A DNA stretch of 64,000 nt from Oryzomonas sagensis. Its GTDB lineage: Bacteria > Desulfobacterota > Desulfuromonadia > Geobacterales > Pseudopelobacteraceae. Both the position numbers and the translations under genes were made by a program. Below, piece after piece: positions 1-64,000 of this stretch (its first letter is position 1; each line of letters starts with the position of its first letter). The notes below the pieces were generated by a model. The model ran no database searches and was not told where the DNA came from. It was given only the letters and a program-made list of their open reading frames with translations. The DNA lies in contig NZ_VZRA01000001.1 of assembly GCF_008802355.1 (NCBI RefSeq), positions 690,980 through 754,979 on the forward strand. Reading direction: 5' to 3'.

Positions 1-289
1 TGTAGTCGCCGTACAGGTAGTAGAGCCGACCGTTGATACCCTCACCGTTGCGGATGTCTTCGGTGACACGGCCGTATCCCTGGAATGACAGCTTGCCTTC
101 TTTGTCGATCTGGGTGACCGACAGGTTGAGATACTCTCCGAGTTCGGCCTGTTTGTTGCCGGTAAAGATGTCGTTGAACCAGCCAAACTGGGTCGAGCTT
201 CTGCCGTGAATCTCCGCCGGCCACGCAGCGGTCGAGCCAAACACAACCGCTGAACAGGCCAACAGGCAGAATAATCTTTTACATGTCAT
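1..289 (-). CDS. Porin-like outer-membrane protein, N-terminal part (runs off the window)
   Basis: The frame is open from an ATG at 289 to the window edge, giving 96 residues. GGAGG at 296-300 lies 6 nt upstream. Another ATG at 284 is followed directly by a stop, so 289 is the only sensible start. The protein opens with a Sec signal peptide (MTCKRLFCLLACSAVVFG, then a small-residue cleavage region ending near AWPA). The mature part alternates polar and hydrophobic residues with many Tyr, Gly and Asn, as in beta-strand outer-membrane proteins (for example GRLYYLYGDY). This pattern fits the porin-like beta-barrels common in Geobacter. The family cannot be fixed from this fragment, and the function is inferred only from the signal peptide and strand pattern. 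Confidence 0.6.
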   Translation of the reverse strand, partial: MTCKRLFCLLACSAVVFGSTAAWPAEIHGRSSTQFGWFNDIFTGNKQAELGEYLNLSVTQIDKEGKLSFQGYGRVTEDIRNGEGINGRLYYLYGDY

Positions 290-576
290 CAGAAACCTCC
301 TTTCATGTAATCTCAAATCTTGAAAAACAAACAAACTTCGTGCGTTTCTTCACCACCTTTCTATCCATTAATATCTGGTCAACGAAAACATTGACAAAAC
401 ACGAACACATTTTACCGCCCTGACGCGAAACGGCGACCACCATAAGCTGCTTCTTGCCGTTAAGCGCAAAGCATCAATCACATACGCATCAACCTCATAA
501 TACATTGAAATAAAAGATTAAAATAAAATTACGCTGAAATCGAATACAGAATGAAGCGCTTGCAAAGTTTACCGGC

Positions 577-613
577 AAAAACGCCATATCACGCATCCAT
601 CCGCGATATGGCG
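577..613 (-). terminator. Terminator-like hairpin on the minus strand
   Basis: Perfect 9-bp arms (CGCCATATC at 582-590, GATATGGCG at 605-613) with a 14-nt loop, followed on the minus strand by TTTTT. No minus-strand gene upstream was recognised. Confidence 0.45.
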
Positions 614-1040
614 CTTTCACGGGACGGACAATCCCTGCCGCCACAATCGGTGTGACGGCACAAGATTATCAAAAAAACATAACAATTGAAGCTTGTTATA
701 GCTGGACATTTCCTCACAGTGGCGCAAATACGAGTGTTACCCCGTATTCGAGACCGATAATTACTGCACAAAACAGGCCAAGAGCGCCTGTAACTTGCTG
801 ATAAGAGTATTGTTTTGGAAAAGTGACGAAAAAATAGCACGATAGAAGGTTGCTGCACGACGGCTGCCGGCAAAGATCACAATCACCGGTGGCGGTTCTC
901 CGCGATTTAGCGCAAGCAACAACGCCAAACAACCGATCCCACCCCGAGCCCTATGGCGGAGTTGCCCACGCAGCAAGTAATGGCCATATGCCGTAGACAA
1001 AACCGATACTAAACGGTATTGTAAAAGTCAAGCATCAACA

Positions 1041-1070
1041 TTGACAAACAGGTCGCATAGTTATTACTAT
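1041..1070 (+). promoter_or_regulatory. Candidate sigma-70 promoter of the FmdB-family gene
   Basis: TTGACA at 1041-1046, an 18-bp spacer and TACTAT at 1065-1070. It lies about 55 bp before the start codon. Confidence 0.45.
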
Positions 1071-1123
1071 TGTTTGAGCACCAAAGAAAAACCGATCAAC
1101 CAAGGAGGTTGGAATAAGGAGTT

Positions 1124-1360
1124 ATGCCTGTCTACGAATATTGTTGTTCAGCCTGCAACCACCAGTTCGAGCTTCGTCAGAAATTTTCCGATCCGCCGGC
1201 CAGTGAATGCCCCAAGTGCGGCGGGGCCGTGCAAAAACTGATATCCTCCACCTCGTTCAGCCTGAAGGGTGATGGCTGGTTCAAAGAGGGATACTGCCAC
1301 AAAGCGGATGGTCCCAAGCCCGCGGCCTGCGCAGGCGGAAGCTGTTGCGGGGGACACTGA
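1124..1360 (+). CDS. FmdB-family zinc-ribbon protein
   Basis: A 78-residue protein beginning MPVYEYCCSACNHQFELRQK, the standard FmdB/CxxC_CXXC_SSSS regulatory zinc-ribbon start. Two CxxC pairs (CCSAC near residue 8, CPKC near residue 31) form the zinc site, and the serine-rich ISSTSFSLKGDGW segment follows as in the family. The C-terminal tail has extra cysteines (ACAGGSCCGGH), which could bind metal. GGAG precedes the ATG by about 5 nt. The gene has its own promoter and an intrinsic terminator, so it is probably monocistronic. The cellular role of FmdB-type proteins is poorly defined; they are thought to act in regulation. Confidence 0.85.
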   Translation: MPVYEYCCSACNHQFELRQKFSDPPASECPKCGGAVQKLISSTSFSLKGDGWFKEGYCHKADGPKPAACAGGSCCGGH

Positions 1361-1379
1361 CCCCCCGGCGTTTACCTTG

Positions 1380-1409
1380 AAAATCCCCCGTTTGGGGGAT
1401 TTTTTTTGT
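1380..1409 (+). terminator. Intrinsic terminator after the FmdB gene
   Basis: Arms AATCCCCC/GGGGGATT with a short loop, followed by eight T on the plus strand. Confidence 0.9.
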
Positions 1410-1584
1410 CGAAAATCATGTGCCGTCGCCCGACAACCCGCAAAATATCTTTACAAATCACCGGGTTGAAACGTAGTATACGCTGACGTTCCAGCCCGCG
1501 CATCACCGGGTTGTCCCCCTGGCATGGCAATGGGGCGGCAAAGAGAGCGACCAGCCGAAAACCGAACTAGCGAGAGGGACTCAC

Positions 1585-2451
1585 ATGAAAGTCAAGAAAG
1601 CGGTATTCCCGGTCGCCGGACTCGGCACCAGATTTCTACCCGCCACCAAATCCTCACCCAAGGAAATGCTGCCGTTGATCGATAAGCCGCTGGTGCAGTA
1701 CGTGGTCGAGGAGGCGGTTGCTTCGGGAATCGAGCAGATTCTGTTCGTCACCGGCAGGGGCAAGCGGGCCATTGAAGACCATTTCGACATCTCCATCGAA
1801 CTGGAGTCGCATCTGGAGGAACAGGGGAAACTGGCGACCCTGAAGGCAATCCGCGAAATCGCGAAGATGCTCGATATTTTCTACGTCCGCCAAAAAAAGG
1901 CGCTCGGGCTAGGGCACGCCATCCTCTGCGCCAAGGACTTTGTGGGCAACGAGCCTTTTGCCGTCCTTCTGGGTGACGATATTATCGACAGCAAACGCCC
2001 CTGTTTGCGGCAACTGCTGGATGTCTTCGAAGAGCGTGCAGGTTCGGTGCTGGCGCTTGAGCAGGTCCCCCTGGAGAATATCTCCTCCTACGGCTGCGTA
2101 AAGGCGGACCGGTTATCCGAGCGTGTCTTCAAGATCGAGGACATGGTGGAGAAGCCCAAACGGGAGGAGGCGCCTTCGGACATGGCCATTATCGGCCGTT
2201 ACGTCCTGACGCCGCGGATTTTCGGGATTTTGGAGCAACAGGAACCGGGCAAGGGGGGGGAGATCCAGCTTACCGACGCCATCCTCAAACTTTCAAAGGA
2301 AGAATCGGTGTACGGCTGTCTTTTCGAGGGATTGCGCCACGACTGCGGCGACAAATTGGGCTTTCTCAAGGCCACGGTGGACATGGCCCTGAAACGGAGC
2401 GAGTTCAAGGTCGAGTTCGAGCGCTACCTGCATCAGAGACTGGCGCAGTAA
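1585..2451 (+). CDS. galU: UTP--glucose-1-phosphate uridylyltransferase
   Basis: The 288-residue protein makes UDP-glucose from UTP and glucose 1-phosphate, for LPS, capsule and nucleotide-sugar synthesis. The nucleotide-binding signature GLGTRFLPATKSSPKEMLP is at residues 11-29. VLLGDDIID near residue 130 is the metal/nucleotide-binding motif, and EKPKREEAPSDMAIIGRYVL near 190 matches the GalU core. Length is normal for the family. A GAGAGGG stretch sits about 7 nt before the ATG. The gene is convergent with the two TIGR04073 genes. A phosphohexomutase at 62.2 kb and arn genes at 53.6-56.9 kb could act in the same nucleotide-sugar pathways. Confidence 0.95.
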   Translation: MKVKKAVFPVAGLGTRFLPATKSSPKEMLPLIDKPLVQYVVEEAVASGIEQILFVTGRGKRAIEDHFDISIELESHLEEQGKLATLKAIREIAKMLDIFYVRQKKALGLGHAILCAKDFVGNEPFAVLLGDDIIDSKRPCLRQLLDVFEERAGSVLALEQVPLENISSYGCVKADRLSERVFKIEDMVEKPKREEAPSDMAIIGRYVLTPRIFGILEQQEPGKGGEIQLTDAILKLSKEESVYGCLFEGLRHDCGDKLGFLKATVDMALKRSEFKVEFERYLHQRLAQ

Positions 2452-2456
2452 CTGCC

Positions 2457-2485
2457 GCCGCCCAGGGGAGACGCTCCGGGGCGGC
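2457..2485. terminator. GC-rich hairpin between convergent genes
   Basis: Arms GCCGCCC/GGGCGGC between the end of galU and the end of the TIGR04073 gene. It has no T-run on either strand, so termination is only a possibility. Confidence 0.3.
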
Positions 2486-2497
2486 ACGCCCGGCCGT

Positions 2498-2881
2498 CTA
2501 TTTCCGTTCCTTCTGCCAGACGTATTCCGGTTCGAAATAGGGGGCATAAAAACCGGGGAAGGGAAAAGGGAAGGTGATGACCTCGCCCACGCCGCTCAAC
2601 GTTCTGACCAGCGTCATGCCGATCCCCTTGAGAGGCCCGACGGTGAGTCCCATCCCGACCCCATCCTCGTGAAAAGTCTGATAGACCTGCTTCGGCAACT
2701 CCCACCATCCCAGAGTAACATTGGATACCCCGCGAACCATCTTGACAGACATCCCCCCGACCACCTCCTGGGGTGTCGAGGTCTCCACCGTTTTGAACTG
2801 GTCCGTGGCGCGGGACGGTTGCGCACAGAGGCTTACCGCCAGGAGGAGGCCCGCTGCCGTCAGGGAACGAATCCGCCGCAT
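2498..2881 (-). CDS. TIGR04073 family (exosortase system-associated) exported protein, copy 2
   Basis: A 127-residue exported protein with a Sec signal peptide (MRRIRSLTAAGLLLAVSLCA, cleavage near SRA-TD). The mature part carries the family signatures KMVRGVSNVTLGWWELPKQV, GPLKGIGMTL and PGFYAPYFEPEYVW. The start codon lies one base after the stop of the paralog upstream, so the two are a tandem operon made by duplication. The family name comes from genomic co-occurrence with exosortase systems; the molecular function is unknown. No exosortase gene is present in this window. Confidence 0.8.
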   Translation of the reverse strand: MRRIRSLTAAGLLLAVSLCAQPSRATDQFKTVETSTPQEVVGGMSVKMVRGVSNVTLGWWELPKQVYQTFHEDGVGMGLTVGPLKGIGMTLVRTLSGVGEVITFPFPFPGFYAPYFEPEYVWQKERK

Positions 2882-2882
2882 G

Positions 2883-3299
2883 CTAGTGCGCCTCCTGCTG
2901 GGAAGGCTCCGTAACGCTTTGGGAGGAAACTGCCGACGTATCCCGTTTGGGCTCCCACCCTTCCCACACGTAGGCCGGGTCGATCATGGGGTCGTAGTAA
3001 CCGGGTTGGGGGACAAGGAAAAAAACCGCCTCCGTCACGCCGATGAATCCCCGGTACAGCGTCATGCCGATCCCCTTGAGCGGACCGACGACATACCCGA
3101 CCTTTCCCATATCGCGGACGGTCAGTACCGACTGCTTGGGGATTTCGACAATGCTGGTGGCAAAATTGGTTACGCCGCGGGTAAATTTGACGGCCATCTT
3201 TTCGGCGATCATCTCAGGCTGCTGATCGGCTCGGGCCATAACCGGAACCGTCAGTACGACGGCCAGTAGCATAACGGAAAGCAGCAGGTTCGTCTTCAT
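2883..3299 (-). CDS. TIGR04073 family (exosortase system-associated) exported protein, copy 1
   Basis: A 138-residue paralog of the gene just downstream. The signal peptide (MKTNLLLSVMLLAVVLTVPV, cleavage near ARA-DQ) precedes KFTRGVTNFATSIVEIPKQ, GPLKGIGMTLYRG and QPGYYDPMIDPAYVWEGW. AAAGGAGAT sits 5 nt before the ATG. The pattern of conserved Arg-Gly-Val-x-Asn and Pro-Tyr motifs is shared between copies, while the N-terminus and the C-terminal tail differ. It is the first gene of the two-gene unit. Function unknown. Confidence 0.82.
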   Translation of the reverse strand: MKTNLLLSVMLLAVVLTVPVMARADQQPEMIAEKMAVKFTRGVTNFATSIVEIPKQSVLTVRDMGKVGYVVGPLKGIGMTLYRGFIGVTEAVFFLVPQPGYYDPMIDPAYVWEGWEPKRDTSAVSSQSVTEPSQQEAH

Positions 3300-3372
3300 G
3301 GCATCTCCTTTTGTCCGCGATTACTGTCTTTATTAGCCTCTTACCACAAACGACCTCTGCATGCAAGAAGGT

Positions 3373-5613
3373 TCACAAGTCGAAAAGCGTTGGCTCCTTG
3401 GGGAGATATGGCTCGAAACGCCGTTTGAGATGGCGCAGCTTATCGACGTAGTAGGGGATGTTAATGTCGGGGCGCTCGGGGACGAAAGCGCTCACGGGGC
3501 GGCAATGCTCGTACGCCGTCGCGTCCCGGCCCGACCCGCCGACATAGTAGCTCACCTGATCCCCGGCCCGGTAGACGCGCTGCGATGCCAGGGCGATCTC
3601 GAAGGCGGCGGCAGGGTTGCGCCGCCCCTTTTCGACCTTCTCCCGGTAGGTGGCCGGCGACTCGTTGAGCGTCTCGGTGCGGGCAACCCATGCCACATCC
3701 AGATCCCTGGACCGAAGGCGGGTCAGATACCCCTGGTACAGCCGCTCTATATCCGCCGATGAGCCGGTCAAGAGCAGCGTAATGGCGTCACGCATGAACT
3801 CCCGCAGGTAACGTTCCAGCCCCCGGGAACGGAGCCCGCTCCCCCTGATGACGACCCGGCCGCCGTAGTCCAGGAGGGCGTAGTTCTTGGCCTTGTAGGC
3901 GAACATGGACCGGTACCTGCCGTCCATCTCCACCTCGATCCCTTCGGGAACCCCCCGGGATACCCGTTCCACGAGGGCCGCCTCGTCGGCCTCCGTAACG
4001 CACGAGTCCGGCGGCCTGAAGTAGATCCCGTCCGTATCCACCTCCACCGGCACCGCCCCCTCCGCCTTCAGCAACGCGATCATGCTCCTGATGGTCAGAC
4101 GCCCCAGGCGGGTGACCTCGGCAGCGGCCTCGGGGTCGGAAAAATTATGGAGCGGAGCCCCCAGGTAGCCGAAAAACGAATTGATCAGCACCTTGAAGAC
4201 CTGTTGCAGGGCATCGTAGTAGTGACGCTCGCTCTCGGCGGCGCTCTCCCGGGCGGCCCGCTTTGCCTCCAGCCGGAAGCGGCGCAGCTCCGCCAGCATC
4301 GGGAGGAAAAGCCCCAGGGTATCCTTGACCGGGCCGAGCCGGTAGGCCAGCATCAGGGAGGGGTAGAGCGACGCCACGTCACAATGGACGATCGGCCCCG
4401 AGACTCCCTGCACCGCACTCTCCGTGTATCCCCCCTCGAAGGCGGGCGCTTCGCCGGTGCGTTGGGGGATGGCATGGCCACGGTGCAGATACTCCCGCAG
4501 AAACAGCGCATTGATCCGGGTTGCGTTGCCCCGCAGGGGGCAGTTCTGAAAGGAGTAGGGGAAGATGCGGGTCTGCAGGAACCAGGGGTAGCCCAGCAGG
4601 CGGAACAGAGCCAGGGTCTCGCGTACATCGTCCAGGTTATAGCGGTAGAGCAACTCCGGGTCGTGGTCGAAGGTTGCGGCAATCCCGTTCCCCTCCAGAT
4701 AGACCCGTTCGTCCGCGGCGATGCCGAAATGCCGGGCCACCTGTTTCAGGCCGTGGCTTTCCAGGCTGCGCAGCGAGATGTCGTAGAGCTGCACCAGAAA
4801 ATAGGTATCGATGATATGACGGCCGTACACATCCCACCGCGGATAGTCGATGACCTTCTCCGCCAGGGCCCAGCGGGAATTGGCCGTGATGTGGGGGGCG
4901 GCACCGTTACGGCCCCAGGTGAGGCGGATGCCGTGCAGCGCGGCGCGCGTGGCGATGTACTCCAGGTCGAACCGGAAGATGTTGTGGCCGATGATGACAT
5001 CCGGGTCGCAGGTCCGGATCGCCTCGTTGAGCGCCCGGAGCATGGCCGGCTCGTCGAGCAGGTCGCCGCGCAGCACGGTTTCCTGGCCGTGGGAATCCTT
5101 GAGGGCGATGGAGACGATCCGGTCTTCCCGGCGTTTTGGGTTCGAAAACTCGAACCCCTCGGCGCAGTAGGTTTCTATGTCCAGCGCCAGGCAGCGCAGG
5201 TCGCCGAACTCCAGTCCCTTGAACAGCGTAGCGCCGGTGGCCAGCAGGTACTGATGGGAAAGGTCGGAGATGAACAGGTAGGGGGCAGCGGCGCTGCCGG
5301 CCGGCACCCCGGTTTTGGCGGCCAGGAAGTCCCGCGCCGTCAGGCAATCGCCCCACGAATCGAACAGGAGCTGGAACCGGTAGAAATCGTCGCCCGCCAG
5401 TTGACGCACCGAGCAGGGCGCCCGGCAACCGCTCACCAGGGCCGGGTCACTGAGCAGGATGAACGGGCGGAACGGCTCGTCATGGAACTGAACGCCGTGG
5501 CCCGTCCTGAAGAAGAGGCGCATAAACGGACCCGCCGGCTCCACGGCAATGATGCCGGTCCGGTTGTCATGGCCGAACAGTAACGGGTTATGTCCCATAT
5601 CGCTCATCTGCAT
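3373..5613 (-). CDS. polB: Family B DNA polymerase (DNA polymerase II type)
   Basis: A replicative-type family B polymerase with 3'-5' exonuclease, probably used in repair or translesion synthesis. LALDIETYC near residue 143 is exonuclease motif I. DVASLYPSLMLAYR near 410 is polymerase motif A. The block FKVLINSFFGYLGAP near 465 is motif B. VDTDGIYF near 523 is motif C. The frame remains open to a start at 5652, but those extra 13 residues (MLFFNNLLERVAA) are encoded by the end of an interspersed repeat (5633-5770). ATG at 5613 (MQMSDMGHNP) is therefore preferred, giving 746 residues. The C-terminus EPTLFDL resembles a sliding-clamp-binding motif with Glu in place of Gln. Monocistronic on the minus strand. 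Confidence 0.9.
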   Translation of the reverse strand: MQMSDMGHNPLLFGHDNRTGIIAVEPAGPFMRLFFRTGHGVQFHDEPFRPFILLSDPALVSGCRAPCSVRQLAGDDFYRFQLLFDSWGDCLTARDFLAAKTGVPAGSAAAPYLFISDLSHQYLLATGATLFKGLEFGDLRCLALDIETYCAEGFEFSNPKRREDRIVSIALKDSHGQETVLRGDLLDEPAMLRALNEAIRTCDPDVIIGHNIFRFDLEYIATRAALHGIRLTWGRNGAAPHITANSRWALAEKVIDYPRWDVYGRHIIDTYFLVQLYDISLRSLESHGLKQVARHFGIAADERVYLEGNGIAATFDHDPELLYRYNLDDVRETLALFRLLGYPWFLQTRIFPYSFQNCPLRGNATRINALFLREYLHRGHAIPQRTGEAPAFEGGYTESAVQGVSGPIVHCDVASLYPSLMLAYRLGPVKDTLGLFLPMLAELRRFRLEAKRAARESAAESERHYYDALQQVFKVLINSFFGYLGAPLHNFSDPEAAAEVTRLGRLTIRSMIALLKAEGAVPVEVDTDGIYFRPPDSCVTEADEAALVERVSRGVPEGIEVEMDGRYRSMFAYKAKNYALLDYGGRVVIRGSGLRSRGLERYLREFMRDAITLLLTGSSADIERLYQGYLTRLRSRDLDVAWVARTETLNESPATYREKVEKGRRNPAAAFEIALASQRVYRAGDQVSYYVGGSGRDATAYEHCRPVSAFVPERPDINIPYYVDKLRHLKRRFEPYLPKEPTLFDL

Positions 5614-5632
5614 GGCGGCGACTCTCTCTAAG

Positions 5633-5770
5633 AGGTTGTTGAAAAACAGCATCTCGCCGCCGTCCTCGAAGTCCCTTTGTGCGGCGTAGCGCTGCTACGC
5701 CTCCGCGGGGCTTGTCTAGCGGGTGCGACGATCTGACTATTTTTGAACAACCTGGGCTTTTCAACAGCCT
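5633..5770 (+). repeat. Interspersed repeat family A, copy 1 (MITE-like, 138 bp)
   Basis: The left end AGGTTGTTGAAAAAC and right end (reverse complement AGGCTGTTGAAAAGC) are terminal inverted repeats. A second, inner copy of the right end (TTTTTGAACAACCT) ends at 5753. A central hairpin GGCGTAGC/GCTACGCC follows GTGC. The sequence GGGTGCGACGATCTGACTAT is shared with the other copies at 54605, 55676 (inverted) and 62042. No open reading frame. The flanks CTAAG and ACAAG are only partly alike. Confidence 0.85.
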
Positions 5771-5801
5771 ACAAGTGTGCCGTGGTTACTGGCGGCTGAA
5801 C

Positions 5802-5833
5802 AAAAAAGGCGCAGCAAGAATGCCGCGCCTTTT
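5802..5833 (-). terminator. Intrinsic terminator of the peroxiredoxin gene
   Basis: Read on the minus strand, arms AAAGGCGC/GCGCCTTT around a short loop, followed by six T. It lies 78 bp after the peroxiredoxin stop codon. Confidence 0.85.
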
Positions 5834-5910
5834 CACGAATGGTGCCCTCATGGCCACGGGAGGATTGTTGCGTCTCTTAGCGGGCACCGGGTACACAGCA
5901 TGCTCCCATG

Positions 5911-6510
5911 CTATTTGGCGTGTTTGGCAAGGTAGGTGGCAACCCCTTCCTCTGTCGCCTTCATGGCTTCGTCGCCTTCCTGCCAGTTGGCCGGGCAGAC
6001 CTGGTCGCCGTGGGTTTCGACGAACTGGAGGGCATCCACCATGCGCAGTGCCTCAGCCACATTGCGGCCCAACGGCAGGTCGTTGATGACCGCGTGGCGG
6101 ATGACGCCCTTGGTATCGATCAGGAAGAGGCCGCGCAGGGCAACGGATTCGTTGAAAAGGATGCCGTATTCCCTGGCGATGTTCTTGTTCAGGTCGGATA
6201 CCAGCGGATACTGGATATTGCCGATGCCGCCATCCTCGACCGGGGTGTTTTTCCAGGCCAGGTGGGTGAATTTGGAGTCTATGGAGACGCCGATCACCTC
6301 GGTGTTGCGCTTTTTGAACTCATCCAGCTTCTTGTTGAAGGCCAGGATCTCGGACGGGCAGACAAAGGTGAAGTCCAGCGGGTAGAAAAACAGGATGACA
6401 TTTTTGCCCTTGAGGCTGGATATGGTGATCTGACCGAAGGTATTGTCGGGCATGACCGCATCGGCGGTGAAATCGGGGGCTTGTTGGGTGACGAGAGTAG
6501 CGACAGGCAT
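5911..6510 (-). CDS. 2-Cys peroxiredoxin (AhpC/TSA family, typical Prx1-type)
   Basis: A 199-residue cytoplasmic peroxidase reducing H2O2 and organic peroxides. The peroxidatic cysteine is Cys51 in DFTFVCPSE, and the resolving cysteine is Cys172 in DQVCPANW. The length and both VCP motifs match typical two-cysteine peroxiredoxins. AAGGAGAG precedes the ATG. No dedicated AhpF gene is adjacent; thioredoxin (17.2 kb) is a plausible electron donor. A strong minus-strand promoter with a palindrome over the expected transcription start precedes the gene (see 6534-6581), suggesting a repressor-controlled stress gene. A nitroreductase, a small cysteine protein and rubrerythrin lie on the other side of the intergenic region. 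Confidence 0.95.
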   Translation of the reverse strand: MPVATLVTQQAPDFTADAVMPDNTFGQITISSLKGKNVILFFYPLDFTFVCPSEILAFNKKLDEFKKRNTEVIGVSIDSKFTHLAWKNTPVEDGGIGNIQYPLVSDLNKNIAREYGILFNESVALRGLFLIDTKGVIRHAVINDLPLGRNVAEALRMVDALQFVETHGDQVCPANWQEGDEAMKATEEGVATYLAKHAK

Positions 6511-6533
6511 GGGATTCTCTCCTTTTTTGGAAT

Positions 6534-6554
6534 AGTTACATCGAATGTGTAACT
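6534..6554. promoter_or_regulatory. Candidate operator of the peroxiredoxin gene
   Basis: Perfect 7-bp inverted repeat AGTTACA/TGTAACT with a 7-bp spacer. It overlaps the edge of the -10 element and the expected transcription start of the peroxiredoxin promoter. The binding regulator is not identifiable from sequence. Confidence 0.5.
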
Positions 6555-6581
6555 AATACCAGCCAATCCGGCACCTGTCAA
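6553..6581 (-). promoter_or_regulatory. Sigma-70 promoter of the peroxiredoxin gene
   Basis: On the minus strand, TTGACA (6581-6576), 17-bp spacer, TATTAG (6558-6553), about 43 bp before the start codon. Confidence 0.65.
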
Positions 6582-6678
6582 GAAGATAAAAATAGTCTTT
6601 TAGTCTTTTTAATGCCGAAGACGCTGTGAAACCGGCAATCTATCGGTTGTCATTGGAAAGCGGGTGACAAAAATGTTC

Positions 6679-6719
6679 TTGACTCTTTGCTTCAAGCGAT
6701 TTAGTTTAACATTAAATCG
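6679..6719 (+). promoter_or_regulatory. Candidate promoter and palindrome upstream of the nitroreductase
   Basis: TTGACT at 6679-6684, 17 bp, then TAGTTT at 6702-6707. A perfect 7-bp inverted repeat CGATTTA (6697-6703)/TAAATCG (6713-6719) overlaps the -10 region, as expected for a repressor operator. It differs from the palindrome in front of the divergent peroxiredoxin gene. Confidence 0.45.
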
Positions 6720-6857
6720 TTTAGCACTAATCAAATGTGAGACCTGCGGGCGATGAGGAACTGCTGCTTACGGCGGGCAGGGAAACAGCGGTACTCCTGC
6801 TGTCGATCCGACCGGGCTCGGAAGCACGCTTTCAACAATCAAAAAAGGAGATGTTGT

Positions 6858-7460
6858 ATGCAGAGTTCATTTTGGGATGCCGTAAAGACGAGAAGATCCT
6901 ACTACACTATCAGCAAAGAACGCGTCGCCACTGATGAGCGGATCGAGGAGATCGTGGGGGAGGCGGTGAAGCATGTGCCGTCATCGTTCAATTCGCAGAG
7001 CGCCCGGGTGGTCATCCTCCTTGGCGAACAGCATGATCGCTTGTGGGATCTGACCAAGGACGAATTGCGGAAGATTGTGCCGCCGGAGAGTTTTCCTGCC
7101 ACTGAAGGCAAGATTGATGGAGCGTTTCGCAGCGGCTACGGTTCGATTCTCTATTTTGAAGAGACCAGCGTCATCGAGGGATTGCAGCAGAAGTTCCCGT
7201 TATACAAGGACAACTTCCCCGTCTGGTCCAACCAGTCCTCCGGCATGTTGCAGTTTGCCATCTGGACGGCTTTGGAGATCGAGGGATTCGGCGCCACATT
7301 GCAGCATTACAATCCGGTTATCGACGAGGCGGTAAAAACCGCCTGGAACATCCCGGCGACATGGAAACTGATGGCCCAGATGCCGTTCGGCAAGCCGGTT
7401 TCCCAGCCTGATGAGAAAGAGTTCCAACCTTGTGCGGAGCGGATAAGACTATTCAAATAG
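6858..7460 (+). CDS. Nitroreductase family protein
   Basis: A 200-residue FMN-dependent oxidoreductase of the nitroreductase superfamily. The start MQSSFWDAVKTRRSYYTISK has the family's N-terminal Arg-Arg-Ser FMN-phosphate motif. HVPSSFNSQSARVVIL near residue 40 is the conserved Ser/Asn substrate-flavin segment, and LEIEGFGATLQHYNP near 150 is the matching C-terminal block. ATG at 6858 is chosen because AAAAAAGGAG lies 7 nt upstream; a longer frame from 6753 lacks such a site. It is the first gene of a stress-type cluster with the small Cys4 protein and reverse rubrerythrin. The physiological substrate is unknown. Confidence 0.88.
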   Translation: MQSSFWDAVKTRRSYYTISKERVATDERIEEIVGEAVKHVPSSFNSQSARVVILLGEQHDRLWDLTKDELRKIVPPESFPATEGKIDGAFRSGYGSILYFEETSVIEGLQQKFPLYKDNFPVWSNQSSGMLQFAIWTALEIEGFGATLQHYNPVIDEAVKTAWNIPATWKLMAQMPFGKPVSQPDEKEFQPCAERIRLFK

Positions 7461-7495
7461 CTTTTGCAGCTACCACGATAAAGGAGCATAATGCC

Positions 7496-7684
7496 ATGGC
7501 ACCAGAAACCGGAAATGATACCTGCAGCGCTCGTGAGGAACACCAAGGCCACCTCTGCGAATTGGAAAGCCAGCAGGAGTGGGACATTATCAAACAGGTC
7601 ACGGACCACCCCGCCGTTAGGTGCGAGAACTGCGGCAACGTGGCAAATTCCCCCAGAAACGTCTGCATGCCTACAGATTTATAG
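7496..7684 (+). CDS. Small Cys4 (zinc-ribbon-like) protein
   Basis: A 62-residue protein beginning MAPETGNDTCSAREEHQGHL. It has a C-terminal metal-binding pattern CENCGNVANSPRNVCMPTDL, plus earlier cysteines at CSAREEHQGHLC. Small proteins with the same ending (C-x2-C-G-x-V-A ... C-x-P-x-x-L) recur near oxidative-stress genes in delta-type anaerobes; this is from memory, not a search. AAAGGAG lies about 8 nt before ATG 7496; ATG 7491 is in another frame whose product lacks these motifs. It sits between the nitroreductase and reverse rubrerythrin genes on the same strand. Function unknown; a metal or iron-sulfur role is only an inference from the cysteines. Confidence 0.65.
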   Translation: MAPETGNDTCSAREEHQGHLCELESQQEWDIIKQVTDHPAVRCENCGNVANSPRNVCMPTDL

Positions 7685-7780
7685 GGATAGCCGGTTACGG
7701 TTTCCCTCTGGCACGCCGTGCGGTAAAAACCGCCTCACGGCCAGCACTATAAAATCACCTGCAAGGAAAAGGAGAGTGTC

Positions 7781-8323
7781 ATGAAGAAATTCGTCTGTAC
7801 CATCTGCGGCTATGTTCACGAGGGGGATGCTCCACCGGCCGAGTGTCCCCAATGCAAGGCTCCGGCGGAGAAATTCGTCCTGAAAGACGACCTCGACCTT
7901 AGCTGGGCCGACGAACACCGGATCGGTGTCGCACAAGGAGTCGATCAGGAGATTATCGAAGGTCTCAGAAGCAACTTCATGGGCGAATGCACCGAAGTCG
8001 GCATGTATCTGGCCATGAGTCGTCAGGCTGACCGCGAAGGACATCCCGAAGTTGCCGAGGCCTATAAACGGATCGCTTTCGAGGAAGCAGAGCATGCCGC
8101 CAAGTTTGCCGAGTTGCTGGGAGAAGTCGTCAAAGCCGACACCAAGGCAAACCTTACGGTGCGTATTGAAGCCGAAAACGGGGCCTGCAAGGGCAAAAAA
8201 GAGTTGGCGACCAAGGCCAAGCAACTCAATTACGATGCCATTCATGACACCGTTCATGAGATGTGCAAGGACGAGGCCCGCCACGGGCAAGTCTTCGCCG
8301 GGCTGTTGAAACGCTACTTCTGA
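7781..8323 (+). CDS. Reverse rubrerythrin (rubredoxin domain first)
   Basis: A 180-residue peroxide-reducing non-heme iron protein of anaerobes. The rubredoxin-type Fe(SCys)4 domain is at the N-terminus ([10 protein letters not shown] and CPQCKAP, residues 6-28), followed by a ferritin-like four-helix diiron domain. Its ligands appear in [14 protein letters not shown] near residue 66, [11 protein letters not shown] near 103 and [12 protein letters not shown] near 166. This is the reverse of classical rubrerythrin, where the rubredoxin domain is C-terminal. AAAAGGAGAG precedes the ATG. Clostridial homologs act as NADH-linked peroxide and O2 reductases, so with the adjacent nitroreductase and nearby peroxiredoxin it fits an oxidative-stress cluster. 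Confidence 0.92.
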
Positions 8324-8409
8324 GATGTTCCCAAGGTTTCTGCCCGGGTAAAATCACGTACCCCGGACAGTGCCACGGTATCTCTCTCCTGATGTTGCCT
8401 AGCCCAACC

Positions 8410-8452
8410 GAGAGGAGCAAGAAGCCCCGACTCCGGGTCTCTTGCTCCTCTC
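8410..8452. terminator. Strong hairpin between convergent genes
   Basis: A 13-bp perfect stem GAGAGGAGCAAGA/TCTTGCTCCTCTC with a 17-nt loop. There is no T-run, so it may block readthrough or protect 3' ends rather than act as a classical terminator. Confidence 0.55.
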
Positions 8453-8479
8453 ATGACATAACAATTTCTGCAACCACGC

Positions 8480-9106
8480 CTACCCCTGGGGAACCGGCTG
8501 CATCGGCGTGACGAATCGTTCCATAACCCAGCCGCGCTCGCCGTTCGTCAACTCCACATAGTACCAGTCCGGCACCTTGCCGAGCACATTCAGCACCGTT
8601 CCCCGGCCGACCTCGGTCAGGATATCCTGCTCCAGGCTCGGGCCGCTGCGCACATTCAACAGTTCACTCTGCACCACGACCCGCTGGCCGGACTGGCCGA
8701 CGCTCGGCGCGGGGGTTACCGCCGTCGCCGGCGGCTCCACCACCGCATACCCCTCGGGGACCTGCCGGTAGTAGATGCCGTTCAACTCATAGTAGGTGAG
8801 CCCACCCACCACGAGGGCGGCAAAACCCAAGGGGAGCGTGGGGACGATCAAACCAAACGGCGGAGCCACCAGAAAGAAGCCATCGCCCCCCCGGCGATAA
8901 TAGCGGCCCCGGGTGAAATAGAACGAATCCCTGCCGTACCCTATGACCCGGTGCTCCCGGGGCAGTTCGCGAAAACGCGGTCCCGACCAGTATGCGGGTG
9001 GAGGCGACCGCCATGCCCACGCATCCCCGAACGTCATAAACGACGTCCCGAGGAGCGCCAGACACGCTGCCAGCGGATACCATCTCCGTTTCTTGAACAT
9101 TACCAT
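8480..9106 (-). CDS. Exported protein with C-terminal bacterial SH3 domain
   Basis: A 208-residue exported protein. A Sec signal peptide (MVMFKKRRWYPLAACLALLG, cleavage near AWA) leads into a Tyr/Arg/Pro-rich segment (DSFYFTRGRYYRRGGDGFF). Next come a hydrophobic segment LPLGFAALVVGGLTYYELNG, and an SH3b domain from about residue 140 (VQSELLNVRSGPSLEQDIL, WYYVELTNGERGWVMERFV). SH3b domains usually bind peptidoglycan or other envelope polymers. AGGAGG sits 8 nt before ATG 9106; ATGs at 9112 and 9100 have poor spacing. The Tyr/Arg-rich part resembles DUF6515-type proteins. Cell-envelope role inferred. Confidence 0.75.
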   Translation of the reverse strand: MVMFKKRRWYPLAACLALLGTSFMTFGDAWAWRSPPPAYWSGPRFRELPREHRVIGYGRDSFYFTRGRYYRRGGDGFFLVAPPFGLIVPTLPLGFAALVVGGLTYYELNGIYYRQVPEGYAVVEPPATAVTPAPSVGQSGQRVVVQSELLNVRSGPSLEQDILTEVGRGTVLNVLGKVPDWYYVELTNGERGWVMERFVTPMQPVPQG

Positions 9107-9184
9107 ACCCATTACCTCCTGTTTTCACCTTGTGGTGCGTCGTAACCTTTCACTCCGTTCGCGGGGCGGGCCCCACACGGGACA

Positions 9185-9967
9185 TTAGCCGTCGGCAGGC
9201 GTCGGCCGCACGGTTGATTCGGGCAGAATCCGGGGCGATTCGCCCGGCGTGAACGGCAACAGCAGAATCTGTTGAACCCCGCTGCTGCGAAAGCGGATCT
9301 GCAGCCGCAACGCCTTGGCGCTTTGGGCCTCGCCCGGGAAAAAGATGAAGCCGCTGGCCAGTGAACCGGCAGGGATTGCCTTGCCTTCCAGCACCTTTTC
9401 GCGAACATCGCCGGCAATCCGCGCCCGCTCTTCCCGGTCATCGGCCTTTGATGCCCCGCCGATGACGGCGCCGCCGGCTGCGCCCAGGACGCCCCCCGTT
9501 AGCGCCGCACTGCCGGCCCTATGACCGGATACGACCCCCAAGGCCAGACCAAGAATGGAACCGGCCGCGGCGCCGTACATGGCCCCTTTGCCGGCACCGC
9601 TGCCGATGGCCCCTCCGGCGGTCGCCGTATCGACACGACCTATCGCCTCCCCTTGGGTCAGGACCTTCCAGTAACGGTTGTTGCCATCGATGAGGAAGGT
9701 TTGCGCCGCCATGACCTCAACCCCCTGCCCGCTTTGGTTGTCCAGCACCAGTTGGATCGGGAGGAGGCCGGCGCTGCGGACATCGAAGCCAAAGGCGTCG
9801 TCTGCCTTGGCGGGATCGGCGAATGCCTCGGCCCCGACCCTCAAGCCGTTTACCTGCAAAGAGGTGGCGTTATCCTGCGGGGCGAGAAAGGGGACCGACC
9901 TGCTTTGGTACGCGACGCACCCCGTAAGATGGGCGGCAATAACCATGACACTCAGAATTTTCTTCAT
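9185..9967 (-). CDS. Glycine-zipper lipoprotein, paralog of the gene at 50313
   Basis: A 260-residue lipoprotein. The lipobox LTGC ends a short signal peptide (MKKILSVMVIAAHLTGC), so the mature N-terminus is the lipidated Cys17. A glycine-zipper segment around residues 115-175 (GSGAGKGAMYGAAAGSILG, GGVLGAAGGAVIGG) could insert into or pack on membranes. The C-terminal region has ASGFIFFPGEA and LRLQIRFR blocks. The protein shares most of this architecture and many exact blocks with the lipoprotein at 50313-51035 (KADDAFGFDVRSAGLLP versus QAEDAFGFNIRDAGLLP), showing an old duplication. GGGAGAG precedes the ATG. Function unknown. Confidence 0.78.
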   Translation of the reverse strand: MKKILSVMVIAAHLTGCVAYQSRSVPFLAPQDNATSLQVNGLRVGAEAFADPAKADDAFGFDVRSAGLLPIQLVLDNQSGQGVEVMAAQTFLIDGNNRYWKVLTQGEAIGRVDTATAGGAIGSGAGKGAMYGAAAGSILGLALGVVSGHRAGSAALTGGVLGAAGGAVIGGASKADDREERARIAGDVREKVLEGKAIPAGSLASGFIFFPGEAQSAKALRLQIRFRSSGVQQILLLPFTPGESPRILPESTVRPTPADG

Positions 9968-10071
9968 CGCTCAACTCTCCCAAAATGCAAAACAGCAACC
10001 CGCACGGGCCGGTCTTGCGGATACCTCTTTGGGCGCCCATCCCTCACCGGGGACAGGCGCCCCCTCTCCGG

Positions 10072-10533
10072 TTACTTATCCGTGGTTTCGGAGTGTTTCT
10101 GGTACAGTGCCTTCAGCTTGGCAAGCTGGTCCGGCGTCAGAATGGCCCGGAACCGGGCGCCGACCTTGGCTTTGTTGATATTCAGGTCCGCCTGGATGCC
10201 GGCAATCTTGGCAGTTTCGGCGCGGATGGCCGCTTCGTCGATGCTGTCGGCGTGGAGCAGCGCCTCCAGGTTTTTGCGTTCCGTACGGAGGTTGGCGACT
10301 ATCGGCTTCACCACATCCCTGTTCCCCTGGAAGATCGCCTTGGCCTGGGCTTTCTGGGCGTCGGTCAGGCCAAGTTTGCCGAAGAGTTTACCCACGTGCT
10401 TGTGCTGCTGCCTGCCGCAGCCGCCGTCGTCCCAACCGCCGTCGTGCGCCTGTGCAATGCCGGCAAACGCCGTCACTGCCGTAATACAAAGCATCGCCGC
10501 AATTCTCTTGATACCGTTGTGAGAGTTTCCCAT
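10072..10533 (-). CDS. Spy/CpxP-family periplasmic protein
   Basis: A 153-residue exported protein with a Sec signal peptide ending near AQA, then a Gly/His-rich segment (HDGGWDDGGCGRQQHKH). The rest is an all-helical domain with the two family repeats LTDAQKAQAKAI and LTPDQLAKLKALY. Spy and CpxP are ATP-independent periplasmic chaperones or stress sensors; heavy-metal sensing homologs (CnrX/ZraP) also have this fold. The His/Asp/Cys-rich N-terminus would suit metal binding, but this is inference. GGAGGTAC precedes the ATG. Monocistronic between the end of the heme operon and the lipoprotein gene. Confidence 0.82.
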   Translation of the reverse strand: MGNSHNGIKRIAAMLCITAVTAFAGIAQAHDGGWDDGGCGRQQHKHVGKLFGKLGLTDAQKAQAKAIFQGNRDVVKPIVANLRTERKNLEALLHADSIDEAAIRAETAKIAGIQADLNINKAKVGARFRAILTPDQLAKLKALYQKHSETTDK

Positions 10534-10588
10534 GATTTTGTACCTCCGGTAAATAATGACATCTACCTTCTAGACACCACGACTCCCG

Positions 10589-10618
10589 AAAAGGTTACTA
10601 TGCCCTGAAAACCTTTTT
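10589..10618 (-). terminator. Candidate terminator downstream of cobA-hemD
   Basis: Arms AAAAGGTT/AACCTTTT around a 13-nt loop, with T runs on both strands. It lies about 150 bp after the cobA-hemD stop and before the Spy-type gene. Confidence 0.5.
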
Positions 10619-10766
10619 GTATCAGGGGACTGGGCGGCGCTAGCCATGAGTGCCGGTGGAGGGGGAGGAGAGAAGGGACGCGGATGCACGCGAACGGCAA
10701 GCACTGTGGCTTGCGGCAAGGGAAAGCGCAACGTCATCGTTTGAGCGCGGCGCTGGTTTGGACGGC

Positions 10767-12308
10767 CTAGCGGCCGGAACGGTAATGGCGTTCAATCTCT
10801 TCGACCAGATGCGCCAGGGTGGAGTTGGACGGCTCTATGTCGACCTTGAGCCCCAGGCTCCGGCAGGCCTTGGAGGTAATGGCCCCGATGCTGGCCACCG
10901 ACACCCCCTTCAGCATGTCCACCAGGAGGTCGCTGCCCAGCATGTCGGCCAGGTTGTGGACCGTGGACGAGGAGGTAAACGTGATGCAGTCGACGGTGCG
11001 CTTTTCCAGGGAAAAGAGCGCTTCGGGCGGCAACCGGTCCGGCATGACGTTGCGGTAGGCGACCGGGCTGTCCACCTGGGCTCCCATGCGTTTCAGTTCA
11101 CAGGGGATGACCTCGCGCGCCTTGTCGGCGCGGGGGAAAAGAACCCTGGCACCGTTCATCGCCAGCTTGGCGAATTCGGCCACCACCCCTTCAGCCTTAT
11201 AATCCGTAGGGACCATGTCGGGAAGAATGCCGCAGGCGCGTATCGCTTCGGCCGTCTTCGGTCCCACCGCACAGACCCGGCAGGTTCCCACCGCCCTGGC
11301 ATCCAGGCCCAGAAAGGCGAGACGCTGGAAAAACCGGCGCGCCCCATTGACCGAGGTCAGCACCAGCCAGTCATAGTCGCTCATGTTCCGGATGGCGCCA
11401 TCCAGCGGCTCCCAGGATTCCGGGTCCACCAGCTTGATGGTGGGGCACTCCATGACCAGCGCCCCGCGATCGGTCAGCATGGCGGCAAATTCCCCGGCTT
11501 GGTCGGCGGCGCGCGTCACCAGTATCTTGCGGCCGAAAAGCGGGCGGTTGTCGAACCACCGCAACCGGTCTCTCAACGCGACCACCTCGCCGACAATGGT
11601 CACGGCCGGCGGCTTGAAGCCGATAGCCTCGGCCCGGTCGGCGATGTCGCCCAAGGTGCCGACCAGGACCTGCTGTGTCGGCGCCGTTCCCCAGCGTACC
11701 AGCGCCACCGGCGTCTCCGGGCTTCTGCCGTGCCGCAGCAAACGCTCCATGTTGTTCCGCAGGGTGGTGATCCCCATGTAAAAGACCACCGTGCCGTTGC
11801 CCAGCGAAAGGCGGTCCCAGTCGATGGCCGACTCGCTCTTCTCTTTGCCCTCGTGACCGGTGACAAAGGCCACCGAGGCGGTGAAATTGCGGTGGGTCAG
11901 GGGAATGCCGCTATAGGCCGCCGCGCCGACCGCAGCGGTAACGCCCGGCACCACCTGGAAGGGCACCCCGGCCGCGCTCAGCGCCTCGCATTCCTCGCCG
12001 CCCCGCCCGAAGACGAAGGGGTCCCCCCCCTTGAGCCGGACCACGGTCTTCCCCTCGCGCCCCTTTTCCACCAGCAGACGGTTGATCTCCTCCTGGTCCT
12101 GATTGTGGCGGCCGCCGATCTTGCCGGCGTAAATCAGTTCCGCATCGGCCGGCGCATGGGCCAGGAGTTGCTCGTTGGCCAGGTAGTCGTAGATCACCAC
12201 CTGGGCCCGCTGCAGACACTCCACCCCCTTGAGGGTGATCAGCCCCGGATCGCCGGGACCGGCGCCGACGAGATAAATCATCCCGGTATGCTGCGCCGGA
12301 CTGTTCAT
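10767..12308 (-). CDS. cobA-hemD: Uroporphyrinogen-III C-methyltransferase / uroporphyrinogen-III synthase fusion
   Basis: A 513-residue bifunctional enzyme. Residues 1 to about 255 are the S-adenosylmethionine uroporphyrinogen-III methyltransferase ([35 protein letters not shown], the signature blocks of the SUMT family). It makes precorrin-2 for siroheme and cobalamin. Residues about 265-513 are uroporphyrinogen-III synthase ([40 protein letters not shown]). The fusion lets one polypeptide close the tetrapyrrole ring and start the branch to siroheme. The ATG overlaps the hemC stop in an ATGA junction, so the two are translationally coupled. The same fusion is common in clostridia and Geobacter. 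Confidence 0.95.
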
Positions 12309-13255
12309 GGATGCGAAGGAGAACTGATCTCTCTCTGGTAGACCTCTTCAAGGATAGCCTTGCCCCCCTCGCCCAGGAGCTGGTCGGCCAGCTGGGTGCC
12401 CAGCTTCTCGCACTCTCCCACCGGTCCGGTGACCTCCCCGCGTACGGAACGCCGGCCATCAACCGCCGCGATAAAGCCGACCAGGCGCAAGGCTCCGCCG
12501 TCGACCGTCCCATGGGCCGCAATGGGCACCTGGCAACCGCCCTCGCAGCGTTTCAGCAGGGCGCGCTCGGCCCGTACCGCATAGCTGGTGTCCGGGTGGT
12601 TGAAGAAATCGATGGTCTCCGTGATCACGGCGTCGTCCAGACGACACTCGATACCAAGCGCCCCCTGGCCGATGGCCGGGATGGAGAGATCCGTATCCAG
12701 GTATTCGGCGACCTTTTCGGTGAAACCGAGCCGTTTCAGGCCGGCTGCGGCCAGGATGACGGCATCCAGGTTATCGTCTTCCAGCTTGCGGATGCGGGTT
12801 TCCACATTGCCGCGGATAATGACCATCTGCAGGTCGGGGCGCACCTTCAAAAGCTGGGCCTGGCGGCGCAGGGCGCTGGTGCCGATGCGGGCCCCCTGGG
12901 GCAATTGGCTGAAGGTGACGTTGCGGGAGATGACGGCGTCGCGCGGGTCTTCCCGCTGGGTGATGCAGTGCAGCCCCAGCCCTTCCGGGAACTCGGTCGG
13001 GACGTCCTTCATGCTGTGCACGGCGATGTCGATATCCCCCCGCAGCATGGCCTCTTCGATCTCCTTCACGAACAGCCCCTTACCGCCGACCTGGGCCAGG
13101 GGCACGTCCAGGATCTTGTCGCCGATGGTCTTGATCTTGGTCAGGGTGACCTCCATGCCGGGATAGCGCTTCTCCAGCTCGGACTTGACCCAGTTGGCCT
13201 GCCAGAGGGCCAGCTGACTGGCACGGGTGCCGATGCGTAACTGTTTGGGGGGCAT
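12305..13255 (-). CDS. hemC: Hydroxymethylbilane synthase (porphobilinogen deaminase)
   Basis: A 316-residue enzyme condensing four porphobilinogens to hydroxymethylbilane. The start MPPKQLRIGTRASQLALWQA is chosen because GGAGACAG lies just upstream of ATG 13255; a longer frame to 13333 runs into the inverted repeat and has no binding site. Substrate-contact motifs are HSMKDVPT (near residue 80), ARIGTSALRRQAQL and GNVETRIRKL. The dipyrromethane cofactor cysteine is in RCEGGCQVPIAAHG near residue 240. It is followed by cobA-hemD with a 4-nt overlap, and separated from hemA by sfsA and a repeat. Confidence 0.96.
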   Translation of the reverse strand: MPPKQLRIGTRASQLALWQANWVKSELEKRYPGMEVTLTKIKTIGDKILDVPLAQVGGKGLFVKEIEEAMLRGDIDIAVHSMKDVPTEFPEGLGLHCITQREDPRDAVISRNVTFSQLPQGARIGTSALRRQAQLLKVRPDLQMVIIRGNVETRIRKLEDDNLDAVILAAAGLKRLGFTEKVAEYLDTDLSIPAIGQGALGIECRLDDAVITETIDFFNHPDTSYAVRAERALLKRCEGGCQVPIAAHGTVDGGALRLVGFIAAVDGRRSVRGEVTGPVGECEKLGTQLADQLLGEGGKAILEEVYQREISSPSHP

Positions 13256-13312
13256 AATCTGTCTCCATTCGCGAGGAAATTCAAACAAATTCAAAAAAAC
13301 ACACCAACGTCT

Positions 13313-13439
13313 GCCACAGAGACACGGAGACACAGAGGTTCATAGAGAAAGGCGAAATGCTTTTCGGGAAAAGCAGGAATGTTGTCTTTTGGCCTGTCTT
13401 GCTTTTCCGGTTTTCTCTGTGTCTCCGTGTCTCTGTGGC
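13313..13439. repeat. Interspersed repeat family B, copy 1 (long perfect inverted arms)
   Basis: A perfect 25-bp inverted repeat: the left arm at 13313-13337 begins GCCACAGAGACACGG, the right arm at 13415-13439 is its exact complement. The 77-nt spacer holds an inner hairpin GCTTTTC/GAAAAGC. Related elements are at 42688 and 56888. It lies between hemC and sfsA and would fold in any transcript crossing it. Confidence 0.85.
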
Positions 13440-13465
13440 GGATTATGCTGTTTAGCTTTCAAGCC

Positions 13466-14158
13466 TCACACGATGACCGGCAAGCGCTCCGTCAGCCTGA
13501 TCTCCTGGGGCGTCACCAGCGCCCGGTAGGCCAGGGCCTCCACGCCGCTGTCCAGGGCCAGCCTGAGCAGCCGCCCGTATTCCGGGTCGATGGCGTCGGC
13601 CGGGGAAACGCCGGCGCCGTCTCCGCGCTGGACCGTGAAGAAGATCACCCCCCGGTCCCCCTCCCCGACGACCCGCATCAACTCCCGCAAATGCTTCTGG
13701 CCGCGGGTGGTGACGGCATCCGGGAACAGGGCCCGGCCGCCTTCCACCAGGGTGACGTTCTTGACCTCCACAAAGCAGCGTCCCCGCGCCCCTTCCAGGA
13801 GCAGGTCGATACGGCTGTGTTCGCCATAGGGCACCTCGGGCCGGATCGTCCCGTACCCCTGCAACTCCGCCACCGTACCGTCTTCGATCGCCTCCCGCGT
13901 CAAGCGGTTGGGCAGGGCGGTGTTGATGCCGGCCCAGAAGCCGTCCGCCTCCACCAGTTCCCAGGTGAGGGGGTATTTGCGCCCCACGTTGGCGCTGCGG
14001 GAGAGATACACCCTGCTGCCGGGGACGGCGCACCCCTTCATGCTGCCGGAGTTGGGACAGTGGACGGTCACGACCGTGCCATCCTCCAGCTCCACATCCG
14101 CCAGAAACCGCTTGTAACGCTTGACCAGGCGGCCCGCAATCAGCGGCGGCAACCTCAT
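13466..14158 (-). CDS. sfsA: DNA/RNA nuclease SfsA
   Basis: A 230-residue SfsA-family protein, first described as a sugar fermentation stimulation factor, now regarded as a nucleic-acid-binding nuclease. N-terminal block LIAGRLVKRYKRFLADVEL; CPNSGSMKGCAVPGSRVYLS near residue 34; the PD-(D/E)xK-like catalytic area SRIDLLLEGARGRCFVEVKN near 115. The gene starts 18 nt after the hemA stop, so it is probably in the same transcript, but it interrupts the usual hemA-hemC order and is followed by a family B repeat. There is no functional link to heme known. Confidence 0.93.
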   Translation of the reverse strand: MRLPPLIAGRLVKRYKRFLADVELEDGTVVTVHCPNSGSMKGCAVPGSRVYLSRSANVGRKYPLTWELVEADGFWAGINTALPNRLTREAIEDGTVAELQGYGTIRPEVPYGEHSRIDLLLEGARGRCFVEVKNVTLVEGGRALFPDAVTTRGQKHLRELMRVVGEGDRGVIFFTVQRGDGAGVSPADAIDPEYGRLLRLALDSGVEALAYRALVTPQEIRLTERLPVIV

Positions 14159-14176
14159 GGCCGGGCGCCCCGGGCG

Positions 14177-15478
14177 CTACACCTCAAGTTCCAGCTCTTC
14201 GTGCTCTTCGAGGACAGCCTCGAGTTCGAAGAGCTGCCGCAAGCCGTCCACGTACAGGTCCACACGCCCCCCCTGGCCGGCCTTCTTCAACACCGTGGTG
14301 GGGGTATGGAGCAGTTTGTTCATCATGGCCAGGGTCAGGGCCTCCAGGCGCTTCTCCGCGTCGGGGGGCAGGTCCTTCCAGTTGGACAGGGTCTTCTCCA
14401 ACTCCGCCCGGCGGATCTCGTCGAAGTGGTTGCGCAGCGCAACAATGGTGGGGGTGACCTCCAGGGACGCGAGCCACTTGAAAAACTGGCCGATCTCCTG
14501 GTTGACGATCTCCTCGGCCTTCTCGGCCTCCAGGCTGCGCTGGGCCAGATTGGCCTGGACGATCTCCTGCAGGTTGTCCACCGTGAAGAGGTAGGCGTTC
14601 TCCAGGTCGTCCACCTTGGGGTCGATGTCCCGGGGCACGGCGATGTCGATGAAGAACATCGGCTTGAACTTGCGCCGCCTGACCACATCCTCCACGTCCT
14701 TGGGGCCGATGATGACATGGGGGGCACCGGTGGAGGAGAGGATGATGTCGGCCCGGTGAAGGTGCTGGAACAGCTCCTCGAAGCGCACCGCCTCGCCGCC
14801 GAACTCCTCGGCCAGGCGCTCGGCCCGCTCGAAGGTCCGGTTGGTCACCATCACGCCGCGGGCGCCGCTGTTCATGAAGTGCTTGGCGGCCAGTTCGCAC
14901 ATCTCGCCGGCGCCGATCAGCATCACGGTCTTGTCGGACAGGTTGCCCAGGATCTTCTTGGCCAGCTCGACCGCGGCAAAGGCGACGGAAACCGCCGAAG
15001 AGGCGATCTTGGTCTCGGTGCGCACCCGCTTGGCAACGGAAAAGGCCTTGTGGAGAAAGCGGTTCAGGATGATGCCGGATGACTTGTATTCGGCGGCGTA
15101 GCCGTAGGAGGTCTTGATCTGCCCCAGGATCTGGGGTTCCCCCACGACCATGGAGTCCAGACTCGACGCCACCCGGAAGACATGGCGGATGGCCGCTTCG
15201 GAATGGTAGCTGTAGAGGTGGGGCTCAAGGGATTCGAGGGGGATATGGTGATATTCCGCCAGGAAACGCTTGATCCGGGCGATGCCCCCCGCGATGTCGC
15301 GGGTTGTGGCATAGATCTCGACCCGATTGCAGGTGGAGACGATCACCCCCTCGACGATCTCGTCGAGGGCGACCAGTTCGTGGAGCGGTTTCTCGATCAG
15401 GTTGGGCGAAAATGCGACTTTTTCCCGTATTTCAACGGTTGCGGTCTTATGGGAGAGACCAACGACGATAATATTCAT
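14177..15478 (-). CDS. hemA: Glutamyl-tRNA reductase
   Basis: A 433-residue enzyme reducing glutamyl-tRNA to glutamate-1-semialdehyde, the first step of C5-pathway tetrapyrrole synthesis. [20 protein letters not shown] is the canonical start; the catalytic nucleophile is Cys50 in [14 protein letters not shown]. The NADPH domain carries [17 protein letters not shown] near residue 183 and the conserved [18 protein letters not shown]. The C-terminal dimerization helix contains [18 protein letters not shown]. It lies 61 nt downstream of ccsA and is followed by sfsA; regulation may be set by the leader hairpin at 16961-17002. Confidence 0.97.
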
Positions 15479-15539
15479 TCAGCACGCATTCCTTACAGCA
15501 TGTGATAACTGCTGAAACGATGAGCTAGAGTACGATATC

Positions 15540-16355
15540 CTATTTATAGCTGTGGAGGCCGGGCAGCCACATGTTCACCCCGATAAAGGTAAACAGCATG
15601 ATCAGAAACCCTGCGATGGAGAGCAGGGCGGCCCGCTTTCCGCGCCAACCGGTGGTCATGCGGCCGTGCAGAAGGGCGGCATAGATGAACCAGGTAATCA
15701 GCGACCACGTTTCCTTGGGGTCCCAGCTCCAGTACGTACCCCAGGCCTTTTCGGCCCAGATGGCGCCCGAGATGATCGCAACCGTCAGGAGCGGAAAACC
15801 GATGGTCAGGCAGCGATAGTTGATGTCGTCAAGGGTGTCGAGGGAAGGCAGCTTCTGGAACAGGGCGCCGAATTTCTTTTTCTTGAGAAAATGCTGCTGG
15901 ATCAGGTAGATCACGGCAGCGGCGAAGGCGATGGTGAAGGTCGCATAACTGACGAAGGCCATGATGGTATGCACCCACAGCCAGCCGCTCTTGAGGGCCG
16001 GGTTGAGCTCCTTGATCACCGACGGGAAGGCGCTGGAGCCGATGATCATGAGAAGCGCCAAGGGAATGACGAACGAGCCCAGGATGGCGATCTTGTACTT
16101 GCGCACGAACAGGAGGAACGCCCCCACAATGACGAGGCTGAAGAAGGAGAGGGACTCGTGCATGTTGGTGATCGGCAGGTAGCCGGCCGAATTGAAGCGG
16201 TGGATGGTGGAGAGGAGGTGGGCCACAAAACCGGCGGCCACCAGCCGGCTTGCCCATGTCGCCACGCCCTGCGTCGTGCGCAGCAGATAGCCAAGGTAGA
16301 GCACGGTAGCCAAACCGTACAACACCAGGGTGCAATAGAAGAAAATCTGGCTCAT
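15540..16355 (-). CDS. ccsA: Cytochrome c biogenesis protein CcsA (called CcsB in TIGR03144)
   Basis: A 271-residue polytopic membrane protein of the system II heme-delivery machinery for c-type cytochromes. Several hydrophobic segments and the tryptophan-rich heme-binding motif WGTYWSWDPKETWSLITW near residue 205 are diagnostic. Conserved histidines (LLSTIHRFNSAG, GWLWVHTIMAF, LLHGRM) are candidate heme ligands. The start at 16355 (MSQIFFYC) overlaps the preceding gene's stop in an ATGA junction; the alternative at 16394 is inside that gene. Coupling with hemA and the siroheme gene links heme supply to cytochrome assembly, as in Geobacter genomes. The partner ResB/Ccs1 is not in the window. 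Confidence 0.9.
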   Translation of the reverse strand: MSQIFFYCTLVLYGLATVLYLGYLLRTTQGVATWASRLVAAGFVAHLLSTIHRFNSAGYLPITNMHESLSFFSLVIVGAFLLFVRKYKIAILGSFVIPLALLMIIGSSAFPSVIKELNPALKSGWLWVHTIMAFVSYATFTIAFAAAVIYLIQQHFLKKKKFGALFQKLPSLDTLDDINYRCLTIGFPLLTVAIISGAIWAEKAWGTYWSWDPKETWSLITWFIYAALLHGRMTTGWRGKRAALLSIAGFLIMLFTFIGVNMWLPGLHSYK

Positions 16356-16945
16356 GAAATGTCCTTGGGTGCGGAAAGCTCGGCGATCAGGCATCTCGCC
16401 TTCGTGCGTAAAACCGCTTTATTGTATGTGGTGCCATTCCCTTCCGTCAATAGCTTTTCTCGGTCGGCGGCCAGTTGCTCCACAATATCTGCGTAATCAT
16501 TGCCAATCATGCCGGCGATGGCGTCGCGCACCTCGACGGCGAGGGCCGGGCAGCGGCCGCCCGTCGAAACGGCGATCTCCAGCCCTCCCCGCCGCAACAC
16601 CGCGGGGAAATGGCAATCTCCCGCCTCCGGCTGGTCGGCAACGGAGACAAGAATGCTTCTCTCCCCGGCCTCCTGCGCTACCCTGCGGTTCAGGGCGGGG
16701 TCATCGGTTGCCGCCACCACCAGCGTAACGCCGTCCAGGTCGGCGGTTTCATAGCCGCCGCTCCGTATCGTCACGGCGCCGGACGCTTCCTGCTCCCGTA
16801 TCGCGGGCAGCACCGCCGGGGCGACGACCCGGACCATGGCCCCCGCCTCGCGCAAGGCCTGCAATTTCCGGGCGGCCACCTTCCCGCCCCCCACTATCAG
16901 GACGGCCCGTTTCCCCATATTTATGTTCAGGGCAAGGTACGGCAT
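16352..16945 (-). CDS. Precorrin-2 dehydrogenase / sirohydrochlorin ferrochelatase (Met8/CysG N-domain type)
   Basis: A 197-residue enzyme that oxidises precorrin-2 to sirohydrochlorin with NAD and may insert iron to give siroheme. The NAD-binding motif is VLIVGGGKVAARKLQALREA near residue 15; LVVAATDDPALNRRVA and VADQPEAGDCHFPAVLRRG near 75-115 are characteristic. AVSTGGRCPALAVEVRD is the family's active-site region. It opens the ccsA-hem operon, with an ATGA overlap to ccsA. The product of cobA-hemD at the end of the same operon is its substrate precursor. A terminator-like hairpin sits only about 16 nt before the start codon. Confidence 0.9.
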   Translation of the reverse strand: MPYLALNINMGKRAVLIVGGGKVAARKLQALREAGAMVRVVAPAVLPAIREQEASGAVTIRSGGYETADLDGVTLVVAATDDPALNRRVAQEAGERSILVSVADQPEAGDCHFPAVLRRGGLEIAVSTGGRCPALAVEVRDAIAGMIGNDYADIVEQLAADREKLLTEGNGTTYNKAVLRTKARCLIAELSAPKDIS

Positions 16946-16960
16946 CGGTTCCCTTCCGCA

Positions 16961-17002
16961 AAAAGCCCCCGCCCGGCCCGCTCACTTGTGCCGGGCGGGG
17001 CG
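16961..17002 (-). terminator. Terminator-like hairpin in the leader of the siroheme/heme operon
   Basis: On the minus strand, an 11-bp perfect GC stem (CCCCGCCCGGC/GCCGGGCGGGG) with a 12-nt loop, followed by GGC and TTTTT at 16961-16965. The ATG of the first operon gene is about 16 nt further. No minus-strand gene lies upstream, so it may act as an attenuator. Confidence 0.65.
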
Positions 17003-17166
17003 GAGAGGCGGGGGTGGAATCTGCGATTTTGATCGAAGAATTGCCAACATACAACCTTTCGTCCCGTAATTCAACAAATGGGATACCTACTGAGTTTATT
17101 CTTGATTTTTTCCCCGGCTGGTATATCATTTTTCAACTATGAACCCACCAAAAGGAGATGTTTTTT

Positions 17167-17496
17167 ATGTCCAGTGAAAAGGTACTTGCATTCACCGATG
17201 CAAATTTTGAGCGCGAGGTAATCCAGTCCGATATCCCGGTGCTCGTTGATTTCTGGGCTACATGGTGCGCCCCCTGCAAGGCCATCGCCCCGCTTGTGGA
17301 TGCGGTTGCCGACGAATATGCCGGCAAGGTCAAGGTCGGCAAGGTCAATGTGGACGAAAATCAGGCAACGCCCGGCAAATACGGCGTGCGCGGTATTCCC
17401 ACCATCATCCTGTTCAAGGGCGGGGCCGTCATCGACCAGATCGTCGGAGCGGTTCCCAAATCCCAGTTGGACGCCCTGATCGCCAAGGCGCTCTAA
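17167..17496 (+). CDS. trxA: Thioredoxin
   Basis: A 109-residue thioredoxin-fold protein with the active site WCAPC (Cys34, Cys37), which has Ala instead of the usual Gly. The cis-proline loop [12 protein letters not shown] near residue 75 and the block [18 protein letters not shown] are typical. ATG 17167 is used because AAAGGAG lies about 9 nt upstream; ATG 17158 overlaps that site. It is a cytoplasmic dithiol reductant that could serve the peroxiredoxin at 5.9 kb. The exported tlpA-type gene follows after 5 nt, so they are likely one transcript. Divergent from the heme operon. Confidence 0.95.
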
Positions 17497-17501
17497 CAAC
17501 C

Positions 17502-18026
17502 ATGATGGAGCGTATCAGACCTGTCCGCGGGCTTGTCATGGGCCTTGCCATAACCGGGCTCATAGCCCTGCTGCCGGCCCAGCTCCTGGCCCTGCCCAAG
17601 GCGGGGCAGCCGGCCCCCGCGTTCAAGGTGGTCACCACGTCGGGCCAGCCGGTGTCCCTGGAAAACTACCGGGGATATGTGCTGATCATCGATTTCTTCG
17701 CCACATGGTGCGAGCCCTGCCGCATGTCCATACCCCACCTGGTGAAGATGAACCAGAAATACGGGAAGCAGGGGTTGCAGGTACTGGGGCTGAGCGCCGA
17801 TGAGGATGGGGAGCGCGTCGTCAAATCATTTGCCGCGGAACACCACATCAACTATCCCGTCGCCCTGGCGGGGGACCCGGTTACGGAAGGGTTCGGCGTC
17901 CGCTCGGTGCCGGTCATGATCGTCATCGACAAGCGGGGCAGGGTTGCCGAGGTATTCAGGGGGTTTTCCGACGAGATCGGCGGTTCCATGGAGACCCTGG
18001 TCAAAAAGCTGCTGGCTGAAAAATAG
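17502..18026 (+). CDS. TlpA/ResA-type periplasmic thiol-disulfide oxidoreductase
   Basis: A 174-residue exported thioredoxin-fold protein. An N-terminal signal or anchor (MMERIRPVRGLVMGLAITGL ending near LLA) precedes the AhpC-TSA/TlpA domain. The active site is DFFATWCEPCRMSIPHL near residue 67, the cis-proline loop is VRSVPVMIVIDKRG near 130. Proteins of this type keep apocytochrome c heme-site cysteines reduced, which fits the divergent ccsA operon. The start follows the trxA stop by 5 nt with no clear binding site, so translational coupling is likely. The 3' end overlaps the convergent truA by 26 bp, and a terminator lies within truA. Confidence 0.88.
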   Translation: MMERIRPVRGLVMGLAITGLIALLPAQLLALPKAGQPAPAFKVVTTSGQPVSLENYRGYVLIIDFFATWCEPCRMSIPHLVKMNQKYGKQGLQVLGLSADEDGERVVKSFAAEHHINYPVALAGDPVTEGFGVRSVPVMIVIDKRGRVAEVFRGFSDEIGGSMETLVKKLLAEK

Positions 18027-18786
18027 ACTCCTCCTCGTCCCTGCCATCCGTGGGATAAAAAACCTTCATCAGGCAGAGTCCACAGGCCGGCGCCGTAACG
18101 CCGGCCTTTTTCCTATCCCGGTTCTGCAGCAGCCAGGCGATGTGGTCCGGAGCAAAACGCCCCTTGCCGATATCGACCAGCGTCCCCACCATGACCCGGA
18201 CCATGTTTTTCAGGAATCCCTCTCCCACCACATCGATGAAAAGAAAGCCATCCTCCTGCCGCATGGTAACGGAGTCGATCCTCCGCACCGTCGTTTTGGC
18301 GACGCAGTTGGAGGCCCTGAACGCCGCGAAATCGTGCCGCCCCTCGAACGCCGGCAGGGCCGCGCCCATGGCCTCCAGGTCGAGCCGTTCCTTGACCTGC
18401 CAGGCATGGAGGCGGTGTAACGGCGAGCGCACCGGGGAGAGGAGAATGGTGTAGCGGTAGTGCTTGGCCAGGGCGTCGCCGATCGGCTTGAAGCCGGCCC
18501 GGACCTCGGTGGCGTCGATGATGGCGATATCCGCCGGCAGGAACCGGTTGGTCCCCTCGACGAAGGCGCGCAACGGCAGGTCCCGGTGCGTCGTAAAGGC
18601 GGCAGCCATGCCCCGGGCGTGCACGCCCGCGTCGGTCCGCCCCGACGAGCGGAGCCGCACCGGTTCTCCCAGCAGGCGTTCCAGGGCCTCCTCGACGACC
18701 TGCTGTACCGCCAGGCCATTGGGCTGGATCTGCCAGCCGGAATAATTGGTGCCGTCGTACTCTATGGTCAGCTTGACGGTCCGCAT
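18001..18786 (-). CDS. truA: tRNA pseudouridine synthase A
   Basis: A 261-residue enzyme making pseudouridine at positions 38-40 of the anticodon arm. The start MRTVKLTIEYDGTNYSGWQI and the catalytic aspartate motif SSGRTDAGVHARG near residue 47 are diagnostic. Further conserved blocks are FLKNMVRVMVGTL and TAPACGL near the C-terminus. It follows hslO by 3 nt on the same strand, so it is probably the second gene of an hslO-truA transcript. Its last 26 bp overlap the 3' end of the tlpA-type gene, and the plus-strand terminator of that operon is embedded in its coding sequence. Confidence 0.96.
   Translation of the reverse strand: MRTVKLTIEYDGTNYSGWQIQPNGLAVQQVVEEALERLLGEPVRLRSSGRTDAGVHARGMAAAFTTHRDLPLRAFVEGTNRFLPADIAIIDATEVRAGFKPIGDALAKHYRYTILLSPVRSPLHRLHAWQVKERLDLEAMGAALPAFEGRHDFAAFRASNCVAKTTVRRIDSVTMRQEDGFLFIDVVGEGFLKNMVRVMVGTLVDIGKGRFAPDHIAWLLQNRDRKKAGVTAPACGLCLMKVFYPTDGRDEEESIFQPAAF
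18084..18112 (+). terminator. Terminator of the trxA-tlpA operon inside truA
   Basis: On the plus strand, 9-bp perfect arms AGGCCGGCG/CGCCGGCCT with a 6-nt loop, followed by TTTT. It is 58 bp after the tlpA-type stop codon and antisense to truA codons for the KKAGVTAPACGL region. Confidence 0.8.
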
Positions 18787-18789
18787 CCG

Positions 18790-19680
18790 TCAGACGCCGG
18801 CCGGCGCGGGGGACCGGGCGGCAAGCGCCGCCAGTTCCGCTTCGTCGAAACGGTACCGTTGCCGGCAGAACTCGCAGGTGATGTCGGCGCCCTGCTCCTT
18901 CTCCCCCATGTCCCTGAGCTCGTCCGGCCCCAGGGTCAGGAGGGCGCGCTCGACCTTTGCCTTGCTGCAGCCGCAGCGGAAGAACGCCTCGCGCGTCTCC
19001 AGCAGGTTGCAGGCCATGCCGCCGAACAGCCCGTGCATGATCGCTGCAGGCCCCCCCTCCTGCAAGAGCGTGCAGAGCGGCGGCAGTTCCGCAATCCGCC
19101 GCATCATCCCGTCGATCTCCGCGCCGTCCGCCTTCGGCAGCGCCTGGACGAGAAAACCGCCGCACAGCGCAACGCCACCCTCCTCGTCCAGCGAGGCGCT
19201 CAGGCCGACAGCCGAGGGGACCTGCTCCGAGTCGGTCAGGTAGTAGGCCAGGTCGTCGCCGATCTCGCTGCTGCGCAGTTGCACCATGCCGTGGTACGGT
19301 TCCCCGCCCATCCCCAGGTCCTTTGAGACCGTGAGAAAACCGGCATGCCCCAGCACCCCCGGGACATTCCACCTCCCGTTCAGCGGAGGGGCCTCGGCGC
19401 CGGGATCGCCGACGCACCCCCGCACCGCGCCATCCGCTTCCGCTTCGATGATCATCTTGCCCATGGGGCCGTTGCCCTCGAATTTCAGCGCCACCCTCTG
19501 GCCCGGCTTGAGCTGGGCCCCGAGCAAGGCGCCACCGGCAAGGCCGCGGCCCAGGGCCACGCTTACCGTGGCCGCTGCCTGCTGAAGCGAGCAGATCTCA
19601 CGGGCAAGGCCGCTGACGCTGCACGTCAGCACGCGTAGCCCGCCTGACGCGCTCATGGCGCGGACGATAGTATCGGTCAT
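18790..19680 (-). CDS. hslO: Redox-regulated holdase chaperone Hsp33
   Basis: A 296-residue cytoplasmic chaperone activated by oxidation. The C-terminal zinc redox switch is CGCS near residue 236 and CEFC near 269, the standard C-x-C and C-x2-C pairs. Upstream blocks GRGLAGGALLGAQLKPGQRV and GGMACNLLETREAFF match the family. ATG 19680 (MTDTIVRAM) has AAAGGAG 10 nt upstream; the longer frame to 19767 lacks one. As an oxidative-unfolding sensor it fits the thiol-redox genes nearby. truA follows after 3 nt. Confidence 0.95.
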   Translation of the reverse strand: MTDTIVRAMSASGGLRVLTCSVSGLAREICSLQQAAATVSVALGRGLAGGALLGAQLKPGQRVALKFEGNGPMGKMIIEAEADGAVRGCVGDPGAEAPPLNGRWNVPGVLGHAGFLTVSKDLGMGGEPYHGMVQLRSSEIGDDLAYYLTDSEQVPSAVGLSASLDEEGGVALCGGFLVQALPKADGAEIDGMMRRIAELPPLCTLLQEGGPAAIMHGLFGGMACNLLETREAFFRCGCSKAKVERALLTLGPDELRDMGEKEQGADITCEFCRQRYRFDEAELAALAARSPAPAGV

Positions 19681-19767
19681 GGTATCGGTCTCCTTTTTCA
19701 ACCTCTCACAAGGGTACAAGTTCCCGGCAATGGCGGCAACCATATTTCTTAGCCGGGGTACAGACAC

Positions 19768-19796
19768 AAAAAAGGCCGCATGCCGGGATGCGGTCC
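19768..19796 (-). terminator. Intrinsic terminator downstream of the tautomerase gene
   Basis: On the minus strand, a stem CCGCAT/ATGCGG extended past one bulge, followed by six T. It separates the tautomerase transcript from hslO. A second hairpin lies at 19829-19872 (AAACGGCA/TTGCCGTTT with an inner GCCGC/GCGGC stem). Confidence 0.7.
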
Positions 19797-19877
19797 AGTC
19801 AGATGCGAAAACGCCCCATTCCTGAACGGGACAAACGGCAGGAGCCGCTCTTCAGCGGCGGTTATTGCCGTTTGGCT

Positions 19878-20081
19878 TCAGGCCTTCCGCTTCCGCAGCG
19901 TGGTAACGCTCTCCCCGCCGATGCCCCAGTTGTCCGTCTCCACCTCGTCGATCACCACCACCGTAGTGGCCGGATTCTTCCCCAGCACATCCACCAGCAG
20001 CTGGGTGGCCCCCTTGATCAATTGGGCCTTCTGTTCGGCGGTCGCCCCTTCACGGGTGATCCTGATATTCACGTACGGCAT
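19878..20081 (-). CDS. 4-oxalocrotonate tautomerase family protein
   Basis: A 67-residue protein starting MPYVNIRITREGATAEQKAQ, so processing of the first Met exposes the catalytic Pro1. Length and the KGATQLLVDVLGKNPATTVVVI block fit the short tautomerase subfamily, whose chains assemble as hexamers. AGGAGG sits 7 nt before the ATG. Family members act on keto-enol substrates in aromatic catabolism, but most genomic homologs have no known substrate. It stands alone between the AI-2E permease gene and a terminator. Confidence 0.88.
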   Translation of the reverse strand: MPYVNIRITREGATAEQKAQLIKGATQLLVDVLGKNPATTVVVIDEVETDNWGIGGESVTTLRKRKA

Positions 20082-20136
20082 GCCGTTGCCTCCTCGAAAA
20101 AACGGTAGCGACCCGGTCTGCCTGGCCGCCTTGACG

Positions 20137-21126
20137 TCAGATTATCCCCTGCTCCTTGACCTCCGCCTTGAGCCAGGCATACACCACCGGCGCCGCCACC
20201 AATCCCACAAGGCCAAAGACGGCCTCCATGAGCAGCATGGCGCTCAAGAGCTCCCAGGCGGTCGCCTGGACCTCATGCCCCACGATTCTGGCATTCAAGA
20301 AATATTCGGCCTTATGGATCACCACCAGAAACAGCAGTGAGGCGACGCCGACCCCCGGGGAGACGCCGAGGCTGATCACGACGATCACCGAGTTGGACAC
20401 CAGGTTGCCCACCACGGGCAGCATCCCGACGGCAAAGGTCAGCAGGATCAAAACCGTTGCCATGGGGAGATGAACGCCGAAGAGCGGCAGCGCGATCAAC
20501 AGGTAGACGGCGGTCAATGCCGTGTTGAGTGCCGAGATCTTCACCTGCGCGAAAACCACCTTGTCGAAGGCTGTGGCAAGCGCCCGCAGCCGGGAGCGCA
20601 GCGCCCCCGTGAACGGCGGCACCTGGTCGTGCTCCTTGAAATGATGGACGGCAGCCATCCCGCCGACGACCATGCCCAGCAGGATATGGGCAAAGACCTT
20701 GAGCCCCTCCATACCGGCGATTGAGATCTTCTGGACATGATCGCCCAGCATCTCCACCATCTGCTGACGCAGCCCTTCAATGGTCGTCGGCAGCACCTCG
20801 GCAACCGAGGCGGGGAGCGCCCGGCGCAGACTGCCGAAGGTCTCGACCACCATGGCGAGCAGGGCGCCGATGCCTTGGCTGCTGCCGATGAAAGACCAGG
20901 CGGCGGCGCACGCGCTGGTCAGGCAGGCGATGACGCACATGACGACAACGCCCAGGGCGACCGTATGCGCAACGCGGTTCATGTTCTTGGGGAGGTGGCG
21001 GGCGAGCTTCAAGGTCAGCACATACACCGCAAGGCCGGCAAACGCGGCCGGCAGCAGATGGAAGTGCAGGACGGCCACGGCGGCCGTTACGGCCAGGATA
21101 TAACTGATCATGGTAGAGCGGGGCAT
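20137..21126 (-). CDS. AI-2E family (PerM/TqsA-type) membrane transporter
   Basis: A 329-residue polytopic membrane protein. It has two hydrophobic segments near the N-terminus (ISYILAVTAAVAVLHFHLLP and FAGLAVYVLTLKLA), a soluble stretch rich in charged residues (residues about 110-165), and a C-terminal block of helices with the family motifs LTFAVGMLPVVGNLVSN and FLVVIHKAEYFLNARIVG. The start MPRSTMISYIL at 21126 is preceded by GAGAAGG. The family includes quorum-signal exporters and sodium/proton antiporters, so the substrate is unknown. Confidence 0.85.
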   Translation of the reverse strand: MPRSTMISYILAVTAAVAVLHFHLLPAAFAGLAVYVLTLKLARHLPKNMNRVAHTVALGVVVMCVIACLTSACAAAWSFIGSSQGIGALLAMVVETFGSLRRALPASVAEVLPTTIEGLRQQMVEMLGDHVQKISIAGMEGLKVFAHILLGMVVGGMAAVHHFKEHDQVPPFTGALRSRLRALATAFDKVVFAQVKISALNTALTAVYLLIALPLFGVHLPMATVLILLTFAVGMLPVVGNLVSNSVIVVISLGVSPGVGVASLLFLVVIHKAEYFLNARIVGHEVQATAWELLSAMLLMEAVFGLVGLVAAPVVYAWLKAEVKEQGII

Positions 21127-21326
21127 GGGTACCTTCTCACTTGGGTCGAAATCCGGGGTGGGGTTGCAGGGGACCGTGCCGGTGCGTCGTCTCGCCACTC
21201 GCCGGGTCCGGGTCAACCACCGCCGCACCGGAGATTATCACGAATGGCTTCTCTGTTCCACATAAAGGCGCGCCCAAAGCCGTTACCGCTGCGGCGTCAC
21301 TGCCGAAGCCGTGAATCAATCCCACC

Positions 21327-21359
21327 AAAAAAGGCACCCGGATCGCCTCCGGGTGCCTC
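21327..21359 (-). terminator. Intrinsic terminator of the fdn operon
   Basis: Arms AGGCACCCGGA/TCCGGGTGCCT with a 5-nt loop, followed on the minus strand by six T, 33 bp after the fdhE stop. Confidence 0.92.
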
Positions 21360-21391
21360 TGGTCGTGCTGTTTATGCAGCTCGTCGCCGCT

Positions 21392-22327
21392 TCAGGCCTC
21401 CTCCACCCCGCCGCCAGGATGGAGGAACAGGTTCGGGCCGCCGCGCACCTTGCCCGCTTCCCCCATCAGCATATCCAGCGTCAGGGTCGCCAGGTCGTCG
21501 GCCGTGGCTTCCATGCGGCCGTCCTTCTCCAGATACAGCAGCTTCAGGTAGGCGTTGCACTCCGGGCAACTCTCCGCCTTGACCGCACCGTTGGTCCCCT
21601 CCAGGCTGTAGTAGCCGAGCCCCTCGGTGGCCTCGCAACTGCTGCACTTGAGCCGCACCATGTGCCACTGGGTGGCGCAGAGGGAGCAGGAGAGGTAGCG
21701 CAGCCCCTGTTTCGAGCCGTTGGCGTGGACGATGCCGGAGGCCGGCGCCGAACCGCACACCGGGCAGACCCCGCCCGCTTCCAGCCGGGCAAAGGCGTGT
21801 TCCCCCAGGGCCGTGGCCATGTGCACCCAGTAGGCCTGGAGGGCGGCGGCGACAAAGGGGAGTTCCGGGGGAGGGACGGCGGCCTGATCGCCCGCCAGTA
21901 TCTTGTCGGCCAGATCATCCAGCCTGCATTCGGCAGCAGCCAGCAGCCCCGCCGCGGCTTCGCGGGCGGCAGCGGGTACCTCCGCCCCGGCCATGCGGCG
22001 CAGGATCAGGGCCAGCCCCTCCCGCCAGGCCGAGTTGCGGCGCCAGGAGCGGGCGGCCAGGAGCGGCATGCCGTGCTCGCGGCAGAGCGCCTGTTCTTCG
22101 GGGGTGGGAGGAGGCACGGCGGGGAACCGGTCCAGGGCCTCCTGCTGGGCATCGGCCAGCAGCGCCAGGAAGCTCAGGTAATCCGCCAGGGGATGGCCGG
22201 GGGCAAGGAGCCGGAAGCGCTCGGCGCGGCGGGCGAACAGGTCGCGTTCGGCCAGGAACAGGAAACGTATCTCCCCGGCCGGCGGTTCGATCTGCCCCGG
22301 CTCAAGCAGCTGGTCTTCGTTGCTCAT
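21392..22327 (-). CDS. fdhE: Formate dehydrogenase accessory protein FdhE
   Basis: A 311-residue cytoplasmic maturation factor. Four CxxC-type pairs form rubredoxin-like metal sites (CPVCGSAPASG, CSLCATQWHMVRLKCSSCE, CPECNAYLKLLYLEKDG), as in E. coli FdhE, which binds iron and interacts with the FDH catalytic subunit before export. The ATG overlaps the fdnI stop by 4 nt. It is the last gene of the operon before the terminator. The N-terminal 150 residues are Ala-rich and less conserved. Confidence 0.92.
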   Translation of the reverse strand: MSNEDQLLEPGQIEPPAGEIRFLFLAERDLFARRAERFRLLAPGHPLADYLSFLALLADAQQEALDRFPAVPPPTPEEQALCREHGMPLLAARSWRRNSAWREGLALILRRMAGAEVPAAAREAAAGLLAAAECRLDDLADKILAGDQAAVPPPELPFVAAALQAYWVHMATALGEHAFARLEAGGVCPVCGSAPASGIVHANGSKQGLRYLSCSLCATQWHMVRLKCSSCEATEGLGYYSLEGTNGAVKAESCPECNAYLKLLYLEKDGRMEATADDLATLTLDMLMGEAGKVRGGPNLFLHPGGGVEEA

Positions 22328-22956
22328 TTACGTCCTCCCGTCATCTCCCGGAACCATGCCGGGTGGTGCTGTTTCGCCCAGGCGCGTCTGACCTTGCCGT
22401 ACAGCATGGCGCCGATGCTCTCCTTGGTCCAGATGGCCAGATAGATGTGGCCCATGATCAGGGAAATCATCCCCGCCCCGGTCGCCGCATGCACGACCGC
22501 GGCCAGGCGGATCACACCGGGGGGGAACAGGAACGAGAAATAGGCGCGCCACATGACGATGCCGGAGAGGACGAGCAGCGTCATGCAGGCGGCCAGCAGC
22601 CAGAACAAGAGCTTCTGGCCGCCGTTCAGCTTGCCCGCTTCCGGCATGTTCCGGTCATCGCCGCCCATCATCTCGCGGGCATGGCGCAGCCACTCCCAGT
22701 CGGCCGGCGTCAGGACGCACAGCTTCCGGAACCGGAAGAACATGCTGCCGAAGGAGAAGATCAGCGCCACCCCGATGAAGGGGTGGAGGATGCGCGTCCA
22801 GATGCCGCCGCCAAAGAGCTGGCTCAGGGGGTAGAAGGCGGGGTGGAACAGCGCCAGACCGGACAACGCCAGGAGGATGAAGGCAAACGCCACCAGCCAG
22901 TGGTTGACCCGCTCGGGAGCCGTATAACGGTCTAATTTATCGGGATCTCGTTTCAT
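22324..22956 (-). CDS. fdnI: Formate dehydrogenase gamma subunit (cytochrome b556)
   Basis: A 210-residue membrane diheme cytochrome b subunit that passes electrons from the iron-sulfur subunit to the quinone pool. [19 protein letters not shown] is the conserved start, with His in the first helix. Four hydrophobic helices follow, with further histidines ([34 protein letters not shown]) as heme ligands. It overlaps both neighbours by 4 nt. In many anaerobes the quinone is menaquinone; mqnC in this window supports a futalosine route to it. Confidence 0.93.
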
Positions 22957-23831
22957 TCCTCGAACTCCTTCTCGATCTCTTCCGAGACCTCGTTGGGACC
23001 CTTGGTCACGTAGTGGAGAAAGGCGCCGGCGGCGACCGCGCCGAGGGCCAGGGAGGCCAACGGCTTGGCGGCCCCCTTCCAGAGTTCGACCATGGCGCCG
23101 ATGGAGGGGTCCTTGGGAAGGCCGCTGTAGATCTCGGGCCGGTCCGCGTGGTGCAGCACGTAGATCACGTGGGTGCCGTCCACCCCTTTGGGGTCATAGA
23201 CCCCCGCCTTGGCGAAGCCCCGGCTCTTCAGGTCCGCGATCCGCTCTTCGGCGTGGTGAAGCATCGCCTCCTTGGAGCCGAACACGAGGGCGCCGGTGGG
23301 GCAGGTCTTGACGCAGGCCGGTTCCAGCCCCGCCGCCACCCGGTCGGAGCAGAGGGTGCACTTGTAGACCTTGCTGTCCTTCCGGGACAGGCGGGGGATG
23401 TTGAACGGGCAGCCGGTGATGCAGTAGCCGCAGCCGATGCAGTTTTCCTCGTGGAAATCCACGATGCCGTTGCTGTACTGGACAACGGCGCCGGGTGCCG
23501 GGCAGGCCTTGAGGCAGCCCGGATTGGCGCAGTGCATGCAACCGTCCTTGCGGATCAGCCATTCGAGTTTCCCCGGTTCCAACTCCACCTCGGCGTAGCG
23601 CATCACCGTCCAGGAGTTTTCGGTCAGGTCGGTCGGGTTGTCCAGGACGCCATGGTTGGCGCCCACGGCGTCGCGGGTGTCGTTCCACTCCATGCACGCC
23701 ACCTGGCAGGCCTTGCAGCCGATGCACTTGGTGACGTCGATCAGCTTGGCCACCTCGATCGTCTGGCGCTGGCTCGGCGAGGGGGTGGTGGTGGCGGAAC
23801 GGCGGGTGATGTCCAGTGATTGCAGTGCCAT
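22953..23831 (-). CDS. fdnH: Formate dehydrogenase beta subunit (four [4Fe-4S] clusters)
   Basis: A 292-residue ferredoxin-like subunit. Four cysteine groups are visible: [15 protein letters not shown] (residue 37 on), [30 protein letters not shown] and CTLCSDR with [12 protein letters not shown]-terminal helix ([18 protein letters not shown] near 255) anchors it in the membrane. This is the FdnH/FdoH architecture. It lies between the catalytic and gamma subunits with short gaps or overlaps and forms the electron wire from the Mo/W site to heme b. Confidence 0.95.
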
Positions 23832-23841
23832 GATCCGCCTC

Positions 23842-26800
23842 CTATGCCTTCTCGATATTGACGAGGAACGACTTGAACTCCGGCGTCTGGGTGTTGGCGT
23901 CCCCCACGAAGGGGGTCAGGGTGTTGGCCAGGTAACCGCTCTTGGCAACGCCCTTGAAGCCCCAGTGGAACGGGATGCCCACGTGGTGGACGGTCTGGCC
24001 GTTCACCGTGAGGGGCCTGATGCGTTTGGTCACCACCGCCACCGCCTTGATGAAGCCGCGATGGGACCAGACCTTGACCCGGTCCCCGGCCTTGATCCCC
24101 TTTTCCTTGGCCAACTGCTCGCCGATCTCCACGAACTGCTCCGGCTGCATGATGGCCGACAGCTTGGTGTGCTTGGTCCAGAAGTGGAAGTGCTCGGTGA
24201 GGCGGTAGGTGGTGCCGGCGTAGGGGTACTCCTTTCCCTTGCCGAAGGCCTCCAGATCGCCCTTGAACACCCGCGCCGCCGGGTTGCTGATCACCTTCGG
24301 GTGCAGGAGGTTGGTGTCGATGGGGGTCTCGAACGGCTCGTAGTGCTCGGGGAACGGCCCTTCCGCCATCTTGTCCAGGGCAAAGAGCCGCCCCACGCCT
24401 TCCGTTTGCATGATAAAGGGGTTCATCCCCTCGCTGGGAGGTGAGTCCGCCTTGAAGTCGGGCACGTCGGGGCCGGTCCACTTGGCGCCGTCCCAGTACA
24501 CCAGCGCGCGCTTCGGGTCCCACGGCTTGCCGGACGGGTCGCAGGAGGCGCGGTTGTACAGGACGCGCCGGTTGGCCGGCCAGGCGAAGGCCCAGTTGAG
24601 GGTGTTGCCCAGGCCCGAGGGATCGGAGTTGTCCCGCCGGGCCATCATGTTCCCCTTCTCCGTCCAGGCCCCCGAATAGATCCAGCAGCCGGACGAGGTG
24701 GTGCCGTCGTCCTTGAGTTGGGCGAAGCCGTCCAGTTGCTGCCCCTTCTTCAGGACGACCTTGGTCGGGTCCTTGGGGTCGGTCAGGTCGGCCAGGGCCT
24801 TGCCGTTGTACTCCATGGCCAACTCCTCGGGAGCCGGCGCATGGGGGATCTTGTAGTTCCAGGTGAGGTTCATGAGCGCGTCCGGGAAGGCGCCCCCCTC
24901 TTTTTTGTACAGCTCCCGCAGCTTGAGGAAGATGCCGGCGATGATGTCCGCATCCTGTTTGGCCTCTCCCGGCGGCTCGGCCCCCTTGTAGTGCCACTGC
25001 AGCCAGCGCCCGGAGTTGGTGAGGGAGCCGTTCTCCTCGGCGAAGCAGGTGGAGGGGAGGCGGATCACCTCGGTCTGGATCGTGGCCGGGTCCACGTCGT
25101 TGAATTCGCCGTGGTTCTCCCAGAAGCACGAGGTCTCCGTGGCCAGGGGGTCGATCACCACCAGGTATTTCAACTGGGACATGGCCTTGCTCAGCTTGGC
25201 CCTGTTGGGGAACGCGGCCAGGGGGTTGAAGCCCTGGCAGACGTAGCCGTTCAGCTTGCCCCGGAACATCAGCTCGAACACCTGGAGCACGTCGTACACC
25301 TTGTCCAGCTTGGGCAGCCAGTCGAAGCACCAGTTGTTCTCCTTGGTCGCCCTGTCGCCGTACCAGGATTTCATCAGGCTGACGTGGAACTTGGGATAGT
25401 TCTGCCAGTAGGACATCTGGCCGGGGCGCACGGGCTTCTGGGTCCGCTTGTCCACGTAGGCCTGGTAGTCGGCCTCCGTATCCCGGGGCAGGGTAAGATA
25501 CCCCGGCAGGGCGTCGGACAGAAGCCCCAGGTCGGTGAGTCCCTGGATGTTGGAGTGGCCCCGCAGGGCGTTCATCCCCCCGCCGGCCATGCCCATGTTG
25601 CCCAACAGGAGCTGCACCATGGCCGCGGTGCGGATCATCTGCGATCCCACCGAGTGCTGGGTCCACCCCAGGGCGTACATGAAGGTCAGGGTGCGGTCGG
25701 GCGCCGAGGTGGTGGCGATGGTTGCGCACACCTTGAGGAAGGCGTCTTTGGGGGTGCCGCAGATGTTGCTCACCGCCTCCGGCGTGTAGCAGGAGTAGTG
25801 CTGCTTGAGCAGTTGCAGCACGCAGCGGGGGTGCTGCATGGTCTCGTCCACCGCGGCAAAGCCGTCCGCCCCGATCTCGTAAGACCAGGTGGATTTGTCG
25901 TAGGTGCGTTTCGGTTCGTCGTAGCCCGAGAACAGACCCTCGTCGAACCGGTATCCCGCGTTGACGATGAAGGTGGCGTTGGTGTAGGCCTTGACGTATT
26001 CGTGCTGGATCTTGTCGTGGGAGAGCAGGTAGTTGATCACCCCGCCCAGGAAGGCGATGTCCGTGCCGGTGCGGATGGGGGCGTAGTAGTCGGCCACCGA
26101 TGCCGAACGGGTGAAGCGGGGGTCTACCACGAGCAACGTCGCGTGGTTGTGGGCCTTGGCCTCGGTCACCCATTTGAAGCCGCAGGGGTGAGCCTCGGCG
26201 GCGTTGCCGCCCATGACGACGATGACGTTGGCGTTTTTGATATCAACCCAATGGTTGGTCATGGCACCGCGACCGAATGTGGGGGCCAAACTGGCCACCG
26301 TTGGTCCGTGTCAGACTCGGGCCTGATTGTCGAAGGCCAGGGCGCCCAGGCTGCGGATGGCCTTCTGGGTGATGTAGCCGGATTCGTTGCTGGAGGCGGA
26401 GGCCGCCAGGAAACCGGTGGTCACCCAGCGGTTGACCGTGACGCCGGCGGCGTTTTTGGCAATGAAGTTTTTGTCCCGGTCGTCCTTCATCAGCCGGGCC
26501 ACCCGGGTAAATGCCTCGTCCCAAGAGATGCGCTGCCATTCCCTGGAGCCGGGGGCGCGGTATTCCGGGTACTTGAGCCGGTTTTCGCTGTGGATGAAAT
26601 CCACCAGCCCCGCACCCTTGGGGCAGAGGGTACCGCGGTTCACCGGATGGTCCGGATCGCCCTCGATGTGGAAGATCGCCGACTCGGCGTTTTTCGCCCG
26701 GTCCCCCAGGCTGTGCATGATCAGGCCGCAACTCACCGAGCAGTAGGGGCAGGTGTTGCGGGTCTCGGTACTGCGGGCCAGCTTGAACGTGCGGACCTCT

Positions 26801-26898
26801 GCCTGCGCTTCGCCGGGCGAAAAGCCCAGCATGGCGATGCTGGAACTCCCCAGCCCGCCGGCAGAAATCTTGAAAAACTGTCTTCGCGTCACTTTCAT
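23842..26898 (-). CDS. fdnG: Formate dehydrogenase-N/O type alpha subunit, selenocysteine-containing, Tat-exported
   Basis: The molybdo/tungstopterin catalytic subunit, 1018 residues if the in-frame TGA at 26311-26313 is read as selenocysteine. The Tat signal is [15 protein letters not shown] (twin Arg). The [4Fe-4S] motif is CPYCSVSCG near residue 53. Sec196 lies in [19 protein letters not shown], the exact context and residue number of E. coli FdnG. ATG 26898 follows GAGGAGG; a longer frame to 26934 lacks the Tat position. Strong homology continues after the TGA, so it is not a frameshift. It exports with FdnH and oxidises formate at the periplasmic face, feeding menaquinone. Selenocysteine insertion needs selABCD, which are not in the window. 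Confidence 0.94.
26281..26313 (-). promoter_or_regulatory. UGA selenocysteine codon and candidate bacterial SECIS hairpin
   Basis: UGA at 26313-26311 is followed 11 nt later by a stem-loop, GGTGGCC-AGTTT-GGCCCCC on the minus strand, with one mismatch in the stem and a GU in the loop. Position and loop resemble the E. coli fdhF/fdnG elements recognised by SelB. Confidence 0.7.
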
Positions 26899-27260
26899 TG
26901 CCACGCCTCCTCTGGTTAGTCGGATACCGAGCATGCGGTCAACATGCTAATTTTTTATATGGTATTATTCTATTGCCACAATGGCCAAACATCAACCCCC
27001 GGCAAAAATTATTTTGGTCTGAGAAAGGCCAAAACACCGAAGGGGCACCCTCCATGACGCTCGTTTCCCTGCAGGATACAACGGCAATTTGACGCCGGCC
27101 CCCAGAGGTGAGCAAAAAATGAATTTTCGGTCACAGGGAGGCGTCACGGCCATGGGCAACGGCAGGAAGGGCTCAAAACAAGGGGGAGAGGCTCCTGCGC
27201 CGAGTGGCTTGACAAACACGATTAACGGTGTTAATTATAATAACAATAGTACCATGCTGA
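26899..27260. other. Intergenic region between fdnG and the TetR gene
   Basis: The fdnG-proximal part is AT-rich (26940-27010). An inverted repeat TTTTGG/CCAAAA lies near 27014-27036. No convincing GG-N10-GC sigma-54 element was seen for fdnG. The TetR-proximal part carries a promoter/operator (27209-27241). Short reading frames here have no binding site. Confidence 0.5.
27209..27241 (+). promoter_or_regulatory. TetR-gene promoter with overlapping palindromic operator
   Basis: TTGACA at 27209-27214, 17-bp spacer, TAATTA at 27232-27237 (or TATAAT at 27236-27241). The perfect palindrome ATTAAC-GGT-GTTAAT (27221-27235) fills the spacer and overlaps the -10, as expected for an autorepressor. A related string ATTAACTTAACAC occurs near 27915, before the efflux genes. 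Confidence 0.6.
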
Positions 27261-27887
27261 ATGAAGACAGGCCATCCCATGGGCATAGTCGAACGAAAAG
27301 AACGGCAGAAAGAATCGCTCCGGCAGGAGATTCTCGACGCAGCGCGGGAAATCCTGCTCGCCGAGGGATATGCCAAGCTTTCCATGCGCAGCATCGCCAA
27401 GCGCATCGAGTATTCCCCCACCACGATCTACCTCTATTTCAAAAACAAGGACGAAATCCTCTTCCATCTCTGCGACGAATCGCTGGAGCGCCAATTCGAG
27501 GCCATGGATGCGGCGGCCGACGGCAAATCATCCCCCCTGGCGCGGTTACGCGCAACGTTGCGGGCCTATATCGATTTCGGCCTCTCCGAACCGGACCGCT
27601 ACCGGATTACCTATATGACCGATATTTCCCCGTATGTCAGCGTGGCCAGCATATTGAACGAGGGGAGCTTCGGCAATAAGCTGCTCGAGTTGGTGCGGCG
27701 GCGGCTGAACGACATACTCGTCGAATCCGGGTCGGCCCTGGACCCGGAAAGCGCCTTCCAGACGCTCTGGGCCCACAGTCACGGCATCGTGTCGCTTTTG
27801 ATAAGCTGCCCCGACTTCCCCTGGGTTGAACGGGACAAGCTCATTGAAACAAACATCGACATAAGCTTGAAGGGTTTACTGCCCTGA
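27261..27887 (+). CDS. TetR/AcrR family transcriptional regulator
   Basis: A 208-residue repressor. The helix-turn-helix lies at residues about 21-67 (RQEILDAAREILLAEGYAKL, SMRSIAKRIEYSPTTIYLYF, KNKDEI), followed by the helical ligand-binding domain. The start is uncertain: ATG 27261 or ATG 27279 (MGIVERKERQ), neither with a strong binding site. It precedes the efflux genes on the same strand, and a perfect palindrome in its promoter suggests autoregulation. It probably also represses the membrane fusion and RND-TolC genes, as AcrR- and TtgR-type regulators do. The inducer is unknown. Confidence 0.88.
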   Translation: MKTGHPMGIVERKERQKESLRQEILDAAREILLAEGYAKLSMRSIAKRIEYSPTTIYLYFKNKDEILFHLCDESLERQFEAMDAAADGKSSPLARLRATLRAYIDFGLSEPDRYRITYMTDISPYVSVASILNEGSFGNKLLELVRRRLNDILVESGSALDPESAFQTLWAHSHGIVSLLISCPDFPWVERDKLIETNIDISLKGLLP

Positions 27888-27993
27888 CCCGCCGCCGCGC
27901 GACTTTTTTTTACCCATTAACTTAACACTGTTCTTTTGATTCACAGCGATAACACAGCCAAAACGACGCATTACGGCAGAGAAGGAGTCAGCA

Positions 27994-29130
27994 ATGAAAG
28001 CAGTCGTTCTTTTTCTGGCAGGGATGTTGGCCATGACGCTTCCGGCATGCTCATCGGGCAAAAAAAGTGAACAGAGCGCCGGTTCAGCGATACCGGTGAA
28101 GATCGGCACGCCGCACCATCGGGAAGACCGGGAGGCCGTGTCGGTCAGCGGGACCACCGCCGCTCCGGATGCGCCGGCAAATGCCTCGTTCCTCGTATCC
28201 GGAAAGGTGATCCAGGTCGGCCCGCGGGAAGGGGACCCGGTCAGGAAGGGGCAACTGCTGGCATCGGTCGATCCGACCGATTACCGGCTGGCCCTGGCAG
28301 CGGCCACGGCACAGGCCGACATGGCCCGGGTCGCCTATGAACGCGCCGAGGATGAGCATCGGCGCATGAAGATGCTGTTCGACTCCAAGAGCCTGGCGCC
28401 CAACGATTACCGGAAATTCAGGGCCGCATTCGAATCCGCCCGGCAGCAGGTGGAGCAGGCCGTTGCCTCGGAAAAGCTGTCCCGGAAACACGTGGCCGAT
28501 GCAACGCTCCATGCGTCCGTCAGCGGGTTCATTGCCAAACGCGCCATCGAACCGGGCGAAATGGCGAGCCCTGGCCGCCCGGTCTTCGAAATCGTCAGGT
28601 TGGATACCGTAGAGGTCAGCGTGGGGGTCCCCGAGACCGACGTGCACCTCGTCCGTGCGGGACAGAGGGCCGAGGTTACGCTGCCGGCATTGCCGGGGAG
28701 GTCATTCGAGGGGACCGTACGCCTCGTCAATGTTTCCGCCGATGCCGGCACGCGCACCTATATGACCCGCATCAGCGTCCCGAACCCGAAACACGAGCTC
28801 AGGATCGGCATGGTTGCGGAAGCGCACATCCGCGGCGACAGGACGGTAAAGCTGCTGACCCTGCCGGTGGAGGCGATCGTGCGCGACCCGCAGGGCGCCA
28901 CGATGGTCTACATCTACTATCCCGCCCAAAAACGGGCGTATGCCAAGCGGGTCGAAACCGGCGTCATGTACGGCAATGAGATCGAAATCAAGCAGGGGCT
29001 CACGGGGGACGAGCCGGTCATCCTTGCCGGCCAGGAGCGCCTCCGGGACGGCGCCCCCGTTTCCGCCATACCGGCCGGGGAGGCCCCGGGAAAGAAGACA
29101 GCGGCACCCGAAAAGGGGGCGCGGCAATGA
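27994..29130 (+). CDS. Efflux RND periplasmic adaptor (membrane fusion lipoprotein)
   Basis: A 378-residue adaptor of an RND tripartite pump. The lipobox LPAC (MKAVVLFLAGMLAMTLPAC) makes it a lipoprotein. The biotinyl-lipoyl-like half-motifs are VSGKVIQVGPREGDPVRKGQ near residue 65 and the mirrored VSGFIAKRAIEPGEMASPGR near 175. Between them a helical hairpin (residues about 100-165) would contact the outer-membrane factor. Beta-barrel and membrane-proximal domains follow. GAAGGAG precedes the ATG. Its stop overlaps the ATG of the RND-TolC gene (ATGA), implying coupling. With this adaptor and the fused pump, the whole tripartite system is encoded by two genes. Confidence 0.93.
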   Translation: MKAVVLFLAGMLAMTLPACSSGKKSEQSAGSAIPVKIGTPHHREDREAVSVSGTTAAPDAPANASFLVSGKVIQVGPREGDPVRKGQLLASVDPTDYRLALAAATAQADMARVAYERAEDEHRRMKMLFDSKSLAPNDYRKFRAAFESARQQVEQAVASEKLSRKHVADATLHASVSGFIAKRAIEPGEMASPGRPVFEIVRLDTVEVSVGVPETDVHLVRAGQRAEVTLPALPGRSFEGTVRLVNVSADAGTRTYMTRISVPNPKHELRIGMVAEAHIRGDRTVKLLTLPVEAIVRDPQGATMVYIYYPAQKRAYAKRVETGVMYGNEIEIKQGLTGDEPVILAGQERLRDGAPVSAIPAGEAPGKKTAAPEKGARQ

Positions 29131-32100
29131 ACCTGGCCAAGGCCTCCTTGCGTTATCCGACCGTTACCGTGATCCTCGCGGCACTGCTGGTCATCGTCGG
29201 CGTTCGCGCCTTCCTCGTCATGCCCCGCACGGAAGACCCCACCATAACGATACGCACCGGCCTGGTGCTGGCCCTCTACCCGGGCGCCACATCCGAACAG
29301 GTGGAAAAACAGGTCACCAAAACCCTGGAAAAGCATATCTTCAAATTCCCCGAGGTCAGGAAGGGCAAGACCTATTCGACGAGCCGCCCCGGCCTGGTCG
29401 CCATCAATGTGGAGCTTGAGGACTACGTAAAAAACGCGGATCAATTCTGGGCCAAGCTGCGCAATGAACTGAACGAGACCCGGGCCACGGAACTGCCCGA
29501 CGGCGTGCGCGGCCCCATGGTGAACTCGGATTTCGGCGACACGGTGGCCATGCTCATCGCCGTGCACGGGAAACGCTACGGCTACCGGGAACTGCGCGAT
29601 TACGTGGACCGGATTCAGGATGAGCTCCGGTCGGTCCGGGATATCGGCAAGCTGGCAACCTATGGCGGCCAAAGCGAAGAGATCTGGATCACCAGCAGCC
29701 TTGAGCGAGTCTCCCAGTATTTTGCCGACCCGGCCCGGGTTGTCCAGGCGCTGCAACAGCAAAACATCATTGCCGGTTCCGGGAATTTCGAGGCGTCCCA
29801 GGCCAAGATACCCCTGCGCACGACCGGTTTTTTTACTGCTGAAGAACAGATCCGCAGGACCATGGTCGATGTATCCCGAACCGGACAGCCGGTATACCTG
29901 CGCGACTTCGCCACGGTCGAGCGCCGGTATCAGGACCCCACATTCCTGGTGCGCCACGATGGCGAGCCGAGCATCCTTCTGTCCGTGGAGATGCAAAAGG
30001 GGAAGAACATCGTCCAACTCGGGGAACAGATCGACCGGGTCTTCACCCGCCTGAAAAGCGCCCTGCCCCCGGACGTCCAGCTCGAGTTGATCGCCAACCA
30101 GCCGGCGGTCGTGAAAAGCCGCATGACGAGCCTAAGCCACGAGTTCCTCCTGGCGATCGGCTCCGTGATCCTCGTGACCGTCATCCTCCTGCCGATCCGC
30201 GTTGCCGTGATCGCCGCCCTGGCCATACCCATCACGCTGTGTGCGACCCTGGGGGTCATGAACGCCCTGGGCATCGCCCTGCACCAGGTTTCCATCGCCG
30301 CCCTGATCGTGGTGCTCGGAATCGTCGTGGATGACGCCATCGTCATTGCGGACAACTATGTGGAGCTTCTCGACCGGAAGGTGCCGAAGGCCGAGGCGGC
30401 CTGGCGTTCGGCCACCGACGTGGTGGTCCCGGTATTCACCGCGACGGTGACGATCGTCTTTTCCTTCCTGCCGCTCCTCATCCTCAGCGGGTCGGTGGGG
30501 GAGTTCATCATGGCGCTGCCGCTCACGGTCGCCATTGCCCTGACGGTCTCCTTCATCGTGGCGGTGCTGTTCACCCCCATACTCTGCCGGTTCTTCATCA
30601 AAAAGGGGCTGCACGACCACGAAAACGGGGAAACAAAGGGTGCGAAAAAGACCTTCAGCGTGCTGGATGCACTCCAGGCCGGCTACAAGATCCTGATCAC
30701 CCGGTTCATGGCGAAAAAGCGCTGTGCCGTACTGCTCGGCGCCGGCGCCTTTGCCGCCGGCGTGGTCCTCTTCGGGACCGTGCGGGAGCAGTTCTTCCCC
30801 TCCGCCGAGCGCAACCAGTTCGTGATCGACGTGTGGATGAGCCAGGGAGCGCGCATCGAGAGCACGGATGCGGTAATGCGCCGCATCGAGAACCACCTGG
30901 CCAGCAGGCCCGGGATCACCCACTACGCCAGCTTTGTCGGGCAAAGCGCCCCGCGTTTCTACTACAACGTGAACCCCCAGTTGCCGGACGCGGCCTATGG
31001 CCAGTTCATCGTCAACACGAAATCTGTCGAAGCGACGCCGCTGCTCGTCGACGAACTGCGCACCAGCCTGGCCAGCCTGGCCCCCGAGGCGCTGGTCATC
31101 GTCAAGGAGTTGCAGCAGGGGGAACTGCTGGAAGCCCCGATCGAGGTCCGCATCTCCGGCGACGATATCGGCGAGCTGAAGCGCCTGGCCGCCCAGGTCC
31201 AGACCATCGTTTCCGCCGTGCCGTACGCCCAGTTTGTCCACAACGATTTTTTCAACGATTCGTGCCTGGTGGATGTGAACGTCAACAACGAACTGGCGAA
31301 CCGGCTCGGCATAACGAACTCCTCCGTTTCCCGGCTCTTGAGCGGCGCCCTGGACGGCGGCCCGGTCAACACGCTGTGGGAAGGGGACCGGCCGGTGAGC
31401 ATACTGCTTCGCCTCGACCAGGACTCCCGCACCTCGTTCGCCGCTGTGCAAAACGCCTACCTGACATCCCGGCTTACCAACGCCAGCGTGCCGCTCCGCT
31501 CCATAGCGACCCTCCAGCCCGAATGGCAAACCAGCCGGATTGTCCGCCGCAACGGCGTGAGAACCATCACGGTGCGAGGTTTCGTCAAGCAGGGATGGTA
31601 TGCCTCCGATCTGTTGAAAACCGTCCGGCCGCACATAAAAGCCATGCAACTCCCCCCGGGCTACCGGATCGAATACGGCGGGGAAAGTTCCAACAGCGAG
31701 CAGACCCTGCCGGAGATGACGGTGGCCCTCGGCATCAGCCTGCTGGCCATCTTCCTGGTCCTTCTCGTCCAGTTCAGGACCGTGAGCGAACCTCTCGTCA
31801 TCATGTCGTCCATACCGTTGGCCCTGCCCGGGGCGGTGCTTGGCCTGTTGCTCACGCACAACCCCTTCGGCTTCACCGCCTTCATGGGGATGATCAGCCT
31901 CTGCGGCATCGTGGTGCGCAACGCCATCATCCTGGTGGACTACATCAAGGAGAAAATAGCCGAGGGCGAAAGCCTGGAGCAGGCGGCAACGGAGGCGGGG
32001 GAACGCCGTCTGCGCCCCATCTTCCTGACGACCATGGCCGCTGCGGTGGGGGTGACGCCCATGATCCTCTCCGGGTCCAGCCTCTGGAGCCCTCTGGCCA

Positions 32101-33539
32101 GCGTCATCGCGGTGGGGTTGATCCTCTCCATGTTCTTTACGCTCCTGGTGGTGCCGGTCCTCTACGTGATCGTCATGTCGCGGAAAAGGAGGGCCGTCCC
32201 CCCTGCCCTGGCCGTGATCCTGGCCGCGGCCGGCCTGCTGGCGGCCGCGGCGGGGCAGGCTTGGGCTGAGCAGGTGAAGCTCACGCTCCCCGAAGCGGTG
32301 GACCTGGCGCGGCACCAGAACAGCGCCCTGAAGATCTCCCTGGCAAAGGTCCGGGAAAACGGGCAGCGCGTGGTTTCGGCCCGGGCGGACTACTTCCCCC
32401 GCCTGTCCAACACGACGTCGTATGTGGGCGTTTCCGACCAGGAACTGGTCACCGTACCCGCCGGCAGCCTGGGCACCATCCCGGGGGCGGGGCCCTTTCC
32501 GTCGCAAACCACCACGCTCCGCCAGGGTGCCGCCGCCACACTGCTCAGCACCACGACCCTGAGCCAGCCGTTGACGCAACTGTTCAAGGTCCACGAAGCC
32601 AACCAAATTGCGGATACGGACCAGAGGATCGCGGAAGCGGACGCCAAAAAGGCGGAACAGGAGGTGATCCTTGGGGTACACCAACTCTATTATGGTGTGT
32701 TGATCGCCCACAAGCAGCAAGAGGCGGCCCAGGCGGCAGTGGCGGCTACACGGGAAGAGGTGCGGGAAAGCGAGGACGGCGTCAGGGCCGGCAATCTGCT
32801 CGATGTCGCGGTGGCGGGCAGCCGCGTGCAGAGCCTCCAAAGCAGGCATTCGCTCCTGGCCGCCGAGATCCTGATAGCCGATTTGACGGCGGAACTGAAC
32901 GACCTTCTGGGGCTGGCGCCGGATACGGAACTGATTCTGGCGCCGGTGGCTGAAGCGCCGCCCGCGCCTCAGCCTCTTTCCGGGTATCTCCGGGACGCGC
33001 TCTCCCGCAACCCCGAACTGCTGGCGGCACGGGGCGCCGCCGTCAAGGCCGGCCACGCCCTAAACGCCGCCCAGGACGAGTACATCCCGGATATCAGCCT
33101 GTTCGCCCGCCACACCTATCAGGACGGAGTCCCCTTCCTGGCCCACAATATCGGCACCTTCGGCGCGCAGATGACCTGGACCATCTTCGACTGGGGGAGC
33201 CGCCGGGGCGTCGTCGGCCAGCGCAGGGCGCAGGTGGCCCAGGCCGAGGAGAACGTGAAGCGGCTGGAACAGCGCGTCACGGTCGAGATTGACAAGGCGT
33301 ACCGGAAGCTGGAGCAGACCCGGCTGATGGTGGATGTGGCCCGGGAGGAGCTGCAACTGCGGAAGGAGCAACTGCGCCTGAGCGCCAACCGGGTAAAGGC
33401 CGGGGCCACCACGGCGGCCCGCCATGCCGAATCGGTTGCCGCCGTCGCGAAGGCCGAGGCCGATGAACTTCAGGCTGAGTTGGGATACCGCCTTGCCCAG
33501 GCGGAGTTGGAGCGGATCACTGGTATCTCCAGCTATTGA
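29127..33539 (+). CDS. RND efflux pump fused to a TolC-family outer-membrane factor
   Basis: One 1470-residue frame with two modules. Residues 1-1016 are an AcrB-type RND transporter: N-terminal helix MNLAKASLRYPTVTVILAAL, proton-relay pair Asp402-Asp403 in GIVVDDAIVIADNYVE, and TM10 block CGIVVRNAIILVDY, with Arg where AcrB has Lys940. From Met1017 (MSRKRRAVPPALAVILAAAG, then small residues ending AWA-EQ) comes a perfect-looking signal peptide. Residues about 1048-1470 are a complete TolC/OEP protein with two coiled-coil repeats (LTLPEAVDLARHQNSALKIS; TWTIFDWGSRRG). No stop or frameshift separates them. AAAAGGAGG at the junction could be a relic binding site. Whether the chain stays joined or is cut is unknown. 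Confidence 0.92.
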   Translation: MNLAKASLRYPTVTVILAALLVIVGVRAFLVMPRTEDPTITIRTGLVLALYPGATSEQVEKQVTKTLEKHIFKFPEVRKGKTYSTSRPGLVAINVELEDYVKNADQFWAKLRNELNETRATELPDGVRGPMVNSDFGDTVAMLIAVHGKRYGYRELRDYVDRIQDELRSVRDIGKLATYGGQSEEIWITSSLERVSQYFADPARVVQALQQQNIIAGSGNFEASQAKIPLRTTGFFTAEEQIRRTMVDVSRTGQPVYLRDFATVERRYQDPTFLVRHDGEPSILLSVEMQKGKNIVQLGEQIDRVFTRLKSALPPDVQLELIANQPAVVKSRMTSLSHEFLLAIGSVILVTVILLPIRVAVIAALAIPITLCATLGVMNALGIALHQVSIAALIVVLGIVVDDAIVIADNYVELLDRKVPKAEAAWRSATDVVVPVFTATVTIVFSFLPLLILSGSVGEFIMALPLTVAIALTVSFIVAVLFTPILCRFFIKKGLHDHENGETKGAKKTFSVLDALQAGYKILITRFMAKKRCAVLLGAGAFAAGVVLFGTVREQFFPSAERNQFVIDVWMSQGARIESTDAVMRRIENHLASRPGITHYASFVGQSAPRFYYNVNPQLPDAAYGQFIVNTKSVEATPLLVDELRTSLASLAPEALVIVKELQQGELLEAPIEVRISGDDIGELKRLAAQVQTIVSAVPYAQFVHNDFFNDSCLVDVNVNNELANRLGITNSSVSRLLSGALDGGPVNTLWEGDRPVSILLRLDQDSRTSFAAVQNAYLTSRLTNASVPLRSIATLQPEWQTSRIVRRNGVRTITVRGFVKQGWYASDLLKTVRPHIKAMQLPPGYRIEYGGESSNSEQTLPEMTVALGISLLAIFLVLLVQFRTVSEPLVIMSSIPLALPGAVLGLLLTHNPFGFTAFMGMISLCGIVVRNAIILVDYIKEKIAEGESLEQAATEAGERRLRPIFLTTMAAAVGVTPMILSGSSLWSPLASVIAVGLILSMFFTLLVVPVLYVIVMSRKRRAVPPALAVILAAAGLLAAAAGQAWAEQVKLTLPEAVDLARHQNSALKISLAKVRENGQRVVSARADYFPRLSNTTSYVGVSDQELVTVPAGSLGTIPGAGPFPSQTTTLRQGAAATLLSTTTLSQPLTQLFKVHEANQIADTDQRIAEADAKKAEQEVILGVHQLYYGVLIAHKQQEAAQAAVAATREEVRESEDGVRAGNLLDVAVAGSRVQSLQSRHSLLAAEILIADLTAELNDLLGLAPDTELILAPVAEAPPAPQPLSGYLRDALSRNPELLAARGAAVKAGHALNAAQDEYIPDISLFARHTYQDGVPFLAHNIGTFGAQMTWTIFDWGSRRGVVGQRRAQVAQAEENVKRLEQRVTVEIDKAYRKLEQTRLMVDVAREELQLRKEQLRLSANRVKAGATTAARHAESVAAVAKAEADELQAELGYRLAQAELERITGISSY

Positions 33540-33590
33540 CGATAGCCCTCTGCTCCCAAGTGACAGCTTCCACTTTTATCGGCGACCATA

Positions 33591-33628
33591 AACAAAGGGA
33601 GTTAACCAATAGGCTAATTCCCTTTGTT
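33591..33628. terminator. Bidirectional hairpin between the efflux operon and gyrB
   Basis: Arms AACAAAGGGA/TCCCTTTGTT (10 bp) with an 18-nt loop; short T stretches on both strands. It separates convergent genes. Confidence 0.7.
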
Positions 33629-33672
33629 ATTACGCATAGTTTCAAATGAAATCCCGCAGAAAATGTTGGATA

Positions 33673-37186
<3,514 letters not shown>

Positions 37187-37198
37187 CCCGCTCTGCCG

Positions 37199-38320
37199 CT
37201 AGAGTCTCATGGGCATGATCACCGCAAGAAAGCTATCCGAACCTTCCGGCACAATGATCGATGGGGAGAGTTCATCCCGGAATTTCATCTCCACGCTTTC
37301 GGTTTCGGCCACGGCCAGCACGTCCAGGAGATAGCGGGCATTGAACCTGACGGATATGGGCTCGCCGTCGTACGCTACGTCGATATCCTCCATGGCGTCG
37401 CCCAGTTCCGGGTTGCTCGAGGATATCTTCACGCCGCCGGAAGATATCTCCAGCATGATCCCCTTGAATTTTTCGCTGGAGAGTATGGCCATCCTGCGGA
37501 CGGAGTGGGTGAAATTTTCCTTGTCGACCGTGACGATGCGATCATTGGCCGCGGGGATAACCCGGTTGTAGTCCGGGAACTCGCCGTCGACCAGACGCAT
37601 GACCATGTAGGAATCGCCCCGCTTGATCACCGCACTGTTGTCCATGAAGCCGAACATCAGGGTGCCGCCATCCTCGTCGGTGATCTTTTTCATCTCGTAC
37701 ACGCCTTTTTTGGGGAGGATGACCCCCTTCAGGAGTTCTGGGCCGGCCGTTCCCTTGAGGGCTCCGGTGGCGATGGAGAGGCGGTGGCCATCGGTGGCGA
37801 CCATTTTGAGGGCGTTTTCGCCGTTTTCGTTAACCTCGACCTTGGCGAATATCCCGTTCAGGTTGTATTTTGTCTCGTCGGTGCAGATGGCGTAGGATGT
37901 CTTTTCGATCATGCCTTTCAGCAGGGCGCTCTCTATCTCGAAAAGATTTTCTTCCTTGATTTCGGGAAAATAGGGAAATTCGTCGGGAGAAAGTCCCACG
38001 ATGTTGAATTTCACCTTGCCGCATTTTATCTCGACCCAGTCGTTGTCCTTTGTTGAGAAGACGATGGCCTGGTTTGGGAGTTCCTTGACGATCTCGTACA
38101 ACTTTTTAGCCCCGACCGTGATCCTTCCGGGGGCCGTGACTTCGGCGGGGTAGGTGCCCTTCATTCCTACCTCGAGGTCGGTGGCGGTTACATGCAGTGA
38201 GGAGCCGGTTGCCTCCAGAAGGACATTCGACAGAATCGGCATGGACGTTCGTTTTTCGACGATACCCTGAATCTTTTGCAGCGACTTGAGGAACAGTTCC
38301 TTATCGATTGTAAATTCCAT
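37199..38320 (-). CDS. dnaN: DNA polymerase III beta subunit (sliding clamp)
   Basis: A 373-residue ring clamp with three topologically similar domains. The start MEFTIDKELFLKSLQKIQGI and C-terminus SLAVIMPMRL-like ending (here FLAVIMPMRL) are typical and form part of the partner-binding pocket. AAGGAGTGACAG precedes the ATG. Its partners in this window may include the nuclease-helicase fusion at 42.8 kb, whose two QxxLF motifs resemble clamp-binding peptides, and PolB. DnaA boxes lie between dnaN and dnaA. Confidence 0.97.
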   Translation of the reverse strand: MEFTIDKELFLKSLQKIQGIVEKRTSMPILSNVLLEATGSSLHVTATDLEVGMKGTYPAEVTAPGRITVGAKKLYEIVKELPNQAIVFSTKDNDWVEIKCGKVKFNIVGLSPDEFPYFPEIKEENLFEIESALLKGMIEKTSYAICTDETKYNLNGIFAKVEVNENGENALKMVATDGHRLSIATGALKGTAGPELLKGVILPKKGVYEMKKITDEDGGTLMFGFMDNSAVIKRGDSYMVMRLVDGEFPDYNRVIPAANDRIVTVDKENFTHSVRRMAILSSEKFKGIMLEISSGGVKISSSNPELGDAMEDIDVAYDGEPISVRFNARYLLDVLAVAETESVEMKFRDELSPSIIVPEGSDSFLAVIMPMRL

Positions 38321-38447
38321 CTGTCACTCCTTACTGGAAAAGGTTTTATGTTTAGTCTTTAAACCTTTGTTGTTTATTGTTGGTCCTGTTGATATGGGTA
38401 AAAACGTGCAACACGACGACCTGGCGGAATAATTTCGATTTCAGCCC

Positions 38448-38513
38448 TGTTGACAACTTCGGGACGCAGGAGCCGGTTATCAACAGTACGACGGTTATGC
38501 ACAGATATCCACA
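38448..38513. other. DnaA-box cluster between dnaA and dnaN
   Basis: Nonamers TGTTGACAA (38448-38456, reverse), TTATCAACA (38477-38485), TTATGCACA (38495-38503, a perfect TTATNCACA box) and ATATCCACA (38505-38513). The stretch 38321-38532 holds no gene. It may be part of a bipartite origin or serve dnaN regulation. Confidence 0.6.
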
Positions 38514-38532
38514 ATTAGTTAACAGGGTTGTC

Positions 38533-39894
38533 TCATTTCAATATTCCCTGCCTGATATCGTCGACAAGTTTGAAAAGTTTCTGATCGTCGTGCAGCGCCT
38601 TGTCGATTTTCTTGGTGGCGTAGATGACGGTTGAGTGGTCCTTGCCACCGAACTTCGAGCCGATGTCGGGGTAGGAGGCCTTTGTCATGTCCCGGCAGAG
38701 CCAGATGGCGATCTGACGCGCCTGAACGAGATTTTTCTGCCGTTTTTCCGATTTCAGGTCGGCTATCTTAATAGCGAACTGGTCCGCCACCGCTTTTTGT
38801 ATCAATTCTATGGTGATCTCTTTGCGCCGGTCACCCAGGATATCCTTGAGGCTTTCCTTGGCCATCTCAAGGGTAATGGGGATGTTCTGCAGGCTGCTGT
38901 AGGCGCCGAGTCTGATCAGCATGCCCTCCAGTTCGCGTATGTTTCTCGTATCGCTGGAGGCGAGAAAGTAGGTGACATCCTCGGGAAGACGTATCTTGGT
39001 CACTTCCGACTTCTTCTTAAGAATGGCTATCTTGGTTTCCAGGTCGGGAGGTTGGATATCCGCGATCAGGCCCCATTCGAAACGCGAGCGGAGACGCTCC
39101 TCCAGATCCGATATCTCCCGGGGGAACTTGTCGGAGGTGATGACGATCTGCTTATGGGCCTCGTGGAGGGCGTTGAAGGTGTGGAAAAACTCCTCCTGGG
39201 TCCCTGTTTTCCCGGATATGAACTGAATATCGTCGATAAGGAGCACATCGACATTCCTGAACAGGTTTCTGAATATATCCATCTTCTTGAGGCGAAGGTG
39301 GTTCACCATCTCGTACATGAACTTTTCTGCCGAACAGTAGCAGACATTCAACGAGGGCGACGTGCTGCGGATGGTGTGGCCGATGGCGTTCAGCAGGTGA
39401 CTTTTGCCGAGGCCGACGCCACCGTAGATGAAGAGCGGGTTATAGGTATCGGCCGGATTGTTGGCCACGGCCATAGCGGCTGCATGGGCGAAATGGTTAC
39501 CGGTGCCGCTGACAAACAGGTCGAAGGTGTATTTGGAATTCAGGGGGGTGACGGTGGAATCCAACTGGGCGCTCTTCGCCTGTTCAGCCTCTTCCTGGTG
39601 CCCCTTGATGATGAGATCTTCCGCTAAAAGGGTTTCGGACTCGCTGTTGTGGTCCCTGACCACAAAGGAGAGAGAGAGGTTATGCCCCGACGTGACCGTC
39701 AGTGCGCCGAGGATGACCTTCTGATAGTTTTCCTCCAGCCAATCCTTGAAAAACGAGGTGGGAACGGAAAGATAGACCGTATTGCCATCGTGGTGGCTGT
39801 AATTTACCGGCTTGATCCAAGTGGCAAAATCTCGCTCGGAAAGGACTTTTTCCAGATTTTCGGCGGCTTGTTGCCAAGCTTCATGCATATTCAC
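38533..39894 (-). CDS. dnaA: Chromosomal replication initiator DnaA
   Basis: A 453-residue AAA+ initiator. Domain I (residues 1-90, WIKPVNYSHHDGNTVYLSVP) binds helicase and itself. Walker A is IYGGVGLGKSHLLNAIGH near 160, Walker B is VDVLLIDDIQFISGKTGT near 220. Domain IV DNA-binding region has IAIWLCRDMTKASYPDIGS and the signature FGGKDHSTVIYATKKI near 425. Start is the first ATG (39894), with ATG 39888 also possible. DnaA boxes lie on both sides of the gene, which suggests autoregulation and placement within oriC. Confidence 0.97.
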   Translation of the reverse strand: MNMHEAWQQAAENLEKVLSERDFATWIKPVNYSHHDGNTVYLSVPTSFFKDWLEENYQKVILGALTVTSGHNLSLSFVVRDHNSESETLLAEDLIIKGHQEEAEQAKSAQLDSTVTPLNSKYTFDLFVSGTGNHFAHAAAMAVANNPADTYNPLFIYGGVGLGKSHLLNAIGHTIRSTSPSLNVCYCSAEKFMYEMVNHLRLKKMDIFRNLFRNVDVLLIDDIQFISGKTGTQEEFFHTFNALHEAHKQIVITSDKFPREISDLEERLRSRFEWGLIADIQPPDLETKIAILKKKSEVTKIRLPEDVTYFLASSDTRNIRELEGMLIRLGAYSSLQNIPITLEMAKESLKDILGDRRKEITIELIQKAVADQFAIKIADLKSEKRQKNLVQARQIAIWLCRDMTKASYPDIGSKFGGKDHSTVIYATKKIDKALHDDQKLFKLVDDIRQGILK

Positions 39895-40256
39895 ATCACA
39901 TTCTCATTATCAAAAGGGTGGGGATGAGTGGGGTTATCCACAATGGTCTCACAGGGCATATTACCAGTGGTATGAAGTGCTTTTACGTCGCTGACCCTTA
40001 TGAATATCCACAGTTATCAACACGATTTTCAACACCTGTTGATAACTTATAGCGCAGCTAAATCAAATAGTTAAACATACTTTACTGAATATTAAGGACT
40101 TTTTTAAGCCAGAGCAGATTAACAGAGGCGGGGTCATTTTTCAAGGCAAATCACTTTGAAGTTGCTGTTCCGGTCGAGTAATAATTTTCTTGACAATTTC
40201 AAGGTGATATGGTTAAAAGCTCATTTCCTGATACAATCATTCAGAGGAGCTATGAT
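39895..40256. other. oriC-type region upstream of dnaA, with DnaA boxes and AT-rich stretch
   Basis: DnaA boxes: TTATCCACA (39934-39942, perfect), ATATCCACA (40004-40012), TTATCAACA (40014-40022) and TGTTGATAA (40037-40045, reverse). An AT-rich stretch at about 40043-40110 (for example CATACTTTACTGAATATTAA) is a candidate unwinding element. Divergent dnaA and rpmH promoters must also lie here; TTGACA at 40190-40195 fits the rpmH side. No protein-coding frame. Confidence 0.75.
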
Positions 40257-40406
40257 ATGAAAAGAACATTTCAGCCCAGCAACACCTCGCGCAAGCGTAC
40301 CCACGGCTTTTTGGTGCGCATGTCCACCAAGAACGGCCGTCTCGTGATCAAGCGCAGAAGGGCCAAAGGCCGTAAAAGTCTGTCCGTCCGCATTGCTGCC
40401 AAGTAA
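40257..40406 (+). CDS. rpmH: 50S ribosomal protein L34
   Basis: A 49-residue basic protein, [20 protein letters not shown] through [10 protein letters not shown], matching L34 throughout. The ATG at 40257 has GAGGAGC upstream (40245-40251); a longer frame from 40209 is not supported. It heads the rightward rpmH-rnpA-yidD-yidC cluster next to the origin. Confidence 0.97.
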
Positions 40407-40791
40407 TACTTGTGGGAGGGTGGAACGCCGGTGTTTTCCAAAGTCGGTACGGCTGAGGAAGCGTTTGGAATTTCTCAGGCTTTTGAACTCTCCCCACAAG
40501 TTTTCCACCAAGGGGTTCCTTGTTGTCTGGCAGGAAAACGGCGGCAGCCAGGCGCGTCTGGGGGTCACGGTCAGCAAAAAGGTCGGCTGCGCCGTGGTTC
40601 GCAACAGGATCAAGCGGTATACCAGAGAAACATTCAGGCAGATGCGGCTCCTTCTGCCGTGCGTGGATTTGAATGTCGTGGCACGACGCGAGTCGGCAAT
40701 GATGGACTTCGGCGCTGTTCGACGAGAACTTGAAAAGGCCTTCAGGCATATCGGCATATCCCCATGCTCAAGCGCATTGCGCTCATCGTAA
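40393..40791 (+). CDS. rnpA: Ribonuclease P protein component
   Basis: The protein subunit of RNase P, which matures tRNA 5' ends. The core blocks [17 protein letters not shown] and the RNR motif [20 protein letters not shown] near residue 65 are diagnostic. The start is uncertain. No ATG lies upstream in frame: candidates are TTG 40393, inside rpmH by 14 nt, or GTG 40420, directly after GGGAGG and so too close for normal spacing. Overlap with rpmH is a frequent arrangement. The 3' end overlaps yidD by 28 nt. Confidence 0.9.
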
Positions 40792-40976
40792 TCAGGCTGT
40801 ACCAGAAGCTGCTGTCGCCGCTTCTTCCGCAGACCTGCCGGTTTTATCCCTCCTGTTCCGAGTATTCCCGCGAATCAATTATACGGTATGGCGTTGTCAG
40901 GGGCGTTTGGCTTACCCTGATCAGGCTTTGTAAATGTCACCCCTTTCATCCGGGCGGGTTCGATCCGGTACCTTAA
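40764..40976 (+). CDS. yidD: Membrane protein insertion efficiency factor YidD
   Basis: A 70-residue peripheral membrane protein with the conserved cysteines and motifs [32 protein letters not shown] and [13 protein letters not shown]. It helps YidC insert membrane proteins and sits in the conserved rnpA-yidD-yidC order, overlapping rnpA. Confidence 0.95.
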
Positions 40977-41001
40977 TCAAGAGAGCACAACTGGAGCTTT
41001 T

Positions 41002-42597
41002 ATGGAAAAGCGCGCATTTCTGGCAGTCATTCTTTCGATAGCGGTTTTCTATGTTTTTACCACGGTCTTCGGCCCGGGAAAAACACAAATCCCGCCTAAA
41101 GCCACCCCCGCAGCAAGCTCTGCCGCGCCAACGCCGGCCCCGGCTGCTGCGACGTCGGCACAGCCGGCCCCGGCAGGAGTCCCCGCACCCACCCCGGCCG
41201 TTGTCAAGGACGTGACCGTGGAGACCGGCCTCTACACGGCGGTTTTCTCTTCGCGGGGCGGAAGTCTCAAGAGCCTTACCCTCAAGAAGTACCGCGAGCA
41301 GAATACCCCCGCCGCCAGTTCGGTTGTGCTCGGGACTCACGCCGATCCCTCCCTTCTCAACTTTTCCACCAGGGGGGCCGGGTTCAACCTCCCGGACGGC
41401 ACCGTATTCGTGCCGGATACCGGCGCCATTACCCTGACCGGCGGCGAGAGCCGGCAACTGACGTTCAATTACGTATCCGGTCAGGGGTTCACCGTGCGTA
41501 AGGTCTTCACCTTTGCAGGGGACTCCTACGGCATCAAGTTGGATACCCAGGTGTTCAACAACTCCGCTGCGCCCCTGGTCGGGACCATCCAGCAGGTGAT
41601 GACCTATCCGGCGGAACATAAGGTTAAGGACAACCGCCTCGATACGGCCGGCTCCTACCTCTACTCGGACAACAGCCTCAAGGCCGACAAGGCCAAGGAT
41701 GTGGCCGGTGCCTCGAAGAAGTATGACAAGAGCATCCTTTGGGCGGGCTTTTCCGACAAGTACTTTCTGAGTGCCCTCCTTGCCGACAAGGGGAGCATCG
41801 CTTCCGTCGAATTGAAAAAGAACGCCGCCGGCTTCCTGGAATCCATCGTCTCGGCCCCGCAGTTCACGATCAATCCCGGACAGGCCGCCACGGTGACCCA
41901 GCGGCTGTTCGTCGGCCCCAAGGATATCGACATCCTCAAGGCCCAAGGCAATTCGCTGGAACAGTCCCTCGATCTGGGGTGGTTTACGGTGATTGCCAAG
42001 CCGCTCCTGTACACCCTTAAATTCTTCTACCGCTATGTCGGCAACTACGGCATCGCCATCATTATCATCACCATCATTCTCAAGGCGCTGTTCTTCCCCC
42101 TGACCCACAAGAGCTACAAATCCATGAAGGGGATGCAGAAGATCCAGCCGGAGATGAACAAGATCCGCGAGAAGTACAAGAACGACCGCGACGCCATGAA
42201 CAAGGCGGTCATGGAACTGTACCGCGACCACAAGGTCAACCCGTTGGGGGGGTGCCTGCCCATGGTCGTCCAGATTCCGGTGTTTTTCGCCCTCTACAAG
42301 GCGCTCATGTTCTCCATCGAGCTGCGCCATGCGCCGTTCTTCTTCTGGATTACCGACCTGTCCGACAAGGACCCCTACTATGTCACTCCCGTCATCATGG
42401 GGGTCACCATGTTCGTGCAGCAGAAGATGACCCCCTCCCAGATGGACCCGGTCCAGCAAAAGATGATGCTGGCCCTGCCGGTGGTGTTCACCTTCATGTT
42501 CTTGAGCTTCCCCTCCGGCCTGGTCCTGTACTGGCTGGTGAACAATATCCTGACCATCGGCCAGCAGATGTACATCAACAAGCTGGTCAAGGATTGA
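41002..42597 (+). CDS. yidC: Membrane protein insertase YidC
   Basis: A 531-residue insertase of Gram-negative type. The N-terminal helix ([20 protein letters not shown]) is followed by an Ala/Pro-rich linker and a periplasmic beta-sandwich (residues about 70-330). The conserved five-helix core contains [20 protein letters not shown] and [20 protein letters not shown]. The end [20 protein letters not shown] is the family signature. It works with SecYEG and alone. The usual jag (khpB) gene does not follow; an intrinsic terminator and a repeat come next. Confidence 0.97.
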
Positions 42598-42624
42598 CGA
42601 ACGCCGTGGCTTGCGGCACAATCG

Positions 42625-42656
42625 AAGCGCCCTTGCCAATGCAGGGGCGCTTTTTG
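42625..42656 (+). terminator. Intrinsic terminator after yidC
   Basis: Arms GCGCCCTTGC/GCAGGGGCGC with a 4-nt loop and one G-U pair, followed by TTTTTG. Confidence 0.9.
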
Positions 42657-42687
42657 CTTTAAACCTAAAAACGACGGCAGTCATTTA

Positions 42688-42804
42688 CCACAAAGTCACA
42701 AAGGGCACAAAGAAATTCAGATACTTATGAAGATAAAGAGTCGAACCAATCAGGTGAAAGACTTTGATAAGATAGCCGACTGATTTTCCTTTGTGTCTTT
42801 GTGG
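42688..42804. repeat. Interspersed repeat family B, copy 2
   Basis: Inverted arms CCACAAAGTCACAAAGG (42688-42704) and CCTTTGTGTCTTTGTGG (42788-42804), with one mismatch; a CACAAAG variant of the family B arm. It fills the gap between the yidC terminator and the nuclease-helicase gene. Confidence 0.75.
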
Positions 42805-42841
42805 TTCAAATGTTTTTTCTTGGTTAAAGGATACGACCTTC

Positions 42842-45800
42842 ATGGATTACATCGCCGACCTGCATATCCATTCCCCCTTTTCGCGGGCAACCAGCCCGCA
42901 GAGCAGCTTGGCCGGCCTGGCCGGTTGGGCGCGGATCAAGGGTATTCAGGTGATCGGCACCGGCGACTTCACCCACCCCGGCTGGTTCCGCCGCCTCAAG
43001 GAGGAGTTGGAGCCGGCCGAACCGGGACTGTTCCGCCTGAAGGACGAGGCCGCCGTCGCTTCGCCGCTGCCGGGGGCGGCCGCCCTTGCCGGCCCGGTGC
43101 GGTTCCTCCTTTCGGCGGAGATCAGCAGCATCTACAAGCGCCACGGCGTGGTGCGCAAGGTCCACAATCTGCTCTACGTGCCGGATTTCGTCTCTGCCGA
43201 GCGGCTGAACGCCAAGCTGGCCGGCATCGGCAACATCGAGTCCGACGGGCGCCCCATCCTGGGGCTGGACAGCCGCAACCTGCTGGAGATTCTGTTGGAG
43301 CAGGCGCCTGAGGGGTTCCTGGTGCCGGCTCACATCTGGACGCCCTGGTTCTCCCTGTTCGGCTCGAAATCCGGCTTCGACGCCATCGAGGAGTGTTTCG
43401 ACGACCTGACGCCCCACATCTTTGCCCTGGAGACCGGGCTCTCCTCCGACCCGGACATGAACCGCCTGATATCGGCTCTGGACCGTTTCGCCCTGATCTC
43501 CAACTCGGACTGCCATTCCCCCTCAAAATTGGGGCGGGAGGCCAACCTCCTGGCCACCGACCTCGATTTTTTCGCCCTGCGGGCCGCCATCAAAGGGAAC
43601 CGGCGGGAGACCTTCCGCGGCACGGTGGAGTTTTTCCCCGAGGAGGGGAAGTACCACGCCGACGGCCACCGGGCCTGCCATGTCTGCCTCGACCCCGTGG
43701 AGAGCCGGCGGCTCGGATTGCGCTGTCCGGTCTGCGCCAGACCCCTGACCATTGGGGTCTACCACCGGGTGATGGAACTGGCCGACCGGGAGGAGCCGCT
43801 CTACCGGGAGGATTCGCCGGAGGTGTTCAGCCTCATCCCCCTGCCCGAGGTGCTGGGGGAGATCATCGGGGCCGGACCGGCCTCCAAGGGGGTCATGGAA
43901 CAGTACCGCCGCACCATCGGGCGGTTCGGGTCGGAATTCAACCTGCTGCTGCACGTCCCTCTGGACGAGATTCGCCAGGCCTCGCCGGTCCTGGGCGAGG
44001 CCGTGGGGCGCATGCGCGCCGGCCGGGTCATCCGCCAGCCCGGTTTCGACGGCGAGTACGGCGTGATCAGGGTCTTCGAAGAGGGGGAGGCGGGACAATT
44101 TGCCGGCCAGGGGAGCCTGTTCGGCGATGGGTCGGCGCCGCGGCGCCGGAAAAAGAAGACCGAGGCCGTGGCGTTGCCGGCTCTCGATGTTGTCGGGGAA
44201 CCCGTGGACGACGCCCCCGGGGCAGCGCCCGGCCCCAACCCGGAGCAGGCGGCGGCCATCGGCTCCACAAGCCGCCATATCCTGGTGGCGGCCGGACCGG
44301 GAACCGGCAAGACCTCCACCCTGATAGCGCGCATCGCGGCGCTGCTGGCGGCGGGGAACGACCCGGCCCGCATGGTGGCCGTCACCTTTACCGCCAAGGC
44401 GGCCGATGAGGTGCGCGAGCGCCTGTTGAAACAGGTCGGGGCGGCGGGTGAAGCGGTCTTCGTGGGGACCTTCCACCGGTTTTGCCTCGACCGGCTCCGC
44501 CGCGAAGCGCCGGCCCTGGCGGTGGTCGGCCCGGAGGACCGGGAGCGCCTGTTCAAACGTCTCTTCCCGGAACAGGGCGCAGCCGAGCGCCAACGCCTTG
44601 GCGAGGCGTTGGCCGATCATTTTGCCCAACCGGACGGCGAGGCCTCCGCGGCCATCCGGCGCTATCTGGACGAACTGGACCGTCTCGGCGCCCTGGACCT
44701 GGATGCCGTTATTCCGGTGTTCACCCGACGGCTGAGCCGTGAGCCCGAACTGCGCCGCCGGGTCTGCGACCCGGTGGCACACCTGTTCGTGGATGAGTTC
44801 CAGGACCTGAACGCAGGCCAGTTCGAGCTGGTGCGCATCCTGGCCGAACAGGCCCGCGTCTTTGCCATCGGCGATCCCGACCAAGCCATCTACGGCTTCC
44901 GGGGGAGCGACCCGGAGTTTTTCTTCCGCTTCGGCACTATGGCCGGTGTCGAGCAGATCTCCCTGACCCGCAACTACCGGTGTCCCGCCCCGGTCATCGC
45001 CGCGGCAACGGCGGTCATCGCCCATAACGGCCGGCGCAGCGGCCTGCCCCTGGTCGCCGCTTCCGGGCGGGGGGGCGGCATCGAACTGCACACCGCGCCG
45101 TCCGGGGCGGCCGAGGCCGAATTCGTCGTGCGCCGCATCGAGGAGTTGCTGGGGGGCATCGAGCACTTTTCCATCAATTCCGGCCGGGGCGGCGACGGCG
45201 GGACGGGACGGGGCTTGAGCTTCGGCGACATCGCCGTGCTCTTCAGGCTCGGGAGGCAGGCCGAGGAGATCTCTGCCGCCCTGGAGCGGCGCGGCATACC
45301 GTTCCAGCAGGTCGGGGTGAGCCCCTTTTACCTTGCTGCGGAGATACGACCGGCCTACTATTGGGTGCAGGCCGCCGCCGGATCGGAGACCATCGCCGAC
45401 TGGCTGCAACTGGCAAGCGCCCTTCCGGGTGTCGGAGCGGCAAGCCTCGGTCGCATGGAGGCGGTACTCCCCCTGGCGGGCGATTTCTTCGCCTCCCTTG
45501 CCCCTCTCGAACTGCCCCGGGCGCTGCGTGACGGCATCGTTGACCTGGAACGGGCCATGAGCCGGTTCCGTGCGGCCGCGACCCGCAGCGGCCTGGCTGC
45601 GGCGTTGCTCGATGCGCTGCCGTTTCTCTCCCTGGACCCGGCCCAGGCCGCCACCGTGCGGTTCCTGGACCTGGCCGGCAGTTTCGGCCATGATCTGCCG
45701 GGCTTCGGCAGCCACCTGCGCCGCTACGCCGAAGCCACCGTCTACGACGAGCGTGCCGAGGCGGTCGCCCTCATGACCCTCCATGCCGCCAAAGGGCTGG

Positions 45801-46090
45801 AGTTCCCGGTGGTCTTCCTGACCGGCGCCGAGGAGGGGCTGCTTCCCTGTACCCTCTGGCGTGACGTGGATACGGAGGAGGAGCGGCGGCTGTTCTACGT
45901 CGGCCTGACCCGCGCCAAGGAGCGGCTGCTTCTGACCGCTTCCGCCACGCGTCCCTGGGTCGGCCCGTCCCCCCGGCAACTCTCCCGGTTCGTCGCCGAG
46001 ATACCGGGGCCGCTGCTGTCGGCCGCGAATGCCGGCCCAATCAGGAAGGTGAAGGGTACGAAAGACCCGGGCCAGATGGACCTGTTTTGA
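42842..46090 (+). CDS. Endonuclease Q-like PHP nuclease fused to a UvrD/PcrA-type SF1 helicase
   Basis: A 1082-residue fusion. Residues 1 to about 400 match the EndoQ/TIGR00375 family: YIADLHIHSPFSRATSP, IGTGDFTHPGWF, FLLSAEISSIYKRHG, ISNSDCHSPS (PHP metal ligands). A CHVC...CPVC zinc site lies near residues 282-303. EndoQ nicks 5' of deaminated bases (U, hypoxanthine, xanthine). A linker with QGSLF (423-427) leads to a complete SF1A helicase: Walker A AAGPGTGKTS (485-491), FVDEFQDLNAGQ (II), GDPDQAIYGFRGS (III), LTRNYRC (IV), MTLHAAKGLEFPVVF (V), EERRLFYVGLTRAKERL (VI). The protein ends QMDLF (1078-1082). Both QxxLF motifs resemble clamp-binding peptides. ATG 42842 follows AAAGGA; the frame to 42791 is repeat-derived. 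Confidence 0.9.
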   Translation: MDYIADLHIHSPFSRATSPQSSLAGLAGWARIKGIQVIGTGDFTHPGWFRRLKEELEPAEPGLFRLKDEAAVASPLPGAAALAGPVRFLLSAEISSIYKRHGVVRKVHNLLYVPDFVSAERLNAKLAGIGNIESDGRPILGLDSRNLLEILLEQAPEGFLVPAHIWTPWFSLFGSKSGFDAIEECFDDLTPHIFALETGLSSDPDMNRLISALDRFALISNSDCHSPSKLGREANLLATDLDFFALRAAIKGNRRETFRGTVEFFPEEGKYHADGHRACHVCLDPVESRRLGLRCPVCARPLTIGVYHRVMELADREEPLYREDSPEVFSLIPLPEVLGEIIGAGPASKGVMEQYRRTIGRFGSEFNLLLHVPLDEIRQASPVLGEAVGRMRAGRVIRQPGFDGEYGVIRVFEEGEAGQFAGQGSLFGDGSAPRRRKKKTEAVALPALDVVGEPVDDAPGAAPGPNPEQAAAIGSTSRHILVAAGPGTGKTSTLIARIAALLAAGNDPARMVAVTFTAKAADEVRERLLKQVGAAGEAVFVGTFHRFCLDRLRREAPALAVVGPEDRERLFKRLFPEQGAAERQRLGEALADHFAQPDGEASAAIRRYLDELDRLGALDLDAVIPVFTRRLSREPELRRRVCDPVAHLFVDEFQDLNAGQFELVRILAEQARVFAIGDPDQAIYGFRGSDPEFFFRFGTMAGVEQISLTRNYRCPAPVIAAATAVIAHNGRRSGLPLVAASGRGGGIELHTAPSGAAEAEFVVRRIEELLGGIEHFSINSGRGGDGGTGRGLSFGDIAVLFRLGRQAEEISAALERRGIPFQQVGVSPFYLAAEIRPAYYWVQAAAGSETIADWLQLASALPGVGAASLGRMEAVLPLAGDFFASLAPLELPRALRDGIVDLERAMSRFRAAATRSGLAAALLDALPFLSLDPAQAATVRFLDLAGSFGHDLPGFGSHLRRYAEATVYDERAEAVALMTLHAAKGLEFPVVFLTGAEEGLLPCTLWRDVDTEEERRLFYVGLTRAKERLLLTASATRPWVGPSPRQLSRFVAEIPGPLLSAANAGPIRKVKGTKDPGQMDLF

Positions 46091-46117
46091 TGCCCCGAAC
46101 GGAACAAGGACGTAGCC

Positions 46118-47488
46118 ATGTATATTGAAGATACCATCGCAGCCATCAGCACCCCCCAGGGGGAGGGGGGCATCGGCATCGTTCGGGTCAGCGGCAGCCT
46201 GGCGGAGGCCATCGGCCTACGGCTCTTCCGTTTTTGCCGGGGTGTCGCTTTTGCCAGCCATTTTTTGCACTACGGCGCCGTGGTGGCGCCCGGTGGCGAT
46301 GCAGTACTGGACGAAGCCATGGCGGTCCTGATGCGGGCACCCCATTCCTACACCCGCGAGGATGTGCTGGAACTGCACTGCCATGGCGGGATGCTGGTGG
46401 TGGAACGGGTCCTGGCCGCGGTTTTGGCCTGCGGCGTGCGCCTGGCCGAACCGGGTGAGTTCACCCGCCGGGCCTTTGTCAACGGCAGGATCGACCTGGT
46501 GCAGGCCGAGGCGGTCATGGACGTGATCGCCGCCAAAACCGAGGCATCCCTGGCCCTTGCCCAACGCCAGCGGACCGGTGCACTGTCTGACAGGATAGAG
46601 ACCATCCGCCGTGCCCTGACGCGAAGTTTGGCCTTTGTGGAGGCCTCCATCGATTTCCCCGAGGACGACATTGGCGAGACCGACACCGTTGCTCTGCGGT
46701 CCGGTGTCAGCGATGCCTTGGACGTTATCGGCGGTCTGCTGGCCGGTTTCGACGAAGGGCGCATCCTCAGGGAGGGGATTTCCGTGCTGATCGTCGGCAA
46801 GCCGAACGCCGGCAAGTCCAGCCTGCTCAACCGCCTGCTCAAGGAAAACCGCGCCATCGTCACCCATGTCCCCGGCACCACCCGGGATATCATCGAGGAG
46901 ACCGTCAATCTGGGCGGCTTGGCGGTCCGTCTGTTGGACACGGCGGGTATCCGCCACACGGATGATGTGGTGGAGCGGGAGGGGATCAACCGCGCCCTGG
47001 ACAAGATTCCCCTGGCGGACCTGGTGCTGTTCGTCCTCGATTCGGCGCGGCCGTTCAGCGACGAAGACCGGCTGATCCTGGATGCCGTGAAGGGGAAAAC
47101 CACCATAGTGGTTTTGAACAAGAGCGATCTTTCCCCGGTCCTCCAGCTTCCCCCAGCGATGGGAGTGCTGCCCCGCGTCGCCCTGTCCGCCGGCACCGGT
47201 GCGGGCATCGACGAGCTGCGCGAGGTGATCCGCACCACCTTTCTGCACGGATCGGCCCTGGATAGCCGCGAATTCGTGGCCATCTCCCGGGTCCGTCACC
47301 GCGACGCCCTGGTCTCGGCCCGTGCAGCCCTCCACCGGTTTCTCTCCGGTCTGGACGAGGGGCGCGAGTTGGAGACCCTGGCCATCGATCTGCGCGACGC
47401 CCTGTCCGCCGTGGGGCAGGTCACGGGCGAAACCACGACGGACGATGTTCTGGATGTGGTCTTTTCGTCATTCTGCATAGGAAAGTGA
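46118..47488 (+). CDS. mnmE: tRNA uridine-5-carboxymethylaminomethyl(34) synthesis GTPase
   Basis: A 456-residue GTPase that with MnmG modifies U34 of certain tRNAs. The N-terminal formyl-THF-binding domain starts [20 protein letters not shown]. The G domain (about 215-375) has [18 protein letters not shown] and NKSD. The C-terminal CIGK carries the catalytic cysteine. It follows the nuclease-helicase gene and precedes mnmG, with a parS site in between. Confidence 0.97.
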
Positions 47489-47494
47489 TGCCCA

Positions 47495-47510
47495 TGTTTC
47501 ACGTGAAACA
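47495..47510. other. parS site 1 (perfect 16-bp)
   Basis: TGTTTCACGTGAAACA, an exact match to the Spo0J/ParB parS consensus, in the 36-bp gap between mnmE and mnmG. Confidence 0.9.
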
Positions 47511-47524
47511 GGGCGAGGATAGAC

Positions 47525-49432
47525 ATGCACTGTTATGAAACCATATATGACGTGATCGTGGTCGGGGCCGGCCATGCCGGCTGCGAGGCCGCCCTGGCGG
47601 CAGCCCGCATGGGCTGTTCCACGCTCCTTTTAACCATCAACCTGGATGCGGTCGCGCTCATGTCCTGCAACCCGGCCATCGGCGGCCTCGCCAAGGGGCA
47701 CCTGGTCAAGGAGATCGACGCCCTCGGGGGGGAGATGGCCAGGAATATCGACGCCACCGGCATCCAGTTCCGCATCCTCAACACCCGCAAGGGACCTGCG
47801 GTGCGCGCCTCGCGCGCCCAGGCCGACAAACAGCTCTACCGGCTGCGTATGAAGCGGGTCCTGGAGCAGCAGGACAACCTGTATCTCAAACAGGGTGAGG
47901 TGACGGGCCTCTACCTGGAGGGTGAGGAGCTGCGGGGCGTCGATACCCGCTCCGGCATCCGTTTTCTCGGCACAACGGTCGTCCTGACCACCGGCACCTT
48001 CATGCGCGGCCTGATTCACATCGGCCTGAACAACTACCCGGGCGGCAGGGCGGGGGATCTCCCCTCGGTGGGGCTTTCCGACCAGCTCGGGCATCTCGGT
48101 TTCCAGGTGGGGCGGCTCAAGACCGGCACCCCGGCGCGCCTCGACGGGCGGACCATCGACTTTGCCCGGTTGGAGCCCCAGTATGGCGACGATCCGCCGG
48201 CGCCGTTCTCCTTCTCCACCGAGCGCATCACCATGCCCCAGGTGCCGTGCCACATCGCCTATACCAACCCGCGCTCCCACGAGATCATCCGCTCCGGCCT
48301 GGACCGCTCGCCACTCTACGCCGGGGTCATTGAGGGGGTTGGCCCCCGCTACTGCCCCTCCATCGAGGACAAAGTAGTGCGTTTCCCCGACAAGGACCGC
48401 CACCAGACTTTTATCGAGCCGGAAGGTCTGGATACGGTCGAGGTCTATCCCAGCGGCATGTCCACCTCGCTCCCCATCGATATCCAGATACCGTTTTACC
48501 GCTCCATAGAGGGACTGGAACGGGTGGAGATCATGCGTCCGGCCTACGCCATCGAGTACGATTACGTGGACCCGATCCAGTTGCGCGCCTCCCTGGAGAC
48601 CAAGCTGATCCGCAACCTCTACCACGCCGGTCAGATCAACGGCACCTCGGGGTATGAGGAAGCCGCCGGGCAGGGACTGATGGCCGGCATCAATGCCGCC
48701 CTGCGGGTCAAGGGGCGGGAACCGTTGGTGCTGGGGCGCAGCGAGGCCTATATCGGGGTGATGATCGACGACCTGGTTACCCTGGGGACCAAGGAACCGT
48801 ACCGCATGTTTACCTCCCGGGCCGAGTACCGTCTGTTGCTCCGTGAGGACAACGCCGATATGCGCCTGCGCGAGAAAGGACATGGGGTCGGCCTGGTGCG
48901 GGACGAGCTCTTCGAGCGTTTCCTGCGGAAGCGGGAGATGGTTGCCGCCGAATACGAGCGGATTTGCTCCGGGCGGCTGGCCATGAGCGACCCGGAACGG
49001 GAATTCCTTGCCCGGCACGAGTTGGCGGACATCCAGAAAGGGACCTCTCTCGAACAGTTGCTCAGGCGCCCCGAGATCACCTATCAGGAGCTGGCGGAAT
49101 TCGATGACGTTTCACGTGAAACACCCCACGAGGTGCGTGAACAGGTGGAGATTCAGGTAAAATACCGGGGGTATATCGAACGACAGCTTGATCAGGTGGA
49201 ACGTGCGCGCAAATTGGAAGGCACGCCGCTGCCGGAGGAGATGGATTATTTTTCCGTCAACGGGCTCACGACCGAAGTCCGCGAAAAGCTGGCCAAGAAT
49301 CGTCCCGGCACCCTGGGGCAGGCTTCACGCATCCCCGGCGTGACGCCAGCCGCCATCTCGGTGCTGTCCATTGCCCTGAAAGCCAAAGACGGGAAACGGA
49401 ACGGCCGGGAAGCCGGGCCGGAGGAGATATGA
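47525..49432 (+). CDS. mnmG: tRNA uridine-5-carboxymethylaminomethyl(34) synthesis enzyme MnmG
   Basis: A 635-residue FAD/NADH enzyme, partner of MnmE. The FAD-binding start is VIVVGAGHAGCEAALAAARMG; further signatures are SCNPAIGGLAKGHLVKEIDA and NGTSGYEEAAGQGLMAGINA. The C-terminal part (FDDVSRETPHEVREQVEIQ) is encoded across a second parS site. Ends in an ATGA overlap with rsmG. Length is typical. Confidence 0.97.
   Translation: MHCYETIYDVIVVGAGHAGCEAALAAARMGCSTLLLTINLDAVALMSCNPAIGGLAKGHLVKEIDALGGEMARNIDATGIQFRILNTRKGPAVRASRAQADKQLYRLRMKRVLEQQDNLYLKQGEVTGLYLEGEELRGVDTRSGIRFLGTTVVLTTGTFMRGLIHIGLNNYPGGRAGDLPSVGLSDQLGHLGFQVGRLKTGTPARLDGRTIDFARLEPQYGDDPPAPFSFSTERITMPQVPCHIAYTNPRSHEIIRSGLDRSPLYAGVIEGVGPRYCPSIEDKVVRFPDKDRHQTFIEPEGLDTVEVYPSGMSTSLPIDIQIPFYRSIEGLERVEIMRPAYAIEYDYVDPIQLRASLETKLIRNLYHAGQINGTSGYEEAAGQGLMAGINAALRVKGREPLVLGRSEAYIGVMIDDLVTLGTKEPYRMFTSRAEYRLLLREDNADMRLREKGHGVGLVRDELFERFLRKREMVAAEYERICSGRLAMSDPEREFLARHELADIQKGTSLEQLLRRPEITYQELAEFDDVSRETPHEVREQVEIQVKYRGYIERQLDQVERARKLEGTPLPEEMDYFSVNGLTTEVREKLAKNRPGTLGQASRIPGVTPAAISVLSIALKAKDGKRNGREAGPEEI
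49108..49123. other. parS site 2 (15 of 16 matches), inside mnmG
   Basis: CGTTTCACGTGAAACA, differing from consensus at the first base; it encodes the conserved VSRET of MnmG. ParB sites inside this gene are known in other bacteria. Confidence 0.8.
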
Positions 49433-50082
49433 TCCGCCGCGCACTGGAAGAGGGGGCGCGGGAGATGGGGCTGGAGATTTCGGAGGAGAGCATCCGTGCC
49501 TTCGAACAGTTTGCCGATCAACTCAAAAAGTGGAATCGCAAAATAAACCTGACCGCCATCATCTCCGATGAGGAGATTGCGGTGAAGCACATCATCGACG
49601 CCCTGATGTTTGCCGGTTGCGTCCGTGACAACGAACGGGTGTTGGATATCGGTTCCGGGGCAGGGGTGCCGGCCATCCCGTTGAAGATCGTCAAACCCTC
49701 GGTCCCGGTAACCTCTGTGGATGCGGTTGGGAAAAAAATCCTCTTCCAGCGGCACGTGGCCCGCCTCCTGAAATTCGCCGGCTTCGAGGCCATTCACGGA
49801 CGGGTGGAGGAGTTGTGCGACACCCACGGTCACGGTTTCGACCTGATAACCTCGCGGGCCTTTTCGCGTTTGGAACAGTTTGTCGGGCTGGCCGCACCGC
49901 TCTTGGCTGGAACCGGGCGGTTGATCGCCATGAAGGGGCCGGGCGTTGCCGATGAAATCAAGGTGGATGAAGAGCGCCTCGCCGCCCTGGGGTTCGAAAT
50001 CGTGTCGGTCACGCCTTACCGGTTGCCGTTCGGCAAGGGAGAGCGTAACCTGATCGAGATTATACCTCATAAAGCCGCTTGA
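49429..50082 (+). CDS. rsmG: 16S rRNA (guanine(527)-N7)-methyltransferase
   Basis: A 217-residue Rossmann-fold methyltransferase making m7G527. The SAM motif is VLDIGSGAGVPAIPLKIVKP near residue 70, followed by KKILFQRHVARLLK and SRAFSRLEQFV. The ATG overlaps the mnmG stop (ATGA). In many bacteria parA and parB follow; here a lipoprotein gene follows after 230 bp. Confidence 0.96.
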   Translation: MIRRALEEGAREMGLEISEESIRAFEQFADQLKKWNRKINLTAIISDEEIAVKHIIDALMFAGCVRDNERVLDIGSGAGVPAIPLKIVKPSVPVTSVDAVGKKILFQRHVARLLKFAGFEAIHGRVEELCDTHGHGFDLITSRAFSRLEQFVGLAAPLLAGTGRLIAMKGPGVADEIKVDEERLAALGFEIVSVTPYRLPFGKGERNLIEIIPHKAA

Positions 50083-50312
50083 AATGGGCGTTCACGAGAT
50101 GGAATCCCAAAAATTGCCGCTGACGCCATTTTGAGGCTCTATCCATGCTTGTAGTTGCCTTGGTCGCTGAGACGCTTTGTAGGGCAAATTTGGGCTTCTT
50201 GTTCCTGAAAGAGCCGGAAATGGGCCTTTTGGCATAGAATGAAGTTGCAGACGGGCCGATTCTGCACTAAAGTGACAGTAGTAGGCAGTACTTTTACGAT
50301 TGGAGATGAGCC
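50083..50312. other. 230-bp gap after rsmG
   Basis: No gene, terminator or parAB remnant recognised. The stretch between about 50200 and 50290 has several short self-complementary runs but no strong stem. Confidence 0.4.
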
Positions 50313-51035
50313 ATGAGGAAAATCATCTTGCTCTTGATGATGGCGGCGCATCTTTCCGCGTGCGCCACCTACGAGAGCCGTTCGGTTTCGTTCCGGCCGC
50401 CCCAGGACTATGTAAACTACCAGGACGTTGCCGGGATGCAGGTGGGGGCCGAGGCCTTTGCCGATAAGCAGCAGGCCGAGGACGCCTTTGGTTTCAATAT
50501 TCGGGACGCCGGACTTTTGCCGGTGCTGGTCGTCATCGACAACAAGAGCGGCCAGGGAATCGAGGTCGTGTCCGGCCAGACCTTTCTGATCGACAGTTCG
50601 AACCGCTATTGGAAGCTCCTTTCCAACCGCGAGGCCGTTGAACGGGTCGACAAGGCGACCCAGGCGGGCTCCATCACCAGCGGAGCGGGCAAGGGGGCGG
50701 CCTGGGGGGCTGCAACCGGTGCCTTGCTGGGTTTGGCGATAGGGATCGTCTCCGGCCATGATGCCGGCTCTGCCCTCGTGAAGGGGGGCGTCCTGGGCGG
50801 GGTAGGCGGTGCCGTCATCGGCGGCGCCTCCAAGGGGGACGACCGGGAACGGGAATACAAGATCGCCGACGACGTCCGTGAGAAGGGAATGGAAGGCAAG
50901 ATCATGGCTGCCGAGGCCCTGGCCTCCGGCTTTATCTTCTTCCCCGGCGAGGCGGAATCGGTCAGGGAACTCCGCCTGCAGGTCCGGTTCCGCGAGAGCG
51001 GCACGGTGCGTACGCTCAACCTGAGGCTCAAATAG
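50313..51035 (+). CDS. Glycine-zipper lipoprotein, paralog of the gene at 9185
   Basis: A 240-residue lipoprotein with lipobox SAC (MKKIILLLMMAAHLSAC). A glycine zipper spans about residues 115-175 (GAGKGAAWGAATGALLGLAI, GGVLGGVGGAVIGGASKG). Shared with the paralog at 9185-9967 are QAEDAFGFNIRDAGLLPVLV, SGQGIEVVSGQTFLID and ASGFIFFPGEAE; this copy lacks the last 20 residues of the other. GGAG sits before the ATG. ybgC follows after 2 nt. Function unknown; the outer- or inner-membrane location depends on residue 2 after Cys (Ala). Confidence 0.8.
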   Translation: MRKIILLLMMAAHLSACATYESRSVSFRPPQDYVNYQDVAGMQVGAEAFADKQQAEDAFGFNIRDAGLLPVLVVIDNKSGQGIEVVSGQTFLIDSSNRYWKLLSNREAVERVDKATQAGSITSGAGKGAAWGAATGALLGLAIGIVSGHDAGSALVKGGVLGGVGGAVIGGASKGDDREREYKIADDVREKGMEGKIMAAEALASGFIFFPGEAESVRELRLQVRFRESGTVRTLNLRLK

Positions 51036-51037
51036 AC

Positions 51038-51439
51038 ATGGACGTTCGCATCTACTACGAAGACACGGACGCAGCCGGCGTGGTCTACCACGCCAGTTAC
51101 CTCAAATTCTTTGAACGGGCCCGGACGGAGTATTTCCGGGAGCGTGGCCTGGGGGTGGCGGCACTCGCCACTGCCGGTTTCGTTTTCCCGGTGATCAGGA
51201 TGGAAATCGATTTCAAGGCGTCTGCGCTGCACGACGAACTCCTGTCGATCATCACCCGCCCGGAGCGGATTGGCGGCGCATCCTTCGTCGTCCGGCAACA
51301 GGCGGTGCGGCCGTCGGACGGCAGGGTTCTGGTGGAGGCCCAGGTCACCCTTGCCTGCATCAGCCCGGAACGCCGGGCGCGGCGGCTTCCCGCCGAGGTC
51401 AGGCGCGTGCTTGAGGAAGGTGTGGCGCAGGGGCAATGA
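51038..51439 (+). CDS. ybgC: YbgC/FadM family acyl-CoA thioesterase
   Basis: A 133-residue hotdog-fold thioesterase. The catalytic block YYEDTDAAGVVYHASYLKFF contains the Asp and the V-Y-H signature. Family members hydrolyse short or medium acyl-CoAs and are often encoded near tol-pal genes; none are present here. The stop overlaps the mqnC start. Length matches YbgC. Confidence 0.9.
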   Translation: MDVRIYYEDTDAAGVVYHASYLKFFERARTEYFRERGLGVAALATAGFVFPVIRMEIDFKASALHDELLSIITRPERIGGASFVVRQQAVRPSDGRVLVEAQVTLACISPERRARRLPAEVRRVLEEGVAQGQ

Positions 51440-52506
51440 TGGTACAGCAAACCACGGATACCGTTGAAGGGCGGCGCATGGAACGCGGGGAGGCGCTGCG
51501 GCTGCTGGAGAGCGCCGAGCTGCTGGAACTGGGGATGTACGCCGACAGGATACGTCGCAGGCTCCACCCGGAAGGGGTGGTGTCGTTTGTCGTTGACCGC
51601 AACGTCAATTACACCAATATCTGCAACTCGAAATGCGCCTTTTGCGCCTTCTACCGCGACGGCGACGCGGCGGACGCCTATGTGCTCACCCAGGAAGAGA
51701 TCTTCGCCAAGATAGAGGAGCTGGTAAGGCAGGAGGGCACGCAGCTCCTCATGCAGGGTGGGCTCAACCCGGACCTGAAGATCGGCTTTTTCGAGCAGTT
51801 GTTCCGCGAGATCAAGTCCCGCTTCCCCGCGGTGCAGAACCATTCCCTTTCCCCCGCCGAGGTGGTCAGTATCGCAAAGAGTTCGGGGCTGTCGCTGGAC
51901 GAGACCCTGGAGCGGCTCCATGGGGCCGGCCTGGATTCAATACCCGGCGGCGGGGCCGAGATCCTGGTGGATGATGTCCGCGGCGCCATCTCGCCCAACA
52001 AGATCGGCTGGCGCCAGTGGGCGGAGGTCATGTCCAAGGCCGCCGGACTCGGCATGCCGACCACGGCCACCATGATGTTCGGCAGCCGCGAGAAACCGGA
52101 GGACATCGTCGAGCACCTGTTCCGGGTGCGGGAGATCCAGGACGGGGGCGGCTCGTTTACGGCCTTCATCCCCTGGACCTACCAGCCGGGCAACACGGAG
52201 CTGGGCGGCGATACCGCCACCGGGGTCGAATACCTGAAGGTGCTGGCCCTGGCCCGCATCGTGCTGGACAATATCCCCAACATCCAGGCCAGTTGGGTCA
52301 CCCAGGGCGCCAAGATGGCGCAGGTTGCCCTCTTTTTCGGGGCGAACGATCTGGGGGGCACCATGCTGGAGGAAAACGTCGTTGCCGCAGCCGGTTGCAG
52401 CTTCCGCATGTCCCGGGAAGAGATGATCGACCTTATCCGTGGGGCCGGCTTCCGTGCCGCCCAGCGCACCACCACCTACCACATCGTAAAGGAGTTTCCG
52501 GCTTGA
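51436..52506 (+). CDS. mqnC: Cyclic dehypoxanthinyl futalosine synthase (radical SAM)
   Basis: A 356-residue radical SAM enzyme of the futalosine route to menaquinone. The [4Fe-4S] motif is CNSKCAFCAF near residue 65 (C-x3-C-x2-C). VNYTNICNSKC, the LLMQGGLNPDLKIGFFEQLF block and HSLSPAEVVSIAKSSGLSLD are typical. The adjacent mqn genes (mqnA, B, D, E) are not in the window. It overlaps ybgC by 4 nt and rnd by 4 nt. Menaquinone fits the formate dehydrogenase at 22-27 kb. Confidence 0.93.
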   Translation: MMVQQTTDTVEGRRMERGEALRLLESAELLELGMYADRIRRRLHPEGVVSFVVDRNVNYTNICNSKCAFCAFYRDGDAADAYVLTQEEIFAKIEELVRQEGTQLLMQGGLNPDLKIGFFEQLFREIKSRFPAVQNHSLSPAEVVSIAKSSGLSLDETLERLHGAGLDSIPGGGAEILVDDVRGAISPNKIGWRQWAEVMSKAAGLGMPTTATMMFGSREKPEDIVEHLFRVREIQDGGGSFTAFIPWTYQPGNTELGGDTATGVEYLKVLALARIVLDNIPNIQASWVTQGAKMAQVALFFGANDLGGTMLEENVVAAAGCSFRMSREEMIDLIRGAGFRAAQRTTTYHIVKEFPA

Positions 52507-53657
52507 CACATCCAAACCGGCAGGCCGGAACGTGCGAAATAGTCACTACCGCAGCACGCCTGAAAGAACTGGCAGAGCACCTCTGCCGGCACCGTGAATT
52601 GGCCGTAGACCTGGAGATGGACTCGCTCCATCACTACCGGGAGAAGGTCTGCCTGATCCAGGTCTCGACCCGCAGCGAAAGCTGGCTGATAGACCCGCTG
52701 GCCCTGGGGGACCTGTCGCCTTTGGCCGCGCCGCTGGGTAACCCCGCCATCCTGATCGTGATGCATGGCTCGGATTATGATATCCGCTCCCTGCATCGAG
52801 ACTTCGGCATCGAGGTGAAAAACCTCTTCGACACCATGCTGGCGGCCCGCTTTCTGGGCGTCGCCGAGTTCGGTCTCGCCGCGCTGCTCAGGTCGCGCTT
52901 CGGCATCGAACTGGACAAAAAATACCAGAAGGCCGACTGGAGCAAGCGGCCGCTTTCCCCTGAGATGTGCGCCTATGCCTCGGCTGATACGTCCGACCTG
53001 CTCCCCCTCTATGATCAGCTGCACGGCGAACTGGCCGGGAAAGGCCGACTTGCCTGGCAGGAGGAGGAGTGCGCTCTGGTGTGCCAGGCACGGGTGAGCG
53101 AAAAGGAGGGGCCGCTGTTCCTCTCCTGCAAAGGGGCGGGTAAACTCAAGGGGCGCAGCCTGGCTGCCCTGGAAGAGTTGCTGCGTTACCGCGACCGTCA
53201 GGCGCAGGAGGTGGATCGGCCCCCCTTCAAGGTCATGTCGGCCGAGACGCTCCTTGAGACGGCGGAGAAGAAGCCCCGCTCGTTGAGCGAGTTGGCGGGC
53301 ATCAAGGGAATGACGCCCAAGCAGCTCCACCGCCATGGGCCGGCCCTGCTGGCGGCTGTTACAACCGCCCTGGAACTGCCCGAGGAGAGGCTGCCGCGGT
53401 TTCCGCGCACCCGGAGGGAGGACCCGTCCGAGGGGGCCAAGGAACGGCTCAAGCGGCTCAAGTCGTGGCGTGAGAAATCGAGTGCGGCCCTGGGGCTGGA
53501 GCCGGGAGTGATCGCTCCCAACTGGCTTCTGGAAGCTGCGGCGGATATGAATCCACCCACACGTGCCGGACTGGACGGAATCGCCGGGATGCGGGAGTGG
53601 CAAAAAGGGCTCTACGGAACAGAGCTGATCGAGGTGCTTGAAGCTGATGGACAATGA
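52503..53657 (+). CDS. rnd: Ribonuclease D
   Basis: A 384-residue DEDD-family 3'-5' exoribonuclease for tRNA and small-RNA maturation. Catalytic residues lie in AVDLEMDSLHHY, MHGSDYDIRSL and YASADTSDLLPLYDQL; the two helical HRDC regions occupy the C-terminal half (LSELAGIKGMTPKQLHRHGP). The start is TTG 52503, whose binding site AAAGGAG lies 8 nt upstream within mqnC. It overlaps the mqnC stop (TTGA). The next ATG in frame is far downstream. Confidence 0.9.
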   Translation: MTHPNRQAGTCEIVTTAARLKELAEHLCRHRELAVDLEMDSLHHYREKVCLIQVSTRSESWLIDPLALGDLSPLAAPLGNPAILIVMHGSDYDIRSLHRDFGIEVKNLFDTMLAARFLGVAEFGLAALLRSRFGIELDKKYQKADWSKRPLSPEMCAYASADTSDLLPLYDQLHGELAGKGRLAWQEEECALVCQARVSEKEGPLFLSCKGAGKLKGRSLAALEELLRYRDRQAQEVDRPPFKVMSAETLLETAEKKPRSLSELAGIKGMTPKQLHRHGPALLAAVTTALELPEERLPRFPRTRREDPSEGAKERLKRLKSWREKSSAALGLEPGVIAPNWLLEAAADMNPPTRAGLDGIAGMREWQKGLYGTELIEVLEADGQ

Positions 53658-54603
53658 TACAATACGCACGGAACAACCCTACCTGAGCATCGTCGTACCG
53701 GTCTACAACGAGGAGGGCAACCTCGGCCCCCTGATGGAACGGCTCTATCCGGCCGTGCAGGGCATCGGCAGGCCGTTCGAGATCCTCTTCACCAACGACG
53801 GTTCCCGCGACCGCTCCCTGGAGATCCTGCGTCGGATGGTGCAGCAGTATCCGGGGGTCAAGGTGATCGAGTTCAACGGCAACTTCGGTCAGCACATGGC
53901 CATCCTTGCGGCCTTCGAGATGTCCCGGGGGGAGATCGTCATCACCCTGGACGCCGACCTGCAGAATCCCCCCGAGGAGATCCCGCGCCTGGTGGCGGAG
54001 ATCGAAAAGGGGCACGACGTGGTCGGCACCATCCGCCAGAAACGCCAGGATACCTTCTTCAGAAAGTTCGCCTCGCGCATCGTGAACATCACCACCAACC
54101 GGATCACCGGCATGCAGATGCAGGACTACGGCTGCATGCTGCGGGCCTACCACCGCTACGTGGTGGACAATATCAACCGCTGCCGGGAATCCACCACCTT
54201 TATCCCGGCCCTGGCCCAGACCTTTGCCTCCAACCCCACGGAGATCCAGGTGGGACACGCCGAGCGGGTGGAAGGGGAGAGCAAGTATTCGTTCTATAGC
54301 CTGATCCGGCTCAATTTCGACCTGATGACCGGCTTTTCGGTGGTGCCGCTGCAGATCTTCGCCCTGTTCGGCATCAGCACCGCCCTCTTCTCCCTGGTCT
54401 TCGCCCTGTTCCTGCTGGTGCGGCGCTTCATCGTCGGGGCGGAGGTGGAGGGGGTCTTCACCCTGTTCGCCATCCTGTTCTTCTTCGTCGGCATCATCAT
54501 CTTCGGCATCGGCATCGTGGGCGAGTACGTGGGCAGGATCTACCAGGAGGTGCGCAAACGCCCCCGGTACGTGGTGCGGCAAACCTACGGCTTCGAAGAA
54601 TAA
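53647..54603 (+). CDS. arnC: Undecaprenyl-phosphate glycosyltransferase, ArnC-like
   Basis: A 318-residue GT-2 polyprenyl-phosphate transferase with two C-terminal membrane helices. The GT-A motif is LSIVVPVYNEEGNLGPLMER near residue 13; DADLQNPPEEIP and QDYGCMLRAYHRYVVDN are further family blocks; FALFGISTALFSLVFALFLL and FAILFFFVGIIIFGIGIVG are the anchors. Among homologs it is closest to ArnC, which moves formylated aminoarabinose to undecaprenyl phosphate; the neighbouring formyltransferase and decarboxylase agree. ATG 53647 overlaps the rnd stop. Precise sugar uncertain. Confidence 0.85.
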   Translation: MDNDTIRTEQPYLSIVVPVYNEEGNLGPLMERLYPAVQGIGRPFEILFTNDGSRDRSLEILRRMVQQYPGVKVIEFNGNFGQHMAILAAFEMSRGEIVITLDADLQNPPEEIPRLVAEIEKGHDVVGTIRQKRQDTFFRKFASRIVNITTNRITGMQMQDYGCMLRAYHRYVVDNINRCRESTTFIPALAQTFASNPTEIQVGHAERVEGESKYSFYSLIRLNFDLMTGFSVVPLQIFALFGISTALFSLVFALFLLVRRFIVGAEVEGVFTLFAILFFFVGIIIFGIGIVGEYVGRIYQEVRKRPRYVVRQTYGFEE

Positions 54604-54604
54604 C

Positions 54605-54726
54605 AGGTTGTTGAAAACAGCCATCAGGCCTTCATCCTCGAAAGGCCCTTCGTGCGGCGTAGGCCTGCTACGCCTCCTCGGGTCTTGCCTATCGGGTGCG
54701 ACGATCTGACTATTTCTGAACAACCT
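54605..54726 (+). repeat. Interspersed repeat family A, copy 2
   Basis: Shows the left end AGGTTGTTGAAAACAG, the GGCGTAG hairpin, GGGTGCGACGATCTGACTAT and the inner right end TTTCTGAACAACCT. The outer right end seems lost. It lies directly after arnC, in the same orientation as copy 1. Confidence 0.8.
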
Positions 54727-54759
54727 GAGCGGATAGTTGAAAATAAAAATAATCATTCC

Positions 54760-55674
54760 ATGGGAATAACCTTGCAATCTGACAAACTGATCGTCTGCGC
54801 CTACCATAATGTGGGCTATCGCTGTATCGAGGAGTTGCTGCGCCAAGGGGCGGACATCGCCTTGATCTTCACCCACGAGGACTCACCCACGGAGGAGATC
54901 TGGTTCAAATCGGTGCGGGAGTTGGCGGACCGCCACGGCATCCCGTACCTGACCACGGACATCTCCCTCCCGGAAAATGTGGAACGGGTGCGGGCCATTG
55001 CGCCGGATTTCCTCTTCTCCTTCTATTACCGTAACATGATCAAGCCGGCGGTGCTGGAGATCCCGAAACAAGGCGCGTTCAACCTGCACGGCTCGTACCT
55101 GCCCAAGTACCGCGGCCGGGTGCCGGTCAACTGGGCGGTGATCAACGGCGAGAGCGAAACCGGGGCGACGCTGCACCACATGGTGGCGAAGCCCGACGCC
55201 GGCGCCATCGTGGATCAGGAACGGGTGGAGATCGCCTTCACCGACACGGCGTTCGATGTCTTCAACAAGATCACCGATGCGGCGGTGGCGGTTATGGCCC
55301 GCGCCTGGCCGCAACTCAGGGAGGGGAGGGCGGCGTGCATCCCCATGAACCTGGCCGAGGGCGCCTACTTCGGCGGCCGCAAGCCCGCCGACGGCCAGAT
55401 CGACTGGCAGCAAAGCGCCCTACGGATCTATAACCTGGTCCGGGGCGTAACCCACCCCTACCCCGGCGCGTTCAGCCACCTGGATGGCAGAAAGGTCGTC
55501 ATCTGGTCCGCCTGGCCGGTGGAGGGGCGCGGAGAGCCGGGGCGCATCGTGTCGCACCGTCCGCTCCTGATTGGCACCGGAGAAGGATTGCTGGAGATCC
55601 GCTCGCTCCAGGCCGAGGGTGGTGACGAGGTCACCGCCACGGATTTTATGACCATTGACGAGCAGTTTACTTAA
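54760..55674 (+). CDS. Formyltransferase, ArnA N-domain type
   Basis: A 304-residue enzyme homologous to the N-terminal formyltransferase half of ArnA, which formylates UDP-4-amino-4-deoxy-L-arabinose with formyl-THF. The catalytic block FNLHGSYLPKYRGRVPVNWA near residue 100 and HHMVAKPDAGAIV near 133 match it. ATG 54760 gives MGITLQSDKL, but the binding site is weak. The gene lies between a direct (54605) and an inverted (55676) copy of family A, and the decarboxylase half is a separate gene at 55832. Other nucleotide-sugar formyltransferases cannot be excluded. Confidence 0.85.
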   Translation: MGITLQSDKLIVCAYHNVGYRCIEELLRQGADIALIFTHEDSPTEEIWFKSVRELADRHGIPYLTTDISLPENVERVRAIAPDFLFSFYYRNMIKPAVLEIPKQGAFNLHGSYLPKYRGRVPVNWAVINGESETGATLHHMVAKPDAGAIVDQERVEIAFTDTAFDVFNKITDAAVAVMARAWPQLREGRAACIPMNLAEGAYFGGRKPADGQIDWQQSALRIYNLVRGVTHPYPGAFSHLDGRKVVIWSAWPVEGRGEPGRIVSHRPLLIGTGEGLLEIRSLQAEGGDEVTATDFMTIDEQFT

Positions 55675-55675
55675 C

Positions 55676-55814
55676 AGACGGTTGAAAAACTCAGGTTGTT
55701 CAAAAATAGTCAGATCGTCGCACCCGCAGAATGCCCTGAGGAGGCGTGAGCTTTGCTACGCCGCACGAAAGGGCCTTCGAGGATGAAGGCCTGATGGCTG
55801 TTTTTCAACAACCT
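55676..55814 (-). repeat. Interspersed repeat family A, copy 3 (inverted)
   Basis: Same element in the opposite orientation: right outer end near GGTTGAAAAAC (55680-55690), inner right end AGGTTGTTCAAAAATAG, left end CTGTTTTTCAACAACCT ending at 55814. About 139 bp. It sits between the formyltransferase and decarboxylase genes. Confidence 0.85.
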
Positions 55815-55831
55815 CTCAAGGAGAAAAGAGC

Positions 55832-56872
55832 ATGAAAGTACTGATCCTCGGCGTTAACGGCTTTATCGGCAACGCACTGACCCACCGCATCCTCACCACC
55901 ACCGACTGGGAGGTCCATGGCCTGGACATGGCCTGCGACAAGCTTGAGCGCTCCCTGGGTGACCCCCGCTTTCATTTTCTGGAGGGGGACATCACCATCA
56001 ACAAGGAGTGGATCGAGTACAACATCAAGAAATGCGACGTCGTGTTGCCGCTGGTTGCCATCGCCACGCCGGTGACCTACGTCAAGGACCCGCTGCGGGT
56101 CTTTGAACTGGATTTCGAGGAAAATCTCAAGATCATCAGGCTGTGCCACAAGTACAAGAAACGGGTCATCTTCCCCTCCACCTCCGAGGTGTACGGCATG
56201 TCGCCCGACCGGGAATTCGACGAGGACAACTCGCCCCTCATGCTGGGGCCGATCGCCAAGGAGCGCTGGATCTACTCCTGCGCCAAGCAGATGCTCGACC
56301 GGGTGATCTACGCCTACGGCATGCATGAAGGACTCAAGTTCACCCTGTTCCGCCCCTTCAACTGGATCGGTCCCAAGCTGGACAGCATCCATACCGCCAA
56401 GGAGGGGAGCTCCCGGGTCCTGACCCAGTTCCTGTACGACATCCTGGCCGAAGAGCCGATCCAGTTGGTGGATGGCGGCAACCAGCGCCGTTCCTTTACC
56501 TTTGTCGAAGACGGCATCGACGCCCTGATGCGGATCATCGAGAACCGGGACGGTTGCGCCGACGGCAAGATCTTCAACATCGGCAATCCGGCCAACGACC
56601 TGTCCGTCAAGGAATTGGCCCACAAACTGCGCGACATGGTGGCCGAATTCCCGCTTTACCGGGAAAAGGCGGAGAAATGCCGGATCGTGGAGACCTCCTC
56701 CGACCAGTTCTACGGCAAGGGGTATCAGGATATGCTGACCCGCGTCCCCTCGATCAAGCGCGCCAAGGAATGCCTGGGATGGGAGCCGGTGACGAGCGCC
56801 GACGAGGCCCTGCGCAAGACCCTGGAGTTTTACCTGGTGGACGAGCGGGAGAAACTCTCGGAATTTCTGTAA
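55832..56872 (+). CDS. NAD-dependent UDP-glucuronate decarboxylase, ArnA C-domain type
   Basis: A 346-residue extended short-chain dehydrogenase, close to the C-terminal half of ArnA, which oxidises and decarboxylates UDP-glucuronate to the 4-keto pentose. The NAD motif is [25 protein letters not shown] and [16 protein letters not shown] carry the Ser/Tyr/Lys active site. AAGGAG precedes the ATG. In E. coli this domain is fused to the formyltransferase; here the two are separate genes with a repeat between. No arnB or arnT seen in the window. Confidence 0.9.
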
Positions 56873-56887
56873 ATCACAGCAAAGTCA

Positions 56888-57002
56888 CAGAGATGCGGAG
56901 ACAAGACAAAAGTATGTCGGGTCATCAGGAAGACAACAGGGAACATCGTGCTTTCCGCATTGTTCACTCTGAACTGAGCACCGTGGTGTCTCCGTGTCTC
57001 TG
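56888..57002. repeat. Interspersed repeat family B, copy 3
   Basis: Arms CAGAGATGCGGAGAC (56888-56902) and GTCTCCGTGTCTCTG (56988-57002), 13 of 15 paired. It occupies the gap before the pseudopilin genes. Confidence 0.7.
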
Positions 57003-57016
57003 CGCCGCTGCGGCGG

Positions 57017-57532
57017 GTGTGCAGCACAGTGTTTGACCGCCGGGGTTTCACGCTCATAGAGCTGGTGGTGGTGCTGGTGATCATCGGCATGGTGATGACG
57101 CTGGTCATCCCCCGCCTGCCCAGCTCCGAGGCAGAGGACCTGAAGACCTCGGCACGGACCCTGGCCTCGACCCTGCGCTACCTGCAGGACCGTGCGGCCA
57201 CCACCGGGACGGTTTACTACCTGCGCCTGGAGCCGGGCACGGACACCGTCAAGGTCTTGCAGGCGGCGGGCGACGGGACCGAAAAGGAACCGGAAGACCC
57301 CTTCCTGCAACAACGACCGACCAAGGAAGGGGTCCAGGTGGCGGATGTGGTCATCCCCCGCCTGGGCAAACTGAGCGACGGCCAGGTACGGCTCGACATC
57401 GGCGCCGGCGGCCTGCGGGATTTCGTCGCCATCCACCTGCGCTCGGCGGGCGGCGCGTTCTGGACGGTGATGGCGTTCCCGTCCAGCGGCAAGGTCAAGA
57501 TTTACCAAGGGTATCAGGAAGACGCACTATGA
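57017..57532 (+). CDS. gspH: Type II secretion minor pseudopilin GspH
   Basis: A 171-residue pseudopilin. The prepilin peptidase site is RRG-FTLIELVVVLVIIG, followed by a soluble beta domain. The start is GTG 57017 or GTG 57029; both lie just after a family B repeat. It opens a set of minor pseudopilin genes in which each stop overlaps the next start. GspH starts the pseudopilus tip complex with I, J and K. Confidence 0.85.
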   Translation: MCSTVFDRRGFTLIELVVVLVIIGMVMTLVIPRLPSSEAEDLKTSARTLASTLRYLQDRAATTGTVYYLRLEPGTDTVKVLQAAGDGTEKEPEDPFLQQRPTKEGVQVADVVIPRLGKLSDGQVRLDIGAGGLRDFVAIHLRSAGGAFWTVMAFPSSGKVKIYQGYQEDAL

Positions 57533-57870
57533 GAGGTTTCAGCCTGCTTGAGGTGATGGTGGCCCTGGCCATCATGGCGAGCGTCATCCTGACGGTGCTG
57601 GGGGCGGTCAACTACCACCTGACGATCATCACCAACGAACGGGACAGCACCGCCCTGACGCTTCTGGCGCGGGCCAAGATGGCGGAATTGATGCAACTGG
57701 CGGCGATCCCCGAGAAGAGCGAGGGCACCCTGGCCCCGGCCCACCCGGAACTCTCCTGGCAGGCCGATATTTCCGCCACGGACCTGACCGTTCTCAAGAA
57801 ACTGGTGGTGCGGGTGTGGCGGACCGGCGACAAGCGGGAGGTGGCGCTTGAGCGCTATCTCACGCAATAA
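57529..57870 (+). CDS. gspI: Type II secretion minor pseudopilin GspI
   Basis: A 113-residue pseudopilin: prepilin site MRG-FSLLEVMVALAIMASVI, then a short globular domain ending KREVALERYLTQ. The ATG overlaps the gspH stop (ATGA). GspI nucleates the tip complex. Confidence 0.88.
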   Translation: MRGFSLLEVMVALAIMASVILTVLGAVNYHLTIITNERDSTALTLLARAKMAELMQLAAIPEKSEGTLAPAHPELSWQADISATDLTVLKKLVVRVWRTGDKREVALERYLTQ

Positions 57871-58480
57871 GGGGTTTACCCTCCTGGAAGTGCTGATCGC
57901 CGTGGTCCTGCTGGCCATCCTGACCGCCGCCCTGTACGGGAGTTACTTCACGGTGTTGAAGGCCCGGGAGCGGTCGGCGGAGGGGATGGAGGCGCGGCGC
58001 GAACTGGGCACCACCCTCGACCTCCTGCGGCGGGAGATCGGCTCGGCCCTCTATACCCCCACCGACAAACGGCTCAAATTCATCGTCGAGGACCGGGACA
58101 GCTTCGGCCGACCGGCCTCCAACCTGGAACTGACGACCCTGGCCCCCCCGTCCACCCTGAGCGACACCCGTAAGGAGTCCGGCACCATAGACGTCCAGTA
58201 CCGCATGGTGGAGAAGGAAAAACAGCAACTGCTCCTGACCCGCACGGAACAGGATCTCCTGTTGGACTCGACCACCGTGCCCGCCTACCCGCAGATGGAG
58301 CGGATCAACTCCTTTCTGGTGGAATGCAGCAACGACGGCACGACGTGGGTCAAAACCTGGGATACGGCCCTGAACGGCAACAAACTGCCGAAGCTGGTGC
58401 GTATCACGGTGCAGGTGGAGGAGGAGGGGACGCCGGTGACGTTCACCGTCTATGCGGCCCCCAGGATGGTGGGCTCGTGA
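57848..58480 (+). CDS. gspJ: Type II secretion minor pseudopilin GspJ
   Basis: A 210-residue pseudopilin: prepilin site NKG-FTLLEVLIAVVLLAILT, then LGTTLDLLRREIGSALYTP. The start is TTG 57848 with GGGAGG 6 nt upstream, and it overlaps gspI by 23 nt. Length is typical for GspJ. Confidence 0.88.
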   Translation: MSAISRNKGFTLLEVLIAVVLLAILTAALYGSYFTVLKARERSAEGMEARRELGTTLDLLRREIGSALYTPTDKRLKFIVEDRDSFGRPASNLELTTLAPPSTLSDTRKESGTIDVQYRMVEKEKQQLLLTRTEQDLLLDSTTVPAYPQMERINSFLVECSNDGTTWVKTWDTALNGNKLPKLVRITVQVEEEGTPVTFTVYAAPRMVGS

Positions 58481-59394
58481 GAGGCGAAAAGGGCTTTGCC
58501 CTGGTCCTGACCCTGGTGGTCACCGCCCTGATGGTGGCGGCAGCGGTGGAGTTGATCCACCAGGTGTATGTGGATATGTCCCTCAACCGCAACTTCCGCG
58601 ATGGCCAGCAGGCCTCGCTGCTGGCGGAATCGGGGGCCGAGGGGGGTAAAAAGCTCCTCCAGACGCTGCTTGCGGCGCAAAGCTACACGTCGCTCTCGGA
58701 CAAGTGGGCCGCCCCGTTCAAGATGGACGACGAGGTCGGGCGCATCGAGATCACGACCACCGAGGAGAGCGGCAAGATCAATCTCAACGCGCTGGTACAG
58801 CAAAACGATGAGATAAACGCCGATACCCTGGCGATCCTGAAACGCCTGGGCACGCAATTGCAAATCCCGGAAAGCGTGTGGAACGCCCTGGCGGACTGGA
58901 TCGACACCAACGACCTGCCAAGCTCCGGCGGCGCCGAAAACTCCTATTACAAATCCCTGAACCCGCCTTACTCGGCCCGCAACGGCAGGCTGACAACGGT
59001 GAACGAACTGTCCCTGGTCAAGGGCTTTACGGCGGATATGGTCAACAGGCTCAAGCCGTTCGTGACCGTCTACCCCAACAAGGCCGGTGGCCTCGGCGCC
59101 ACCGTGGCCGTCAACGTGAACACCGCCCCCAAAGAGGTGCTCATGGCCCTGGACAGCCGGATCAGCGGAAGCATCGCGGACCGGATCATCGAGGAGCGGC
59201 GCCTGGCGCCGTTCAAGTCCATCGGTGAACTGGCTCGGGCTGACACGATACTTACCACGATCAAAGGCATGACAATCCAAGGCAAGATCTTCCGGATCAC
59301 GGCCCGGGGGTTCGTCAAGGAAGCGGCCCGCACCGTCGAGGCGGTGGTCAATATGGACGGCACGGGAGAGTTCCTCTCGTGGCAGGAATTTTGA
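58477..59394 (+). CDS. gspK: Type II secretion minor pseudopilin GspK
   Basis: A 305-residue tip pseudopilin: prepilin site KG-FALVLTLVVTALMVAAAV, then the large GspK domain with LADWIDTNDLPSSGG and repeated helix-hairpin-helix-like stretches (VNVNTAPKEVLMAL, IIEERRLAPFKSIGEL). The start is GTG 58477 overlapping the gspJ stop (GTGA). Only the minor pseudopilins H-K are here; the T2SS ATPase, platform and secretin genes are not in the window. Confidence 0.9.
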   Translation: MRGEKGFALVLTLVVTALMVAAAVELIHQVYVDMSLNRNFRDGQQASLLAESGAEGGKKLLQTLLAAQSYTSLSDKWAAPFKMDDEVGRIEITTTEESGKINLNALVQQNDEINADTLAILKRLGTQLQIPESVWNALADWIDTNDLPSSGGAENSYYKSLNPPYSARNGRLTTVNELSLVKGFTADMVNRLKPFVTVYPNKAGGLGATVAVNVNTAPKEVLMALDSRISGSIADRIIEERRLAPFKSIGELARADTILTTIKGMTIQGKIFRITARGFVKEAARTVEAVVNMDGTGEFLSWQEF

Positions 59395-59520
59395 TGGCAG
59401 CCCGCCGCCGCGCCATGCCTGTTGTGTCCTGCACCCCTGCGCCCCGCCCGTTGCCGGCGGGCATGCCGCTTTTCCCCAGTGTCGTCAACCCGACTACGGC
59501 GCTTGCCGCCCCAGGAACCC

Positions 59521-61770
59521 ATGGCCATACCGACTGACATCCAGAGCCAGGTGTACAACCTGCTCTCCCAGGCGTCCAACCTCTCGTTCGTAAGCGCCGA
59601 GCAGGAGGCGGGGGCGCGGGTCAGCTTCGTTCCGGGCCAGCAGGTGAGCGCCTCGGTGCTGACGACGCTGCCGAACAACCTGACCCAGGTGCAGATCGGC
59701 ACGGAACGCTTCAACCTGGCGTTGCCCATGGCGGTCCGTCCGGGGCAGACCCTGGAAATGACCTTTGTTGCGGGGGAGCCGCGCTCGACCTTCGCCGTGG
59801 CCCGCCAGGGCGTCGCCGCCCCGCCGGTCAGCCTCTCGGATGCGTCCCGGCTGTTGAGCCTCCTGGTCGGCAGCGAAGAGATCGTCGACCCGAGCCTGCG
59901 GGCCTCGCTCTTGAGTATCAGCGACATGCTGCGGCGTTCCCCGGGAGAGGCGGGCGTCCTTGCCAACCTGATGGACGAGGCGCTCACCTACGGGGCGCCC
60001 GGCGAAGGGGAAACAGCGCCAACCCTGCTGCCGGACGTCCCCCTCCAGCAGGGGCGTGCCGGACAGGAAGGGACGCTACCGGCGGCCGGCCAAGGCGCCG
60101 TCCCCGAACAGACCCGCCTGTCGTCCTTCGAGGCCAATGCGGCGCGGATCCTCCAGAATATCGCCCGCAATTCCCGTTTCGACCTGACCGAGGCGGCCAA
60201 CCAGCCGGTAACGCCGCTGCCCCTGATGCCGGGGGAAGAGGTTGACGCCGCGGTGCTCGGTACCGTGCCGGGCGGCAAGGTGTTCGTCCAGCTTGCGGGG
60301 ACGTCGTTGGAACTGCTCATCCCCCGGCCGGTCCAAGCCGGAGACATCCTCCGTCTCACCTTCATCACGTCGGACCCCCGGCCGCTGTTTGCGCTGCAAC
60401 GGGCCGCCGCCGGCGTCCCCAGCTCGCTCAGTGAGGCGGGCCGGTGGCTGAGCGCCTTGGAACACGGTGAAGGGGGGGGATCGACACAGCAGATGTACGT
60501 GCTGGAGCGTCTGAACACGGTGCTGAAAAGCCTGCCGCCGGACTCGCCGGCCTTTACCGCCATTCAGGACGAGGCCATCACCTACCAGACGGTCATGCGC
60601 GGCCGCCAGCCCGTCGATCAACAGCCTGCCCAACCGGGGGCGGCGCTCCAGGCGGGCGCGGCCGCCGTGCAGAACCCGCAGGCCACCTTGCAGCCCGGCA
60701 CCGGCATCGTCCTCAGCGACGATATGGCCAAACTGCTCCAGGCGCTGATCAGGGGTAACCGCTTGGCGCTCCTTGAGGCCATCAACCAGGAGGCTTCCGG
60801 GGAAGCTTTTTCGCCGGGACAGCAGGTAAGGGGCGAGATCACGGCCTCCCTGGGCGGGGGGCGCTTCATGGTGCAGGTGGCCGGCCAGGCCATGGAATTC
60901 ATGCTGCCCAAAGGGATCAAGCGGGGGGACATGGTGACGCTCTTCTTCGTCACCGACGAGCCGCAGCCCACCTTCCTGATGACCCGTTTCGGCAAGCCCG
61001 GCGATGCGCGGGTCAGCGAAACCGGCCGGTGGTTGAGCGGGTTCCTCGGCGCTGCCGGCGACCAGATGCCGGCCCGGGAGGCCCTGGGAATCCTGAGGAC
61101 CCTGCTCTCCGAGCCGCCGAGCGATGCCTCCCGGGTGAGCGGGCTTCTGCAGCGGGGATTGCGGGACAGCGGCCTGTTTTACGAATCCCACCTGGCGCGC
61201 TGGTTTGGCGGCGACTATCCCCTGGAGGATCTTTTGCGGGAGCCCCAGGGCCGGTTGTCCCCGCTCCAGCGTCCGCCCGGGCAGGAGGCGGCGGGCAACA
61301 CGGCGCAGGAGATGGCCCTGGCCGGTTTGAAGGGGGGCTCCGTGGAGGTCATGGAGGCTGCGCTCAAGACGGCCGGCACCGCCACGGCCCATGAGGGGAT
61401 TGTGGACCAGCAGGCCTTGCCGGTCGTCAAGGAACAATTGGCGGCGTTGCAGAGCGGGCAGGTCCTCTTTCGCGGAGACCTGGTGCCGGGCCAGCAGGTG
61501 GAGTGGGCGGTGCGGGAGCGCGAAGCGCACCGCAACGAGTCCGGTGAACAGACGCGCTCCTGGGAGACGTCGCTCACCCTGGATATGCCGAAGTTGGGGA
61601 ATGTCACGGCCAGCCTGAAACTCGACGGCAGCAGGGTGAGCATCGAGCTGAACGTCGCACAGCCTGACTCGGCGGAACTTCTGAAGGCCGGCCTGCCGCG
61701 CCTTGCCGAACAGCTCGAGGCGTCCGGGCTGGTGCCGTCGGAGATCGGCGTAACCCATGAAATCCCGTAA
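59521..61770 (+). CDS. FliK-like flagellar hook-length control protein with three ~200-residue repeats
   Basis: A 749-residue protein. Three related units start near residues 6, 205 and 400. Each holds a VPGQQV/MPGEEV/SPGQQV segment (at 38, 237, 432), a GDxLxLxFxxxEPxPxF segment and a SxAxRWLSxL segment, with similar helical linkers after each. The C-terminal 95 residues match the FliK C-terminal hook domain (TLDMPKLGNVTASLKLDGSR, LPRLAEQLEASGLVPSEI). ATG 59521 has AGGA upstream; a longer frame to 59422 lacks one. It overlaps the FlhB-type gene at 61757. Hook-length control is the best guess, but no other flagellar genes are nearby. Confidence 0.75.
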   Translation: MAIPTDIQSQVYNLLSQASNLSFVSAEQEAGARVSFVPGQQVSASVLTTLPNNLTQVQIGTERFNLALPMAVRPGQTLEMTFVAGEPRSTFAVARQGVAAPPVSLSDASRLLSLLVGSEEIVDPSLRASLLSISDMLRRSPGEAGVLANLMDEALTYGAPGEGETAPTLLPDVPLQQGRAGQEGTLPAAGQGAVPEQTRLSSFEANAARILQNIARNSRFDLTEAANQPVTPLPLMPGEEVDAAVLGTVPGGKVFVQLAGTSLELLIPRPVQAGDILRLTFITSDPRPLFALQRAAAGVPSSLSEAGRWLSALEHGEGGGSTQQMYVLERLNTVLKSLPPDSPAFTAIQDEAITYQTVMRGRQPVDQQPAQPGAALQAGAAAVQNPQATLQPGTGIVLSDDMAKLLQALIRGNRLALLEAINQEASGEAFSPGQQVRGEITASLGGGRFMVQVAGQAMEFMLPKGIKRGDMVTLFFVTDEPQPTFLMTRFGKPGDARVSETGRWLSGFLGAAGDQMPAREALGILRTLLSEPPSDASRVSGLLQRGLRDSGLFYESHLARWFGGDYPLEDLLREPQGRLSPLQRPPGQEAAGNTAQEMALAGLKGGSVEVMEAALKTAGTATAHEGIVDQQALPVVKEQLAALQSGQVLFRGDLVPGQQVEWAVREREAHRNESGEQTRSWETSLTLDMPKLGNVTASLKLDGSRVSIELNVAQPDSAELLKAGLPRLAEQLEASGLVPSEIGVTHEIP

Positions 61771-62029
61771 GGACGAAGAGCGCCGTGCGGCGGCCCTTAC
61801 CTACAAACAGGGCTTTTACGCTCCGGTGGTCGTTGCCAGGGGTAAGGGGGTGATGGCCGAGGCGATCATCGCCTGCGCGCGCGAAGCGGGAGTCTATGTC
61901 CACGAATCGCCGGAACTGGTCAATCTGCTGATGCAGGTGGATACCGATGCGTTCATCCCGCCGGAATTGTACCGCGCCGTGGCGGAGGTGCTGGTGTGGC
62001 TGTACGGAATCGAGCAGGAACGGCAGTGA
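61757..62029 (+). CDS. FlhB C-terminal domain homolog (FhlB type)
   Basis: A 90-residue protein matching the cytoplasmic export-switch domain of FlhB: YKQGFYAPVVVARGKGVMAE, AREAGVYVHESPELVNLL and FIPPELYRAVAEVLVWLYGI. It lacks the NPTH autocleavage site and the membrane domain. Homologs of this size are known in flagellated bacteria beside full FlhB. It overlaps the FliK-like gene by 14 nt, pairing the two classical partners of export-substrate switching. Confidence 0.85.
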   Translation: MKSRKDEERRAAALTYKQGFYAPVVVARGKGVMAEAIIACAREAGVYVHESPELVNLLMQVDTDAFIPPELYRAVAEVLVWLYGIEQERQ

Positions 62030-62041
62030 AAGGCGGTTAGA

Positions 62042-62179
62042 AGGTTGTTGAAAAACAGCCATCTCGCCGCCGTCCTCGAAAGCCCTTTTGTGCGGCGTAG
62101 CGCTGCTACGCCTCCGCAGGGCCTTCTGCGGGTGCGACGATCTGACTATTTTTGAACAACCTGGGTTTTTCAACAGCCT
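62042..62179 (+). repeat. Interspersed repeat family A, copy 4, with target-site duplication
   Basis: Complete 138-bp element, ends AGGTTGTTGAAAAAC and (reverse) AGGCTGTTGAAAAAC, 14 of 15 matching. TTAGA occurs at 62037-62041 and again at 62180-62184, directly flanking the element: a 5-bp target duplication. Central hairpin GGCGTAGC/GCTACGCC. No coding capacity. Confidence 0.9.
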
Positions 62180-62195
62180 TTAGAGGGGGGTAGCA

Positions 62196-63605
62196 ATGCA
62201 GATCAAATTCGGAACCGACGGCTGGCGCGGGGTCATTGCCCGTGATTTCACCTTCGACAACCTTTCCCTGGTGGCCCAGGCCACCATGGATTACTTGAAC
62301 CGCGACGGCTCGGGCAACAAAGGGCTGGTGATCGGTTACGACCGGCGTTTCCTGTCCCGCGATTTCGCCCGGCGCGTGGCCGAGGTGGCGGCCGGCAACG
62401 GCATACGGGTCCGCCTGACCGACGGCTATGCGCCCACACCGGCCGTATCGTGGGCGGTTCGCGAGTCGGGAGCCGGGGCGGGGATCATGATCACGGCAAG
62501 CCACAACCCGCCCGAATACAATGGATTCAAGGTCAAGGAGGCTTTCGGCGGTTCGGCCCGCCCCGCCACCACAAAGGTGCTGGAGGAGATCGTCGCTTTC
62601 AATGTGGCCAACGACCGCCGCGTGGTGGCCACCCCCTTCGAGGAGGCCCTGGGGAAGGGGATGATCGAGATCTTCGACCCCTGTGAAGGGTATTTCCGCC
62701 AGATCGGCCGCTACGTGGATCTGGAACTGATCGCCAGGGCCGGCATCCCGGTGGTCGTTGACCCGATGTACGGTGCCGGCTCGGGTTTTCTGCCCCGCCT
62801 GCTGGCCGGGGTCCACGAGATCCACAACAGCGAGAACCCCTCCTTCGGGGGGCAGCCGCCCGAGCCGATCGGCGAACATCTCGCGGAACTCTCCGCGCTC
62901 CTCAAGGGGGGCACCTACCGGGTAGGGCTGGCTTTGGACGGAGACGCCGATCGGATTGGGGCGGTGGATGAGAACGGTGATTTCTTCTCGTCCCACTGCA
63001 TCTTTACCGTCATCCTGCGGCACCTTATCGAACACAAACATCTGCGGGGCGGTGTGGTCAAGACCGTCTCCACGACCCGCATGGTGGACCTGCTGGCCCG
63101 GAAATACGAGCTGCCGCTGTTCGAGACACCCATCGGCTTCAAACATATCTGCGAATTGATGCTGGCGGAGGATATCCTCATGGGTGGCGAAGAATCGGGG
63201 GGGCTGGGCGTCAAGGGGCACATCCCGGAACGGGACGGCATCCTGCTCGGGCTCCTGCTCCTGGAGGCCATGGCGGCCAGCGGAAAAGGCCTCCGCCGGC
63301 TCCTCGACGAAACCATGGACGAGATCGGGCATTTCTCCTATCGCCGTATCGACCGGCGTATCGGGGGCGACGCCAAGGAACAGCTCATTGCGCGTCTGAA
63401 ATCGGCCCCTCCGGCAGAGATCGACGGCCGGCGGGTGGCTGCTACTAACTTCAGCGACGGCTTCAAGTTCATCTTCGAGAACGGCGACTGGCTTTTGATC
63501 CGCCCCTCGGGCACCGAACCGGTCCTGCGGCTGTACAGCGAGGCCGGAACCCCGGGCCAGGTGGACCGTCTGCTGCGCGCTGGGGAAGTCCTGGCGGCAC
63601 GGTAA
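62196..63605 (+). CDS. Phosphoglucomutase/phosphomannomutase family protein
   Basis: A 469-residue alpha-D-phosphohexomutase. The catalytic phosphoserine loop is ITASHNPPEYNGFKVKE near residue 100; the metal loop is ALDGDADRIGAVDE near 246; the sugar-binding loop is MGGEESGG near 330; the phosphate-binding motif is RPSGTEP near 440. GGGGGG lies upstream of the ATG. The exact sugar (glucose, mannose or glucosamine phosphate) cannot be set by eye. It would supply glucose 1-phosphate to galU. Confidence 0.93.
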   Translation: MQIKFGTDGWRGVIARDFTFDNLSLVAQATMDYLNRDGSGNKGLVIGYDRRFLSRDFARRVAEVAAGNGIRVRLTDGYAPTPAVSWAVRESGAGAGIMITASHNPPEYNGFKVKEAFGGSARPATTKVLEEIVAFNVANDRRVVATPFEEALGKGMIEIFDPCEGYFRQIGRYVDLELIARAGIPVVVDPMYGAGSGFLPRLLAGVHEIHNSENPSFGGQPPEPIGEHLAELSALLKGGTYRVGLALDGDADRIGAVDENGDFFSSHCIFTVILRHLIEHKHLRGGVVKTVSTTRMVDLLARKYELPLFETPIGFKHICELMLAEDILMGGEESGGLGVKGHIPERDGILLGLLLLEAMAASGKGLRRLLDETMDEIGHFSYRRIDRRIGGDAKEQLIARLKSAPPAEIDGRRVAATNFSDGFKFIFENGDWLLIRPSGTEPVLRLYSEAGTPGQVDRLLRAGEVLAAR

Positions 63606-63697
63606 CGACCCGGGCGTGCCGCTAAAAATATGCGGTATGAAATTAATAACTTGACATATCCTCACATTATTTTTTATATCAATGACCTGAGTGTAAT

Positions 63698-63822
63698 TGG
63701 GCCATCAGAGGGCAAAGCATGGGCAACCGTGTGACGCAAAGCCACCTGTCCAATGCTGTTTGGAAAGAGGGGTTGTAAGATCGGTGCAGGATAAAGCCTA
63801 CTGCGGTTATCTGGGTAGGCTT
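63698..63822 (+). promoter_or_regulatory. GEMM-I-like cyclic dinucleotide riboswitch
   Basis: The conserved core GGCAAAGC ... GACGCAAAGCC is present (63711-63742). The first stem GCATGG-GCAA-CCGTGT has a GNRA loop, a second stem CCTG/CAGG spans 63745-63790, and the 3' block CTGCGGTTATCTGG resembles the GEMM 3' consensus. A P1-type pairing of CCATCAGA with TCTGGGTAGG would compete with the terminator's 3' arm, suggesting an ON switch. Ligand (c-di-GMP or cGAMP) is not decidable. Confidence 0.7.
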
Positions 63823-63828
63823 TCTTTA
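63793..63828 (+). terminator. Riboswitch-controlled terminator
   Basis: Arms AAAGCCTAC (63793-63801)/GTAGGCTTT (63815-63823), then CTTTA. It overlaps the 3' part of the aptamer. Confidence 0.75.
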
Positions 63829-63991
63829 TGGTGCATGCCCCGCCGACGCGGAATGCCGCAACCCCGTTCCCTGATTGGCAAAAAGATAAAAAGTGGATGA
63901 ATTTTATTGTTTTTGTGATATTAAGTTCCCACGTGCACATTCACGTAATTACTAAGCCCAATGGCATGTTTGAAAGAGGAGGATTACTGGC

Positions 63992-64000
63992 ATGGCGAAT
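63992..64000 (+). CDS. Start of a riboswitch-controlled gene (only M-A-N visible)
   Basis: GAGGAGG at 63976-63982 lies 9 nt before ATG 63992. Only three codons are in the window, so the product is unknown. Confidence 0.6.

Follow-up and report, generated by a model that had tools for sequence, protein, structure and literature searches.

A bacterial fusion of an Endonuclease Q-like nuclease to a UvrD-type helicase, with two clamp-binding-like motifs, as a candidate nick-and-unwind repair enzyme

What would a single protein do that joins a nuclease of the Endonuclease Q (EndoQ) type to a DNA helicase? This question is raised by a gene of Oryzomonas sagensis, located in a stretch of 64,000 nucleotides of contig NZ_VZRA01000001.1 (hereafter the window). 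The EndoQ-UvrD fusion gene (42842..46090, plus strand) encodes 1082 residues plus a stop codon, and its translation contains no internal stop, confirming the first-pass annotation of one uninterrupted chain of nuclease and helicase with QGSLF at residues 423–427 and QMDLF at the end. A Shine-Dalgarno-like AAAGGA (42826..42831, +) is located 10 nt before the ATG at 42842; homologous fusions begin at the position of this ATG, and the frame extends upstream to a TTG, giving 1099 residues. The flanking genes are presumably yidC (41002..42597, +) and mnmE (46118..47488, +). The annotation had described this as an origin-proximal slot often used by jag. The neighbors were recognized as such, but the Jag_N profile (PF14804) has no match anywhere in this genome, which leaves the jag remark unsupported, and the origin-proximal placing was observed in only some loci of the host's class. 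yidC and/or mnmE stand beside EndoQ in 10 genomes of that class, where many flanks cover only 1.5 kb. SOS control was rejected: of 211 upstream regions, 3 contain GAAC-N4-GTTC (0.9 expected) and none contains CTGT-N8-ACAG.

Structure and profile comparison assigned residues 1–414 (42842..44083, +) to an EndoQ module with a PHP fold, of which residues 5–414 match the PfuEndoQ structures 5zb8 and 7k30–33 (E ~1e-52). The whole-chain structural model has a pLDDT of 88 and a pTM of 0.80, with values below 50 in the segments 425–460, 784–788, and 1066–1076. Its N-terminal part superposes on PfuEndoQ with a Z score of 48.0 and an rmsd of 2.5 over 389 aligned residues, and Foldseek gave a TMt of 0.89–0.90 against 5zb8. 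The fold and its metal ligands, which the annotation had set as a test, are all present. The PHP residues Asp6, His8, His10, Asp42, Glu93, His108, His164, Glu197, Asp223, and His225 are invariant. Glu93, His108, and His164 align with Glu76, His84, and His139 of PfuEndoQ, reported to coordinate an essential Zn, with Ala substitutions abolishing activity (PMC8307549); likewise, His164, Gly199, and Ser201 align with the pocket residues His139, Gly169, and Ser171, which are reported in the same review to keep out T and A (PMC8307549). These metal ligands and pocket residues are found in 71/71 aligned fusions and in 132/132 EndoQ domains of a wider set. The predicted zinc site consists of His276-Cys279-Cys295-Cys298, with a His replacing the first Cys of PfuEndoQ; this first ligand is His in 82 of 83 fusions and Cys in all seven classical solo EndoQ. 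Cys282, present in 39 of 71 aligned fusions, was dropped as a ligand in favor of His276. The claim of an EndoQ/PHP nuclease with a zinc site stands for the fold and the ligands, but not for TIGR00375: the module scores 168 bits against the curated cut-off of 326.6 bits of this NCBIfam hypothetical equivalog, and it was consequently filed as a separate EndoQ subfamily. Overall, the module resembles PfuEndoQ, TkoEndoQ, and B. pumilus EndoQ in fold, PHP ligands, pocket residues, and zinc domain, and differs in its added helicase, in the pattern HxxC..CxxC instead of CxxC..CxxC, and in being only about one third identical (~32–34% to PfuEndoQ), which, like the score below the TIGR00375 cut-off, counts against the main model below.

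The second module, residues 466–1065 (44237..46036, +), is a UvrD-like SF1A helicase according to profiles, structures, and the model. Residues 466–1063 match PcrA/UvrD/Rep structures and PF00580/PF13361, and the model aligns with D. radiodurans UvrD with a Z score of 46.5 over 573 residues (Rep, 41.1; PcrA, 41.0). SF1A membership is indicated by the Walker A/B motifs, the other SF1 motifs, and the UvrD fold; Lys490, Asp651, Glu652, Gln654, Arg687, and Arg1024 each occur in 71/71 aligned fusions, in agreement with the annotated complete UvrD/PcrA-type helicase. The module scores below the cut-offs of the PcrA, UvrD, and Rep equivalogs (283 vs 911, 255 vs 1144, and 241 vs 951 bits, respectively). 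In the helicase tree, a quick search without a mixture model, the helicases of fusions and split loci form one clade (100, starred) apart from the PcrA/UvrD/Rep rows; one row entered as an ordinary helicase, L259, is actually the fusion of its own genome, and the other ten ordinary rows fall on one side of a branch. By eye, an insert after about residue 771 is not seen in PcrA/UvrD alignments. Several ordinary PcrA/UvrD rows, such as L255, end in a domain that we take to be Tudor-like, where the fusion has a clamp motif.

Analysis of the interdomain and terminal segments revealed two pentapeptides of the bacterial beta-clamp type, as annotated. QGSLF (44108..44122, +) lies at the end of the EndoQ module in the linker of residues 415–465 (44084..44236, +), most of which (425–460) is in the low-confidence part of the model, and QMDLF (residues 1078–1082; 46073..46087, +) is preceded by the low-confidence tether 1066–1076. 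The beta-clamp consensus is given as QLxLF, often C-terminal (PMC4549789). The strict pattern Qxx[LMIF][FL], scored in 97 complete fusions, occurs in the C-terminus (last 20 residues) of 87 and in the linker of 78, compared with about 5% after shuffling, and it ends at the very last residue in 60 of 97 (0.2 expected). The strict linker motif is missing in the other 19 of 97, which counts against the main model. In the 71 aligned fusions, the C-terminal Gln (Gln1078) is present in all and the linker Gln in 56. Such conserved QxxLF-type peptides on accessible segments are those of a predicted beta-clamp client, and both are expected to dock the protein on the clamp, whose gene we take to be the open reading frame dnaN (37199..38320, −). 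Archaeal EndoQ is reported to be stimulated by PCNA through a C-terminal PIP box, and bacterial homologs to carry C-terminal clamp-like motifs (PMC4858679); the strict motif was found in none of the seven classical solo EndoQ. The predicted docking resembles that reported for Thermococcales EndoQ-PCNA repair, with a clamp peptide likewise at the end of the nuclease module (PMC4858679), and differs in having two motifs of the bacterial QxxLF type in place of a PIP box, a bacterial clamp, and a helicase in cis.

On these grounds, together with the structural model and the analogy with known enzymes, we propose, with a probability of roughly two in three, that the fusion docks on the clamp and repairs deaminated bases and AP sites by excision, first nicking the DNA and then unwinding it. 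As in characterized EndoQ, the nuclease module would take up a flipped-out hypoxanthine, uracil, xanthine, or AP site in its pocket and nick the DNA immediately 5′ of the lesion, leaving a 3′-OH and a 5′-phosphate on the lesion strand. UvrD and PcrA move in the 3′→5′ direction. With the same polarity, the fused helicase would load at the nick on the intact strand, travel downstream, and peel the lesion strand away, 5′ end first. Flexibly tethered, the two QxxLF peptides would keep the enzyme on the sliding clamp, and docking would place the polymerase at the 3′-OH and bias the enzyme towards recently replicated DNA, with a 5′-nuclease and ligase completing the repair. We infer this order of steps. 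The reverse order, in which the helicase would first open the DNA (at forks, gaps, or sites marked by the clamp) and EndoQ would inspect the exposed single strand, would use identical conserved parts and is conceivable, if unlikely. Nicks are established starting points for UvrD-type helicases, and a single-strand nick at a fork would break the fork, both of which argue against it. For PfuEndoQ, the reported activity on U and Hx is higher with ssDNA than with dsDNA, in favor of unwinding first, whereas an AP-site analog was cut best in dsDNA (PMC11354406).

The same domain order was sought in other genomes. Of at least 584 relatives in the genome-collection scan, the top 80 by their match to the complete fusion were kept, a ranking that favors fusions. 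Fusions account for 78 of these 80 loci and carry about 18 phylum-level labels; five of the 78 are cut by contig ends, and two loci, L013 and L097, are apparently on one and the same contig. Uniqueness of the gene was accordingly rejected, and the fusion is apparently a widespread, old family. Two loci, L117 and L212, carry EndoQ and helicase as neighboring separate genes. In L117, the earliest-branching locus with a helicase, the EndoQ ends in KGQGTLF, and the helicase gene, which begins after a further 10 nt, encodes a protein ending in PQMGLF, so that both proteins end exactly in a clamp motif; the L212 helicase ends in RQASLF. The two halves have been inherited together; by eye, many subclades of the EndoQ tree recur in that of the helicases. 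The EndoQ tree, likewise a quick search without a mixture model and with its outgroup on a long branch, separates this clade from the seven classical Bacillota-side solo EndoQ (100, starred) and contains 16–17 changes between fused and solo forms, at least 10 of them forced by starred branches. Such frequent interchange, together with the linker disorder in the model, would suit a fusion kept for co-expression only, in which EndoQ and helicase act separately and the clamp motifs alone matter. We consider this improbable: the helicase motif residues compared are conserved throughout the aligned fusions, both unfused loci retain gene adjacency, and, among about 10 independent pairs, linker motif and helicase go together in 8.9 and show the opposite pattern in 0.0, an association that truncation past EndoQ partly explains mechanically. 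In the host's class, where open frames served to tell fused from solo forms and the gene is truncated on some MAG contigs, 72 genomes carry EndoQ without the helicase, which counts against the main model, and no helicase gene was seen beside solo EndoQ in the part of the loci, 88 in number, that was examined. The many relatives of this kind indicate that EndoQ is probably able to act alone.

In Gabija, GajAB is a nuclease partnered with a UvrD-like helicase. The fusion shares this pairing and the helicase similarity, and differs in having an EndoQ nuclease in the same chain and clamp-like motifs; no GajA lies beside it, the neighbors being presumably yidC and mnmE. A formally Gabija-like antiviral role against phages with uracil-containing or otherwise modified DNA is highly improbable. 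In its favor are the PADLOC matches displayed (GajB and DRT helicase models) and the antiviral role suggested for bacterial EndoQ (PMC8307549). Against it, these matches cover the helicase only and resemble general UvrD similarity, EndoQ has no match in 50,697 phage records, no plasmid record among the 534 with a match spans 80% of the query, and the gene has core-gene neighbors here, host-clamp-like motifs, and jointly recurring subclades; membership in a defense family and a phage or plasmid origin were both rejected on these grounds.

Comparison of repair gene contents in the host's class indicated that EndoV and EndoQ are largely exclusive. EndoV occurs in 4/101 EndoQ genomes versus 56/176 others (p 6.6e-9; by genera, p 1.6e-5, the correction being for genus only), in a table that drops eight weak matches, five of them in EndoQ genomes, and counts as lacking EndoQ two genomes (G130, G196) in which a helicase fragment at the edge of a contig is all that is present; with weak matches included, the counts are 9/101 and 59/176 (p 2.4e-6). 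EndoV was found in 0/29 fusion genomes and UDG in 271/277 genomes of the class, which together suggest that EndoQ takes the place of EndoV there. Of 50 genomes from other classes (49 fusion, 1 split), 10 yielded an EndoV match, weak in one case, which counts against the main model. The two enzymes would share a lesion class (hypoxanthine) and a single-nick start, and EndoV is reported to cut 3′ of the lesion (PMC8307549), unlike EndoQ. For the steps after the EndoQ nick, the legend of Fig. 10 in PMC4357722 gives two routes, strand displacement by a polymerase, and a second cut by EndoV followed by helicase removal; the helicase route requires the EndoV that the class fusion genomes lack, a further point against the main model. 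Among 59 adjacent same-strand genes (flanks of L097–L174), no partner is common across phyla, the commonest neighbor family being Metallophos (6/59). Outside family f3, neither these 59 neighbors nor a check for UDG alone revealed a repair operon, which counts against the main model; some members of f3 have a UDG-like gene immediately before EndoQ or the fusion. The self-contained, clamp-tethered repair enzyme first proposed is thus partly supported: its anatomy and functional reading are favored by the comparative evidence (conservation, split loci, EndoV complementarity, the UDG neighbor, and the model), with nicking of deaminated bases, unwinding, and clamp binding being predictions.

The fusion is mentioned in the title or abstract opening of no paper that literature searches listed, and the family looks like an undescribed DNA-repair machine. 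A broader reading, for which we see the chances as evenly balanced, is an ancient, bacteria-wide excision pathway for deaminated bases in which one polypeptide riding on the clamp would recognize, nick, and unwind, apart from glycosylase BER, UvrABC, and MutSL, replacing EndoV in some lineages and repeatedly trimmed to solo EndoQ. Earlier accounts place EndoQ mainly in archaea, with limited bacterial homologs (PMC4357722, PMC6202378), in contrast to the distinct, often helicase-fused clade found here under some 18 phylum-level labels. The fusion suggests the post-incision course of nick-initiated repair, a step left as models in the EndoQ papers, and within this one self-contained enzyme recognition, incision, unwinding, and clamp docking would be separable domain by domain. 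It could also account for the handling of hypoxanthine in bacteria without EndoV.

The gene at window 42842-46090 (+) translates as 1082 uninterrupted codons in a single frame. Residues 5-414 match PfuEndoQ (E about 1e-52). The helicase part (466-1063) matches structures of PcrA, UvrD and Rep as well as Pfam and NCBIfam profiles. Together these matches bear out the single EndoQ-helicase chain proposed in the first-pass annotation. The structure model, built from 71 sequences (pLDDT 88, pTM 0.80), superposes on PfuEndoQ (Z 48.0, 389 residues), as anticipated for the N-terminal part, and on UvrD (Z 46.5, 573 residues). The pLDDT falls below 50 at 425-460, starting within the linker motif QGSLF (423-427), at 784-788, and at 1066-1076, stopping directly ahead of the C-terminal QMDLF. 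A helicase insert (residues 771-795), which includes a low-confidence loop, faces gaps in PcrA/UvrD alignments; its G772 is invariant in 71 fusions.

The EndoQ residues D6, H8, H10, D42, E93, H108, H164, E197, D223 and H225 and the helicase residues K490, D651, E652, Q654, D655, R687, H981, R1016 and R1024 are present in 71/71 aligned fusions, with G199 and S201 likewise invariant. Alignment to PfuEndoQ revealed that this set takes in the counterparts of its catalytic Zn ligands, the metal ligands looked for, and of those reported to keep out thymine and adenine (excerpts of PMC8307549). H276, C279, C295 and C298 form the predicted zinc site, with position 276 occupied by His in 82/83 fusions, 40/40 fusion-clade solos (EndoQs without the helicase) and 2/2 splits (adjacent EndoQ and helicase genes), and by Cys in 7/7 classical, Bacillota-side solos.

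The EndoQ-helicase fusion is a family. Scanning 84,980 species genomes, with ranking against the full fusion favouring fusions, yielded at least 584 relatives, of which the best 80 were kept. The same domain order was found in one frame in 78 of these 80 (5 cut by contig ends), the other two being the split L117 and the solo L128; about 18 phylum-level labels occur among the 80 by our own count from titles. The relatives include named Geobacter, Fodinibius, Actinopolyspora, Micromonospora, Faecalicatena and Anaerotruncus strains, and many others are MAGs. By hand count, 29 of 277 Desulfuromonadia genomes carry the fusion and 72 an unfused EndoQ, and in the phylum of the Anaerotruncus genome G319 about 46/299 genomes carry a fusion-clade EndoQ, 33 of them with an open frame of at least 900 residues; this phylum also has a separate solo clade near 30% identity. 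One genome, G257, holds a fusion and a same-clade solo together (L054, L053). The fusion is not mentioned in the titles and abstract starts from full-text literature searches; as these cover subscription literature only in small part, it may be described elsewhere.

The recurrence of both clamp-pattern motifs was assessed with strict Qxx[LMIF][FL] in 97 complete, non-identical fusion frames against shuffled controls. The pattern recurs within the last 20 residues in 87/97 and in the linker in 78/97 (about 5% expected for each), 70 of the 78 at one fixed offset; both are present in 70/97, and 60/97 carry the motif exactly at the C-terminus (0.2 expected). The ten exceptions at the C-terminus comprise eight ending in QLRLI, L160, and the broken frame L009. 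L009, from the window's genus (G252), aligns over 1-1047 and then runs out of frame, by sequencing error or in reality, with its C-terminal motif outside the main frame. Among aligned fusions, Q1078 is conserved in 71/71 versus 56/71 for the linker Q423. In the split L117, the two genes lie 10 nt apart and end in GQGTLF and PQMGLF; in the second split, L212, EndoQ has QAKLF followed by a longer tail, and the helicase ends in RQASLF. Neither the two ordinary helicases of the window's genome nor the other ordinary helicase-tree rows whose ends were listed have such an ending. The linker motif is retained in only 5/40 fusion-clade solos on the tree, and motif and helicase co-occurred 8.9 to 0.0 in about 10 independent pairs (median p 0.004), partly because truncation removes both.

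The EndoQ tree was rooted, with uncertainty, on the seven classical solos. Its earliest-branching members are five unfused EndoQs from the window's order; L117 comes next, and in the remainder fusions alternate with solos through 16-17 changes, counts that alone give no direction of gain or loss. The helicases of fusions and splits group in a single clade (100*) that leaves out the ordinary UvrD-family helicases drawn from some of the same genomes, and many subclades are common to both trees by eye. These sequence patterns favour a single ancient joining of adjacent genes and later losses of the helicase, subject to the uncertain root. In the congeneric genome G251, the position between yidC and mnmE that the fusion occupies here is taken by a solo EndoQ carrying a linker remnant.

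Just upstream of the fusion gene lie facing CACAAAGNCACAAAG repeats at window 42689-42703 (+) and 42789-42803 (-). The genome holds 37 copies (20 in forward and 17 in reverse orientation; none in the backward-read control), by eye mainly as facing pairs, and they are a REP/MITE-like family. Calcineurin-like phosphoesterase (PF00149) accounts for 6/59 operon-type neighbours of the fusion (L097-L174).

The window's genome encodes a separate PcrA/UvrD-type helicase, a second UvrD-family helicase and one UDG; the fusion is its sole TIGR00375 match, and an EndoV search gave no match. At E <= 1e-40, EndoV occurs in 0/29 fusion genomes of the class, and in 4/101 EndoQ genomes versus 56/176 others (p 6.6e-9), or by genus in 4/28 with EndoQ versus 35/54 without (p 1.6e-5); adding weak matches gave 9/101 versus 59/176 (p 2.4e-6). 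UDG is present in 271/277 class genomes, the six without it including two fusion genomes, G271 (99% complete) and G262. Given this EndoV scarcity and near-ubiquitous UDG, hypoxanthine/xanthine is a more plausible EndoQ niche in the class than uracil alone. Among 50 genomes from other classes (49 fusion, 1 split), 10 show an EndoV match, several of these being in Micromonosporaceae, so the exclusion does not hold everywhere. Family f3 has loci with a UDG-like gene immediately upstream of the fusion (L013/L097) or solo EndoQ (L061, L071), or about 700-820 bp off (L049, L052).

UvrD/PcrA helicases have 3'->5' polarity. EndoQ nicks 5' of the lesion, leaving 3'-OH and 5'-phosphate ends, and its discoverers propose two post-nick routes: strand displacement by a polymerase, or a further incision by EndoV and then a helicase (excerpts of PMC4357722, including the Fig. 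10 legend). Archaeal EndoQ is stimulated by PCNA docking via a terminal peptide (excerpts of PMC4858679), to which the bacterial motifs would be the parallel. A 3'->5' helicase loading from the EndoQ nick would track the intact strand and displace the lesion-bearing 5' end downstream. By carrying its own helicase where EndoV is missing, the fusion would combine the two published routes.
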